48,585 nt of DNA from Gammaproteobacteria bacterium (lineage in GTDB: Bacteria > Pseudomonadota > Gammaproteobacteria > CAIRSR01). Location: contig CAUYTW010000011.1 in assembly GCA_963575715.1 (NCBI GenBank), positions 1-48,585 of the forward strand. Direction: 5' to 3'. Positions 1 through 48,585 of this stretch are shown in pieces. The stretch's first letter is position 1. Each line of letters starts with the position of its first letter. The position numbers and the translations under genes are program-made. Under the pieces are notes generated by a model. It was not told the DNA's origin. It saw nothing but the letters and a program-made list of their open reading frames with translations, and made no database searches.

Positions 1-23
1 ACTTTGTGATGCGAATTTCAAAA

Positions 24-46
24 AACTCGACTCCTTACGTCGAGTT
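24..46 (-). terminator. Hairpin, possible minus-strand terminator
   Basis: A perfect 8-bp stem (AACTCGAC / GTCGAGTT) closes a 7-base loop. Read on the minus strand the stem runs into a short T-run, as in a Rho-independent terminator. No minus-strand gene lies just to the right, so it could equally be an operator or a chance palindrome. Confidence 0.25.
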
Positions 47-127
47 CACGTTAAATAAATTCCAATATTTTCAATTAGTTGCGAAGGATATCCTTGTAGT
101 AACTTTTTAGCGGAATCAAACGGTTAA

Positions 128-156
128 CATTCAACTGTTTAACTCCTAATTTTTAG
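128..156. repeat. Decayed end of MITE family 2
   Basis: The stretch TTCAACTGtTTAACTCCTAATT resembles the right end of the element at 38026-38172 (TTCAACTGCGTAACTCC), with small differences. It lies 20 bases before the ntrY-like start. Only one end is seen, so this is a fragment. Confidence 0.35.
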
Positions 157-174
157 AAACAGGAAATAATCGTA

Positions 175-2373
175 ATGGTTATTCCAGGCAAAAATACCGC
201 GCTGCCCGTGGCGGCGCTTTCTTTCTTGATGCTGGTGGCCCTTTATCTGCTTTCGGCTGCCACTCGGGATACTGCTGAGTTCGGTCGTCTTTATTCATGG
301 CTCATCATCATAAATGGGGTATTGCTGATTGTTCTGGTAATACTTATCGGGAGTAATGTCTATCAGCTAGTTACCCAGTATCGGGCGGGGGTCATTGGTT
401 CACGCATGACATTGCGCTTGGCGGTGGTGTTCATGGCATTGTCGCTGGCTCCGGCAAGCACGGTGTATTACTTTGCCCAAGGGTTTTTAGATCGGGCGAT
501 TGATAGTTGGTTTGATGCCCGTATCGGAAAAACCCTCGATGAAAGTTTGGACCTAGGACGTACTGCATTGGACGCAGCGATGCGCGAGCGGCTGCGACAA
601 GTAACACGACTTGCCGCTGAACTCGTCGATAATTCTGAGCGTATGACGGTGTTGACCCTTGACGACCTACGTGGACGAAGCGGAGCCACTGAGTTGAGCC
701 TAGTGACCCTCAACGGTGAGTTCGTGGCCGCCAGCCACGCCGACCCCATTGTGGTTTTACCCCATCGACTCACGGAAGCCGTGCTTGATCGGGTGCGTCA
801 AGATAATTCTTATGTCGGTCTTGCTTCGGAGCCAGGCTCGGGCACGGGGATGCAGGTACGCGTGGCCCTCAAAATCTTCACCAATAATCCCAATGTTGGA
901 AATAATTTGCTGATCCTGCACGCGCTATTTCCCATCGCCGAGCGTCTCTCGACCCTGACTACGAGCATTCAAGGTGCCTATGACCAGTATCGAGAGCTAT
1001 CCTATCTACGTCAGCCACTTAAATTCAGTTTTTCCCTGACGCTTGCCATGGTATTGATACTCTCGCTGGCGATGGCGGTCTGGGCAGCCTTTTTTTCCGC
1101 TCGGCATCTGGCGGCGCCAGTGTCGAACCTCGCTCGTGCGAGCCGTGCCGTGGCCGCCGGTGATTATGATGTTCGTCTTCCGACACCCGCCAACGATGAA
1201 TTGGGATTATTGGTCGCTTCGTTCAATGACATGATCGAGAAGATCGCCCTGGCGAGAGACGCTGCTCGGCGTGGTCAAGCGCAGATCGAAGGACAGCGCG
1301 CTTACCTAGAGGCGATTCTTGCCCATCTTTCCTCTGGGGTGGTTACCCTTGATATTCACGGTGTTCTGCGAAGCGCCAACCGCGCGGCGGGTCAGATTCT
1401 GGCCGTGGATCTAGACCACGGACTTACCCTGGAATACTTGACTACCGCTCGTCCCCATCTTTCCCCTTTGCTGGATGTCCTAGAGGCGCATCTTGCTGCG
1501 GGAAGCAAGGATTGGCGCCAGGAAGTGACTTTGACTCGACTCGGAGCCGGGCGTCAGGTATTGATGTGCCATGGAACGATTCTGACTGAGCTGGTTGGGA
1601 TGAAGCGCAGCGTGGTGGTTCTGGATGACATTACTCCGCTTCTTCAGGCCCAGCGTACCATTGCCTGGAGTGAAGTCGCGCGGCGTTTAGCTCACGAAAT
1701 CAAAAATCCGCTCACACCCATTCAGCTTTCGGCAGAACGCCTGCGTCATAAATATCTCAAGCGCATGAATCCCGAAGATGCAGAACTCCTCAATCGCCTT
1801 ACCCATACCATCATTCAGCAGGTTGAGGTAATGAAGGAAATGGTGAATGCTTTCTCGGAGTACGCCCGAGCGCCTAAGATGGAACCTCGTCCATTACTGC
1901 TCAATACTGTGATCAACGAAGTTGCCGACCTTTATCGTGGTCACGAAGGCGCAACGCTGATCCTGGATTTAGCAACGAATTTACCCTTGCTGGAAGCTGA
2001 CCTGGGTCGATTACGTCAACTACTGCATAATTTAATCAAGAATGCCCTGGAGGCTGTAGCAGGAATCGAACAGCCCAGCATTACCTTGCGGACCCGCAAT
2101 CTGTACGAAAATAATAATCGTTACGTAGAATTGCGAGTCGAGGATACTGGACCTGGGATTCCCGAGCACATCATGGCTCGTCTGTTTGAACCCTATGTCA
2201 CCACCAAAATTCGGGGAACTGGGCTGGGACTGGCGATTGTCAAACGGATTATTGAGGAACACAGCGGCTGGATCCGAGCCGAAAATCCCGAGGGTGGCGG
2301 AGCGGTAATCGTGGTTCGGTTGCCGGTGACGGGTCAAGAACCCCTTGAGCCTTCAGGATCGAGGGGCTTGTGA
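175..2373 (+). CDS. ntrY: NtrY-like membrane sensor histidine kinase
   Basis: This 732-residue inner-membrane histidine kinase should sense an envelope or nitrogen-related cue and phosphorylate an NtrX-type regulator. There are hydrophobic segments near residues 10-30, 41-62 and 80-100, a periplasmic region, and a fourth membrane helix near 285-310. A HAMP domain (about 308-360), a PAS domain (about 370-485) and the HisKA box follow, with the phospho-accepting H507 in RRLAHEIKNPLTP. The ATPase domain shows the N-box NLIKNALEA, DTGPGIPE and GTGLGLAI. This layout is typical of NtrY. AGGAAA lies 8-9 bases before the ATG. No ntrX follows; the next gene is bioH, so the partner must be elsewhere or just upstream of the window. 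The symbol rests on architecture, and another NtrY-family kinase is possible. Confidence 0.82.
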   Translation: MVIPGKNTALPVAALSFLMLVALYLLSAATRDTAEFGRLYSWLIIINGVLLIVLVILIGSNVYQLVTQYRAGVIGSRMTLRLAVVFMALSLAPASTVYYFAQGFLDRAIDSWFDARIGKTLDESLDLGRTALDAAMRERLRQVTRLAAELVDNSERMTVLTLDDLRGRSGATELSLVTLNGEFVAASHADPIVVLPHRLTEAVLDRVRQDNSYVGLASEPGSGTGMQVRVALKIFTNNPNVGNNLLILHALFPIAERLSTLTTSIQGAYDQYRELSYLRQPLKFSFSLTLAMVLILSLAMAVWAAFFSARHLAAPVSNLARASRAVAAGDYDVRLPTPANDELGLLVASFNDMIEKIALARDAARRGQAQIEGQRAYLEAILAHLSSGVVTLDIHGVLRSANRAAGQILAVDLDHGLTLEYLTTARPHLSPLLDVLEAHLAAGSKDWRQEVTLTRLGAGRQVLMCHGTILTELVGMKRSVVVLDDITPLLQAQRTIAWSEVARRLAHEIKNPLTPIQLSAERLRHKYLKRMNPEDAELLNRLTHTIIQQVEVMKEMVNAFSEYARAPKMEPRPLLLNTVINEVADLYRGHEGATLILDLATNLPLLEADLGRLRQLLHNLIKNALEAVAGIEQPSITLRTRNLYENNNRYVELRVEDTGPGIPEHIMARLFEPYVTTKIRGTGLGLAIVKRIIEEHSGWIRAENPEGGGAVIVVRLPVTGQEPLEPSGSRGL

Positions 2374-2390
2374 GGTAAAACTCATATTTC

Positions 2391-2433
2391 CTCCCCATTG
2401 CTAAAGCCAGGGGGTATCTCGGGGACAATGATG
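2391..2433 (+). repeat. Leader repeat copy 1 (type A tail), before bioH
   Basis: A CCCC...GGGG hairpin with loop ATTGCTAAAGCCA is followed by the tail GTATCTCGGGGACAATGATGA. This aligns with the tails before thiG, flgI and the gene at 15758. The final ATGATG contains the bioH start. It is a short copy without the tnpB-like part. Confidence 0.6.
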
Positions 2434-3234
2434 ACTTTATTTGTCCGTTCGCTTGGCATTGGTCCTGATTTAGTGCTTCTGCATGGATGGGGATTCCACG
2501 GTGGAATATGGGATGACCTGCTTGAGATTCTGTTGAGATTGGGGCATCGAGTCCATGTAGTGGATTTACCCGGCCATGGACGCAGCAATGCCTCGGCTGC
2601 GTCATCAAATATCGACGACTGGGCGCAAGCGGTACGAGAAGTAGTGCCTAGCGGATCAGCTTGGATGGGGTGGTCGCTAGGTGGGATGGTAGCTCTTGCC
2701 GCAGCCACGCTTGATCCCACGGGAATCAGGGCACTGATAATGGTAGGCGCTTCACCGCGTTTTGTGCGTGGATCAGACTGGCCGGCCGCGTTGGCACCGG
2801 AACTCTTGGCTGAATTCGGGCGTGGTCTGAAGGAAGACTGGCGCTCGACGCTGTCGCGTTTTCTTGCCCTTCAAACACGTCCGGGCACAAGTCAAATCAT
2901 GCGCCGACTACGGACATTGATGCTCGCTTTTCCGCCTGATCCCGCCGCTCTAACCCAAGGATTAACGCTGCTGCGAGAAACCGATTTACGTCCGCGACTG
3001 TCACGCGTCACCTGTCCGACGATGGTACTTTTGGGAGCACGCGATACCCTAGTTCCAGTCGAGGTATCAACCAATTTGGCACATTTACGACCAGATTGGA
3101 AAATTTGCCATTTGGCCGAAGCTGGGCATTTACCTTTCCTTACCCACCAAGCAGAATTCCTGTTCGCCATGAATTTAGAGTCTGCAGCTAATCTGTCATT
3201 CTGCGCTCAGTCGCAGAACTTGCAATCTTTTTAG
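2428..3234 (+). CDS. bioH: Pimeloyl-ACP methyl ester carboxylesterase BioH
   Basis: This is a 268-residue alpha/beta hydrolase of biotin synthesis; BioH cleaves the methyl ester of pimeloyl-ACP to end the disguised fatty-acid stage. The oxyanion segment LLHGWGFHGG, nucleophile elbow GWSLGG (S83), acid segment GARDTLVP and base segment EAGHLPFLTH form the triad. The phrase RFLALQT is also typical of BioH. Start: ATG 2428 or 2431; an in-frame TTG at 2398 lies inside the leader repeat and would add residues with no counterpart in the family. The C-terminus runs about 12 residues past E. coli BioH, and this tail is encoded by a fragment of MITE family 2. The stop codon overlaps the inverted repeat of another MITE. 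No other bio gene is in the window. Confidence 0.85.
   Translation: MMTLFVRSLGIGPDLVLLHGWGFHGGIWDDLLEILLRLGHRVHVVDLPGHGRSNASAASSNIDDWAQAVREVVPSGSAWMGWSLGGMVALAAATLDPTGIRALIMVGASPRFVRGSDWPAALAPELLAEFGRGLKEDWRSTLSRFLALQTRPGTSQIMRRLRTLMLAFPPDPAALTQGLTLLRETDLRPRLSRVTCPTMVLLGARDTLVPVEVSTNLAHLRPDWKICHLAEAGHLPFLTHQAEFLFAMNLESAANLSFCAQSQNLQSF
3193..3219. repeat. MITE family 2 fragment inside the bioH 3' end
   Basis: CTGTCATTCTGCGCtCAGTCG and the following bases match 30847-30873 at about 24 of 27 positions. The fragment is translated as the last residues of BioH. Confidence 0.55.
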
Positions 3235-3432
3235 GGCCTATTAACACTAACTGAACATATCTAAAGTTAGACCAAAGGTAATAAAAAAATTAAACATGAT
3301 ATCCAACTTATCAAATTTTGTAAAAATCCTTCTGAATCTTTTTAATCTCCTAAATAATAGCTTTTCAATTTTTTCAAAAATTATCGCAGTTACTATCATG
3401 TTTTTACTCCTCTTTTAGTGTTAATAGGTCCT
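3233..3432. mobile_element. MITE family 3, about 200 bp
   Basis: The terminal inverted repeats are AGGGCCTATTAACACTAA (3233-3250) and its complement at 3415-3432, with one mismatch in 18. The AT-rich interior has no ORF. It overlaps the bioH stop and ends about 45 bp before the next CDS, so that gene's promoter is probably within or just after it. The size and non-coding interior fit a MITE; the parent transposon is not identified. Confidence 0.6.
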
Positions 3433-3476
3433 AAAGAACTTGCAGACCGTAAACCGTACATTATCATGGATTCGTC

Positions 3477-6455
3477 ATGTCCCATCGATCCAATATCAAA
3501 ACTACGCTTCAGAAAACCCGTCAACGCTATCAGGCTATATTTGAGCAAGCTGCGGTCGGGATCGCGCGGTTGGCGCTTGATGGACATTGGTTGGAAGTCA
3601 ATCAAAAATTTTGTGAAATTGTTGGTTATAGTCACGAGGAATTATTGCGACTCAGCTTTCAGCGCATTACTCATCCTGACGATTTAGGTTCAGATCTCGC
3701 TCAAGTTGAACGAATGCTGCAGGGTGAAATTAACAATTATTTCAAGGAAAAGCGTTATATTCGCAAGGATGGTACTACCGTGTGGATCAATTTGAATCTC
3801 TCGTTGGCGCGGCTGCCATCAGGGGAACCAGACTATTTTATTTCCGTAATTCAGGATATTCAACGTCATAAAGAAGCAGAAATGGCGCTTCAGCTTGAAG
3901 AGCGACGTTATCGAGCGGTAGTGGAAACTATCCTTGATGGTTTTTGCGTATTACGTGCGAGCGACGGATTGATTCTTGAAGTTAATAATATTTATTGTCA
4001 GCTCTCGGGATATGACCGAGAAGAATTGCTCACCATGAGCATCACTGACCTTGAGTATAAGGAATTTCCACCGGAAACAGCATCCTCTATTGAAAAAATA
4101 ATTCAAAGTGGTGGCGATGTCTTCAAAAGCCATCATCGACGCAAAAATGGTGAAATTTGGCCGGTAGAAGTAATGGTCACCTATAGTGACATCGAGAATG
4201 GCCTTTTTTTTGCGTTTATGCGCGATATTCACGAACGATGTATTAATCGTGCGTTGTTGGATCTACGCCGCCGCCTATCCGATCTCGTCTATCAAGGTTC
4301 CCTAGACACGTTGATGCAAATTGCCCTGGATAGTGCAGAGCAATTAACTAATAGTCATATTGGCTTTTTGCATTTTGTGGCAACTGATCAGCAAAATATT
4401 TCACTTCAGATTTGGTCCACCAATACCAAAAAAACTTTTTGTAGTATTGCAAATCAGGGATTCAATGGATTGCACTATCCAATTACTAATGCGGGAGTCT
4501 GGGTGGATTGTGTCCTGCAACGTCGTCCCGTGATTCATAACGACTACGCCAGCCTACCCCACAAAAAAGGATTGCCGGCAGGTCATCCTGAAGTGTTGCG
4601 GGAGCTAATCGTGCCATTGATCCGTAATGGGCTGATCGTGGCACTGATTGGCGTGGGCAACAAGGTGACGGATTATATCGATGCTGATATTGAGGTGGTA
4701 CTTGATGTCGGAGACATACTTCTTGGCTACATGGAGCGAAAACGCGCCGAGGAACGTATTGATTTCATGGCCTACTATGACGCGCTCACTGGCCTGCCTA
4801 ACCGTGTCCTGTTGTTCGACCGTATCAACCAAGCCATGGCTCAAGCCAAACGCTCCGGGGTTTTAATCGCGCTGGCTTATCTGGATTTGGATGGCTTCAA
4901 ACCCGTCAATGACCTCTATGGTCACGAGGTGGGTGATCAATTGTTGGTCGCCTTTGCCCAACGTCTTACTCGCGCCTTACGTGAGATCGACACTTTAGCG
5001 CGTCTGGGAGGGGATGAATTTGTTCTGGTGCTGACCGGCCTAAGCCAGCTTAATGAAGGAGAAATTATTCTACGGCGTCTGCTAAATACTTTGGAACAGC
5101 CTTTTCAAATCGACCATCACGAAATTCTACTTAACGCAAGCTTAGGTTTTACCGTTTATCCCATTGATCAATGCGATGCCGAAATCCTTTTGCGCCACGC
5201 TGATCAAGCGATGTATCAGGCCAAGCGACAGGGTAAAAATCAGATTCGTCTTTACGACATTGTTCAGGACATGCGCTTGCGTGCGAATCAGGAAATTCTT
5301 GACGAATTACGTCAGGCCATAGTAAACGATGAACTGATTTTTCATTACCAACCAAAGATTCATTTGACCAGTGGCGAGATTATAGGAGTAGAGGCGTTAA
5401 TTCGCTGGCAGCATCCACGTCGTGGTCTGTTGTGGCCAGATGAATTCCTGAATGTTTTGGATAGCGCACCAGAAGAAGCCGCCATGCTCGATAAATGGGT
5501 AATTCGTCGAGCACTCATCGAAATTGCCGCTTGGGAAAACGCTGGTGAACCTATTTCGGTAAGTGTCAATATCAGTCCACGGCAATTGTCCCAAATTAGC
5601 TTTCTTGATTTCATTCGTGATCAGGTATCACAGTGGCCGACAAGCGTGGTAGCTAAATTGGAAATCGAGGTATTGGAATCGACAGCGGTGACCGACATGG
5701 AACAACTCACCAAGGTCATGAAGGATTGTGTTGAACTGGGAATCCGTTTTGCTTTGGATGATTTTGGTACCGGCTATTCATCCCTAATCCATATTCGCCA
5801 TCTACCCGTTCACTGGATAAAACTTGACCAAAAATTTGTGCGCGGTATGTTGGAAAACGCTGATGATCTCAAAATTATTGAGGGGGTAACGCGCCTAGCC
5901 CGAGATTTTCAATATTCCATTATCGCCGAGGGCGTGGAAACCATGGAACTCGCCGCGCTACTTATTGATCTAGGTTGCCCGCTAGGCCAGGGTTATGGTA
6001 TCGCCAAGCCAATGCCGGCAGAGTTGCTGTCAGAATGGCGTCGGACCTGGCCCCATGATGTTCGTTATCGAAATCTCCGCCGTCTTGATCCATCAGGCCC
6101 GGTGGATGCCCTACTCCAAATCATTATTCTGGATATTCAACGTTGGAGTGATGACCTCGCACGTTTTATCGAAACCGACGGCAAAAGTACTTGTCCCAGC
6201 CTTTGCGTGGATCAATGCGAAATTACCTGCTGGTGCAACGGTTTAGGACGATTTCGCTACGGAGAGCACCCCAGTTTTCCCTTTCTTGCCGTGCGTCATC
6301 GCGCTCTCCACATCCTCGCTGCTGATTTGCTGGATCAGTTTGAACACGGTCATCATCATGCCATGCGCAGTAGTTTGGCGCGGTTGTATGCCCAGCGGGA
6401 TGACGTAATCGAGATGTTGCAGAATCTATCCTTAAAGACGGTACAAAAACTATAA
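3477..6455 (+). CDS. PAS-PAS-GAF-GGDEF-EAL-CZB c-di-GMP turnover protein
   Basis: This 992-residue protein should make and/or degrade cyclic di-GMP. Order: PAS (about 14-130), PAS (137-258), GAF (260-415), GGDEF (425-590), EAL (605-855), and a C-terminal helical region (about 880-985) resembling a chemoreceptor zinc-binding (CZB) domain. The cyclase signature GGDEF (511-515) and the EAL triplet in GVEALIRWQHP (639-641) are both intact, and DDFGTGYSSL is present, so both activities are possible. The CZB-like part has the C-x-x-L/G-R cluster (CWCNGLGRF) and a later H-x3-H; zinc sensing is known for CZB domains, but here it is inference. There is no membrane segment, so it should be cytoplasmic. 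ATG 3477 has no clear Shine-Dalgarno and lies 44 bp after MITE family 3. Confidence 0.88.
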   Translation: MSHRSNIKTTLQKTRQRYQAIFEQAAVGIARLALDGHWLEVNQKFCEIVGYSHEELLRLSFQRITHPDDLGSDLAQVERMLQGEINNYFKEKRYIRKDGTTVWINLNLSLARLPSGEPDYFISVIQDIQRHKEAEMALQLEERRYRAVVETILDGFCVLRASDGLILEVNNIYCQLSGYDREELLTMSITDLEYKEFPPETASSIEKIIQSGGDVFKSHHRRKNGEIWPVEVMVTYSDIENGLFFAFMRDIHERCINRALLDLRRRLSDLVYQGSLDTLMQIALDSAEQLTNSHIGFLHFVATDQQNISLQIWSTNTKKTFCSIANQGFNGLHYPITNAGVWVDCVLQRRPVIHNDYASLPHKKGLPAGHPEVLRELIVPLIRNGLIVALIGVGNKVTDYIDADIEVVLDVGDILLGYMERKRAEERIDFMAYYDALTGLPNRVLLFDRINQAMAQAKRSGVLIALAYLDLDGFKPVNDLYGHEVGDQLLVAFAQRLTRALREIDTLARLGGDEFVLVLTGLSQLNEGEIILRRLLNTLEQPFQIDHHEILLNASLGFTVYPIDQCDAEILLRHADQAMYQAKRQGKNQIRLYDIVQDMRLRANQEILDELRQAIVNDELIFHYQPKIHLTSGEIIGVEALIRWQHPRRGLLWPDEFLNVLDSAPEEAAMLDKWVIRRALIEIAAWENAGEPISVSVNISPRQLSQISFLDFIRDQVSQWPTSVVAKLEIEVLESTAVTDMEQLTKVMKDCVELGIRFALDDFGTGYSSLIHIRHLPVHWIKLDQKFVRGMLENADDLKIIEGVTRLARDFQYSIIAEGVETMELAALLIDLGCPLGQGYGIAKPMPAELLSEWRRTWPHDVRYRNLRRLDPSGPVDALLQIIILDIQRWSDDLARFIETDGKSTCPSLCVDQCEITCWCNGLGRFRYGEHPSFPFLAVRHRALHILAADLLDQFEHGHHHAMRSSLARLYAQRDDVIEMLQNLSLKTVQKL

Positions 6456-6472
6456 GCTGTTTTCAGCAATTC

Positions 6473-8425
6473 ATGGACTGTAATCAGCCTGGGTTAATAA
6501 TGGTCATGGCTTATTCAAAAAATTATTTTATTATTTTTAGTTTAATCATCATGGCCGTCGCAATTTATCTTCCGGGAATCCGAGAATGGGCGGTCCTGGA
6601 TGATTTTATCAATATTACCCAAAATATTGATATCCATTGGCGATATCTAGGCTGGAATGAATTCACCGCCGCTGTGGATTCTGGCATAAGTGGGCCTTTT
6701 GGGCGGCCACTGGCGATGTTGAGTTTTGGTCTAAATTATTATTTCAATCCCCAAAATCCGCTTTCAAGTGCAAAATTGACCAATATTGTCTTGCACGCAA
6801 TTTCTGGAGTATTAGTATATAACCTGGCCCTTAAACTTTTGCCGTATTGGCGACCACACACGCCAGACATCCAGTGGTTTGCTTTTTTTATTGGGTTATT
6901 ATGGGTTCTACACCCATTGCATGTCAGTACCGTCTTGTATACGGTACAACGAATGACCTTGCTCTCAGGACTATTTTGTTTGGTGGGACTACTTGCTTTC
7001 GTGCATGGCAGAGAACGATTGATGCTCGGAGAAGAAGACGGCGTGTGGTGGATTGCATGTGGTAACTTGATTGCGGGTGGCCTGGCGGTATTAAGCAAGG
7101 AAAATGGCGCCCTGCTTGGGCATTTTGAATTGGTATTGGAATTAATATTTTTTCGTTTTTCCGCATCTTCTCGTCTTGGCAGAAAAAAATTTATTGCCAT
7201 GGCGACAGTAGCAATACCTATTTTCGTAATTTCGGGTTATCTTCTACAACAGTGTATAACAGGATCTGGCTACGGATCACGTAGCTTTAATTTAATCCAG
7301 CGTTTATTAACTGAAGCGCGGATATTATGGTTCTATATCTGGTTATTGGTGGTACCCGATCACACTAATATGAGTCTCTATCATGATGATTTAGAAATAT
7401 CGACGGGATGGCTGCAACCTTGGACAACCCTGCCAGCGGTAATTTTGTGGTTAATAGTCGTGATTGCATCAATGATTGCCTGGCGGCGGAAACAAGCATT
7501 GCCGTTGGTTTTTGGATTGTGGTGGTTTCTTGTGACGCATTTGCTGGAATCGACGGTTATCCCTCTGGAACTTGTATTTGAGCATAGAAATTATCTTGCG
7601 GTATTTGGCATTGTGATGCCCATGGTGTTTTATTTTGGTATTGCTATCACAAAGATTACAGGGCGAAAATTATATGTTCTGGTGGTGGGCGCAACATTAA
7701 TTGGAACGCTGTGGATAGCTGAAGTGTGGGCACGGGTTAATGAATGGACAGAAATCAGGTCATTTTTTTCAACCTTGCTATTGCGTCATCCACAATCACC
7801 GCGTGCTTGGGCCGAGGCTGCATCGCTAATGGTGGATGTGAAGGATTTCGTTAACGCAGTGGCAAATTATCAACAGGCAGCGGCACTGGATAAACGTGAA
7901 GCAGGCTATCGTCTCAGGGAAGTATGTTATCGAATGGTGTCGGGACAAGAAGTAACCGTTACATTATTAGAAGATACTCGATATCGTCTGTCTCAATATC
8001 CTATTACCCCAATCACGATTCTTGCATTGCTGAACTTAGGTAAAATAGCAGAAAATTTTGATGCTACCCAGCGTGAAAAAATCATTCCAATATTGAGAGC
8101 AGCAGTAGCAAATCTGAACTGGTCAAATCATAATGTACGCGGGCTTGGTTATTTTCGTTTAGGTAATCTGGAATACTATAATGGCTACCACGATGCAGCC
8201 TTACGAAATTGGGAACTAGCGGTGGATTTAATGCCTAAAAAAATACACTGGCGAGGAGTGATGCTTGATTTAGTAGATATCTACCTGGCACGCGAGATGA
8301 AGGATAAGGCTCGAAATACACTAGCAAAAATCGAGGCAGAAGGCATGGATGATGTAGATTCCGAACAGTGGAAACGTTTCACGCGGGTACGCCACCTTAT
8401 TCAGGATGGTGACACCACAAAATAA
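6473..8425 (+). CDS. Polytopic GT-C-like membrane protein with C-terminal TPRs
   Basis: This 650-residue protein has roughly ten hydrophobic segments up to about residue 430, then a soluble part with TPR-like helices (about 430-640, for example SPRAWAEAASL, NYQQAAALDK and YHDAALRNWELAV). An early loop carries the acidic pair in AVLDDFINI, the position where GT-C glycosyltransferases have their catalytic acids. The layout recalls TMTC-type proteins with TPR tails. A role in protein or polysaccharide glycosylation is inference; no substrate can be named. The start is uncertain: ATG 6473, 6500 and 6506 are in frame, none with a good Shine-Dalgarno, and 6506 leaves the tidiest membrane anchor. 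It lies 17 bp after the c-di-GMP gene and may be co-transcribed with it. Confidence 0.6.
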   Translation: MDCNQPGLIMVMAYSKNYFIIFSLIIMAVAIYLPGIREWAVLDDFINITQNIDIHWRYLGWNEFTAAVDSGISGPFGRPLAMLSFGLNYYFNPQNPLSSAKLTNIVLHAISGVLVYNLALKLLPYWRPHTPDIQWFAFFIGLLWVLHPLHVSTVLYTVQRMTLLSGLFCLVGLLAFVHGRERLMLGEEDGVWWIACGNLIAGGLAVLSKENGALLGHFELVLELIFFRFSASSRLGRKKFIAMATVAIPIFVISGYLLQQCITGSGYGSRSFNLIQRLLTEARILWFYIWLLVVPDHTNMSLYHDDLEISTGWLQPWTTLPAVILWLIVVIASMIAWRRKQALPLVFGLWWFLVTHLLESTVIPLELVFEHRNYLAVFGIVMPMVFYFGIAITKITGRKLYVLVVGATLIGTLWIAEVWARVNEWTEIRSFFSTLLLRHPQSPRAWAEAASLMVDVKDFVNAVANYQQAAALDKREAGYRLREVCYRMVSGQEVTVTLLEDTRYRLSQYPITPITILALLNLGKIAENFDATQREKIIPILRAAVANLNWSNHNVRGLGYFRLGNLEYYNGYHDAALRNWELAVDLMPKKIHWRGVMLDLVDIYLAREMKDKARNTLAKIEAEGMDDVDSEQWKRFTRVRHLIQDGDTTK

Positions 8426-8440
8426 TGAGCAGTTACCATA

Positions 8441-8481
8441 CATCCCATAGCTAAAGCTAGGGGTATCCCAGAAAAATGATG
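8441..8481 (+). repeat. Leader repeat copy 2 (type A tail), before the kinase gene
   Basis: CCCATAGCTAAAGCTAGGGG and a tail ending AAAAATGATGAC closely match the bioH copy. Here the repeat's ATG opens only a 22-codon ORF (8476-8544), out of frame with the kinase, which has its own AGGAG and TTG start 28 bases later. Confidence 0.5.
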
Positions 8482-8503
8482 ACGAAAATCAGGAGCAATT
8501 CAG

Positions 8504-10084
8504 TTGTCCACTTCACGTTATACCGACTGGTCTCCCATTGGTAAGGGAGCTTCCGCGATTGTGTTCAAGGTTTTTGACCAGGAATTGAAACGCCCGGTTG
8601 CTATCAAATTGCTCAGGCACGAGTACGCAGAAAATCCTGACTTTATGGAGAGCCTGCGCCAAGAGGTGCGAATCTCCCATGACATCTATCATCGGGATAT
8701 TTGTCCCATCTATGAGATTTATCGAGGCCCCTGTCCCAGTGAAATGGAGACAACCCGTGAGGTGTGCATCGGCATCGTCATGGAGCTGATCGACGGCTGC
8801 GAATTAAAAAAATGGATAGATAACAATAAACATCGATTACGCGACACCGCCGCAGAGCGTTTCGACCTATTGCGTCGGGTTACCACCGCATTAATAACCG
8901 CCCATGCTCACATCACTCATCGTGACCTCAAGCCGGCGAACATTTTGCTGCGCCAGTGCAATATAGGACAGCCGGTAATTATGGATCTCGGAATTGCCTT
9001 ACTTGGAAACACGGATAATCAAATTGCCGGAACTCCTCGCTATATGGCACCAGAACAATACACCAATCCCAATCGCGTGGATGCCCGAGCGGATCTCTTT
9101 GCCTTGGGTGTGATGGCCTACGAGATGTTTACCGACAAGACCCCGCCTACTTCACTTTGCAACGTGATGCGCACCGGGAAACCGCCTCACCCGCGACGCG
9201 ACGAGATTCAACAGCCGAGCAGTTATTTCTCCGGGTTACCGCGCAGCTTAGACGAAATCATCATCCAGCTCATGGCCTATGAACCAGAAGATCGGCCCAG
9301 CTCTGCCGCCGAAGTGTTGAAGCTGCTGGAAAGCGTACCCCAACCACCGTGGGAAATCGCACGCGGCGGATCCGACGATCTGGAGTGGATATCGGTGCCA
9401 GGAGGAAAATATATGATCGGTGCCAGTCCAAGTGATCGTCTTGCCCATCAGAACGAAAAACCACGCCGCGAGGTTGAAATTTCGCCTTTTCAGATAACCG
9501 CCTACCCAATCACTAATCAAAATTACCGTAATTTTTTGCAGTCCACTGGTTATCGCAAACCGCCATTTCTCGATAGCCCTGAGTTTGGTCCAGATGATCA
9601 TCCGGTGGTAGGAGTGAGCTGGGATGACGCGCGGGAATTCGCGCGTTGGGTAGGCGGCGATCTGCCAAGTGAAGCACAGTGGGAATACGCTGCACGCAGT
9701 GGTCAACGCATTTCCCAAGGAAGCGTTTATCCCTGGGGTAGCGAGCCGCCAACTGCGACGCTTGCCAATATCAACGCCACCTGCTCGCGCTCGACTTCTC
9801 CTGTGAACGCTTATCCTGGAGGCCGCAATGCCTTTGGTTTGCATGATTTATGCGGCAATGTCTGGGAATGGTGCCTTGATTCTTGGTCGGATGGATATTA
9901 TTCCTCTCTGGCTAATTGTGTTCGCGATCCGGTCAATACCGAGCGGGGAGAAGAACGTAGCTTGCGGGGAGGGAGTTACGACAGCCTACCCTCTCAAGGC
10001 CGTTGCACCGCCCGCTATCATACCCAACGAGCGAGTCAGTGGCCCTGGGTCGGATTCCGCGTGGTAAAGCCAGTGGCGGCATAA
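8504..10084 (+). CDS. Ser/Thr protein kinase fused to an FGE-sulfatase (SUMF1-like) domain
   Basis: This 526-residue protein has a Hanks-type kinase domain (about 5-285): glycine loop GKGASAIVF, VAIK lysine K35, HRDLKPAN with catalytic D141, metal-binding D161 in a DLG variant of DFG, then APEQY. All key residues are present, so it should be active. The second half (about 290-524) is an FGE-sulfatase/SUMF1-type fold, recognised by VPGGKYMIGA, PVVGVSWDDAREFARW, LPSEAQWEYAAR, GNVWEWC and LRGGSYD. I do not see the paired cysteines of true formylglycine-generating enzymes, so this half more likely binds a ligand or partner. There is no membrane helix. TTG 8504 is chosen because AGGAG (8491-8495) lies 8 bases upstream and no in-frame ATG precedes the glycine loop. 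It ends 5 bp from the convergent methyltransferase gene. Confidence 0.87.
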   Translation: MSTSRYTDWSPIGKGASAIVFKVFDQELKRPVAIKLLRHEYAENPDFMESLRQEVRISHDIYHRDICPIYEIYRGPCPSEMETTREVCIGIVMELIDGCELKKWIDNNKHRLRDTAAERFDLLRRVTTALITAHAHITHRDLKPANILLRQCNIGQPVIMDLGIALLGNTDNQIAGTPRYMAPEQYTNPNRVDARADLFALGVMAYEMFTDKTPPTSLCNVMRTGKPPHPRRDEIQQPSSYFSGLPRSLDEIIIQLMAYEPEDRPSSAAEVLKLLESVPQPPWEIARGGSDDLEWISVPGGKYMIGASPSDRLAHQNEKPRREVEISPFQITAYPITNQNYRNFLQSTGYRKPPFLDSPEFGPDDHPVVGVSWDDAREFARWVGGDLPSEAQWEYAARSGQRISQGSVYPWGSEPPTATLANINATCSRSTSPVNAYPGGRNAFGLHDLCGNVWEWCLDSWSDGYYSSLANCVRDPVNTERGEERSLRGGSYDSLPSQGRCTARYHTQRASQWPWVGFRVVKPVAA

Positions 10085-10089
10085 TTTGG

Positions 10090-10866
10090 TTATATCCGCC
10101 ATACATATAGTGGACCGCTAAAATCAGATAGCGGTAAAACTTGAGAGGGAGGAGGGGCATTGGGTGCGATAAAGGTATTGCTCACGAGCAACGCACCGGG
10201 GCGCAGCTCGTCCTGGGCCTTGATCCACAATTGTTCCATAGGCGCGGGTGAAAGAAAGCAGTAAACCACGTCGTATTCACCAAGCGTCAGATCCCAAAAA
10301 TTACCCCAGCGTACCCGACAGTTACCACGCCACCCGAGCAATAATCGCGCAATTAACCATGGTAACGGCGCTGATTCCACGCCTTCAAAATGGCCTTGAG
10401 GATGGAGAACCGCGAGGCGCGCCAATAATCCTCCCGGACCGCAGCCTAAATCGATGAATCGAAACTGCCCACCAGGAAGAAGGGTATTTAATGCCCGACA
10501 CGCTGCGCCTCCCGACAAATACAACGGCACTCGTTCGCGCACGGTATTACGTTCGATGATCCAGACCACCACGAAGGCTCCGAGCCAGGCCAGGGGCGGC
10601 AGGCGGACCGCGAGACCGAGCGTGAACGCAAATGGAAACAAGAGTTGAAACAAAATCCACCAGCGGGCCAGCGATAATCTGGCGGTAATTACCGCCGCCA
10701 GCACTCCCTGAAATGTGACTACCACAATGGCAGGTAACGATACTCCTGCGGCTAGAACCAACCAGGATGTGGTCAAGAGCACGATAATCTGAACTAGAAG
10801 AACGGCACTGACCGGCCAACGATGCTGCATGACATGCCATGCCGCCAGCATAGCCGCGTGGTTCAC
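10090..10866 (-). CDS. Membrane-anchored class I methyltransferase
   Basis: This 258-residue protein has an N-terminal half with about four hydrophobic helices (roughly residues 15-105) and a Rossmann-type SAM methyltransferase domain from about 108. Motif I reads FIDLGCGPGG, the second strand ends in an acidic residue (FEGVES), and a later strand is YDVVYCFLSPAP. The substrate is unknown; the anchor suggests a lipid, quinone or membrane protein. The start is GTG at 10866, whose GTGA overlaps the motB stop by 4 bases, so translation should be coupled to motB. A functional link to the flagellar motor is therefore possible but is inference from gene order only. Confidence 0.7.
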   Translation of the reverse strand: MNHAAMLAAWHVMQHRWPVSAVLLVQIIVLLTTSWLVLAAGVSLPAIVVVTFQGVLAAVITARLSLARWWILFQLLFPFAFTLGLAVRLPPLAWLGAFVVVWIIERNTVRERVPLYLSGGAACRALNTLLPGGQFRFIDLGCGPGGLLARLAVLHPQGHFEGVESAPLPWLIARLLLGWRGNCRVRWGNFWDLTLGEYDVVYCFLSPAPMEQLWIKAQDELRPGALLVSNTFIAPNAPPPSQVLPLSDFSGPLYVWRI

Positions 10867-11984
10867 CTGGTTCCGATCCGTTTTTCGGACGGTTTGCTGG
10901 AACTGGATTGACTTGGTGTTGGTGGTTGTGCAGGTTGAATTATCGGTGGGACAGGTATAGGTAACGTAGGCAGTGGAATAGGAGAAATTCCCGGCAAGTT
11001 GGTCACGCCTTTTTTACCCGCCTCGACCACGGGACCGCTGTTTTCAATCAGCTGATGTTCCGTGGTGCGATTCATCACGATGATTGAGATACGCCGATTA
11101 ATTGGATTTAAAGGATTTTTTGGGTCCAGAGGAACGCTTTCAGCAAGCCCCACGATGCGTAAAAATTTATTCTCTTTAATTCCTCCATTCACTAAAGCGC
11201 GCCTGGCTGCATTGGCGCGTTCGGTCGAAAGTTCCCAATTGCTGTAGCCCCGCCCACTCCCGCTATAGGGACGAGCATCGGTGTGGCCGGTGATGCTCAC
11301 CCGATTGGGGAGCTGATCGATAAGAGGAGCAATCTGCTTCATGATTTCGGTGGCATAAGACTCCATCCGGGTTGAACCTATATCGAACATCGGACGCTTA
11401 TCCTCGTCTACCACCTGGATGCGCAACCCCTCGGTAGTGATATCGATTCCGAATTGTCCGCTATACTGATGCAATAGTTCGCTTTTATTAATGAGGTCTT
11501 GCAATTTCTCCTTGGTTTTTTGAAGATTCATTACATCCATCTGGATCTGTTCAGCATCGATTTCGTTATCGGTATCAGCTTCACTATTGTTTTTTAATTC
11601 ATTGGTCACGATACCTTTTTTATTGGAAACAAAGGCACCATCCATTTCCTCGGCGCTAAATGCCTGTTTGTCGCGCGTTCCGGTATTGGTTTTTTTGACT
11701 TGACCATAACTACGAGTTATATCCTCACCACCGCCATGAATCACACTGGTCGCATCACCCGATCCGCGACCGCCTAGCAGGGAGGGCTTCCAAGGATTCA
11801 TGAAATAATCAGCAATTCCTTTCTTATCGCCATCGGTTGTCGAACCTAGCAACCACATAAGCAGAAAGAAGGCCATCATGGCGGTCACGAAATCGGCATA
11901 GGCAAGTTTCCACGCCCCGCCGTGGTGACCTCCGGCGTTCTTTTTAACCTTCTTAATGATAATGGGGCGTTCGTCGTTGGCCAT
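10863..11984 (-). CDS. motB: Flagellar motor stator protein MotB
   Basis: This 373-residue stator subunit links the MotA/B ion channel to peptidoglycan. A short basic N-terminus precedes the single membrane helix, with ion-binding D31 in WKLAYADFVTAMMAFFLLMW. The plug/linker region is long, acidic and Asn-rich. The OmpA-like peptidoglycan-binding domain (about 195-305) contains SITGHTDARP, STERANAARR and NRRISI. The tail is rich in Pro, then Ser. GTDG-free surroundings of D31 do not reveal whether H+ or Na+ is used. No motA lies beside it: the upstream neighbour is thiG (33-bp gap) and the downstream one a methyltransferase overlapping by 4 bases. MotA must be encoded elsewhere. Confidence 0.92.
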   Translation of the reverse strand: MANDERPIIIKKVKKNAGGHHGGAWKLAYADFVTAMMAFFLLMWLLGSTTDGDKKGIADYFMNPWKPSLLGGRGSGDATSVIHGGGEDITRSYGQVKKTNTGTRDKQAFSAEEMDGAFVSNKKGIVTNELKNNSEADTDNEIDAEQIQMDVMNLQKTKEKLQDLINKSELLHQYSGQFGIDITTEGLRIQVVDEDKRPMFDIGSTRMESYATEIMKQIAPLIDQLPNRVSITGHTDARPYSGSGRGYSNWELSTERANAARRALVNGGIKENKFLRIVGLAESVPLDPKNPLNPINRRISIIVMNRTTEHQLIENSGPVVEAGKKGVTNLPGISPIPLPTLPIPVPPIIQPAQPPTPSQSSSSKPSEKRIGTR

Positions 11985-12017
11985 GTTATCGTTTTTAGCG
12001 AGTGAACCACGTAAACA

Positions 12018-12824
12018 TCAAAAAAAGAATAGGCCATCCATGGGCGAGGATGCCGAGGCATAGGCTTTGCGAGGAATGCGTCCCGCGAGGTAAGCCGCTC
12101 GCCCTGCCTCTACGGCCCGTTTCATCGCGGAAGCCATTAATACCGGATTGCGCGCAGAGGCAATAGCGGTGTTCATCAGTACTCCATCGCATCCCAGCTC
12201 CATGGCGAGGGAAGCATCCGAGGCAGTCCCAACACCTGCATCGACCACTACAGGAATTTTAGCGTTTTCAACAATTTGTCGGATATTAAACGGATTGCGT
12301 ATTCCCAGCCCTGAACCGATGGGAGCCGCCAGCGGCATCACCGCTACACAACCCAATGCCTCCAGGCGTTGCGCCATGAGCACATCATCCGTAGTGTAGA
12401 CCATCACTTCGAACCCTTCCTTGACCAACACCTCGGTTGCTTTTAGGGTTTCCACCAAGTCAGGATAAAGGGTTTTAGGATCGCCCAATACTTCTAGTTT
12501 CACTAAAGAATGGCCATCGAGCAGTTCTCGCGCCAGGCGACAAGTACGAATAGCCTCCTCAGCCGTATAGCAACCTGCGGTATTGGGCAAAATGGTATAA
12601 CGATCTGGAGACAGGGTGTCCAGCAGGTTGGCTTGACCTGGATCTTGGCCAAGATTGGTTCGACGGACAGCGACCGTCACGATCTCAGCACCGGCAGCTT
12701 CGCTGGCTAGACGTGTCTGTTCCAGGTCACGATATTTTCCAGTACCGGTGAGGAGGCGGGAAGAATAGACTTTACCCGCGATTACCCAAGGGTCATCAGC
12801 GGGTATATAAGGTTTGTCAATCAT
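12018..12824 (-). CDS. thiG: Thiazole synthase ThiG
   Basis: This 268-residue enzyme builds the thiazole phosphate of thiamine from deoxyxylulose phosphate, dehydroglycine or iminoglycine, and ThiS-thiocarboxylate. The Schiff-base lysine is K109 in LVKLEVLGD. The phosphate-binding barrel end reads [32 protein letters not shown], shown here only to residues that define the family ([21 protein letters not shown]). The C-terminus [10 protein letters not shown] is typical. The start ATG is placed directly behind a leader-repeat tail that supplies GGAG 6 bases upstream. thiS lies upstream on the same strand, but the two genes, normally adjacent, are split by that repeat. motB follows after 33 bp. 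Confidence 0.96.
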
Positions 12825-12920
12825 CAGTGTCTCCGAGAAACCTCGCCCGTGAGGGTGGGAGGAAAGAAGACGGTTTGTTGCAACCGTCCAGTAAAAACGC
12901 CGGTCTTTCCCGGCGGTCAG
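12825..12920 (-). repeat. Leader repeat copy 3 (type A), before thiG
   Basis: On the minus strand: hairpin GCCGGGAAAGACCGGC (12899-12914), a second hairpin GACGGTT...AACCGTC (12869-12888), a TTTCCTCCC run, a weak CCTC...GAGG hairpin, and the tail GTTTCTCGGAGACACTG abutting the thiG ATG. It matches copy 4 (15657-15757) almost throughout. Confidence 0.75.
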
Positions 12921-12997
12921 GCCATGCAGCCCAAGTGACGCACATTTTGCGGGGTGATCTCGTTCTTTGTTAAGGCGGACAATGTTCTTGAGATATC

Positions 12998-13198
12998 TTA
13001 ACCACCACCAATGGCATGGACAATTTCCACTCGGTCGCCATGACGCAGGCAGTGGTTAAGGTAGGTACTACGCGGTACCACTTCTTGATTTATCTCCACC
13101 GCCAAGCGACGTCCGATGAGTTCAAGGGACTTTAACAACTCGGCAATGTTGATGTCGTCGCGTACTTGTCGCGGTTGCCCGTTAAGGATAATTTCCAT
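12998..13198 (-). CDS. thiS: Sulfur carrier protein ThiS
   Basis: This 66-residue ubiquitin-like protein carries sulfur as a C-terminal thiocarboxylate to ThiG. It starts [12 protein letters not shown], contains [12 protein letters not shown], and ends in the required di-glycine (HAIGGG, one extra Gly). An in-frame ATG 12 codons upstream (13234) would make 78 residues, longer than usual, so 13198 is preferred. The start is divergent from mshK across a gap of about 110 bp. I looked for a TPP riboswitch in that gap and did not find the conserved segments. ThiF, ThiH/ThiO and other thiamine genes are not in the window. Confidence 0.9.
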
Positions 13199-13308
13199 GT
13201 CGTCTAGCCTAAGACTTGCGTTGCGTATGGTCAACCATCACAGAAGTTGCGCGGTTGAATAATTAGGTTCAACATTCTCAATCAGTTATGTTGCCATGCC
13301 GAGGATCT

Positions 13309-13665
13309 ATGAAAAGTTTGTCAGTGTCCTCAACCCTACTCACGTTTGGTATGTTGCTGGGATATGCTGCTTGCGAGGAAAACCTTCCCGATCCTACCAG
13401 ACCCGCGTTTACAACAGCGATTAACGTCGTCGAAGAAGCTCCCGTTACCAATGACAGCTTGGCGTTACAGTCAATTCTAATCGGTAGCCACGACCGTTGG
13501 GCCATAATCAACGGCCAAATTGTTAAGGTGGGTGACTCGGTGAGCGGAACACGATTGATCCGCATTGAAGGGGATGAAGTAATTTTAGCGCGCGGTGACG
13601 AGCGGGAAATCCTTAAACTGTTCCCGAACCTTGACAGGAATTCCTTGTCCGGGCGGAAAAATTAA
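13309..13665 (+). CDS. mshK: MshK-like pilus biogenesis protein
   Basis: This 118-residue exported protein has a signal-like N-terminus (about 1-24), then LPDPTRPA, LQSILIG..RWAIINGQIVKVGDSVSG and a hydrophilic end. This is the compact PilP/GspC-like pattern seen in MshK, which works with the MshL secretin in MSHA-type pilus assembly. ATG 13309 begins the hydrophobic signal; an in-frame ATG at 13288 would add seven residues. mshL begins 2 bases after the stop, so the two form an operon. mshI and mshJ, usually upstream, are absent: the upstream gene is the divergent thiS. Confidence 0.7.
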   Translation: MKSLSVSSTLLTFGMLLGYAACEENLPDPTRPAFTTAINVVEEAPVTNDSLALQSILIGSHDRWAIINGQIVKVGDSVSGTRLIRIEGDEVILARGDEREILKLFPNLDRNSLSGRKN

Positions 13666-13667
13666 CC

Positions 13668-15326
13668 ATGATTTTGAGAAGCTACTTTTTGACGATCCTG
13701 ACGTGGGCATTGACTGCCTGCACCACGTTCGACGTCAGACGCGATGATCTGACCGAACAAATTGATCGTGAACTGAGCCAGGCCACAAAGATCGATGACT
13801 CACTACAAGCCCATGTGGAAAACACCCTGCTGCCTCCGCTCGCTATCCCGTTAGCGGTCAATGGCACCGACGAACCGGAACAACGGTTTACCCTTACGGT
13901 TAATAATGCTCCGGCACGCGAAGTCTTTATCGGCCTCGCGGTCGGTACTCCTTACAGTATTTTGCTTCATCCCGAGGTGACCGGGAGTGTCTCGCTCAGT
14001 CTTAAAAACGTGACTCTGTTCGAGGCACTGGATACGCTGCGCGATGTCTATGGTTATGATTATCGTTTGGAGGGTAAGCGCGTCATGGTGTTGCCATTGA
14101 CGCTGCAAACACGCATATTCCGTGTCAACTATTTGATCGGCAAACGCGAAGGTTCATCGGAATTGCGTGTAATCTCTGGTTCGGTCAGCAATCGTGAATC
14201 TTCTAATACCGCGCAGTCGAATTCTTTCTCAGCCCCCAATACCACCTCTGGCAATAACAGCAACGCCTTGCCACAAGAAAATAGCCATATTACCACCGAA
14301 TCAAAAATGGATTTTTGGACTGACCTCTCACAGGCCATTACCAGCTTGATTGGTCATGAATCTGGTCGTAACGTGGTTATTAATCCACAAGCGGGTATTG
14401 TGGCAGTACGGGCCATGCCGGCTGAATTACGCGATGTTGCCGATTTTCTCCGCACCATGAAGCTTTCAGTGGAACGTCAGGTGATTTTGGAAGCAAAAAT
14501 CATCAATGTCACCCTGAATGATAGCTATCAGGCGGGCATCAACTGGTCAGCCATGGCCAACTCCGGCCACCAGTCGCTGGTATTCGGCAAATCTTCGGAA
14601 AATTTCAATGCCAATGCCACAGGAACGACGCTCGATACTAAATATTCTACTCTGGACAATACCGCTCTTACTGTCGGCGGTGGCCTATTCGGTATTTCCT
14701 TCGTCCATAAAAATTTCAAGGCTCTGCTGGAATTCCTGCAAACGCAGGGTCAAATTCAAGTACTATCTAGCCCCCGCATTGCTACTCTGAACAACCAAAA
14801 AGCCGTGCTCAAGGTGGGTACCGATGAATTTTTCGTCACGGGAGTCAGCTCTAGTTACTCGCTGGCTGCCGCTAATGGCACTACTTCTCAAACCACGCCC
14901 AATGTCACGTTGCAACCATTTTTTTCCGGTATCACACTTGATGTAACTCCAAGGATTGATGAGGAAAATTATGTAATTTTGCATATCCATCCCTCGGTCA
15001 GCGAAGTTTCTCAATCAAGCCAGCGTATTGATCTGGGAAATAATGGTGTGCTTAACCTGCCGCTTGCCAAAAGTAACGTAAGCGAAACCGACAGCATCAT
15101 TCGCACCCGTAATGGCCAGATCGTTGCTATCGGTGGGTTAATGACCCAAAGTATGAATAATGACCGTGCCCAATTACCGGGCATTGGTGATTTACCCGTG
15201 GTGGGTGAATTATTCCGTAATACCAATCAGTCCCTCGTCAAAAAAGAGTTGGTAATTTTACTTAAAACCACGGTAGTTCAGGATGATGATGCCTGGATTC
15301 AATCAATTCGTGATTATAAAAATTAA
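13668..15326 (+). CDS. mshL: MshL-type outer-membrane secretin
   Basis: This 552-residue secretin should form the outer-membrane pore for an MSHA-like type IV pilus. The N-terminus ends in a lipobox (LTAC, C18), so it is probably a lipoprotein. A short STN/secretin N-domain follows (about 73-135, LTVNNAPAREVF to LEGKRVMVLPL), then an Asn/Ser-rich linker (about 170-215), an N1-type domain and the C-terminal secretin domain (about 340-550) with LSSPRIATLNNQKAVLKVG, GITLDVTPRID and LPGIGDLPVVGELF. The length matches MshL better than the longer PilQ. The stop codon lies within the inverted repeat of the MITE at 15324-15493. No mshM, mshN or mshE follows. Confidence 0.85.
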   Translation: MILRSYFLTILTWALTACTTFDVRRDDLTEQIDRELSQATKIDDSLQAHVENTLLPPLAIPLAVNGTDEPEQRFTLTVNNAPAREVFIGLAVGTPYSILLHPEVTGSVSLSLKNVTLFEALDTLRDVYGYDYRLEGKRVMVLPLTLQTRIFRVNYLIGKREGSSELRVISGSVSNRESSNTAQSNSFSAPNTTSGNNSNALPQENSHITTESKMDFWTDLSQAITSLIGHESGRNVVINPQAGIVAVRAMPAELRDVADFLRTMKLSVERQVILEAKIINVTLNDSYQAGINWSAMANSGHQSLVFGKSSENFNANATGTTLDTKYSTLDNTALTVGGGLFGISFVHKNFKALLEFLQTQGQIQVLSSPRIATLNNQKAVLKVGTDEFFVTGVSSSYSLAAANGTTSQTTPNVTLQPFFSGITLDVTPRIDEENYVILHIHPSVSEVSQSSQRIDLGNNGVLNLPLAKSNVSETDSIIRTRNGQIVAIGGLMTQSMNNDRAQLPGIGDLPVVGELFRNTNQSLVKKELVILLKTTVVQDDDAWIQSIRDYKN

Positions 15327-15493
15327 CTCAAGTTGCTACCTATTTGCCTTTCTCCCCCTCTCCCTTTGGGAGAGGGGCCCGGGGGTGAGGGATAATTCCT
15401 CAACATTAGTCAAAAGTCCCTCACCCCAACCCCTCTTCCAAAGGGAGAGGTGCTATTTGGTTATACATCATAATAGGTAGCAACTTGGGTTAA
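15324..15493. mobile_element. MITE family 1, copy 1 (170 bp)
   Basis: The terminal inverted repeats are AACTCAAGTTGCTACCTATT at the left (from 15326) and AATAGGTAGCAACTTGGGTT at the right (ending 15491), one mismatch in 20. The ends are flanked by AAAAT on both sides, a likely target duplication. The interior is two imperfect GC-rich hairpins of the CCCTCTCCC...GGGAGAGGG kind. It begins at the mshL stop codon and has no coding potential. Confidence 0.7.
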
Positions 15494-15563
15494 AAATTAG
15501 CGAGAAAACCCACGGCTGGTAGGACGAAAACAGCAGGTGCGAAACACGCCCAGGTCCGCATGA

Positions 15564-15656
15564 AAAAGTCTGCGGCAAGGTTTGCAGGAACCGAAGCTGT
15601 GTTGCAACATGGGCGAGGGAAGCGAAGCCGCGAGGCTTCCGTCACCAGGTCCGTAA
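15564..15656 (+). pseudogene. C-terminal fragment of a TnpB-like protein
   Basis: An open frame of about 30 codons ends ...CNMGEGSEAARLPSPGP-stop. The fragment at 17660-17722 ends ...CNIGEGSRVARLVSPDP-stop. The two differ mostly at third codon positions, so this was a coding frame before decay. The position just before a hairpin-bearing right end is where tnpB ends in IS200/IS605 elements. TnpB identity is inferred from this layout, not from a diagnostic motif. Confidence 0.45.
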
Positions 15657-15757
15657 AGACTGACCGCCGGGAAAGACCGGCCATTTCTACCGACGGTTGC
15701 AAAAACCGTCTCCTTTCCTCCCCGTCCTGAAAGAGGCGGGGTTTCTCGGAGACACTG
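15564..15757 (+). repeat. Leader repeat copy 4 (type A, long), before the coiled-coil gene
   Basis: After the tnpB-like stop come hairpin GCCGG-GAAAGA-CCGGC (15666-15681), hairpin GACGGTT-GCAAA-AACCGTC (15692-15710), a TCCTTTCCTCC run, a CCCCG...CGGGG hairpin, then TTTCTCGGAGACACTG directly before ATG 15758. With the MITE at 15324-15493 it fills most of the 431-bp gap after mshL; 15494-15563 shows nothing recognisable. Confidence 0.75.
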
Positions 15758-17464
15758 ATGAATCAAGAAAAAGATGAAAAAAGTAGGATATGGGGTTTTG
15801 GATGCCTGCTGTGGCTGGTAGTTGCCATGGCGAGCGCGGAAGTACCTGAGGCACCACCACCAGCGGCAACAACTGCGGTGGAGGAGAAAGCGGCGGCGGA
15901 AACAACCATGGAAGATACCGGACCAAAAGCAGCGGTTGCTCCGGCACCTGAGCCAGCTTCAGTCTCAACGCCGGAGGAAAAAACCGTTGTAGAGGATATT
16001 TCCGCTCCCACAGTCAGCATGGAGGCACCGGCAACGGAAACTAGCCCAACAACGAAAGAGCAGGTGTCGGTATCGGTTGAGACTTCATCTCCTCAAGCAA
16101 CAACGCCTGAACCAACCTGCGAGGCAACAACGGCTACGGAAGAGTTAGCCTCGCTACGTGAGAATCTGGCCAAGATGGAGGCAGAACGCAATGCAGCGAT
16201 CAATCAGCTAACGGAAATTCGCGCCGACGTGGATGCGATACGCGAAGATCAGGCCGCCGCTCGGACCCGCGCCACCGAGTTGGAAACGGATTTGCGCGCT
16301 GCGCGTACCCGGATAACCATATGTCGGGAACGCACGCGCCGTGATTCAGCGACGATAGCGGATGTGGAATCAAAGCTGCATGACGCTATGGAAGCAGCGC
16401 GCCACTGTGGCGAAAACTTAGTGAGTTCCGAAAATCATGCGCGTGCCGAAATTGACCTCTCGCGGCAAGAGATAAAAAATTTGACCCAGGTCGTCGATGG
16501 ACTCAAGGATCAATTGGAGCAACGCGAGAAAGCACTGCGGGAAACTGTGGAACAACTTGCGCAACGCGACGAATCGTTAACCACGGTGCGTGCGCAACTT
16601 CAAGATCGAGAAACAACCCTGGCTGCGACTCAAGGCCAACTTACCGAACGCACGGATACTTTAACCAAGCTCCAAGGACAATTGCAGGAACGAGAACTAA
16701 CACTGACGGAAACCAATCAGCAACTTGCGCAACGCGACGAATCGTTAACCACGGTGCGTGCGCAACTTCAAGAGCGGGAAACAACCCTGGCTGCGACTCA
16801 AGACCAGCTCACCGAGCGCACGGATGCTTTAACCAAACTCCAAGGACAGCTGCAAGAGCGTGAAGCGGCCCTCGCGGCGACTGCGGATCGATTTAGCGCG
16901 GAAGAATTACTCACCAAGACGTTACGTTCAGACCTAGATGGTGTGATCAAGGAGCGAGATGAATCGCGTGGCCGAGTCGAAGCGTTGAGTGTTGAAAGCG
17001 CCGGGCTGCGTGCCGATCTGGAGAAAACTAGTCAGAGTCTGGCGGATCTCACTACGCAATATGCCGCGCTCAATGAGCGTCATGAGCGTTTGACTACTAC
17101 CCTAGCCCCTATTGATGGCGGTACGCTCGACCTACAAACAGCACGGACCCTGGCGAAAGAGGCCTATGGACACTATCGCTCCACTTGGGAAAAACATTTA
17201 CGTCAGCCCAGGGAGGTCTCATTTATGGATCAAGTAAGACAGGCTCGCTACGATCTGTTCATCGCGCAGTATCGGGTAATGAGGGTTAGTGGAGGCGGAG
17301 AACTGTACATTGTTCGTCCCTCTGATTCGATGTCGATCTTGGCACGCCTTGCGTATCTGGACGGCAGCCGTGGTGGCGATGTGCGTGCTGCCAACTCCCA
17401 TCTGCTAACCAATAGCCCGTTATTAGTAGGAACTCCACTGATAGTTCCTTTGATAGTTCCTTGA
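15758..17464 (+). CDS. Exported coiled-coil protein with C-terminal LysM-like domain
   Basis: I do not recognise a named gene. The 568-residue product has a charged start and hydrophobic stretch (about 10-28, ending ASA) that should be a signal peptide or anchor. An Ala/Pro/Thr/Glu-rich disordered segment follows (about 28-130), then a long coiled coil (about 130-450) and a C-terminal module (about 510-566: LYIVRPSDSMSILARLAY to LLVGTPLIVP) resembling LysM. The coiled coil contains two nearly identical 56-residue units (8 heptads) from a 168-bp direct repeat. A periplasmic scaffold that spans the envelope and binds peptidoglycan is plausible, perhaps for the neighbouring secretin; this is inference. 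The start has GGAG 6 bases upstream, supplied by leader repeat copy 4. Confidence 0.65.
   Translation: MNQEKDEKSRIWGFGCLLWLVVAMASAEVPEAPPPAATTAVEEKAAAETTMEDTGPKAAVAPAPEPASVSTPEEKTVVEDISAPTVSMEAPATETSPTTKEQVSVSVETSSPQATTPEPTCEATTATEELASLRENLAKMEAERNAAINQLTEIRADVDAIREDQAAARTRATELETDLRAARTRITICRERTRRDSATIADVESKLHDAMEAARHCGENLVSSENHARAEIDLSRQEIKNLTQVVDGLKDQLEQREKALRETVEQLAQRDESLTTVRAQLQDRETTLAATQGQLTERTDTLTKLQGQLQERELTLTETNQQLAQRDESLTTVRAQLQERETTLAATQDQLTERTDALTKLQGQLQEREAALAATADRFSAEELLTKTLRSDLDGVIKERDESRGRVEALSVESAGLRADLEKTSQSLADLTTQYAALNERHERLTTTLAPIDGGTLDLQTARTLAKEAYGHYRSTWEKHLRQPREVSFMDQVRQARYDLFIAQYRVMRVSGGGELYIVRPSDSMSILARLAYLDGSRGGDVRAANSHLLTNSPLLVGTPLIVPLIVP
16553..16888 (+). repeat. 168-bp direct repeat, two in-frame copies
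   Basis: 16553-16720 and 16721-16888 are near-identical (for example CAACTTGCGCAACGCGACGA starts both). Each encodes 56 residues of coiled coil. The high DNA identity indicates a recent duplication or gene conversion. Confidence 0.8.
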
Positions 17465-17515
17465 TTTAATCATAAATTATTATTTACTGCCGAACTACGA
17501 GGCATGGCTCTCGCA

Positions 17516-17545
17516 CTCGTTTCCACGCGCCAGCGTGGAGACGAG
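17516..17545. repeat. REP-like palindrome or terminator
   Basis: CTCGTTTCCACGC and GCGTGGAGACGAG pair over 13 positions with one G-T pair around the loop GCCA. It lies about 50 bp after the coiled-coil gene and resembles widespread extragenic palindromes built on CCACGC..GCGTGG. There is no T-run, so a classic terminator is unlikely. Confidence 0.5.
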
Positions 17546-17639
17546 CGGGAAGCGGTTTTAACCGAAGTCGCGTTGCGGTTGCAGGTTGAAAAACCTCTCA
17601 CCGCAGAGCGAAATGTCTACTCATCTGGATATCCAAGCA

Positions 17640-17824
17640 AGGTTTCAGAAATAGAACGGAAGCTGCGTTGCAACATTGGCGAAGGGAGCCGGGTCGCAAG
17701 ACTCGTGTCACCAGACCCGTAAGGGTTGACAGCCGAGAAAGATCGGCAACTTCAACTTTAAAAAAACAGGAGGACGGTGCTTCCTCACCATGGCTCTAGC
17801 CTGGGGTTTCCGCGCCGAATTTGG
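17640..17824 (+). repeat. Leader repeat copy 5 (type B, long), before aroB
   Basis: The tnpB-like end is followed by hairpin GCCGA-GAAAGA-TCGGC (17732-17747), which carries a compensatory pair relative to copies 3, 4 and 11. Then come GGAGG...CCTC, a CCATGG...CCTGG hairpin and the type B tail GGGGTTTCCGCGCCGAATTT, running straight into the aroB ATG. Together with the palindrome at 17516 this accounts for most of the 360-bp gap. Confidence 0.75.
17660..17722 (+). pseudogene. C-terminal fragment of a TnpB-like protein
   Basis: This is homologous to the fragment at 15564-15656, in the same frame relative to the following hairpin and with the same stop codon. The frame stays open back to about 17504, but that part is not conserved in the other copy. 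It is not a functional gene. Confidence 0.45.
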
Positions 17825-18919
17825 ATGAACAAGTTGCATATCGAACTGGGTAATCGCAGCTATCCTATTTACATTGGTGGGGATTTATTGGGATGCACCG
17901 AACTCTATACCCCATATCTGCGTGGCCAACAGGTGATGATAGTCACCAACGAAATCGTGGCACCTCTGTATTTGGATCGCGTGCGTAACGCCCTTGCCGC
18001 ATGGCGCTGCGAAACCGTGGTATTACCTGACGGAGAAGAATATAAAACTCTGGCAGTCGTCGAACGTATCCTCGACGCCCTGCTTCAATCCCGTTTTGAT
18101 CGTTATTGCACCTTGGTCGCGCTGGGGGGAGGAGTAATCGGCGACATGGTCGGTTTTGCCGCCGCGATCTATCAACGAGGGGTAAACTTTATCCAGCTAC
18201 CTACGACCTTGCTGGCGCAAGTGGATTCCTCGGTGGGTGGAAAAACTGGTGTCAATCATCCGCTCGGCAAGAACATGATTGGTGCCTTCCATCAACCACG
18301 CCTAGTGCTTGCCGATACCACAACCCTACATACCCTGGACGACCGTCAGCTTGCGGCGGGACTTGCCGAAGTCATTAAGTATGGAATTATCCGTGACGCG
18401 GATTTTTACGCCTGGCTGGAGAATCATCTGGATGAATTGTTGGCGCGCCATCCTGACAGTTTAGCCTTTGCCATCGAACGATCCTGTCGTAACAAGGCTG
18501 AGGTGGTGATCGCCGATGAATTTGAATCTGGAGAGCGTGCCTTGCTCAATTTAGGTCATACCTTTGGGCACGCAATGGAAACAGGCATGGGCTATGGCGT
18601 TTGGCTCCACGGTGAGGCGGTCGCGGCGGGAATGGTCATGGCTGCCGATCTGTCCCGCCGTCTGGGCTGGATTGATCAAAGCGATGTCGAACGCATCACT
18701 GCCCTACTTGCCCGCGCCCATCTCCCCTGCCAGGCACCCGCGAATCTGTCTTCCGAACGATGTCTCGACCTCATGGCCATGGATAAAAAAGTTTCAGCAG
18801 GGCGAATACGTTTGGTGTTATTAAAGGCCATTGGTGCCGCGATGGTCAGCGCCGATTATCCCGCGACATTACTACAAGCAACCCTGGAAGCATGTCACAG
18901 TAAATTACACCACAGCTAA
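17825..18919 (+). CDS. aroB: 3-dehydroquinate synthase AroB
   Basis: This 364-residue enzyme converts DAHP to 3-dehydroquinate, the second step of the shikimate pathway. Visible signatures are the NAD-binding [36 protein letters not shown] (split here as [10 protein letters not shown] and [13 protein letters not shown]), AEVIKYG with the zinc-binding Glu, and the histidines in [11 protein letters not shown] and [13 protein letters not shown] 17825 is chosen because [15 protein letters not shown] matches the family N-terminus; an upstream GTG-frame extension would run through the leader repeat. There is no clear Shine-Dalgarno. aroK, the usual partner, is absent; hisI follows 158 bp later. Confidence 0.96.
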
Positions 18920-18971
18920 AGCGGTGGTGGCTCTAAATTGGCGTGGGAAGCGCTGGAATTAAAAATTTTTT

Positions 18972-19020
18972 CGTCACTTGGCTTTCTCACCGCGTCTAAA
19001 GTCGGGGTTTCCGCGCTATA
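18972..19020 (+). repeat. Leader repeat copy 6a (type B tail fragment)
   Basis: CTTTCTCACCGCGTCTAAAG followed by TCGGGGTTTCCGCGC matches the last part of copies 5 and 11. It runs into ATG 19022, which opens a short leader ORF rather than a known gene. Confidence 0.5.
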
Positions 19021-19021
19021 A

Positions 19022-19078
19022 ATGCTGAATAGTCAATCACCTCAAGCTCGAAAGGGCAAGTTTTTTCGAAGACTCTGA
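19022..19078 (+). CDS. Possible 18-residue leader ORF of hisI
   Basis: ATG 19022 opens an 18-codon basic peptide ending KGKFFRRL. Its stop overlaps the hisI start as TGATG, an arrangement that can couple translation. It lies between a type B tail and a type A tail of the leader repeat and may simply reflect their composition. It is not His-rich, so classical his attenuation is not supported. Confidence 0.25.
19043..19077 (+). repeat. Leader repeat copy 6b (type A tail), before hisI
   Basis: CTCGAAAGGGCAAGTTTTTTCGAAGACTCTG abuts the hisI ATG and aligns with the type A tail (GTTTCTCGGAGACACTG); the longest shared run is short because of substitutions. Only the tail remains. Confidence 0.45.
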
Positions 19079-19485
19079 TGAGTAATCATGATAAAACTTT
19101 TGATGCTTCCTGGCTGGACGAAATAAATTGGACTCGTGATGGTCTGGTTCCTGTCATTGTTCAGGATGTTGCCAGCTCCGAGGTTTTAATGTTTGCCTGG
19201 ATGAATCAGCAAGCCCTCGCGCTTACTCTTGTCGAAGGATACGCCGTTTATTGGTCGCGTTCGCGTCAACGGCTATGGCGGAAGGGAGAAGAATCTGGGC
19301 ATACGCAGCGGGTGCTCCAAATACGCCTAGATTGTGATAAAGACGCAATTTTAATTAAGGTGGAACAAATTGGCGGGATCACCTGCCATACTGGACGACG
19401 GAGCTGTTTTTTTCATCAGCTAGAAGATGATCATTGGGTTGTTTCCGATGCGGTATTGAAAGATCCGCGAGTTATTTATAAATAG
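19078..19485 (+). CDS. hisI: Phosphoribosyl-AMP cyclohydrolase HisI
   Basis: This 135-residue enzyme opens the adenine ring of phosphoribosyl-AMP in the third step of histidine synthesis. The family core is clear: [48 protein letters not shown], and the metal-binding set LDCDKDAIL plus [10 protein letters not shown]. The length is typical for a monofunctional HisI without a fused HisE, and hisE follows after 81 bp. hisA, hisF and hisH are not in the window. The start overlaps the stop of a possible leader ORF (TGATG). Confidence 0.96.
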
Positions 19486-19566
19486 TAGCAAAAAAGCCAT
19501 TTCAATAATAATTGAACGAATTTATTTGTAGAAATGTCAAGGAACAGTTGAGCGGAGATTTTGATA

Positions 19567-19905
19567 ATGAATTCAGAAACTTCTGATGTTTTGAACAGTC
19601 TAGCTAAAATTCTGGAAGAACGTAAAACTGCTGATCCGGCCAATTCTTATGTGGCTGGACTTTATACCAAGGGATTAGATGCAATTCTAAAAAAAATTGG
19701 CGAGGAGGCTGCGGAAACAATTATTGCCGCTAAGGGCGACGACCAGCATGCTTTACTCCATGAGATTGCCGATTTATGGTTTCATACCCTGATTCTTCTT
19801 TCACACCAGGGATTAGGTCCAATGGACGTACTCACTGAGCTGACACGTCGTTTTGGTCTTTCTGGGGTAGCTGAAAAGGCCGCCCGCAACCAAGCGGGCG
19901 ATTGA
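19567..19905 (+). CDS. hisE: Phosphoribosyl-ATP pyrophosphatase HisE
   Basis: This 112-residue MazG-like enzyme hydrolyses phosphoribosyl-ATP to phosphoribosyl-AMP, the step before HisI. Seen: [33 protein letters not shown] (metal-binding KIGEEAAE) and [14 protein letters not shown] 19567 is preferred over TTG 19561 because GGAG lies 9 bases upstream and the usual N-terminus fits. The tail after LTRRFG is short and normal. It ends 28 bp from the convergent mlaF-like gene. Confidence 0.95.
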
Positions 19906-19933
19906 TGTCCGCACGGACTTCCATCATCACCCT

Positions 19934-20752
19934 TTAATCGTGACAATTTGAAAAGTTTTTTATGGCATCTTGAGCCGCACGAGCGCGTGGACCAATAAAA
20001 TAATCGCGGATGAGGGGATGCTCCAGCGAAGAGAGCGTTGCCATCGATGCTTGGGCCAGCACTCGTCGCTCTCCCAGAACCGCCACCTGATCCGTCACTC
20101 GCCACAGGGTATCCAAGTCGTGAGTAACAATAACCACGGTCAACCCCAGCAACTCCCTCAGCTGCAACACCAAACCATCCAGGGCCGCAGCTCCTTGCGG
20201 GTCCAGCCCTGCGGTTGGTTCGTCCAAAAATAGTAGGTCAGGATCCAGTGCCAGGGCGCGAGCAATGGCGGCGCGTTTGATCATCCCCCCCGAAAGCTGA
20301 CTTGGATATTTGGCCCCTGCTTCCAACGGCAAACCAACTAAGACGATTTTTAGGGTTGCTAATTCAGCCATTAATGAAGTGGAAAGGTGGGTGTGCTCAC
20401 GTAACGGAACCATCACATTTTCCGCCACTGTGAGGCCACCGAACAACGCACCATGCTGAAACATCATCCCGAAACGGCGACGCAGGTTGCGTGCCGCGTG
20501 TTCCCCGAGCGACCAAATTTCTTCGTCGAACACCCGCACCGAACCTCGCGTGGGACGCTGTAACAGGATAATTTCTCGCAATAGAGTAGATTTTCCGGTC
20601 CCGCTGCCGCCCACAATGGCGAATATATCTCCCCGTGCCACGGTGAGATCCAGATCTTCGTGGATAATCTGATCTCCGAACCGGGTGTGAAGTCCTCGAA
20701 TTGAGATCGCCACCTTACCGCCGCTTCTATGATTCAATTTTGAATTCAACAT
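19934..20752 (-). CDS. mlaF: MlaF-like ABC transporter ATPase
   Basis: This 272-residue ATPase resembles MlaF/Ttg2A, which energises phospholipid transport between the membranes with MlaE and MlaD. Walker A is GGSGTGKST, the Q-loop MMFQHGALFGGLTV, the signature LSGGM (an Mla-type LSGGM-x-KR), Walker B LLFLDEPTAGLDP, and the switch His VTHDLDT. The QHGALFGGLTV segment is characteristic of this subfamily. No permease or MCE-domain gene is adjacent: hisE converges downstream and a hybrid kinase diverges upstream. It is an orphan, and the partners must be encoded elsewhere. ATG 20752 has no Shine-Dalgarno; GTG at codon 14 is an alternative. Confidence 0.8.
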   Translation of the reverse strand: MLNSKLNHRSGGKVAISIRGLHTRFGDQIIHEDLDLTVARGDIFAIVGGSGTGKSTLLREIILLQRPTRGSVRVFDEEIWSLGEHAARNLRRRFGMMFQHGALFGGLTVAENVMVPLREHTHLSTSLMAELATLKIVLVGLPLEAGAKYPSQLSGGMIKRAAIARALALDPDLLFLDEPTAGLDPQGAAALDGLVLQLRELLGLTVVIVTHDLDTLWRVTDQVAVLGERRVLAQASMATLSSLEHPLIRDYFIGPRARAAQDAIKNFSNCHD

Positions 20753-20833
20753 AGCATACTTGTATAGCTGCTGAAGTCACGCACTAAAATGTATAAATTA
20801 GATGCTGTAAAAATTCAATCGGATTAATTCAAA

Positions 20834-23800
20834 ATGAATATACCATTTCCCAAAATTCTCGTAGTCGACGATAACTCAAAAAATCTGATCGCCATGCGAC
20901 GCCTGCTCCAGTCCCTTCAAGTAGAAGTCCTTGAAGCGGGTTCAGGAGAAATTGCCTTGAGGCTCGTACTTGAAAATGAACTGGCGGTCATTCTCATGGA
21001 CGTGGACATGCCGGAAATGAATGGCTATGAAGTTGCGGAAATGCTCAAAAGTTTTCAGGAAACCCGTGACATTCCGATTATTTTCATTACTGCGGCCTTT
21101 AAGGATCATCCCCACCGACTACGCGCCTATGAATCGGGTGCCGTGGATTATCTGGAAAAACCCGTTGATGACACTATTTTAATCTCTAAAGTTTCAGTCT
21201 TTCTTGATCTATATCGGATACGCTGCGCTCAAGCAGCAACCTTGGATCTGTTGCGGCAAAACGAGGCCAAATTTAGGGCTATGGTCGATTACGTGGGCGT
21301 TGGCATGGTACGGGCCGATATTGTGAATGGCGTCATGCTGGAGGTCAATCAATGTTTTGCAACCATGCTGGGTTATAACTCTCCTGATGATTTATGCGGG
21401 CGCACAATTACTGAAATTTCTCATTCAGAAGATCTGAATATCAGCAAAAAAATGATCGAGAAACTGATCAATCACGAGATGCCTTCCTTTACGCTCGAAA
21501 AACGTTATCTGCGTAAAGACAACGAAATAATCTGGGGGCGTGTGACCGCTTCACTGATCCCGAGAACAAAAACGCAACCTGAATATTTAGTTGCGGCTAT
21601 TGAGGACATCACCAAACAGAAAAAATCCGAGGAGCAGCTACGTAAATTTACTCTGGTGGTCGAGCAAAACCCAGCTTCTATTGTTATCACCAAACTCAAT
21701 GGCGATATTGAATATATTAATCCGCGATTCACCACGGTGACCGGTTATTCTTTAGATGAAATGATTGGAAAAAATGTACGCATTCTCAGTACCGGACATA
21801 CCAAGCAGGATGAATACCGAAATCTTTGGAATACCATCTCCTCCGGTAAAGAATGGCAGGGTGAATTCTTAAATCGCAATAAACTGGGAGAGCTTTATTG
21901 GGAAAGGGCGTTAATTTCTCCTATCTTCGATTCCCAGGGAAATATAACTAATTTTTTAGGAATAAAAGAGGACATCACCGATTTTAAGGAAGCAGAGGAA
22001 TCTTTACGCAGAAATGAACTGCGCTTTAGAACCGTGGCTGATTTTACTTATGCCTGGGAATACTGGATAGGTCCCAATCAAGAAATGCTGTATACTTCAC
22101 CTTCCTGCGAGCGAATCACTGGTTATTCACGAGAAGAATTTGAACAGAATCCCAGCCTGCTGGTCAGCATCGTAATTGACGAAGATCGCCAGATTTTAGA
22201 ATCACATCTGTTCAAAAATCATCATTACCATGAATACAAGGAGTCATTAGTATTTCGGATTATGCGTAAGGATGGAGAAATTCGCTGGATTTCCCATGAT
22301 TGTCAATCCGTTTATCATCAGGACGGTAGCTACCTGGGACAACAAGCAAGCAACCGGGATGTTACGGAAAATCGATTAGCCGAAGAAAAGCTCGCCAAGG
22401 CTTATCATGATCTTCATACCAGAGAAGAGCAACTTAAAGCCATCTTGGATAATGCCGACGCGGTTATTTTCCTCAAGGATATCGAAGGACATTATTTACT
22501 AATTAATCGTCATTATGAAAAATTATTTCATATTCTGAACGCCGATATTATCGGAAAAACAGATTTTGATATTTTCCCCCGCGAGGTTGCCGAAAAGTTC
22601 ATCGCTAATGATCAAGTAGTGCTCAAGACTCTGTGCCCGCAAAAAGTTGAGGAGCATGTTCCGCATGATAATGAAGTTCATATGTACATTGCGGTTAAAT
22701 TTCCCCTGATCGACGAGAAAGGAAAACCCTATGGTATTTGCGGAATCGCCACCGATATCACCGAACGCAAAAAAATGGAAGAATCTCTACGTCAGGCAAA
22801 GGAAACTGCCGAGTCAGCAAATCACGCCAAAAGTTATTTTCTCGCCAATATGAGTCATGAGGTTCGTACTCCAATGAATGGAATCATTGGTCTCACTCAA
22901 TTAGCCCTAGAGCAGCCACTATCAATAAAAATACGTGATTATCTTGAAAAAATATTGCGCACCTCGGACAGTTTGTTAAAAATTCTTAACGATATCCTTG
23001 ATTACTCAAAAATTGAAGCAGGAATGATGACACTTGAGAATCGTTGCTTCAATCTTGATGATTTACTAAATAATCTACGTCATTTATTCTTGCCGCGCGC
23101 GGATGCAAAATCGTTATCATTTACGTTTACCATTGCCCCTGATGTGCCGCGTTTACTGATTGGCGATGAATTACGCCTACAACAGGTTCTCGCTAATTTA
23201 ATTGGCAACGCGATAAAATTTACCGATCAAGGTAGTGTAACTCTGGCAGTCATTCTCGGGAGTCGGGATTGGGATACGGCCCGGATCACCTTCAGGGTCG
23301 CGGATACTGGCATTGGCATGAACGATGAAGTCATTGCTCATTTATTTCAGCCGTTCACTCAGGCAGACACTTCCATTACCAGGCGTTTTGGCGGCACGGG
23401 CCTGGGGCTTGCAATTAGCCGTAATCTGCTGCGAGTGATGGGGAGTGATTTCGTGCTGAAAAGCCAACCGGGGCTGGGATCGGTATTTAGCTTCGATCTT
23501 GTCTTGAGTGTAATCAGCAAAACATCATGCAATGATTCCGCTCAACAGCCGGAATCTAATTTACACACTACCGCTAAATTAAAAAAAGATAAGCACATCG
23601 AAGGTTTGGTGGGCGCACGAATATTGGTGGTGGAAGATAATCCGGTTAATCAACAGGTAATCAGTGAGCTGCTACAAAAAGCAGGCATTCGGCTTGATAT
23701 TGCCAATAATGGACAGGAAGCCTTATCCATCGCGAGGCAATTTTCTTTTGACGCTATTTTAATGGACGTGCAAATGCCGGTTATGGATGGTATAGAAGCC

Positions 23801-25021
23801 ACGCGCTGCTTGCGTCAGGATAAACGTTTCACCTCCCTGCCGATTATTGCCCTGACTGCGGGCGTAACTCCTGATGAACGCGAGCGGGCATTATCGTGCG
23901 GTATGAGCGGATTTTTGACTAAACCTATCGCAGTCACGGAATTATTTGATACCTTAGCGTATCATATCGCACCTAATCGAAATCAGGATTCAATCGTAAG
24001 CGAGCCTGAATTAAAAAATGCGCGCAATCAAGGATTAGTTGGTGCCCGCGTGTTAGTGGCGGAAGATAATCCAATCAACCAGCAAATAATTAGCGAGCTG
24101 CTAAAAGAAATAGGCATTCAGGTCCATATCGCTAATAATGGACAGGAGGCATTATCCATTGCGGAGCAATTTTCTTTTGACGCCGTTTTGATGGACATGC
24201 AAATGCCGGTTATGGATGGAGTGGAAGCTACGCGTCGCCTTCGTCAGGATGAACGTTTCTCCGCCTTGCCAATCATTGCCCTCACCGCTGGTGTCACTCC
24301 TACTGAACGTCAACGGGCATTATCCTGTCGAATGGATGGATTCTTAACTAAACCAATCGAAATTGATCCGTTACTAGATACCTTAGCACGCTATATTGCT
24401 CCAAGGTCAGATAAAAATCCAACAGTGAACGAAAAAATTCCCTCAAACGATTCGTTTCAACTGCCGGGATTTAATTTTGATAATCTGATCAGCGTACTTA
24501 GCATTGAAACAATCATCGATCTACTTTCGGAATTTCGAGAAAATGCGCAAGCGACGATGGAGGAAATTGAAAATCAACTCACAATGGAACAGATTCTCGA
24601 CGCCGAGCGCCAGACGCATCGGCTCAAAGGTATGTCTGGCACCATGGGAGCGATTGATTTGTACGCGGCTGCCGAAAAATTAGATGCAGAATTGAAAAAA
24701 GGCGGACATACGACGGACTCACTGGTGGCCTTACGCACGGCGTATCAATCCACTATGAACAGTCTTGAGACCTTATTTGCACAAAATAAATCGGATCTCT
24801 CCATCCACGGACGGAATCAAGAAATTGCTGCGGTGGGTACACAAATTAAAGATCTATTGGAGAAAAGATATTTGGTCTCAGACGCGCTCATTGACAAACT
24901 CAAAGATTTAATCCCCAGAGAACGAATCAATATTTTTAATCAATTCAAATATTTGATTGATGAATTTTCCTATGATCAAGCTTTGATTATATTAAAGCAG
25001 ATCATTGAAAACCAAGGCTGA
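20834..25021 (+). CDS. Hybrid histidine kinase REC-PAS4-HisKA-HATPase-REC-REC-HPt
   Basis: This is a 1395-residue soluble phosphorelay protein. Order: REC (about 7-125, phospho-acceptor D56), four PAS domains (about 140-268, 270-390, 395-515, 535-655), HisKA with H675 in ANMSHEVRTPMNGI, HATPase (about 775-895; [15 protein letters not shown]), REC2 (D978), REC3 (D1121) and HPt (about 1235-1310, H1262 in HRLKG). REC2 and REC3 are an in-frame duplication with a 143-residue (429-bp) period. All phospho-sites are present, so internal relay is possible. The output must leave through the HPt to a regulator outside this window. The gene is divergent from mlaF and convergent with the heparinase-like gene. 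Its C-terminal HPt part is paralogous to that of the kinase at 32971-36972. Confidence 0.9.
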   Translation: MNIPFPKILVVDDNSKNLIAMRRLLQSLQVEVLEAGSGEIALRLVLENELAVILMDVDMPEMNGYEVAEMLKSFQETRDIPIIFITAAFKDHPHRLRAYESGAVDYLEKPVDDTILISKVSVFLDLYRIRCAQAATLDLLRQNEAKFRAMVDYVGVGMVRADIVNGVMLEVNQCFATMLGYNSPDDLCGRTITEISHSEDLNISKKMIEKLINHEMPSFTLEKRYLRKDNEIIWGRVTASLIPRTKTQPEYLVAAIEDITKQKKSEEQLRKFTLVVEQNPASIVITKLNGDIEYINPRFTTVTGYSLDEMIGKNVRILSTGHTKQDEYRNLWNTISSGKEWQGEFLNRNKLGELYWERALISPIFDSQGNITNFLGIKEDITDFKEAEESLRRNELRFRTVADFTYAWEYWIGPNQEMLYTSPSCERITGYSREEFEQNPSLLVSIVIDEDRQILESHLFKNHHYHEYKESLVFRIMRKDGEIRWISHDCQSVYHQDGSYLGQQASNRDVTENRLAEEKLAKAYHDLHTREEQLKAILDNADAVIFLKDIEGHYLLINRHYEKLFHILNADIIGKTDFDIFPREVAEKFIANDQVVLKTLCPQKVEEHVPHDNEVHMYIAVKFPLIDEKGKPYGICGIATDITERKKMEESLRQAKETAESANHAKSYFLANMSHEVRTPMNGIIGLTQLALEQPLSIKIRDYLEKILRTSDSLLKILNDILDYSKIEAGMMTLENRCFNLDDLLNNLRHLFLPRADAKSLSFTFTIAPDVPRLLIGDELRLQQVLANLIGNAIKFTDQGSVTLAVILGSRDWDTARITFRVADTGIGMNDEVIAHLFQPFTQADTSITRRFGGTGLGLAISRNLLRVMGSDFVLKSQPGLGSVFSFDLVLSVISKTSCNDSAQQPESNLHTTAKLKKDKHIEGLVGARILVVEDNPVNQQVISELLQKAGIRLDIANNGQEALSIARQFSFDAILMDVQMPVMDGIEATRCLRQDKRFTSLPIIALTAGVTPDERERALSCGMSGFLTKPIAVTELFDTLAYHIAPNRNQDSIVSEPELKNARNQGLVGARVLVAEDNPINQQIISELLKEIGIQVHIANNGQEALSIAEQFSFDAVLMDMQMPVMDGVEATRRLRQDERFSALPIIALTAGVTPTERQRALSCRMDGFLTKPIEIDPLLDTLARYIAPRSDKNPTVNEKIPSNDSFQLPGFNFDNLISVLSIETIIDLLSEFRENAQATMEEIENQLTMEQILDAERQTHRLKGMSGTMGAIDLYAAAEKLDAELKKGGHTTDSLVALRTAYQSTMNSLETLFAQNKSDLSIHGRNQEIAAVGTQIKDLLEKRYLVSDALIDKLKDLIPRERINIFNQFKYLIDEFSYDQALIILKQIIENQG

Positions 25022-25033
25022 TTAACACTGCTG

Positions 25034-28000
25034 CTATTGCACGACATAGGTCTTAGTAGACTGATTGTTGGTTTCCATTGCTTCGGGAGTGGCGCAATTC
25101 TTGTCCACAAAAGCGCGAAAGGTCTTGCTACCGGACGATCCAACCGGTAATCCTGTAAAGGTGCGGGTAACGCTCGCCCCTGCCGCCAAAATGCCCACGG
25201 TGACATATTGATCTCTGCTGGTCGCGCTACAGGCCGGTAGTGTGGGTTGATTGACCCAAACGCCCAATGAGCCGGCGTTGCCAGCGACCGATCCTTGGTT
25301 TTTGACGGTCACGGATGCTTTGAAGGTACCATTGTGGATGGGCGTGCTGGGACTGAGCGTGATCCCAGTCACCACGAAGTCGGGAGCAACGAAGGTCGCG
25401 GTCACGGTTATGGCGGCGTTCATGGTTACCAGGCAAACACCCGTTCCCGCGCATCCACCACCGCTCCAGCCCGAGAAGATGGATCCAGGATTCGCGGTAG
25501 CAGTCAAAGTGACTTTGGTGCCGTGGGCGTAATTCTCGTTGCAATCCGTGCCACAGTTAATTCCTGCTGGATTGCTGCTAATGGTTCCCATACCCACGCC
25601 GGACTTGAGAACGATGAGAGAGTGCGTGACGGGATGAAAGGTCGCGGTCACAGTCATGGCGGCGTTCATGGTTACCACGCAAACACCCGTTCCCGAGCAT
25701 CCGCCACCGCTCCAGCCCGAAAAGGTGGAGCCGGAATTCGCGGTAGCGGTCAAAGTAACCTTAGTGCCGTGGGCATAACTCTCGTTGCAATCCGTGCCAC
25801 AGTTAATTCCTGCGGGGCTGCTAGTTACCTTCCCCGCACCAGCGCCTGATTTGGAAATCGTCAGTTTTTTCTTTGCTTCTGGAACGCATCCGGTGACGTT
25901 GTCAGCGGTCTTCACAATGGAAATGCCTTGAGCACCGCTGTTTGGAACAACGAACCATAACGTATTATCGCCCGCGTTGATGGATAGCCCACTCGCAATG
26001 ATCCCGCTTGCTGAACTCGTTATCGAATAACAGCCTCCCGCGTCAAGATCCGTGACCAAATGTCGAGAATTGGCCACCATTGTCAACGGAGTTGTGTAAT
26101 TGACGGTGATGCGCGACGTTGCCGAATTTTCGGAGGTCGTTACAAAACAAAATGACCGTGCGCACGCGCCGATGGATTCGGGTGCCGACGAAATCAAGCT
26201 GGCGTTGTTCAATGCGGTGTTGTCGTCACCGAATTTTCCAATAGATAACGCCGTCACAATTCGATGTTGCAGCGCGGTTGCGAACGATTTATGAACTTGC
26301 GAACCGATCATGGACGGTTGGATTTGCCAGGCGGGGACAGCAGTCCACGGTTCTGGCGCAATGACCCACGAATCTGAAAGCGTCGGAGTTAAAACTCGAA
26401 TCAAGGTTTGGTAATTCCCTTTATCGCTAGGGACACTGACCGTGTTGGCATTCACCAGTGTCGATAAGGAATTAGGATTCTGGGTGCGGAAACGCAAACT
26501 AACGGGGCGAGAACGCACCAAATCGACGCGATCAATCAAGAAAACAATTTCCGCAGTCCCATCGTAAACGAAACTGCGCGTATATTTACCAACAGGTTGA
26601 CGACAAGTACCCGTGCAGGTTGCCCAAATGTTTTCTGGAACGTTGTAATTGTAATTCGCATTCAACAAGGCGTAAAACACCTTGTTTTTTTCGTCCGCCC
26701 TGCCGCGTTCCAAATACGCCGAATTCTGATTAAAGTAAACGACAGGTCCTCCATTGTCGTATGATTCATTGTTGTTAGGAACAGCCTCATTTGGAATCGA
26801 TAAGGAATTCCATAACGTAAATGGATAAATCGCTGCCTCATTGCCACCATAATTTAGTGGCTCGGTCAACAAATATTCACCATTACGCCACAGCCAGAAT
26901 GAACCAGCACTGTTGTGCATGTGATCGACAATGTACGAACCTATTCCATAAAAACCACCCCACGTCACTTGCTTGGCATCTGAAAATGACGTGCTTGATG
27001 TCCAGTCAGAACGGAACATTCCAATTCCCATGTGTTGCCCAGAACCAAATCCTCCCAGTGCGTAGCGATTTGCGTTGGTCTTAAAATCAATCCGCTGTGC
27101 AGAATCCGGCCACGAGGTCATGAACCATAACATCGTATCGCCTTCCGAAACGCCGTAAGCGGGTCGATGCAACGTATCGAGAAAAGAGCGACCGATTGCC
27201 GCCTGAGTCGTATTGCCATATCGTTCAGCTAAAAATACACAATTGGAAAAATAGCTCCAGATATATTTGCCACCCCCTGGATCTAGCTCCGAAGTGTTTT
27301 GCTGATCGCCTATCCAGCGATAATGCGTGTTGGCTGGATCGACGGAATGCATGAAATAGGTCAGCGAATTAACCCACCACTGCTTCAGATCGGGAAATTC
27401 TGCATCAATGATACCGAGTTCGTCCATGATGTAATACAGATTTTGCGCTATGTGAACATCGCTCATCATGCCGTAGTCCCAGCCGGGAAGTGGAATTCCG
27501 GTATCGAGACTGGTGCGAAAAAATTTGATGACTGGAAAATCTGGCAGCAACGAATGCGCATTGATACCGTATTTCCATCCGGTCCAGCCACGCTTGAGAA
27601 GTTTCAATCCGTTGAGTTCATCTTCTCCTACAATGGCTAGTCCGGCGATAAAATGTCCAGCGGTTGCGGCGATATTTCGATCTGAATCGTGAGCTGTCCA
27701 ACTACCTGCTTCGTCGATCAACGCCGTATCATCTGACCATGCAATCAATTTTGCGCGTAAACTTGCCTTCATCGCATCGGTAAAGCACGGATGGTGAAAA
27801 AGCCAGTCATAAGCCAACGCATAATATAAATCCGTTCCTTGATTATTAGGCGAGGCACCATCAAAATGAGGAATGAATACGTCGCATGCTTTTTGTCCCG
27901 ACGCTAAATTACCGGTGAGAAGCCAATGCAGCGCCAACGCCGCTGCCGGCCATCCATTATTGCAACGCCAATCCTGACACGCCGAAGAATATGATAATAA

Positions 28001-28240
28001 TTTATCAATATCATGTTTGAACGCATGGACAGCTTCCAGTTCTGGGACAGTTTTATAAAGTGTCTGTAAAGAAGCAATTCGATTCTGAAGATAAATTCTG
28101 GGATGTTGCGCAGGCGTGGCCGGCAGATAGTTGACGGGAAAGTCGTAATAGACTTGAGTTTTCGCATTTGTCACGATGGGAAGAATGACGCTGCAAATAA
28201 TAAGCAGGAGGGTGGCGACGTGGAATTTTTGGGAAAACAT
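25034..28240 (-). CDS. Secreted heparinase II/III-like protein with InlB-like repeats and CARDB domain
   Basis: This 1068-residue exported protein has a signal peptide at 1-26 (ending TNA). The region from about 30 to 430 is rich in Trp and His and looks like an alpha/alpha-toroid of alginate or heparinase-type lyases (ALALHWLLTG, YALAYDWLF, WTAHDSDRNIAATAGHF). A beta-rich part follows to about 790 (VDHMHNSAGSFWLWRNGEYLLT is the kind of segment seen in heparinase II/III folds). Two copies of an 82-residue InlB-like beta module with four cysteines (INCGTDC, GGCxGTGVC) come next, then a CARDB-like adhesive domain (about 951-1065). A polysaccharide lyase acting outside the cell is the best guess; the substrate is unknown. 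ATG 28240 is out of frame with the ATG of the leader repeat just upstream. Confidence 0.6.
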   Translation of the reverse strand: MFSQKFHVATLLLIICSVILPIVTNAKTQVYYDFPVNYLPATPAQHPRIYLQNRIASLQTLYKTVPELEAVHAFKHDIDKLLSYSSACQDWRCNNGWPAAALALHWLLTGNLASGQKACDVFIPHFDGASPNNQGTDLYYALAYDWLFHHPCFTDAMKASLRAKLIAWSDDTALIDEAGSWTAHDSDRNIAATAGHFIAGLAIVGEDELNGLKLLKRGWTGWKYGINAHSLLPDFPVIKFFRTSLDTGIPLPGWDYGMMSDVHIAQNLYYIMDELGIIDAEFPDLKQWWVNSLTYFMHSVDPANTHYRWIGDQQNTSELDPGGGKYIWSYFSNCVFLAERYGNTTQAAIGRSFLDTLHRPAYGVSEGDTMLWFMTSWPDSAQRIDFKTNANRYALGGFGSGQHMGIGMFRSDWTSSTSFSDAKQVTWGGFYGIGSYIVDHMHNSAGSFWLWRNGEYLLTEPLNYGGNEAAIYPFTLWNSLSIPNEAVPNNNESYDNGGPVVYFNQNSAYLERGRADEKNKVFYALLNANYNYNVPENIWATCTGTCRQPVGKYTRSFVYDGTAEIVFLIDRVDLVRSRPVSLRFRTQNPNSLSTLVNANTVSVPSDKGNYQTLIRVLTPTLSDSWVIAPEPWTAVPAWQIQPSMIGSQVHKSFATALQHRIVTALSIGKFGDDNTALNNASLISSAPESIGACARSFCFVTTSENSATSRITVNYTTPLTMVANSRHLVTDLDAGGCYSITSSASGIIASGLSINAGDNTLWFVVPNSGAQGISIVKTADNVTGCVPEAKKKLTISKSGAGAGKVTSSPAGINCGTDCNESYAHGTKVTLTATANSGSTFSGWSGGGCSGTGVCVVTMNAAMTVTATFHPVTHSLIVLKSGVGMGTISSNPAGINCGTDCNENYAHGTKVTLTATANPGSIFSGWSGGGCAGTGVCLVTMNAAITVTATFVAPDFVVTGITLSPSTPIHNGTFKASVTVKNQGSVAGNAGSLGVWVNQPTLPACSATSRDQYVTVGILAAGASVTRTFTGLPVGSSGSKTFRAFVDKNCATPEAMETNNQSTKTYVVQ
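25398..25890 (-). repeat. 246-bp direct repeat encoding two InlB-like modules
   Basis: The modules repeat with a period of 246 bp (82 residues; compare 25398 and 25644) and high DNA identity. Both encode the CGTDCNE-YAHGTKVTLTA pattern and a Gly/Cys-rich turn. Confidence 0.75.
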
Positions 28241-28250
28241 GATTGTTACT

Positions 28251-28291
28251 CATTAATGTCCCGGAGAAACCCCGCCTTTTAGGGCGGGGTG
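28251..28291 (-). repeat. Leader repeat copy 7 (type A), before the heparinase-like gene
   Basis: On the minus strand: CCCCGCC-CTAAAA-GGCGGGG, then TTTCTCCGGGACATTAATGA. The hairpin plus T-run could also end leuS transcription. The repeat's ATG (28253) opens a 66-codon frame offset from the CDS that starts at 28240. Confidence 0.65.
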
Positions 28292-28314
28292 ATTGACTGG
28301 CAAGCATTGGAAAA

Positions 28315-30774
28315 TCACACCACGATATTCACTAAGCGCCTGGGCACCACAATAATCTTGCGTATTGGTTTACCTTCCAGATAACGCGCGACATTGGGAT
28401 CGGATTGCGCGGCAGCCTCAATTTCCACCTGCCCGGCGTCCACTGCGACCGAAATATGAGCGCGCAATTTACCGTTGACTTGCACCACCATTTCCAGCCG
28501 CTCGCTTGCTAATGCCGTTGGATCGGCTTCGGGCCAAGGAGCATCGATCACGGGTTCGATATGCCCTAATGATTGCCATAAAACATGGGCAATATGCGGC
28601 ACGATTGGGGCGAGCAGACGCACTACCGCTTCCAGGGCTTCATGCCGCAAGACATAGCCGATGGTCGAAGGATCATCGAATCGATAAAGGGCATTGATAA
28701 GTTCCATCACTGCTGCGATGGCGGTATTGAAGGTTGTGCGTCGTGCGATATCGTCCGATGCCTTGGCAATGATGCGATGAACCTGTCGGCGTAGCGTCAT
28801 CTGTTCCGGTGTCAGGTTGTCTGGCGCAAGGTTAGCGGTGGACGAAACACCGCCGCTTTCAACGTGCGTCCAAATCAGTCGCCACAGGCGTTTGAGGAAA
28901 CGATGGGAACCTTCCAGTCCGGTTTCCGACCATTCCAACGATTGCTCTGGCGGCGCGGCGAACATCATGAACAACCGCACCGTGTCGGCACCGTAAGTCT
29001 CGACCATCTCCTGGGGATCGACGGTATTGCCTTTGGATTTTGACATCTTAGAGCCATCCTTGAGTACCATGCCCTGGGTCAGAAGACGCGTGAAAGGTTC
29101 ATCGCTCGGCACCAATCCTAGATCACGCATCGCCTTGTGAAAGAAGCGCGCGTAGAGCAGATGCAACACCGCGTGTTCAATGCCGCCGATGTATTGATCG
29201 ACCGGCAGCCAATAATTGACTCGCTCGTCAAACATCGCGCCATCCTGGTTTCGCGCGCAGTAGCGCGCGTAGTACCACGACGATTCGACGAAGGTATCAA
29301 AGGTATCGGTTTCGCGGCGTGCCTCAGCGCCGCAGCGCGGACAAGGCGCTTGATAAAAATCGGACATTCCCTTGAGCGGAGAACTCACGCCGGCGAAAGT
29401 AACTTCCTCGGGTAATACCACCGGCAAGTCGTGGTCGGGTACAGGAACATCGCCGCAATGCGGGCAGTACACCACGGGTATGGGCGCGCCCCAGTAGCGC
29501 TGGCGCGACACGCCCCAATCGCGCAGGCGATAGTTAACTTGACGCCGCCCGCGACCGGCGGCCTCCAAATGCCGCGCGATGGCGTCGAAAGCCGCCGCCG
29601 AGGTTAATTCATTGAACACGCCGGAATTCATCAATACTCCCGGAGCCACGAAAGCGGCGGCCTCGAAATCCCAGGTCGAGCCATCACCAGGTGCGATAAC
29701 TGGCTGAATCGGTAGGCCATATTTGCGCGCGAACTCAAAATCACGTTGATCATGGGCCGGAACCGCCATCACCGCGCCGGAGCCGTAGCCCATGAGGACG
29801 AAATTGGCGGCAAAGATCGGGACAACAGCGCCGGTGATTGGATGCTGTCCATAAAAGCCGGTATCTACGCCCTTTTTTTCCATGGTTTCAAGCGTTGCCT
29901 CGGCGGTCGAGATTTTGCGGCTCGTGGCGATGAATTCTGCAAGGGATGAATTGTTCTGGGCGGCGGCCAGGGCGAGGGGATGCTCGGCAGCGACCGCGAG
30001 GTAAGTCACCCCCATCAAAGTATCAGGGCGGGTGGTGAACACCGTCAGCGAATCGGATTGGCCGTTGACGACGAACTGGATTTCCACACCCTCGGAGCGT
30101 CCGATCCAGTTACGCTGCATGGCACATACTTCCTCGGGCCAGCCGGTGAGATTATCGAGATCCTTGAGCAACTCATCGGCGTAGGCGGTAATGCGTAAAA
30201 ACCATTGCGGGATCTCACGGCGTTCCACCAGCGCGCCCGAGCGCCAGCCACGACCATTGATGACCTGTTCATTAGCAAGCACGGTTTGATCAACTGGATC
30301 CCAGTTGACGGCGGCGGTTTTTTTATAGACCAATCCCTTTGCGAGCAGCCTGGTAAACAGCCATTGTTCCCAATGGTAATAGCGCGGATGACAGGTAGCG
30401 ACCTGGCGTTCCCAGTCATACCCAAAGCCTAGACGCTTGAGCTGCCCGACCATGTAACGAATGTTGTCATAGGTCCAGCGCGCCGGTGGCACGGCATTCT
30501 GAATGGCGGCGTTTTCCGCCGGTAGGCCAAAGGCATCGAAGCCCATCGGCTGAAGCACGTTGCGCCCCCGCATTCGTTGGTAACGGGCGATGACATCGCC
30601 GATGGTGTAATTGCGCACATGCCCCATGTGTAACCGTCCACTAGGGTACGGAAACATGGACAGGCAATAGAACTTTTCACGGCCAGGGTCTTCGACGGCG
30701 CGAAAGGCGTGGGTTTCTTCCCAAAAGCGTTGCGCGAGTGGTTCAATGAGGTCGGGGCGGTACTGTTCTTCCAT
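28315..30774 (-). CDS. leuS: Leucyl-tRNA synthetase LeuS
   Basis: This 819-residue class I enzyme charges tRNA-Leu. The HIGH motif appears as [15 protein letters not shown] and KMSKS as [11 protein letters not shown]. The CP1 editing region contains [16 protein letters not shown] and [19 protein letters not shown], whose T-rich and D-containing pockets are those used to clear mischarged tRNA. Zinc-type cysteines are seen in [12 protein letters not shown] and CPRCGAEA. The length is slightly below E. coli LeuS. lptE and holA, which usually follow leuS in this class, are absent; the next gene downstream is the secreted heparinase-like protein. The upstream side carries two MITEs. Confidence 0.98.
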
Positions 30775-30800
30775 CTGCGGTGGTTTCCGAATTAAATTAA

Positions 30801-30955
30801 GAGTTACGCAGTTGAACTTGTAACTCCTAAAAGGATTGAATTTTTTCTGTCATTCTGCGCGCAGTCGTAGAATGCAGAATCTCTAAGTAGATGGATTCTG
30901 CAATTACGCTGCGCTGCGCGCAAAATGACTTAAATTTTTCAACTGCGTAACTTCT
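30801..30955. mobile_element. MITE family 2, copy 1 (about 155 bp)
   Basis: The terminal inverted repeats are AGTTACGCAGTTGAA (from 30802) and TTCAACTGCGTAACT (to 30952). Inside is a palindromic ATTCTGCGCGCAG segment and its partner CTGCGCGCAAAATG. It is non-coding, lies 27 bp upstream of leuS and directly abuts MITE family 1 copy 2. Confidence 0.7.
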
Positions 30956-30960
30956 ATAAT

Positions 30961-31054
30961 TAACCCAAGTTGCTGCCTTATTATGGTGGATAACCAAATA
31001 GACCCTCTCCCAAAGGGGGAGGGGAGAAAGACAAATAGGTAGCAACTTGAGTTA
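30961..31054. mobile_element. MITE family 1, copy 2 (94 bp)
   Basis: It has the same ends as 15324-15493 (TAACCCAAGTTGCTGCC and GGTAGCAACTTGAGTTA) with only one central CCCTCTCCC-AAAGG-GGGAGGGG hairpin. It is an internally shorter derivative. It ends 4 bp from the stop codon of the sulfatase gene, as copy 1 begins at the mshL stop. No clear target duplication is visible. Confidence 0.65.
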
Positions 31055-31058
31055 ATTA

Positions 31059-32963
31059 TTAATAGCGTGTCAAACGATGTGTCCAAATATAATCGGCAGC
31101 TTGATAATAAGCCATGGTTTCTGTTACTAATTCAGCTTCCGTTGCCGGGCTAGCGGCCAAATGTTTACCCAGCGGGTCCAATACCACGTCCACTTGTCGC
31201 TGAATAGATAAATAGGCCAATTTTTCAGCTTTGAACAAACCCAATTTTTGATAATTAGCAATTAACGCACGGCCATCCTGATTTTGCATCGCCAAAATAT
31301 CTCGCCCAAAAAACCAGCTATCATAACTGAAATTCAATAAACTTAAAATGGTAGGAGCAACATCAATTTGACTAGATAATGTGTTATTAATGCCTGGGTG
31401 AATATGTTTTGGCGCGTAAATAAAAAATGGGATATGGTATCTATCAATCGGTAATTCTACTTTTCCCGCGCTACCACCGCAATGGTCGGCAACAATCACG
31501 AACAAGGTGTCATCAAACCAGGGCTGCTGTTGTGCGGTCTTAATAAATTCATTAATGGCGTAATCAGTAAATTTAACTCCACCATTGCGCCCTCCCTTGC
31601 CAGAAGGAATATCTATTTTGCCATCGGGATAAGTATAAGGTCGATGATTACTCGTAGTCATGATGTGAAAAAAGAATGGCTGCCTTTTAGCATAATCTAT
31701 CTCTGCTTCCCTGATGACGCGATGTAACATTACGTCATCGGATACCCCCCAGGCGTTAGAAAAAGTAATCTCCTCATTGGTTAAATCGGATCGATCAATT
31801 GTCCGAAAGCCATTGCCCGCATAAAAGGCGTTCATGTTATCAAAATAACCATTGCCACCATATAAAAATACGATATCATAACCGTGCTGATTAAAAACGT
31901 GACCTAAATTAAACAGCCGCTGATTATCAGGACGCTTGACAATCGAATGCCCGGGGGTGGGCGGGTAGGAAAGGATTAACGCTTCCAGGCCGCGAATGGT
32001 ACGGGTTCCGGTGGCATAAAAATTGGTAAACAACAATCCTTGCCTGAATAATTGATCCATAAACGGGCTAATATTTTCAGTATTGCCAAAAGTTCCTAAA
32101 TACTCGGCACTTAAACTTTCCACGGTAATTAAAATTAGATTTAGAGGCTTTTCAACGCCAGATTTTTTAATGGTTCGTTTTATATCATATAATCCGACAT
32201 TGTTGGCGATATCACCCTGCCTGGACACTTCGTGCTTGATTAGAGTTGATAATTGATTATCATCGCCAAGTTTATAAAATTTGCGGTAATCGAGTTCGCT
32301 ACTTCTGAAAGCAGCAAAAAATTGATAGGGTCCGTTGGCGGCCAGTTCATTAAGATATTTATTTCCGCAAAATTCATGAAATCCCTGACCCATCGCCAAA
32401 AAAGAGATAGTCGGCAACAATGAAAAATATCCCGCTATTTTTAACCGGGAAAGAAAATTTTCATCGGTATCACAATGAATAGGAAAGAATTCCAAAAATC
32501 CCCAAAAAAGCAAACCAGCAATAATAAAAATCGCACTAAGAATTGTTGGCAATGGATAAGATTCAACAATATTGCGCACGACTTCATTAGTATAAACCAA
32601 ATAATCAACCGCGATAAAGTTAAACCGCACGCCAAATTCATTCCAGAAAAACCATTCAGAAGCAACAATAAACAACAGCAGATAAATATTAATAAATAAC
32701 ACCAAATAAACAAGCCATTTATGCCAGGGATTTTGATAAACGCGCCTCGGCATCAAGGTTAAATAGAGAACAACGGGAATAAAAAAATAACTAAGAAAAC
32801 TCAAGTCACTAATGACGCCCAATAAAAATGCGGTGATCACTTGATAAAACGGGCTGTCTATGTCTTCTACTTGTTTGATGAATAGCGCCAAGCGTAATAA
32901 CGCGAAAATTGGCAAGGACAAAAATAATGAGTTTACTATTATGGAAAAACGTGATTTTGACAT
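31059..32963 (-). CDS. LtaS-family membrane sulfatase / phosphoglycerol transferase-like protein
   Basis: This 634-residue inner-membrane enzyme has about five N-terminal helices (to about residue 190) and a large periplasmic alkaline-phosphatase-fold domain. It shows LILITVESLSAEYLG (metal-binding Glu), FYATGTRTIRGLEA with the presumed Thr nucleophile, FFFHIMTTSNHRPY, and VIVADHCGG (metal-binding Asp-His). In this family such proteins move phosphoglycerol or phosphoethanolamine groups onto glycans or lipids; which one cannot be told. It is the third gene of a tight minus-strand run (7 bp after the hybrid kinase), which suggests envelope modification controlled by that sensor. Confidence 0.82.
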   Translation of the reverse strand: MSKSRFSIIVNSLFLSLPIFALLRLALFIKQVEDIDSPFYQVITAFLLGVISDLSFLSYFFIPVVLYLTLMPRRVYQNPWHKWLVYLVLFINIYLLLFIVASEWFFWNEFGVRFNFIAVDYLVYTNEVVRNIVESYPLPTILSAIFIIAGLLFWGFLEFFPIHCDTDENFLSRLKIAGYFSLLPTISFLAMGQGFHEFCGNKYLNELAANGPYQFFAAFRSSELDYRKFYKLGDDNQLSTLIKHEVSRQGDIANNVGLYDIKRTIKKSGVEKPLNLILITVESLSAEYLGTFGNTENISPFMDQLFRQGLLFTNFYATGTRTIRGLEALILSYPPTPGHSIVKRPDNQRLFNLGHVFNQHGYDIVFLYGGNGYFDNMNAFYAGNGFRTIDRSDLTNEEITFSNAWGVSDDVMLHRVIREAEIDYAKRQPFFFHIMTTSNHRPYTYPDGKIDIPSGKGGRNGGVKFTDYAINEFIKTAQQQPWFDDTLFVIVADHCGGSAGKVELPIDRYHIPFFIYAPKHIHPGINNTLSSQIDVAPTILSLLNFSYDSWFFGRDILAMQNQDGRALIANYQKLGLFKAEKLAYLSIQRQVDVVLDPLGKHLAASPATEAELVTETMAYYQAADYIWTHRLTRY

Positions 32964-32970
32964 ATAGCGA

Positions 32971-35900
32971 TTATTCAGTACCGTTTGAGATTAATTCATT
33001 CAAAATGTCCCGCGCCCGCTTGTAATCAAATTGATCGACATAACGCTTGAAAGTTTTATACAGTGCCTGGCGATTCGTTGGTACCTCTTTGGCTAATTCC
33101 GTCAACAGTTCCTCTGGAATTATATCCATTTCCGTCATTAACGCAGTCACCTGGCCGGCCAACTTTGCCAAGGCCTCTGGATTCACCGTCGCGTTGGTTG
33201 GGGTAGCCGCTGGCTTTACAAGGCGCGTAATCGCGGCGAGTGCTTGGCTGTGCGCTTGGCGTAGCGTCTCCAGGGTGGCGGTCGCGTATTCACCGTGGCG
33301 CAGCTCGGTATCAAGTTTTTCCGCCGCACGGTGCAAGTCAACTGCGCCGATATTGCCCGCCGCACCCTTGAGACGGTGAGCAACCGCCTTGGCCTGCTTG
33401 ATTTCACCTGCGGTGAGCGCCTGGCTAATTTCGTTCAAGTCCTCTTGGATGCTGTCGGAAAATTTCCCAAGGATATCGAGGATTTCAGCGTTACTGGTAA
33501 AAATCACGCGGAGATTGCGCAAATCAAATCCGGTGATTTCCACCGTTTCTGTCTCAGGCTTGTCGTTCGTTGGTGATGGTGACGCAGGTAGCGCCCGCGT
33601 AGGGAGTGAAACAACAGCAGCAGCTTTTTTGGAGCGTTCGGGAATCCAGCGCAGGAGCGTTGCGGCTAATTCCTCCTGGTTGATGGGTTTACCGATGAAG
33701 CCGTTCATACCCGCATCCAAAACGAGTTCGCGTTCCTCGGTGGTAACTCCAGCAGTCAGGGCAATCACTGGCAGGTCGGTCCATGTGGCGTTCTGGCGAA
33801 TTTTGCGTGTTGCTTCTAGGCCATCCATGCCGGGCATGTGAACATCCATCAGCACCGCGTCGAACCATTCATTCGCCAGGAAGTTGAGTGCCTCTTGCCC
33901 GTGGTTAGCAATTTTGATTATCACTCCCCAGCGTTTCAACAACCCGGCAACGACCTGCTGATTAATGGTGTTGTCTTCCGCCACCAGTACCCGTGCCCCC
34001 GTTAGGCGCTGGACGTGTTTGTCAATCAATTGACTCTGGCGATTACTGCGTTCCCTGGTAGCGATTTGCACTCCAACCGCCACCGAGAACGGCAGACTGA
34101 AAGAAAAGGTGCTCCCCTTGCCCAAGGAGCTTTCCACCGTAAAGTCGCTCTCCATCAATAACAATAATTCGCGGCTGATCGCAAGCCCGAGGCCGGTGCC
34201 ACCAAAACGTCGAGTAATCGATCCATCCGCCTGAGTGAACGGCTGAAACAGCCGCGTCAGGGTCTCCTCGGACATGCCAATTCCGGTATCTTCGACCTTA
34301 AATATCAGGCGGGCTTGCGAATTTTCAATTTTTTGAACAGTAATCCGCAACGCAACTTCGCCACGCTCGGTAAATTTGAGAGCATTGCCTAACAGGTTCG
34401 AGAGCACCTGTTGCAGCCGCAAGGCATCTCCCACCAACCGGCGTGGTACTTGCGGTGCCACATCAATAGTGAAATGTAGCCCCTTTTCCTCAGCGCGCAG
34501 CGTAAACAGATTGCACAGGGTGTCAATAATCGTATCCAGGATAAAGGGTGCGTTTTCAATGTTCATCCGACCGGCATCAATCTTCGAATAATCGAGAATG
34601 TCGTTTAGAATCCCCAGCAAACTTTTTGAGGAGTCATGAATTTTCTTTAAATAATCGCGCACATCCGGGGAAAGCGGTTGATAGAGGGCCAATTCGGAAA
34701 GACCAATGATGCCGTTCATTGGTGTGCGAATTTCATGACTCATATTGGCCAGGAATTCAGACTTGAGACGCGCGGTTTTTTCCGCAAGTTCCCGGGCGTT
34801 TTTCAGATCGCTGATATCCCAATTCACGCCGACCATCCGCAATGGTATCCCGGTATCATCACAAACTATCTTAGCGAAAGCGGAGATATGACGAATCGTG
34901 CCGTTTGGCCACTTCACCCGAAATTCAGACTGAAAATCCTTATTTTCCTGCAAGGCGTACTCGAAGCTAGTTTGTGCATGGTGAATATCTTCTGGATGAA
35001 CACCGTTAATCCAGGTTTGGTAGCTGCCGTTAAAATCTTCTTTCCGTATTCCATGGAGGGTACACATGCGCTCATCCCAGAGTAATCGATCCGCGATGAT
35101 ATCCCACTCCCAGACACCAATGCCGCCGGCCTTGGTGGCCAACTGCAAGCGTTCGGCAAGTTGCTGTTGGGCTATTTCTATCCGACGGCGCTCGGTAATG
35201 TCCACGTAAACGATGACCACACCGTGATCGCGATGCTCCGAGGGAATGGCACTCACAGAAATCCAGGTAATACCCTCGGGCCGGACGATCCCCATTTCCA
35301 CGTCACGCACAGCCTGTTTGGTGTTTAGCGCACGCACGCTGGCATATTCTTCAGCCGGCATCGGTGAGCCATCGTGACGGATAATGGCCCATTCCTTGTC
35401 AGCATAGTTCCGCTGCAAGTGTTCCTTGCGCGTAACGCCCAGGATGATTTCCGAGGCCCGATTGCAATCAATGATATGGCCGTGAGGATTAGTGACCGAG
35501 ATGCCTACTGGCAGAATGTCGTAAATGGCGCGCAAGGTGCTCTCGCTTTCGGACAGGGTGCGCTCAATCTCCTTGGCTTTGGTAATTTCTTGATGGGTGC
35601 CCGACATCCGTAGCGGTTTTTCATTTTTTGTCCATTCTACGACCCGTCCACGATCCAGCACCCAGATCCAGTGGCCGCTTTTGTGGCGCATTCGGGCCTC
35701 ATATTCATAGATATCCAATTCGTGGTTAAAGCAACGCGCCAAAATTTCGCCAGAACGTTTCAAATCCTCGGGATGCGCGAGGTTCAGCCAGGTTTCAATA
35801 CTGATGGGGAAAAGTTCGTCCAGGGTATAGCCGACAATTTCCGCCCAGCGTTCGTTGAACCGGGTTTCGCCGGTTTGGACATTCCATTCCCAAGTACCAA

Positions 35901-36972
35901 TATTCGTGGCCCAAATGACCTCACCCAAGTGTTGGCTTTGTTCCAGCAATTGTCGTTGGGTTAAGCGCATACGCCGCTGCTGTTTTATCAGCTTGACGCT
36001 CAGTCCCATCAACAGCAGCGCCAACAGACCCAAGGCCATTATCCAGGGAGCGTATTGTTCCCAGAGATCGGACAGGGTGAATACGGGAATGGCATCGAAA
36101 GGTGGCAGGCGCAAACGGCGTAATACTTGTTCAACCCCGGTGTAATCGGACGGGATGGTAAAGCCGTGAATGCCTGCCGCCCGTGCCGCCGCGCTATCGG
36201 CGGGCAACGATAGCAAGGCGATGGTTAATCGCTCGGCGAGTTCATCGTCAACCCTCGGCAAGACGACAATAGGCCATTCTGGATACAAGCGGGTGGAGCT
36301 GGCCAACGGAAAACCTGGCAAGTTTTGGCGATTAATGATCTTGACCTGCCCGAGATCGAGCTTGCCTTCGTTAACCATGCCCTCCAGTACCCCGCAGCGC
36401 ACGAAACCAACCTCGGCACGCCCCGCGAGTACTGCTGCGACAATCAGATCTTGCGGGATACCAGTTATCAGAAGATCCGTTTTCTTTGGCGGTGACAAAC
36501 CCGCTTCTAGCATCTCGAAAACCTGCGCCTGGTATGCGGCGAAGGCATCTGTGGTCGGGGTGGCGATGCGTTTACCGGCGATATCCTTGAGCGTGGCAAT
36601 ATCCGTGCGGTCAGCGCGGGTAAAAATTACCCCGCCATAAGCCATTGATTTTTTACCTTTTTCCAGGACAACCCGCGTGACAAGTGGTGCTGATAGGCCG
36701 CGATGGCGATGTTTAAGCTGGATGTAATGGCCCGCGTTCGTCAGCACGATATCCAGATCATTACTCATCGCTATGGTTTCTAATTCCGCATAATTAAAGG
36801 CCCTCAGTTCGATGCGACGACCGATGGCGGTTTCCAGATAGGTGGTCAAGGGTTGTAATTGCGCCAAAGTTTGATCTTTGGAACGAATGACCAACACACC
36901 AAACTGTAGGGGAGTTTCCGCCCACGCTGATAGGGAAAGTAGCAAAAGCAATAGAATCATCAAGCGTTTCAT
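32971..36972 (-). CDS. PhnD-sensor hybrid histidine kinase (SBP-TM-PAS3-HisKA-HATPase-REC-HPt)
   Basis: This 1333-residue membrane kinase has a signal peptide or anchor (1-18) and a periplasmic PhnD-like solute-binding domain (about 20-300: [37 protein letters not shown]). One helix follows (about 311-332), then three PAS domains (about 345-465, 475-590, 605-725), HisKA with H746 in [14 protein letters not shown], HATPase ([15 protein letters not shown]), REC with D1043 and HPt with H1199 in HRLKG. PhnD-type domains usually bind phosphonates or other small oxyanions in transporters; here the domain should act as the input. The upstream gene, 6 bp away, encodes a second solute-binding lipoprotein, and no permease is nearby, which favours sensing over transport. 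The HPt tail is paralogous to that of the gene at 20834-25021. Confidence 0.9.
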
Positions 36973-36978
36973 TTAGAG

Positions 36979-37926
36979 TCACTCGGACGGCAACCAAGCG
37001 GATGTAATTAGCCCATCAAGCGGAATTTCATGGGCGATTAGGCCCTGCTTGACCATCAGGCTGGAAATGGTTCTCGCCGCTTGATGCAGTAGGGTATGAG
37101 GCGCGGTGAGATAACCCTGGTTGGCAACCAATGATGGCTGCGTAATGCTCGCCAATTCTCGGTGGACTTCATCAAAGCTCACGCCCTCATGGGCCGCGAT
37201 ACGGTAAAGGGCGTCCTGGTGATTAGATTGAATATGGCGCAAGCCACGGAAATGGCTTTCCACCAACGCTTTGAGCGAGGCGTATTGACCAGCGATTCGA
37301 TCATTTTTTACCGCAAGTACGTCGAAAATGGTGTCTGGTATCTGGCGACTGTCGAACAACCGCTGCGCCCCTTCGTGTTGTAAACGGGTAGCAGTGGGTT
37401 CGTAGCTAATCACCGCATCCACATCGCTCCGTTGCCAAGCGGCGAGTTGTTGGTCAGGCGGCAGATCAATCGTCGTGACCGCCGAGGCTGGCAGTCCGGT
37501 AGCCTCCAACAACTTGCTTAATACCAAGGCACCGAGGGCGTTCCGTTCAACGCCGATCCGCTTGCCCGCCAGGTCAGCGAGACGCTCAATGCCCGAACGA
37601 ACCAGCACGACATCCGCGCCCGCCGAGACATCGAACACCAAACCGATGGTGAGTTGCACCTCGGCGGCGCGAGCGCGGAGCACCTCGTCCAGGGTCAGGC
37701 AGGCGGCATCCACCTCGCCGGCTTGCAAGGCCGTTAGCGAATCACCAGCGTTCTGGACTTTATGCAACCGCACCCCCGAGGGTAGCCATCCAAATTCATG
37801 GGCCAAATAGAGGGTTTCATAACCGATCCATGGATGAATGCTAACCACCAGCGGTCGCTCCGGCGCACAGGCCATGAGCCAAGGTACAAGAATAATCGAG
37901 AGGAGAAAAATAAAGGACTTGCTCAT
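36979..37926 (-). CDS. NMT1/THI5-like solute-binding lipoprotein
   Basis: This 315-residue lipoprotein has an N-terminus ending in LMAC (C20 as lipidated residue). The body is an ABC-type substrate-binding fold of the SsuA/NMT1 class: VSIHPWIGYETLYLAHEFGWL, GEVDAACLTLDEVLRARAA, LAGKRIGVERNALGALVL, and DVDAVISYEPTATRLQHEGAQ (shown in part). No permease or ATPase is adjacent. It is 6 bp upstream of a hybrid kinase that has its own periplasmic binding domain, so it probably delivers or competes for a ligand in sensing; this is inference. ATG 37926 is chosen because it begins the lipoprotein signal and follows GGAG at 6 bases, in a leader-repeat tail. An in-frame upstream start at 37974 would read through the repeat. 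Confidence 0.8.
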   Translation of the reverse strand: MSKSFIFLLSIILVPWLMACAPERPLVVSIHPWIGYETLYLAHEFGWLPSGVRLHKVQNAGDSLTALQAGEVDAACLTLDEVLRARAAEVQLTIGLVFDVSAGADVVLVRSGIERLADLAGKRIGVERNALGALVLSKLLEATGLPASAVTTIDLPPDQQLAAWQRSDVDAVISYEPTATRLQHEGAQRLFDSRQIPDTIFDVLAVKNDRIAGQYASLKALVESHFRGLRHIQSNHQDALYRIAAHEGVSFDEVHRELASITQPSLVANQGYLTAPHTLLHQAARTISSLMVKQGLIAHEIPLDGLITSAWLPSE

Positions 37927-38010
37927 CAGAGTCTCCGAGATACTTGCTGTAGTCATAGAGAACAAAGGAGACAATTTTTGCGACCGTCATTAAAAATTCT
38001 GGTCTTTAAC
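37927..38010 (-). repeat. Leader repeat copy 8 (type A, decayed), before the solute-binding lipoprotein
   Basis: On the minus strand: AAAGACCAGAATTTTTAATG, then ACGGTCGCAAAAATTGTCTCC and TATCTCGGAGACTCTG before the ATG. The order and spacing match copy 4, but stems have lost pairing. It shares the 382-bp divergent gap with MITE family 2 copy 2 and the flgB promoter. Confidence 0.55.
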
Positions 38011-38025
38011 ATTTTGAATCAATTA

Positions 38026-38172
38026 TGAATTATGCAGTTGAAAAATAACATCCATCGTTCTGTGCGCACGCAGCGGAGTCACAGAATCCATCTGCATACT
38101 ACACATAGATTCTGCGATTTCGCTTCGCTGCGCGCAGAATGATTTACTATTTTTCAACTGCGTAACTCCTAA
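38026..38172. mobile_element. MITE family 2, copy 2 (about 147 bp)
   Basis: The ends TATGCAGTTGAAAAATA and TATTTTTCAACTGCGTA are inverted repeats. The interior carries the same ATTCTGYG...CGCAGAAT palindromes as 30801-30955. It is non-coding and lies between the divergent lipoprotein and flgB. Confidence 0.7.
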
Positions 38173-38255
38173 TTCTAATTAAGTCAAGATTTCGTCGCGC
38201 CATCATAAAAATTTTTTCTTTTCGCTCAAAATATTGATTGAATTAATACTTTTTT

Positions 38256-38273
38256 TTGGTCCAAGATTTGCTT
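38256..38273 (+). promoter_or_regulatory. Sigma54 promoter of the flg cluster
   Basis: TTGGTCCAAGATTTGCTT has GG at 38258-38259 and GC at 38270-38271 with the required 10-base spacer, and TTTGCT fits the -12 consensus. Transcription would start near 38283, about 26 bases before the flgB ATG. RpoN control of hook-basal-body genes is usual in gammaproteobacteria. Confidence 0.72.
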
Positions 38274-38308
38274 TATCTATCGACAAGAGCGATGTCGGAG
38301 ATAGCACC

Positions 38309-38716
38309 ATGTCCATCACCTTCAAGGAAACCCTTGGTATTCACCCGGAAGCACTCTCGTTGCGTGCCCGGCGCGCCGAAATTCTGGCCGCGAACCTGAC
38401 CAACGCCGATACCCCTAAATACAAAGCGCGCGACCTTGACTTCAAAGCGATACTTTCCGGTATCCGCGACAGTAATGACGAGGATCCACAACTGCCGCTG
38501 AAGCAAACGTATTTGACGCACCTAGATGGCTCCCTCGGCAACGAAGAATTTCCCTTGAAGTACCGTATCCCCTCGCAGCCCTCATCGGATGGCAACTCGG
38601 TGGATCCAGACATGGAGCGCACCGAATTCGCCAGCAACTCCGTCGGTTATCAGTCAAGTCTGACGTTCCTTACCGGCCGAGTACGCACCATTCTTACCGC
38701 CATCAAGGGAGAATAA
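38309..38716 (+). CDS. flgB: Flagellar proximal rod protein FlgB
   Basis: This 135-residue rod subunit shows the family N-terminus LRARRAEILAANLTNADTPKYKARDLDF and a C-terminal helix (YQSSLTFLTGRVRTILTAIKGE, shown in part) typical of axial flagellar proteins. ATG 38309 is used because GGAG (38297-38300) lies 8 bases before it and the homologous N-terminus starts there; the frame is open to 38234 but that part lies over the promoter. It is first in the cluster, about 26 bases after the predicted sigma54 transcription start, and flgC follows after 2 bases. Confidence 0.95.
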   Translation: MSITFKETLGIHPEALSLRARRAEILAANLTNADTPKYKARDLDFKAILSGIRDSNDEDPQLPLKQTYLTHLDGSLGNEEFPLKYRIPSQPSSDGNSVDPDMERTEFASNSVGYQSSLTFLTGRVRTILTAIKGE

Positions 38717-38718
38717 TC

Positions 38719-39129
38719 ATGTCGCTTTATCGAATTTTTGATATTGCCGGCTCGGGAATGGTCGCCCAAAGCGTCCGCCTCAACGTCACCGCCAGCAATA
38801 TGGCCAACGCCGAAAGCGTGAGCAATAGCGTCAATCAAACCTACCACGCGCGGCGCCCGGTTTTTTCTGCATTTTTAGACAAAGAACAGGAAGTTGTCGG
38901 CGCAGAAGTCAGGGTCCGAGGTATTCTTGAAAGCCCCGCGCCAATACGCATGGAATATCGTCCCGAGCATCCTCTGGCAAATGCCCAAGGGTACATCTAC
39001 CTTCCCAATGTTAATTCAGCCGAGGAACTCGCCGACATGATTTCTGCCTCTCGCTCCTATCAGGACAACGTGGAAATACTCAATACCTCGAAACAATTAA
39101 TGTCGCGCACCCTCGATCTGGGCCGTTAA
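38719..39129 (+). CDS. flgC: Flagellar proximal rod protein FlgC
   Basis: This 136-residue rod subunit has the axial-family N-terminus with VRLNVTASNMANAESV, the central EYRPEHPLANAQGYIYLPNVN typical of FlgC (abbreviated), and the C-terminal SRSYQDNVEILNTSKQLM helix. GGAG lies 7 bases before the ATG. It is a normal size, is tightly linked to flgB (2-bp gap) and is followed by flgD after 26 bp. Confidence 0.97.
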   Translation: MSLYRIFDIAGSGMVAQSVRLNVTASNMANAESVSNSVNQTYHARRPVFSAFLDKEQEVVGAEVRVRGILESPAPIRMEYRPEHPLANAQGYIYLPNVNSAEELADMISASRSYQDNVEILNTSKQLMSRTLDLGR

Positions 39130-39155
39130 GATTTCAATCATGCAGAGAAATATCG

Positions 39156-39839
39156 ATGAACATCCCCAGCAACACTACGAATGCCACCAGCGCCGCGAGC
39201 AAGGCTCAAGGCACGACAAGCAGCCTTGCCAAGACACTTGATACTCAAACCATGGGTCAAACCGATTTTTTGCGATTATTGGTCACGCAGGTCAAGAATC
39301 AGGATCCGACCAAGCCCATGGATTCAACCCAATTTGTTTCGCAGCTCGCTCAATTCAGCGCCCTAGCCGGCGTTACCGATCTGAATACCACGATGAAGGG
39401 AGTTGCCAATAATTTGCAATCCAGCCAGCTTGTGCAGGGAGCATCATTGGTGGGGCACCAAGTTCTAGCTCCGGGCAACATCGGAGAATTGTCCAGCACC
39501 GCGCCATTAATGGGCGCGGTCAATCTGCCAGCCTCCACTTCGTCGGTGATAATCAAAATTTTCGATTCAGCGGGAACCTTCGTGCAAAGTTTCGATCTTG
39601 GTTCCCAGACGGCGGGTTCGGTTCCATTTTCCTGGGATGGATTTCTTTCTGGCGGCCAAAAAGCGCCACTGGGAAATTACAAGGTGGAAGCGAGCTATCT
39701 TGAAAATAATAAGCCGGTGGGTGCAGATACCATGATGGCTGCGCGGGTGAACAGCGTTGCTCTGGATTCATCGGGATTAATGCTTCAGGTGCAAAACCTG
39801 GGCGAAGTAAGTCTGAATGCAATATCTATGCTGATGTGA
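39156..39839 (+). CDS. flgD: Flagellar hook cap / scaffolding protein FlgD
   Basis: This 227-residue protein caps the growing hook and lets FlgE polymerise. The conserved N-terminal part reads MGQTDFLRLLVTQVKNQDPTKPMD and FVSQLAQFSALAGV (shown in part). A beta-sandwich region with VIIKIFDSAGTFVQSFDLG and PFSWDGFLSGGQKAPLGNYK follows. The length is typical. It lies between flgC and flgE; the 55-bp gap before flgE includes a trace of the MITE family 2 end (TTACGCAGTAACTC). Confidence 0.96.
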   Translation: MNIPSNTTNATSAASKAQGTTSSLAKTLDTQTMGQTDFLRLLVTQVKNQDPTKPMDSTQFVSQLAQFSALAGVTDLNTTMKGVANNLQSSQLVQGASLVGHQVLAPGNIGELSSTAPLMGAVNLPASTSSVIIKIFDSAGTFVQSFDLGSQTAGSVPFSWDGFLSGGQKAPLGNYKVEASYLENNKPVGADTMMAARVNSVALDSSGLMLQVQNLGEVSLNAISMLM

Positions 39840-39894
39840 AACTGATTTTTGTTACGCAGTAACTCTCAAAAAACCTAAACCAGGAGATAGTATC

Positions 39895-42168
39895 ATGCCC
39901 ATGTCATTCAATACCGCCCTGAGCGGCCTTAGCGCCTCATCTACCGATCTGTCGGTAATTGGTAACAATATCGCCAACGCCAATACCATTGGGTTCAAAT
40001 TCTCACGCACCGAATTCGCCGATCTCTATAGCGCCTCGCTCAGAACTTATAGCGGCGCGCGGATGGGAACCGGCGTAAAAGTGGCAGATGTGGTTCAGCA
40101 GTTTAGCCAAGGAAACTCGAATACCACTGAGCAAAGTCTGGATCTATCCATTTCCGGCGACGGCTTTTTCCGGGTCACGGACGTGGCGAATCAAGGTCCA
40201 AGTTATACCAGAAACGGCGCCTTTCACCTCAATAATAACAACGATATCGTCAATACCAACGGTCAATACCTGAGTGTTTACCAATCTGACCCGAAAACCG
40301 GCCAAATTCTCGGCACGATTAGTAAACTCAACGTGGATCAAAGCGACATCCCCCCAGCGTCAACAACCGGCATGAATGCCACCTTGAACTTAAATTCAAG
40401 CGAAATCGCACCGACTGCGACTAACACAATCACTGCCAGTGGTTTGCGTTTGAGTAACGCGGATACAGTACCCACTGCAACATTTGATCCAAAAAGTCCA
40501 TCCAGTTATAACATGAAAACGTCAACTACGATTTATGACGCAAGCGGAATCGCCCATCCAGCTAGCCTCTATTTTATTAGAACTGCTGATAATAACTGGG
40601 ATATGCATGCAACTGTGGATGGGGTAAATGGTTTTAATGGTTCGGTGGAAGTGTTTACTCCACCTACAGGTACTCCTCCGGCTACAGCTCCGGTGAAACT
40701 AACTTTTGATCCAAACACCGGAACCGTTACTACAATCACACCACCTAAGCTTATATTTAATACCTTCAAGCCAGGCACTCCGGGATTCATCATACCAGAT
40801 GCGAATAATCCATTTGAATTCAGTCTTAATGGTCTTGATACTTCCATCCAGAGTGGCGGAATTAATTGGAAAACTACAACAACTCCCGACTATACTCCTC
40901 TCGGTTCTACCGCTGCTATTCTTAGCACCGCAACAATGCCAACAGGTACTTTTGATCCAACTGTTGCTACTACTTATGATTTTCATGCACCAGAATTTTC
41001 AATTAAAGATTCTAGCGGGGCTACTCATTACATTAATCAATATTTTGTATCAGACTCGCCAGGATCTTATAGCTGGAGCCTACATACTTTCGTATCCGAT
41101 ACGTCTGGAGTTCCTGGTGTAGAGGTATTCTATGATCCTAATTATCCAAGCCCGGTAAAAGTAACCGCTAATGCCGATGGTACTCTAAATACAAGACCAT
41201 CCCAGTTTGAATATGCCTTTGATCCTTCTAATACCAGTTCTACTCCTCCGAATCCGAACAGATCCGATATTCTAAAATTCTCTTTTAACGGATTACAAAG
41301 TTACCCCGATGCTGCGCCTAAATTGGTGGCTGACGGTAATAGCGCAAAAGTTTGGACTTCCCCCAAGGAGGGCAATCTTCCTGATCCTACAACTTATAAT
41401 TACACGACATCCACTACAATCTATGATTCTCAGGGTGGAAGTCACCTCGCTGCATTTTATTTTGTCAAGGTGGGATCAAATGCCTGGGATATGCACGCCT
41501 TTGTGGATAACAACGAACTGAATACATCAGGCACCGGATCACAAAATGGCACTGGTTCACCGGTAAGATTGACTTTTGATAGCAACGGATCTTTAGTCAG
41601 CAAGGCATCTGCTCCCCCACCGCCTACTTATGATCAAGATGGCAATCTTATTGCCAATCGTACCCAGTCTGTGCCAATTAATGGAGCAATCCCATTAACC
41701 GCAGCGATGAATAATGGAACATCCGAGATTAATTTTAAGCTGGATCTGGATAGCATGACCCAATATGGCAGCCCTTCGGGTGTATCTTCCTTAAGCCAGG
41801 ATGGGTACGCCACCGGGCATATCAGCAGCATCAACGTTGAAGCCGATGGAAAAATATCAAGCCTTTATACTAACGGAAAAAGTCGCGTTCTTGGTCAGGC
41901 GGTAATGGTTACTTTCGCCAACATTCAAGGATTAAGACCAATAGGAAATACCTCATGGGGTGAAACTCCAGATTCTGGAGAGCCATTATTGGTTCATGCC
42001 GGTGAGGCTGGTAGCGGAATGATTCAGTCAGGAGCACTGGAAAGCTCCAATGTAGACTTAACCAAGCAATTAGTGGACATGATTGTTGCTCAGCGGACTT
42101 TCCAGGCCAATGCACAGGTAGTTTCGGCGGTGGATAATTTAACCCAAACCATCGTCAATCTGCGCTAA
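39895..42168 (+). CDS. flgE: Flagellar hook protein FlgE, unusually long
   Basis: This is the hook subunit, 757 residues against about 400 in enteric bacteria. The conserved ends are present: MSFNTALSGLSASSTDLSVIG and NNIANANTIGFK at the start, and the C-terminal SSNVDLTKQLVDMIVAQRTFQANAQV (shown in part). The extra length is a central domain present about three times, beginning near residues 195, 351 and 496. Each unit has an F/LDP-x-YNxxTSTTIYD-like start, a G-hydrophobic-YF strand, an NxWDMHAFVD-like strand and an FSFNGL-like end. The units are diverged, so the expansion is not recent. The middle is rich in Thr, Ser and Pro. AGGAG lies 8 bases before ATG 39895; ATG 39901 is an equal alternative. 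Confidence 0.93.
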   Translation: MPMSFNTALSGLSASSTDLSVIGNNIANANTIGFKFSRTEFADLYSASLRTYSGARMGTGVKVADVVQQFSQGNSNTTEQSLDLSISGDGFFRVTDVANQGPSYTRNGAFHLNNNNDIVNTNGQYLSVYQSDPKTGQILGTISKLNVDQSDIPPASTTGMNATLNLNSSEIAPTATNTITASGLRLSNADTVPTATFDPKSPSSYNMKTSTTIYDASGIAHPASLYFIRTADNNWDMHATVDGVNGFNGSVEVFTPPTGTPPATAPVKLTFDPNTGTVTTITPPKLIFNTFKPGTPGFIIPDANNPFEFSLNGLDTSIQSGGINWKTTTTPDYTPLGSTAAILSTATMPTGTFDPTVATTYDFHAPEFSIKDSSGATHYINQYFVSDSPGSYSWSLHTFVSDTSGVPGVEVFYDPNYPSPVKVTANADGTLNTRPSQFEYAFDPSNTSSTPPNPNRSDILKFSFNGLQSYPDAAPKLVADGNSAKVWTSPKEGNLPDPTTYNYTTSTTIYDSQGGSHLAAFYFVKVGSNAWDMHAFVDNNELNTSGTGSQNGTGSPVRLTFDSNGSLVSKASAPPPPTYDQDGNLIANRTQSVPINGAIPLTAAMNNGTSEINFKLDLDSMTQYGSPSGVSSLSQDGYATGHISSINVEADGKISSLYTNGKSRVLGQAVMVTFANIQGLRPIGNTSWGETPDSGEPLLVHAGEAGSGMIQSGALESSNVDLTKQLVDMIVAQRTFQANAQVVSAVDNLTQTIVNLR

Positions 42169-42177
42169 TTGAAATCA

Positions 42178-42200
42178 CCCCTCTCCTAAAGGGAGAGGGG
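42178..42200. repeat. GC-rich hairpin between flgE and flgF
   Basis: CCCCTCTCC-TAAA-GGGAGAGGGG forms a 9-bp stem and is followed by AAAAGG. It resembles the inner hairpins of MITE family 1 but lacks its ends. It may be a solo remnant or an mRNA-stabilising hairpin inside the operon. Confidence 0.5.
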
Positions 42201-42260
42201 AAAAGGTTTGAAAACGGTTTGATGGGTGGAAATCTGGATTAAACATCCTGGAGAAAAGTC

Positions 42261-43001
42261 ATGGATCGTATGCTTTATGTCGCCATGTCCGGAGCAAAGC
42301 AGATAATGCAGGCCCAGGAGGCGAATAACAATAACCTGGCTAATGTAAGTACCACTGGATTTCGCGCCGACCTTGATCAGTTTCGTGCGATGCCGGTTTT
42401 TGGGGTGGTATATCCCAGCCGGGTTTATTCCATGAGCGAACGCCCCGGTATTGATTTTACTCCTGGCCCAATTATCACTACTGACAACGATTTGAATGTA
42501 GCGATTCGTGGTGATGGATTCATTGCGGTCCAAGGCCCAGATGGTAATGAAGCATATACCCGCGCGGGTGATTTTACCTTGGGGACGGGGGGAGTACTGA
42601 CCACCGGGGCGGGTCATTACGTGATGGGTAATAAAGGTCCAATTTCTATCCCTCCCTATGAAAAAATTGAAATCGCCAAGGATGGAACTATTACCATTCG
42701 CGCTTTGGGTCAGGCACCCAACGCCATGGTGGTTCTGGATCGGATTAAACTAGTTAATCCTCCCGTGGCTCAAATGAAAAAAGGATTGGATGGCTTATTT
42801 CATCTTCAGGATGGCTCGGATGCCCCTCCCGATGCCAAGGTGACTGTTGAGCCACGGGCGGTCGAAAGTAGCAATACCAATCCGGTCGAGGCTTTGGTAA
42901 CCATGATTAATCATCAGCGCCAATATGAAATGCAGGTAAAAATGATGCGCAGCGCCGAGGACAACGCGACAACCGCATCGAAATTGTTACAGCTTCAATA
43001 A
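42261..43001 (+). CDS. flgF: Flagellar proximal rod protein FlgF
   Basis: This 246-residue rod protein has the FlgF-type N-terminus MDRMLYVAMSGAKQIMQAQ, the [17 protein letters not shown] motif, the IRGDGFIAVQGPDGNEAYTR core (abbreviated) and the C-terminal SSNTNPVEALVTMINHQRQYEMQ (shown in part). GGAG lies 7 bases before the ATG. In typical clusters flgG follows directly; here an unrelated nuclease-like gene and 175 bp of AT-rich DNA intervene. Confidence 0.96.
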   Translation: MDRMLYVAMSGAKQIMQAQEANNNNLANVSTTGFRADLDQFRAMPVFGVVYPSRVYSMSERPGIDFTPGPIITTDNDLNVAIRGDGFIAVQGPDGNEAYTRAGDFTLGTGGVLTTGAGHYVMGNKGPISIPPYEKIEIAKDGTITIRALGQAPNAMVVLDRIKLVNPPVAQMKKGLDGLFHLQDGSDAPPDAKVTVEPRAVESSNTNPVEALVTMINHQRQYEMQVKMMRSAEDNATTASKLLQLQ

Positions 43002-43035
43002 GACGCTCAATAGTAATTTTTGGAGATTTTCGCTA

Positions 43036-43644
43036 ATGAAGTGCGCAAAAAAAACATCCTATGGCAGCATGTCGGTAGAGGATGTTCAGCGGAAATTCAA
43101 TATTACCTTTAACCTGCAAACGATTTTTGAACCCTTGCCAGTAGTCGCGCCCTCCGACATTTTGAAAAGCGCCCTACGACGTGCCTCCGGTCTGGCCCTG
43201 TTTAGTGAAAAATCACGATCAGAATTTATTGTGGCACCAATTTTGCTTGAAGTTAGAGAGTTAGCTCAGGAAATCATCTCGATTTATTCCGGCGTGACTT
43301 TTGATGTTTCTCCCGAGGAAGGCTTGCAGGGCATTTGTGATTTTTTGATTACTCAATCACCACCCTTGCCAACCATTCAAGCACCGATAATCATGCTCGT
43401 CGAGGCAAAAAAAAATGATATTGAAACGGGGCTTGGTCAATGCGCGGCGGAAATGATCGCCGCGCAACGTGTGAATCAACGTAATAATTATGAGCAACCA
43501 TACATTTATGGCTGTGTGACTAGCGGAGAATTATGGCAATTTTTACGACTGAAAAATACTCGACTGGACATTGACTCTGAAAAATTATATATCGAACATC
43601 TGGATAGGATTTTAGGGTTTTTTCTAAAAATAATTAAGGGATAA
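43036..43644 (+). CDS. PD-(D/E)XK nuclease-like protein inserted in the flg cluster
   Basis: This 202-residue protein is unrelated to flagella. A core resembling PD-(D/E)XK nucleases is visible: Glu in the helix APILLEVRE (E72), D102 in GICDFLI, and E123-x-K125 in MLVEAKKND, followed by GLGQCAAEM and YGCVTSGELWQFL. I recall similar small proteins with the phrases VEAKK, GLGQC and VTxGExWQFL scattered in cyanobacteria and sulfur bacteria, mostly of unknown role. A real nuclease activity is inference. It has its own GGAG 10 bases before the ATG, is in the same direction as flg and would be co-transcribed. AT-rich flanks suggest insertion. Confidence 0.65.
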   Translation: MKCAKKTSYGSMSVEDVQRKFNITFNLQTIFEPLPVVAPSDILKSALRRASGLALFSEKSRSEFIVAPILLEVRELAQEIISIYSGVTFDVSPEEGLQGICDFLITQSPPLPTIQAPIIMLVEAKKNDIETGLGQCAAEMIAAQRVNQRNNYEQPYIYGCVTSGELWQFLRLKNTRLDIDSEKLYIEHLDRILGFFLKIIKG

Positions 43645-43819
43645 ATCAAGAAGCAAGATGTTGCTGAAAAATATAGAAAAAATTGCTCAGGCAGATTATG
43701 TTAGGTTTCAGGCATCATAAAAAAGAAAATATACTTAATATGCTGAAAATTAAAAAGTATGCTGTAATCAAGTCACGATATCCAGAATCAAGATTTCAAT
43801 ATTTTTCAGGAGTAAAAAA

Positions 43820-44605
43820 ATGAATCGCGCACTATGGATTGCAAAAACCGGCCTGGACGCGCAGCAAACGCGCATGGCGGTGGTATCCAACAATCTGGCC
43901 AATGTCAGTACCTCGGGTTTCAAAAAAGGTCGAGCAGTATTCGAGGATCTGCTTTATCAGAATATCCGTCAACCCGGTGCCCAATCATCGCAAAATACTA
44001 TTTTGCCTTCGGGACTTTCGCTGGGAGTTGGAGTGCGCACCGTGGCGACGGAAAAATTATTCAGTCAGGGAAACCTTCAATTAACTGAGAATTCACTGGA
44101 TGTAGCGATTGATGGCCATGGCTTTTTACAAATTCTGCTTCCCGATGGAAGTATCGGTTATACTCGTGATGGCGCTTTTCAGCTAGATAATCAAGGGCAA
44201 ATAGTAACTGCCAATGGTTTGTTATTGCAGCCGCAGATTTCTATTCCTGCTGGAGCACAGAGCATTACCATTGGCAAGGACGGTACCGTGTCCGCCCAGG
44301 TTCCTGGACAGGTCGCCAGCCAGCAGATTGGCACTATTGAAATTGCCGATTTTGTGAATCCGACTGGGTTGCAAGCCGTCGGCGATAACATATTTCTGGA
44401 AACCGCCGCTAGTGGCGCTCCGCAAACCGGCACTCCGGGGCTGAATGGAATGGGTAGCCTGATTCAAGGATTCGTGGAAAGTTCTAACGTCAACGTGGTT
44501 GAAGAAATGGTGAACATGATCGAGACCCAGCGGGCCTATGAAATGAACTCCAAAGCGGTTTCGACTACCGATCAAATGCTTGGCTACCTTGCGAGCAATG
44601 TTTGA
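43820..44605 (+). CDS. flgG: Flagellar distal rod protein FlgG
   Basis: This 261-residue distal rod protein has family signatures [44 protein letters not shown] (given in the family as LDAQQTRM, [12 protein letters not shown] and FEDLLYQ), [15 protein letters not shown] and the C-terminal [25 protein letters not shown] (in part). AGGAG lies 7 bases before the ATG. It is a normal size. The 175-bp gap upstream (43645-43819) is AT-rich with no recognised promoter. Downstream, flgH should follow but is absent; a 39-bp leader-repeat remnant and flgI come next. Confidence 0.97.
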
Positions 44606-44644
44606 GCACGCAACCCTACAGGGCAAGGTTTCTCGGAGGCACTG
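44606..44644 (+). repeat. Leader repeat copy 9 (type A), before flgI
   Basis: CCCTACAGGG hairpin remnant, then CAAGGTTTCTCGGAGGCACTG directly before the flgI ATG. It fills the whole flgG-flgI gap, where flgH is normally found, and provides GGAG as ribosome binding site. Confidence 0.65.
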
Positions 44645-45763
44645 ATGAATTCGATATCAAAATACAAATACCGCTATCTAATCAACGGCCTTTTCTTTGC
44701 CTTGATTTTCGCCACGCCGATTCAGGCCGAGCGCATCAAGGATGTTGCTTCAGTGCAGGGTGTGCGTATCAATCAGTTGATTGGGTATGGCCTGGTGGTG
44801 GGCTTGGATGGTAGTGGCGATAAAGATACTTCCTATACGAACCAGAGCCTCAAAAACATGCTTACTCAGCTAGGAGTTACGCTACCGCCCAACGTCAATC
44901 CCCAGTCTAAGAACGTGGCCGCAGTCTCGGTCAGCGCCAATCTTCCGCCTTTCGCCAAGCTCGGCCAGGCCATTGATATCACCGTCGCCTCCATCGGCAA
45001 CGCAAAGAGCCTGCGTGGTGGTAGCCTGCTGTTGACCCCGCTCAAGGGTGCTGATGGCAATATCTACGCCATGGCGCAGGGTAATCTATTGGTTAGTGGC
45101 TTGGGTGCCGAGGGTAAGGATGGTTCCAAAGTCACCATCAATATTCCTAGCGTCGGGCGAATCCCGAATGGTGCCACCGTGGAACGTGTGGTGCCTTCTG
45201 GCTTCCAAAATAGCAATGTCATTGTCCTCAATCTCAATACTTCCGATTTCACCAGTGCCCTGCGGATGACCCAATCCATCAACAAGGCTTTTGGCACGGA
45301 TACCGCTACCCCAATGGATGCCACCTCGGTGCGAGTGCGTGCGCCGCTCGATCCTGACCAAAAAGTGGGATTTCTATCGATGTTGGAAAATCTTGAGGTC
45401 GATCCCGGCGAAGCTCCAGCAAAGGTCATTATTAATTCTCGCACCGGCACAGTGGTCGTTGGCAATCATGTTCGGGTTTTACCCGTCGCGGTGTCTCATG
45501 GCAACCTCATCGTGAGCATTACTGAATCCTCACAGGTTAGCCAACCTGGGCCTCTTTCCCAAGGCCAAACTGTGGTTACGCCAAGTTCCACTATCAAAGT
45601 GGATCAGGAAAACAAACGAATGTTTCTGTTCAATCGTGCCACTACATTAGATGAAATTGTTAATGCAATTAATAAGATAGGTGCTGGACCCAGCGACGTA
45701 GTGGCCATCCTTGAAGCACTCAAGGAGGCTGGAGCGTTGCAAGCGGAATTAATCGTGATTTAA
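44645..45763 (+). CDS. flgI: Flagellar P-ring protein FlgI
   Basis: This 372-residue periplasmic protein forms the P-ring around the rod. A signal peptide (about 1-29, ending IQA) is followed by [58 protein letters not shown] (abbreviated), [15 protein letters not shown] and the C-terminal [31 protein letters not shown] (in part). All are standard. The start codon and GGAG come from leader repeat copy 9. flgJ follows after 17 bp. Its usual upstream partner flgH, the L-ring lipoprotein, is missing here. Confidence 0.98.
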
Positions 45764-45780
45764 CAACACGGTAAACAGTA

Positions 45781-46731
45781 ATGGCCAGCAATCCCGCCGT
45801 TTATACCGATATTCAAGGCTTGGCCGCTCTGCGCGGCAAGGCCCATCGGGATCCTGGGCGGAATTTACGTGAAGTGGCGAGCCAATTTGAGGCGATTTTC
45901 ATCCAGAACATGCTGAAAGGTGCTCGCGCCGCTAGTCTCGGACCCGGCGCGCTGGATGGACCTCATAGCGATACTTATCGAGAAATGTACGAGCAGCAGC
46001 TCGCCCTGACGCTGGCTAAGGGTAAAGGAATCGGTATCGCTGAAATGTTGGTACGTCAGCTCCAGGGTTCTCTGCCAAATAACGGGCAATCCGCTCCTCC
46101 GGTTTCACGGACCATGAATCAAACCCTGACCAGGGATGGCGGCGGGTTTTCATTATCGCGCGCCATCCAGCAGGCAACAAAAAATCCTCCAACGCAGGAA
46201 GTTACCGCCGCACCAAAAACTTCGCGTGAAACTGGGAAAGAAAAACTCACTCCGGGGGAATTCGTCGCCGAGGTTTGGCCGGCGGCCAGCGAAGCCGCGA
46301 GGAAACTTGGAATAGATCCCAAAGTATTGGTAGCACAGGCGGCGCTGGAAAGTGGCTGGGGTGGTTCTGTGGCGCGGCAGCCTAATGGTCAGAGCAGTCA
46401 TAATCTATTTGGCATCAAGGCGGATGCGCGCTGGAACGGCGCACGGGTAATGGTTTCCACCCTAGAATATCAGGAAGGTGTCGCGGTACGCCGTCGCGAT
46501 CCATTTCGATCTTATGATTCCTTCGCCGAAAGTTTCTCCGACTATGTTCATTTTTTAAGCTCTAATCCCCGCTACCAAAACGCGCTAAAACAAGTGAACA
46601 ATCCAGAAGCATTTCTCCGTGGTCTCCAAACGGCTGGCTATGCCACCGATCCCGCCTACGCACGCAAGGTCACTGCCATTTTGCGTGGTGATACGCTGCG
46701 CGATTCCTTAACAAACTTTGCTGGCGTCTAA
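45781..46731 (+). CDS. flgJ: Flagellar rod-cap and peptidoglycan hydrolase FlgJ
   Basis: This 316-residue two-domain protein has an N-terminal rod-capping domain (about 1-110: REVASQFEAIFIQNMLKGAR) and a linker. A C-terminal glucosaminidase/muramidase domain (about 155-310) follows, with VLVAQAALESGWG carrying the catalytic Glu, then NLFGIKADARWNG and YDSFAESFSDYVHFL. The full two-domain form is typical of gammaproteobacteria. There is no strong Shine-Dalgarno before ATG 45781; it is probably coupled to flgI (17 bp). flgK and flgL, which often follow, are not here. Confidence 0.96.
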   Translation: MASNPAVYTDIQGLAALRGKAHRDPGRNLREVASQFEAIFIQNMLKGARAASLGPGALDGPHSDTYREMYEQQLALTLAKGKGIGIAEMLVRQLQGSLPNNGQSAPPVSRTMNQTLTRDGGGFSLSRAIQQATKNPPTQEVTAAPKTSRETGKEKLTPGEFVAEVWPAASEAARKLGIDPKVLVAQAALESGWGGSVARQPNGQSSHNLFGIKADARWNGARVMVSTLEYQEGVAVRRRDPFRSYDSFAESFSDYVHFLSSNPRYQNALKQVNNPEAFLRGLQTAGYATDPAYARKVTAILRGDTLRDSLTNFAGV

Positions 46732-46845
46732 CCAACCTGAAGTGGGATGATTCATGTCCATGACCGCAGATTCATTGCAACGTAGCCCGCTTGCTCGGAT
46801 TTAGGCTGGTTAATTTCGGACTTGTTTGCACCAGCTTCGCCTTTT

Positions 46846-46869
46846 CCGGGCGAGGTGATTGACGGAGAC
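46846..46869 (+). repeat. Leader repeat copy 10 (decayed type A tail), before the VWA gene
   Basis: CCGGGCGAGGTGATTGACGG followed by AGAC resembles the tail before thiG (ACGGGCGAGGTTTCTCGGAGAC) with a small internal change. It lies 10 bp before ATG 46880. This is the weakest member of the set. Confidence 0.35.
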
Positions 46870-46879
46870 GCGCCCACCT

Positions 46880-47911
46880 ATGTTTTCCGACCCTGGTTTC
46901 CATTTTTCCTCGCCGTTTTGGCTCGTCCTGCTCGTTGTGCCTTTCCTGCTACAGTTTTTCCCCTCGGCGCGGCAGCGTTCCCAACAAGAAGAACGCTTGC
47001 AGCGTTACGCTGATCCCCACCTGCTTCCTCATTTGTTGGTCCAAGGTAGCCTCGGGCGCGAGCGCCAGCGCGGCCTGGTGTGGTGGAAACTGGTCTGGAG
47101 CCTTGGAGTGCTGGCCCTGGCTGGTCCACGTTGGGACTATACCGAAATGGAAATTTATCAGCCCGGCTACGATCTAGTGGTACTTCTGGATATCTCGCGA
47201 TCAATGATGGTGTCGGATGTAAAACCTAGTCGCATCGCTCGTGCCCGCCAGGAAATCGATGACCTGGTACGGCTCAAGGCTGGATTGCGCATCGGCCTTA
47301 TCGGCTACGCCTCAGTAGCTCACATCGTGGCTCCCATCACCGATGACGCACAAACCATTCGTAATTTGCTTCCTTCCCTTGATCCTGATCTCGTGCGTCT
47401 GCCAGGCAGTCGATTATCTGCCGCTTTTGACCGGGCGCGTCGACTTCTTGCCGCCCAGCCTCCGGGTAGTTCTCGGCACCTGTTATTAATCAGTGATGGC
47501 GATTTTGATGAGCCTGATTTGGAAAAACTCGCGCGACAACTTTTTGACTCCGGCATTCGTCTACATGTTTTAGGAATCGGAACTGATCAAGGCGGCGAGG
47601 TCCCACTTTCACCACAAGGGGGAATACTGCGCGACCCCAGCACGAATAACGCTGTGGTCTCTCGTCTTCAAGAATCCCTATTGCGTGGCCTAGCGCACGC
47701 TGGAGGTGGAGAATATCAACGTGCGGTCTTCCAGGACGAAGATACACAAGCGCTGGTGCGCGCTATTTTCAGTGGTGGCGTGGCTAAGGCGGTCGAAAGT
47801 GGTCATCAACGGGTATGGCATGAGCGCTATTATCTTCCCGTAATATGCGTGATGCTGCTAATTTTGCCCTGGTTTCGTCGTGGCCGTGCTGTTGTTCTGC
47901 AAAAGCTTTGA
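46880..47911 (+). CDS. BatA/BatB-type VWA domain membrane protein
   Basis: This 343-residue protein has two N-terminal membrane helices (about 10-27 and 70-90), a von Willebrand A domain (about 95-280) with a complete MIDAS start D104-I-S106-R-S108, and a C-terminal helix (about 313-330). LIGYASVAHIVAPITDD and LLISDGDFDEPD are typical of Bat proteins, which occur with MoxR ATPases and TPR proteins. A TPR gene follows, supporting a Bat-type cluster; moxR and the DUF58 gene are not upstream, where flgJ lies. ATG 46880 is preferred; TTG 46859 is in frame and close to a GAGG. A role in envelope stress or protein assembly is known only loosely for the family. Confidence 0.8.
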   Translation: MFSDPGFHFSSPFWLVLLVVPFLLQFFPSARQRSQQEERLQRYADPHLLPHLLVQGSLGRERQRGLVWWKLVWSLGVLALAGPRWDYTEMEIYQPGYDLVVLLDISRSMMVSDVKPSRIARARQEIDDLVRLKAGLRIGLIGYASVAHIVAPITDDAQTIRNLLPSLDPDLVRLPGSRLSAAFDRARRLLAAQPPGSSRHLLLISDGDFDEPDLEKLARQLFDSGIRLHVLGIGTDQGGEVPLSPQGGILRDPSTNNAVVSRLQESLLRGLAHAGGGEYQRAVFQDEDTQALVRAIFSGGVAKAVESGHQRVWHERYYLPVICVMLLILPWFRRGRAVVLQKL

Positions 47912-47920
47912 GAAGGCTCT

Positions 47921-48040
47921 CCGTCACAAAATCCTTGCGGGCTGGCAGCCGGGAAAGACCGGCAACTTCAACTTCAAGAACACAGGAGGACGGTGCTTCC
48001 TCCCCATGGCTGAAACCAGGGGTTTCCGCGCCGAATTTGA
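47921..48040 (+). repeat. Leader repeat copy 11 (type B), before the TPR gene
   Basis: It begins GTCACAAAATCCTTGCGGG, then hairpin GCCGG-GAAAGA-CCGGC (47948-47963), GGAGG...CCTCC, CCCC...GGGG hairpin and the tail GGGGTTTCCGCGCCGAATTT directly before ATG 48041. From 47964 on it is nearly identical to copy 5 (17748-17824), 30 kb away. Confidence 0.75.
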
Positions 48041-48585
48041 ATGATACGAAAACCTTTTTCAATCGTGGGCCTGCTGGCTTTTGTCGTGTGTCTTGCCATC
48101 CAACCCGTTCCCACCATCGCTGGTTGGTTCAAAACTCCAGAACAGGAAGGCGTGAGTCTTTTTCAACGCGGAGATTATGAAGCCGCAGCACTCGCCTTCT
48201 CCGATGCGTACCGCAAGGGAGTAGCCCTATATCGTGCGGGACGCTACCTGGAAGCAAGCGCCGCCTTCGCGCAGTCCTCCCGGCCTGAAGTGCTTCTGGA
48301 TGCAATGTACAATCAAGGCAATAGTTATTTTCAAATGGAGGATTATCCCAGAGCCATCGTTATGTATGAACGAGTCCTGGCGACCCAGAAAACGCATGAT
48401 GATGCCCGGAATAATTTGGCACTCGCCCGTTCGCGCCTACGTTTGTATCACTGCCCACTAGAGCAGGATATTGATGAAAAAACCAGGCATCCTGAACAAA
48501 AAGAAAAACAAAATCAGAAAGACCAGAAGGATCAGAAAGACCAGAAGGATCAGAAAGACCAGAAGGATCAGAAAGACCAGAAGGA
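48041..48585 (+). CDS. TPR protein of the Bat cluster (partial, runs off the window)
   Basis: At least 181 codons with no stop before the window end. The N-terminus MIRKPFSIVGLLAFVVCLA looks like a signal peptide or anchor. TPR units follow: GVSLFQRGDYEAAALAFSDA, ALYRAGRYLEASAAFAQS and AMYNQGNSYFQMEDYPRAIVMYERVL (shown in part). From about residue 150 it becomes highly charged and ends in a (QKDQKD)n repeat. This is the BatC/BatE-like partner of the VWA protein, probably the form with a low-complexity Lys/Asp/Gln tail. The start lies directly behind the type B leader repeat, without a clear Shine-Dalgarno. Confidence 0.75.
   Translation, partial: MIRKPFSIVGLLAFVVCLAIQPVPTIAGWFKTPEQEGVSLFQRGDYEAAALAFSDAYRKGVALYRAGRYLEASAAFAQSSRPEVLLDAMYNQGNSYFQMEDYPRAIVMYERVLATQKTHDDARNNLALARSRLRLYHCPLEQDIDEKTRHPEQKEKQNQKDQKDQKDQKDQKDQKDQKDQK
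48515..48585 (+). repeat. 18-bp coding tandem repeat (QKDQKD)
   Basis: CAGAAAGACCAGAAGGAT occurs three full times plus 17 bases to the window end, each unit encoding QKDQKD in frame. The number of units is probably variable between strains; the array continues beyond the window. Confidence 0.85.

Follow-up and report, generated by a model that had tools for sequence, protein, structure and literature searches.

Stand-alone nucleases occurring in many copies per genome have been described for the Rpn family, of which strains of Bacillus thuringiensis carry between 0 and 26 copies; Rpn genes are horizontally mobile, though not self-mobile, some have defence genes as neighbours, and they act against phages (PMC10327210). 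A feature of Rpn is a variable C-terminal domain that is made separately as an antitoxin, and no counterpart of this was noticed in the family described below. In phage T4 the seg and mob genes encode free-standing homing endonucleases and are located between conserved genes, several of them as promoterless cassettes (PMC2988022). Furthermore, the PD-(D/E)XK nuclease core is present in the type IIG enzymes BpuSI and DrdV and in HsdR, and Uma2 (DUF820) is also a small stand-alone restriction-endonuclease-like family. Here we report a family of predicted stand-alone PD-(D/E)XK nucleases, one member of which is encoded within the flagellar rod operon of a gammaproteobacterium. The family resembles Rpn in being stand-alone, horizontally mobile and present in many copies per genome, and T4 seg/mob in that single genes are found in junctions of conserved genes; T4 seg/mob differ in having GIY-YIG or HNH folds, in residing in phage genomes and in that their homing has been proven by experiment. 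The literature that we searched gave no description of a nuclease family with an intact active site that reaches up to 30 copies and shifts among core operons.

The window, i.e. the whole stretch of 48,585 nucleotides that was analysed, carries an open reading frame of 202 codons with an ATG start between flgF and flgG, all three being co-oriented. The features of this region are:

42261..43001, + strand: flgF (proximal rod protein), open reading frame aligning at 74-83% with flgF of three relatives (G001-G003)
43002..43035, + strand: 34-nt gap with the ribosome-binding site GGAG (43022-43025), read from the sequence
43036..43644, + strand: predicted stand-alone PD-(D/E)XK nuclease gene, 202 aa, PADLOC PDLC01472 (open reading frame; E 1.7e-50; pLDDT 95.4)
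43222..43224, + strand: codon for E63, the conserved helix glutamate of the predicted active site (E in 116/126 members)
43339..43341, + strand: codon for D102, the predicted catalytic Asp (D in 122/126 members)
43402..43410, + strand: codons for E123-A-K125, the (D/E)XK motif (E in 125/126 and K in 123/126 members)
43645..43819, + strand: AT-rich 3' gap (28% GC) ahead of flgG, single-copy in the window genome and unmatched in four relatives
43820..44605, + strand: flgG (distal rod protein), open reading frame with 79-82% identity to flgG of G001-G003

The entire flgF-flgG junction, 43002-43819 (818 nt), is the span to which the original prediction referred, and its description of the gene was borne out: the 202-residue frame runs in the operon direction, has its own ribosome site (GGAG ten bases upstream of the ATG), encodes the phrases VEAKK, GLGQC and VTSGELWQFL, and is flanked by AT-rich DNA (35% GC in the 34-nt 5' gap and 28% in the 175-nt 3' gap, compared to 49% for the window). 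The nuclease gene is likely to be co-transcribed with its flg neighbours, since between it and them no terminator or promoter scored higher than in the shuffled background. The 175-nt 3' flank was considered as an element end and rejected on the basis of being single-copy and unmatched in relatives, and the single match to an RNA family near the gene was sub-threshold and ascribed to chance. A simple repeat scan gave no CRISPR array in the window.

In searches against Pfam, NCBIfam and PDB sequences the window protein had no match. A human signalling protein that came up with HMMER at E 0.088 and 1.3 was dismissed as chance. The PADLOC profile PDLC01472 ('PD_DExK', CAS-associated) matches residues 57-200 of the window protein (E 1.7e-50) and all 76 aligned members, and omits the first 56 residues, which belong to the fold. 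The family is without a name in Pfam or NCBIfam and is carried in PADLOC as PDLC01472. That the open reading frame is more than chance follows from the 76 full-length relatives that align to the window protein and from the dN/dS values of orthologues of its sister copies (0.04-0.10). Moreover, in the family alignment of 126 members the D102, E123 and K125 positions, originally named as PD-(D/E)XK residues, are genuine family positions (kept in 122, 125 and 123 members, respectively), as is E63 (116 members). Most open frames comprise approximately 200-230 residues, so members are predicted to be usually single-domain proteins, unlike the BpuSI, DrdV and HsdR nuclease domains, which are fused to methylase, specificity or motor domains. 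The family also differs from Rpn, since a Pfam Rpn/PDDEXK_2-type model is absent among all 25 families matched by any of the 76 members (E up to 1), and from Uma2, the Pfam model of which none of the 76 members matches. On some plasmids the family match overlaps or adjoins an annotated Uma2 gene.

The AlphaFold2 model of the window protein (pLDDT 95.4, pTM 0.92) recovers the nuclease core for which structure prediction had been suggested as a check: among the top fold matches were BpuSI (Z 12.9 over 141 residues), DrdV (11.6) and HsdR (10.2), each through its nuclease domain, and a DUF820 structure gave Z 7.5. On the model, the window protein has the PD-(D/E)XK nuclease fold and retains the complete E63/D102/E123/K125 site. 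The best fold matches among those listed are mitochondrial-ribosome chains (Z 13-15 over 192-200 of the 202 residues, from residue 1 or 2), which we take to be mL37 and mL65, the residue numbering being consistent with these names. The values were Z 15.2 (mL37) and 14.2 (mL65) for the window protein, and for a second member (22% identity to the window protein; model pLDDT 90.7) 16.0 and 14.3, followed by 13.4 for BpuSI and 12.0 for DrdV, i.e. the same order for both modelled members. The restriction-type nuclease domains match only from about residue 36-53 on, whereas mL37 and mL65 align also with the N-terminal 35-50 residues that these domains lack; the fold shared with mL37/mL65 is thus full-length, N-terminal elements included. 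In contrast to the predicted nucleases of the family, mL37 and mL65 are ribosomal proteins; a review describes the two in the animal mitoribosome as a pseudo-dimer of repurposed endonucleases (PMC8998825). Since their sequence identity to the family is only 5-12% and the family profile gave no match to mL37/mL65 when searched against PDB chains with HMMER, we propose solely as a hypothesis, and a rather doubtful one, that animals derived the pair from this bacterial family; jointly with it, and just as tentatively, the tandem divergent bacterial copies would be a precedent for the pseudo-dimer.

The window genome has nine copies according to the protein search and a tenth detected with the profile, these copies being divergent from each other, and its congener (G001) has ten. 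Thirteen further carriers, spanning planctomycetes, cyanobacteria, Bacteroidota, Competibacteraceae, Poribacteria and Desulfonema, have 3-30 family matches each, some of them broken; no copy was present in 14 control genomes. The original description as a scattered single-gene family of unknown role agrees with these multi-copy, dispersed single genes. Within the class sample only three of the 37 genomes carry the family, and other genera are almost without it. It occurs on cyanobacterial plasmids, and phage records and viral contigs gave no relative, which speaks against the suggestion of a phage moron. In the phylogenetic tree a Competibacteraceae copy is the partner of the flg copy (100/94), which is placed near planctomycetes and apart from the paralogues of its own genome, these being themselves dispersed. 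A Saprospiraceae MAG has a tandem of four divergent family genes (L052:1466-4235). Most of the genomes are draft MAGs, in which contig joins at repeated genes may be wrong; the flgF-flgG and infB-rbfA sites are located on contigs of 49 and 60 kb.

A simple ORF script served to call the neighbouring genes, some of which were named by visual inspection. Sites in the window genome include flgF-flgG, infB-rbfA, cheR-cheW, after ppx, and between a pilin and a hypB-like gene, and those in the congener fabH-fabD, after yidC, after folP, after speD, beside hisC, and between DrmMI-like and DrmD-like genes. As read from neighbour sequences, one copy lies at sufB-sufC (L056), the closest relative (L011) has a precorrin methylase gene and cbiG as neighbours, and copies in other genomes lie beside lysS, dnaG, proS and argH. 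No recurrent partner gene, antitoxin or methylase was found next to the copies, the repeated neighbour families being confined to a few loci and apparently either vertically inherited or from very common families, and no shared end sequence or flanking motif was seen around 38 copies. Between co-oriented neighbours 41 copies are sense and three antisense, with approximately 87% sense expected from the local background, and the sense bias is not clearly beyond that of ordinary genes.

The flgF-flgG junction could be measured in 16 other members of the class, and none of these carries the nuclease gene there. It is short in 13 of them and has another insert in three (a TA-like remnant and inverted-repeat inserts); its length is 64-69 nt in two genomes of the same family and 10-100 nt in most others. 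In the congener the junction is 390 nt (L108; G001:C190, 5331-5720) and includes a DUF2281-like antitoxin frame (E 9e-5, below the Pfam cut-off) together with a PIN-like remnant recognised by eye, and in two other genomes inverted-repeat inserts are present in junctions of 240 and 559 nt. The space between flgF and flgG is a slot for insertions, and among these inserts (L108, L085, L077) we noted REP-like inverted repeats in G015 and, in G024, a small insert with an inverted repeat. Similarly, infB-rbfA is 675 nt in the window genome compared to 20, 29 and 117 nt in three relatives. The 117-nt junction (L140), that of G001, has a hairpin-like insert where the window genome holds the nuclease gene.

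No copy in the window genome has a neighbouring gene in common with any congener copy, and no junction is shared. Two pairs, L094/L103 (82% amino acid identity) and L095/L104 (75%), are orthologous between the congeners and located at unrelated sites; their DNA is similar from the ATG onwards, and the congener has the flanking genes elsewhere, without the nuclease. Their dN/dS values are 0.038 and 0.100, compared to 0.039 for flgG. For L094/L103, dN (0.095) and dS (2.5) equal those of flgG (0.105 and 2.7), and this pair hence appears to be as old as the species split and under strong purifying selection. In two Hormoscilla genomes, the relocated pair L179/L180 (89.6%) is alike only over the ORF plus 2 nt ahead of the ATG and 1 nt past the stop codon, and for another relocated pair, L142/L151 (87.5%), the similarity takes in approximately 65 nt upstream. 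We also noted for L179, L180 and L161 that the relocated copy has just the ORF, and no flank, in common with its source; conversion between older copies is a possible explanation for such apparent movement of a bare ORF. The L147/L173 pair, considered as an ORF-exact relocation, was discounted since the left flank is in common, its edges being a left sequence difference and, on the right, a transposase-like element at the stop codon; L144/L152 is identical over 3.8 kb and uninformative with respect to single-gene movement. In Hormoscilla GUM202 (L173:1380-3049) a PIN-toxin-like frame is broken just 5' of the nuclease gene, the stop codon of which the transposase-like element abuts.

Some copies are situated in defence loci. 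In cyanobacterial type III CRISPR loci we found the arrangements csm3/cas7-nuclease-nuclease-csx1 (L050:771-5659) and csm5-cas6-nuclease-csx1 (L059:1030-5834), and in a third cyanobacterial locus three copies adjoin cas2 and a repeat array (L048:192-3342). The cyanobacterial CRISPR-locus copies are often tandem. One congener copy is flanked by genes for a DrmMI-like methylase and a DrmD-like helicase (L107:1788-8290), possibly representing a DISARM-type system. Of the earlier suggestion of a defence gene, what stands is that a few copies adjoin defence genes; most do not, and the suggestion is possible, if unproven.

The reading that we favour, and to which we give an even chance, is that the family comprises conserved, relocating stand-alone PD-(D/E)XK nucleases lodged in host operons and probably directed against foreign DNA, comparable to Rpn. 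Members would move as single genes between genomes and between sites within a genome, and would lodge mostly in sense in junctions of co-oriented host genes, bringing their own ribosome site and probably being read from the host promoter, for the window copy by read-through from the flg promoter, the flgF-flgG site as such being incidental. The protein would be a catalytically competent endonuclease, its most likely role being to cut foreign (phage or plasmid) DNA, and some cyanobacterial copies may have been recruited into type III CRISPR loci. We favour a role against foreign DNA because of the parallel to Rpn, the location of some copies in CRISPR or DISARM-like loci and the upkeep by selection. 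However, the neighbours are mostly housekeeping genes, unlike those of typical defence genes in islands, there is no recurring partner, antitoxin or methylase, and the sense orientation is not clearly above the ordinary-gene level; the long-term purifying selection would equally fit a host function, and the CRISPR link may represent one more operon type that was entered.

The main rival, which we consider unlikely, is a homing-like selfish gene, where the nuclease cuts a conserved gene or junction lacking the copy and repair copies the gene in. The anatomy is that of T4 seg/mob, i.e. intergenic, sense, no promoter seen and within conserved operons (PMC2988022), and both the switching of sites between the congeners and the ORF-only relocation in Hormoscilla are in keeping with it. 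The congeners, however, have no junction in common although empty flgF-flgG and infB-rbfA junctions exist, there is no conserved end or flanking motif, the family is absent from the phages searched, and orthologues were under strong selection throughout the separation of the two species. Less probable still is a housekeeping DNA-repair or RNA-processing nuclease with genes scattered by happenstance: purifying selection of about flgG strength and intact active sites in copies from several phyla would suit such a role, but not the restriction to 3 of the 37 genomes sampled from the class, the 3-30 divergent copies per carrier, or the complete site turnover between the congeners. For a dedicated CRISPR-associated nuclease, as the PADLOC label would imply, speak the match of PDLC01472 to all 76 members and the three cyanobacterial loci in type III or cas2/array settings; we hold this to be improbable, given that the CRISPR-linked copies are only part of the tree, that the genes seen next to the window gene include no cas gene, and that in neither the window genome nor its congener did the sequence surrounding the copies, read over at most 10 kb, contain a CRISPR array. 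Finally, a gene serving motility, or timed by it, fits the place and strand within the rod operon and is otherwise very improbable, with the gene missing from the junction in the 16 other genomes and the family also residing in translation, chemotaxis, lipid, Suf, cobalamin and CRISPR operons; because this multi-copy family occupies such unrelated operons, the gene probably has nothing to do with swimming, and the flagellar cargo originally proposed was not upheld.

These data have a bearing on annotation, since the CRISPR-associated label of PDLC01472 can fall on genes without CRISPR context, as for the window gene, which matches the profile but is located in the flg operon, CRISPR contexts being confined to copies in other genomes. 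With respect to mL37 and mL65, the literature says no more than that they are repurposed endonucleases; the family offers a named candidate from which these two animal-specific ribosomal proteins may have arisen. Lastly, having entered core operons such as flg, infB-rbfA, fab and suf, the family represents a test case for defence cargo versus homing-like selfishness in bacterial chromosomes.
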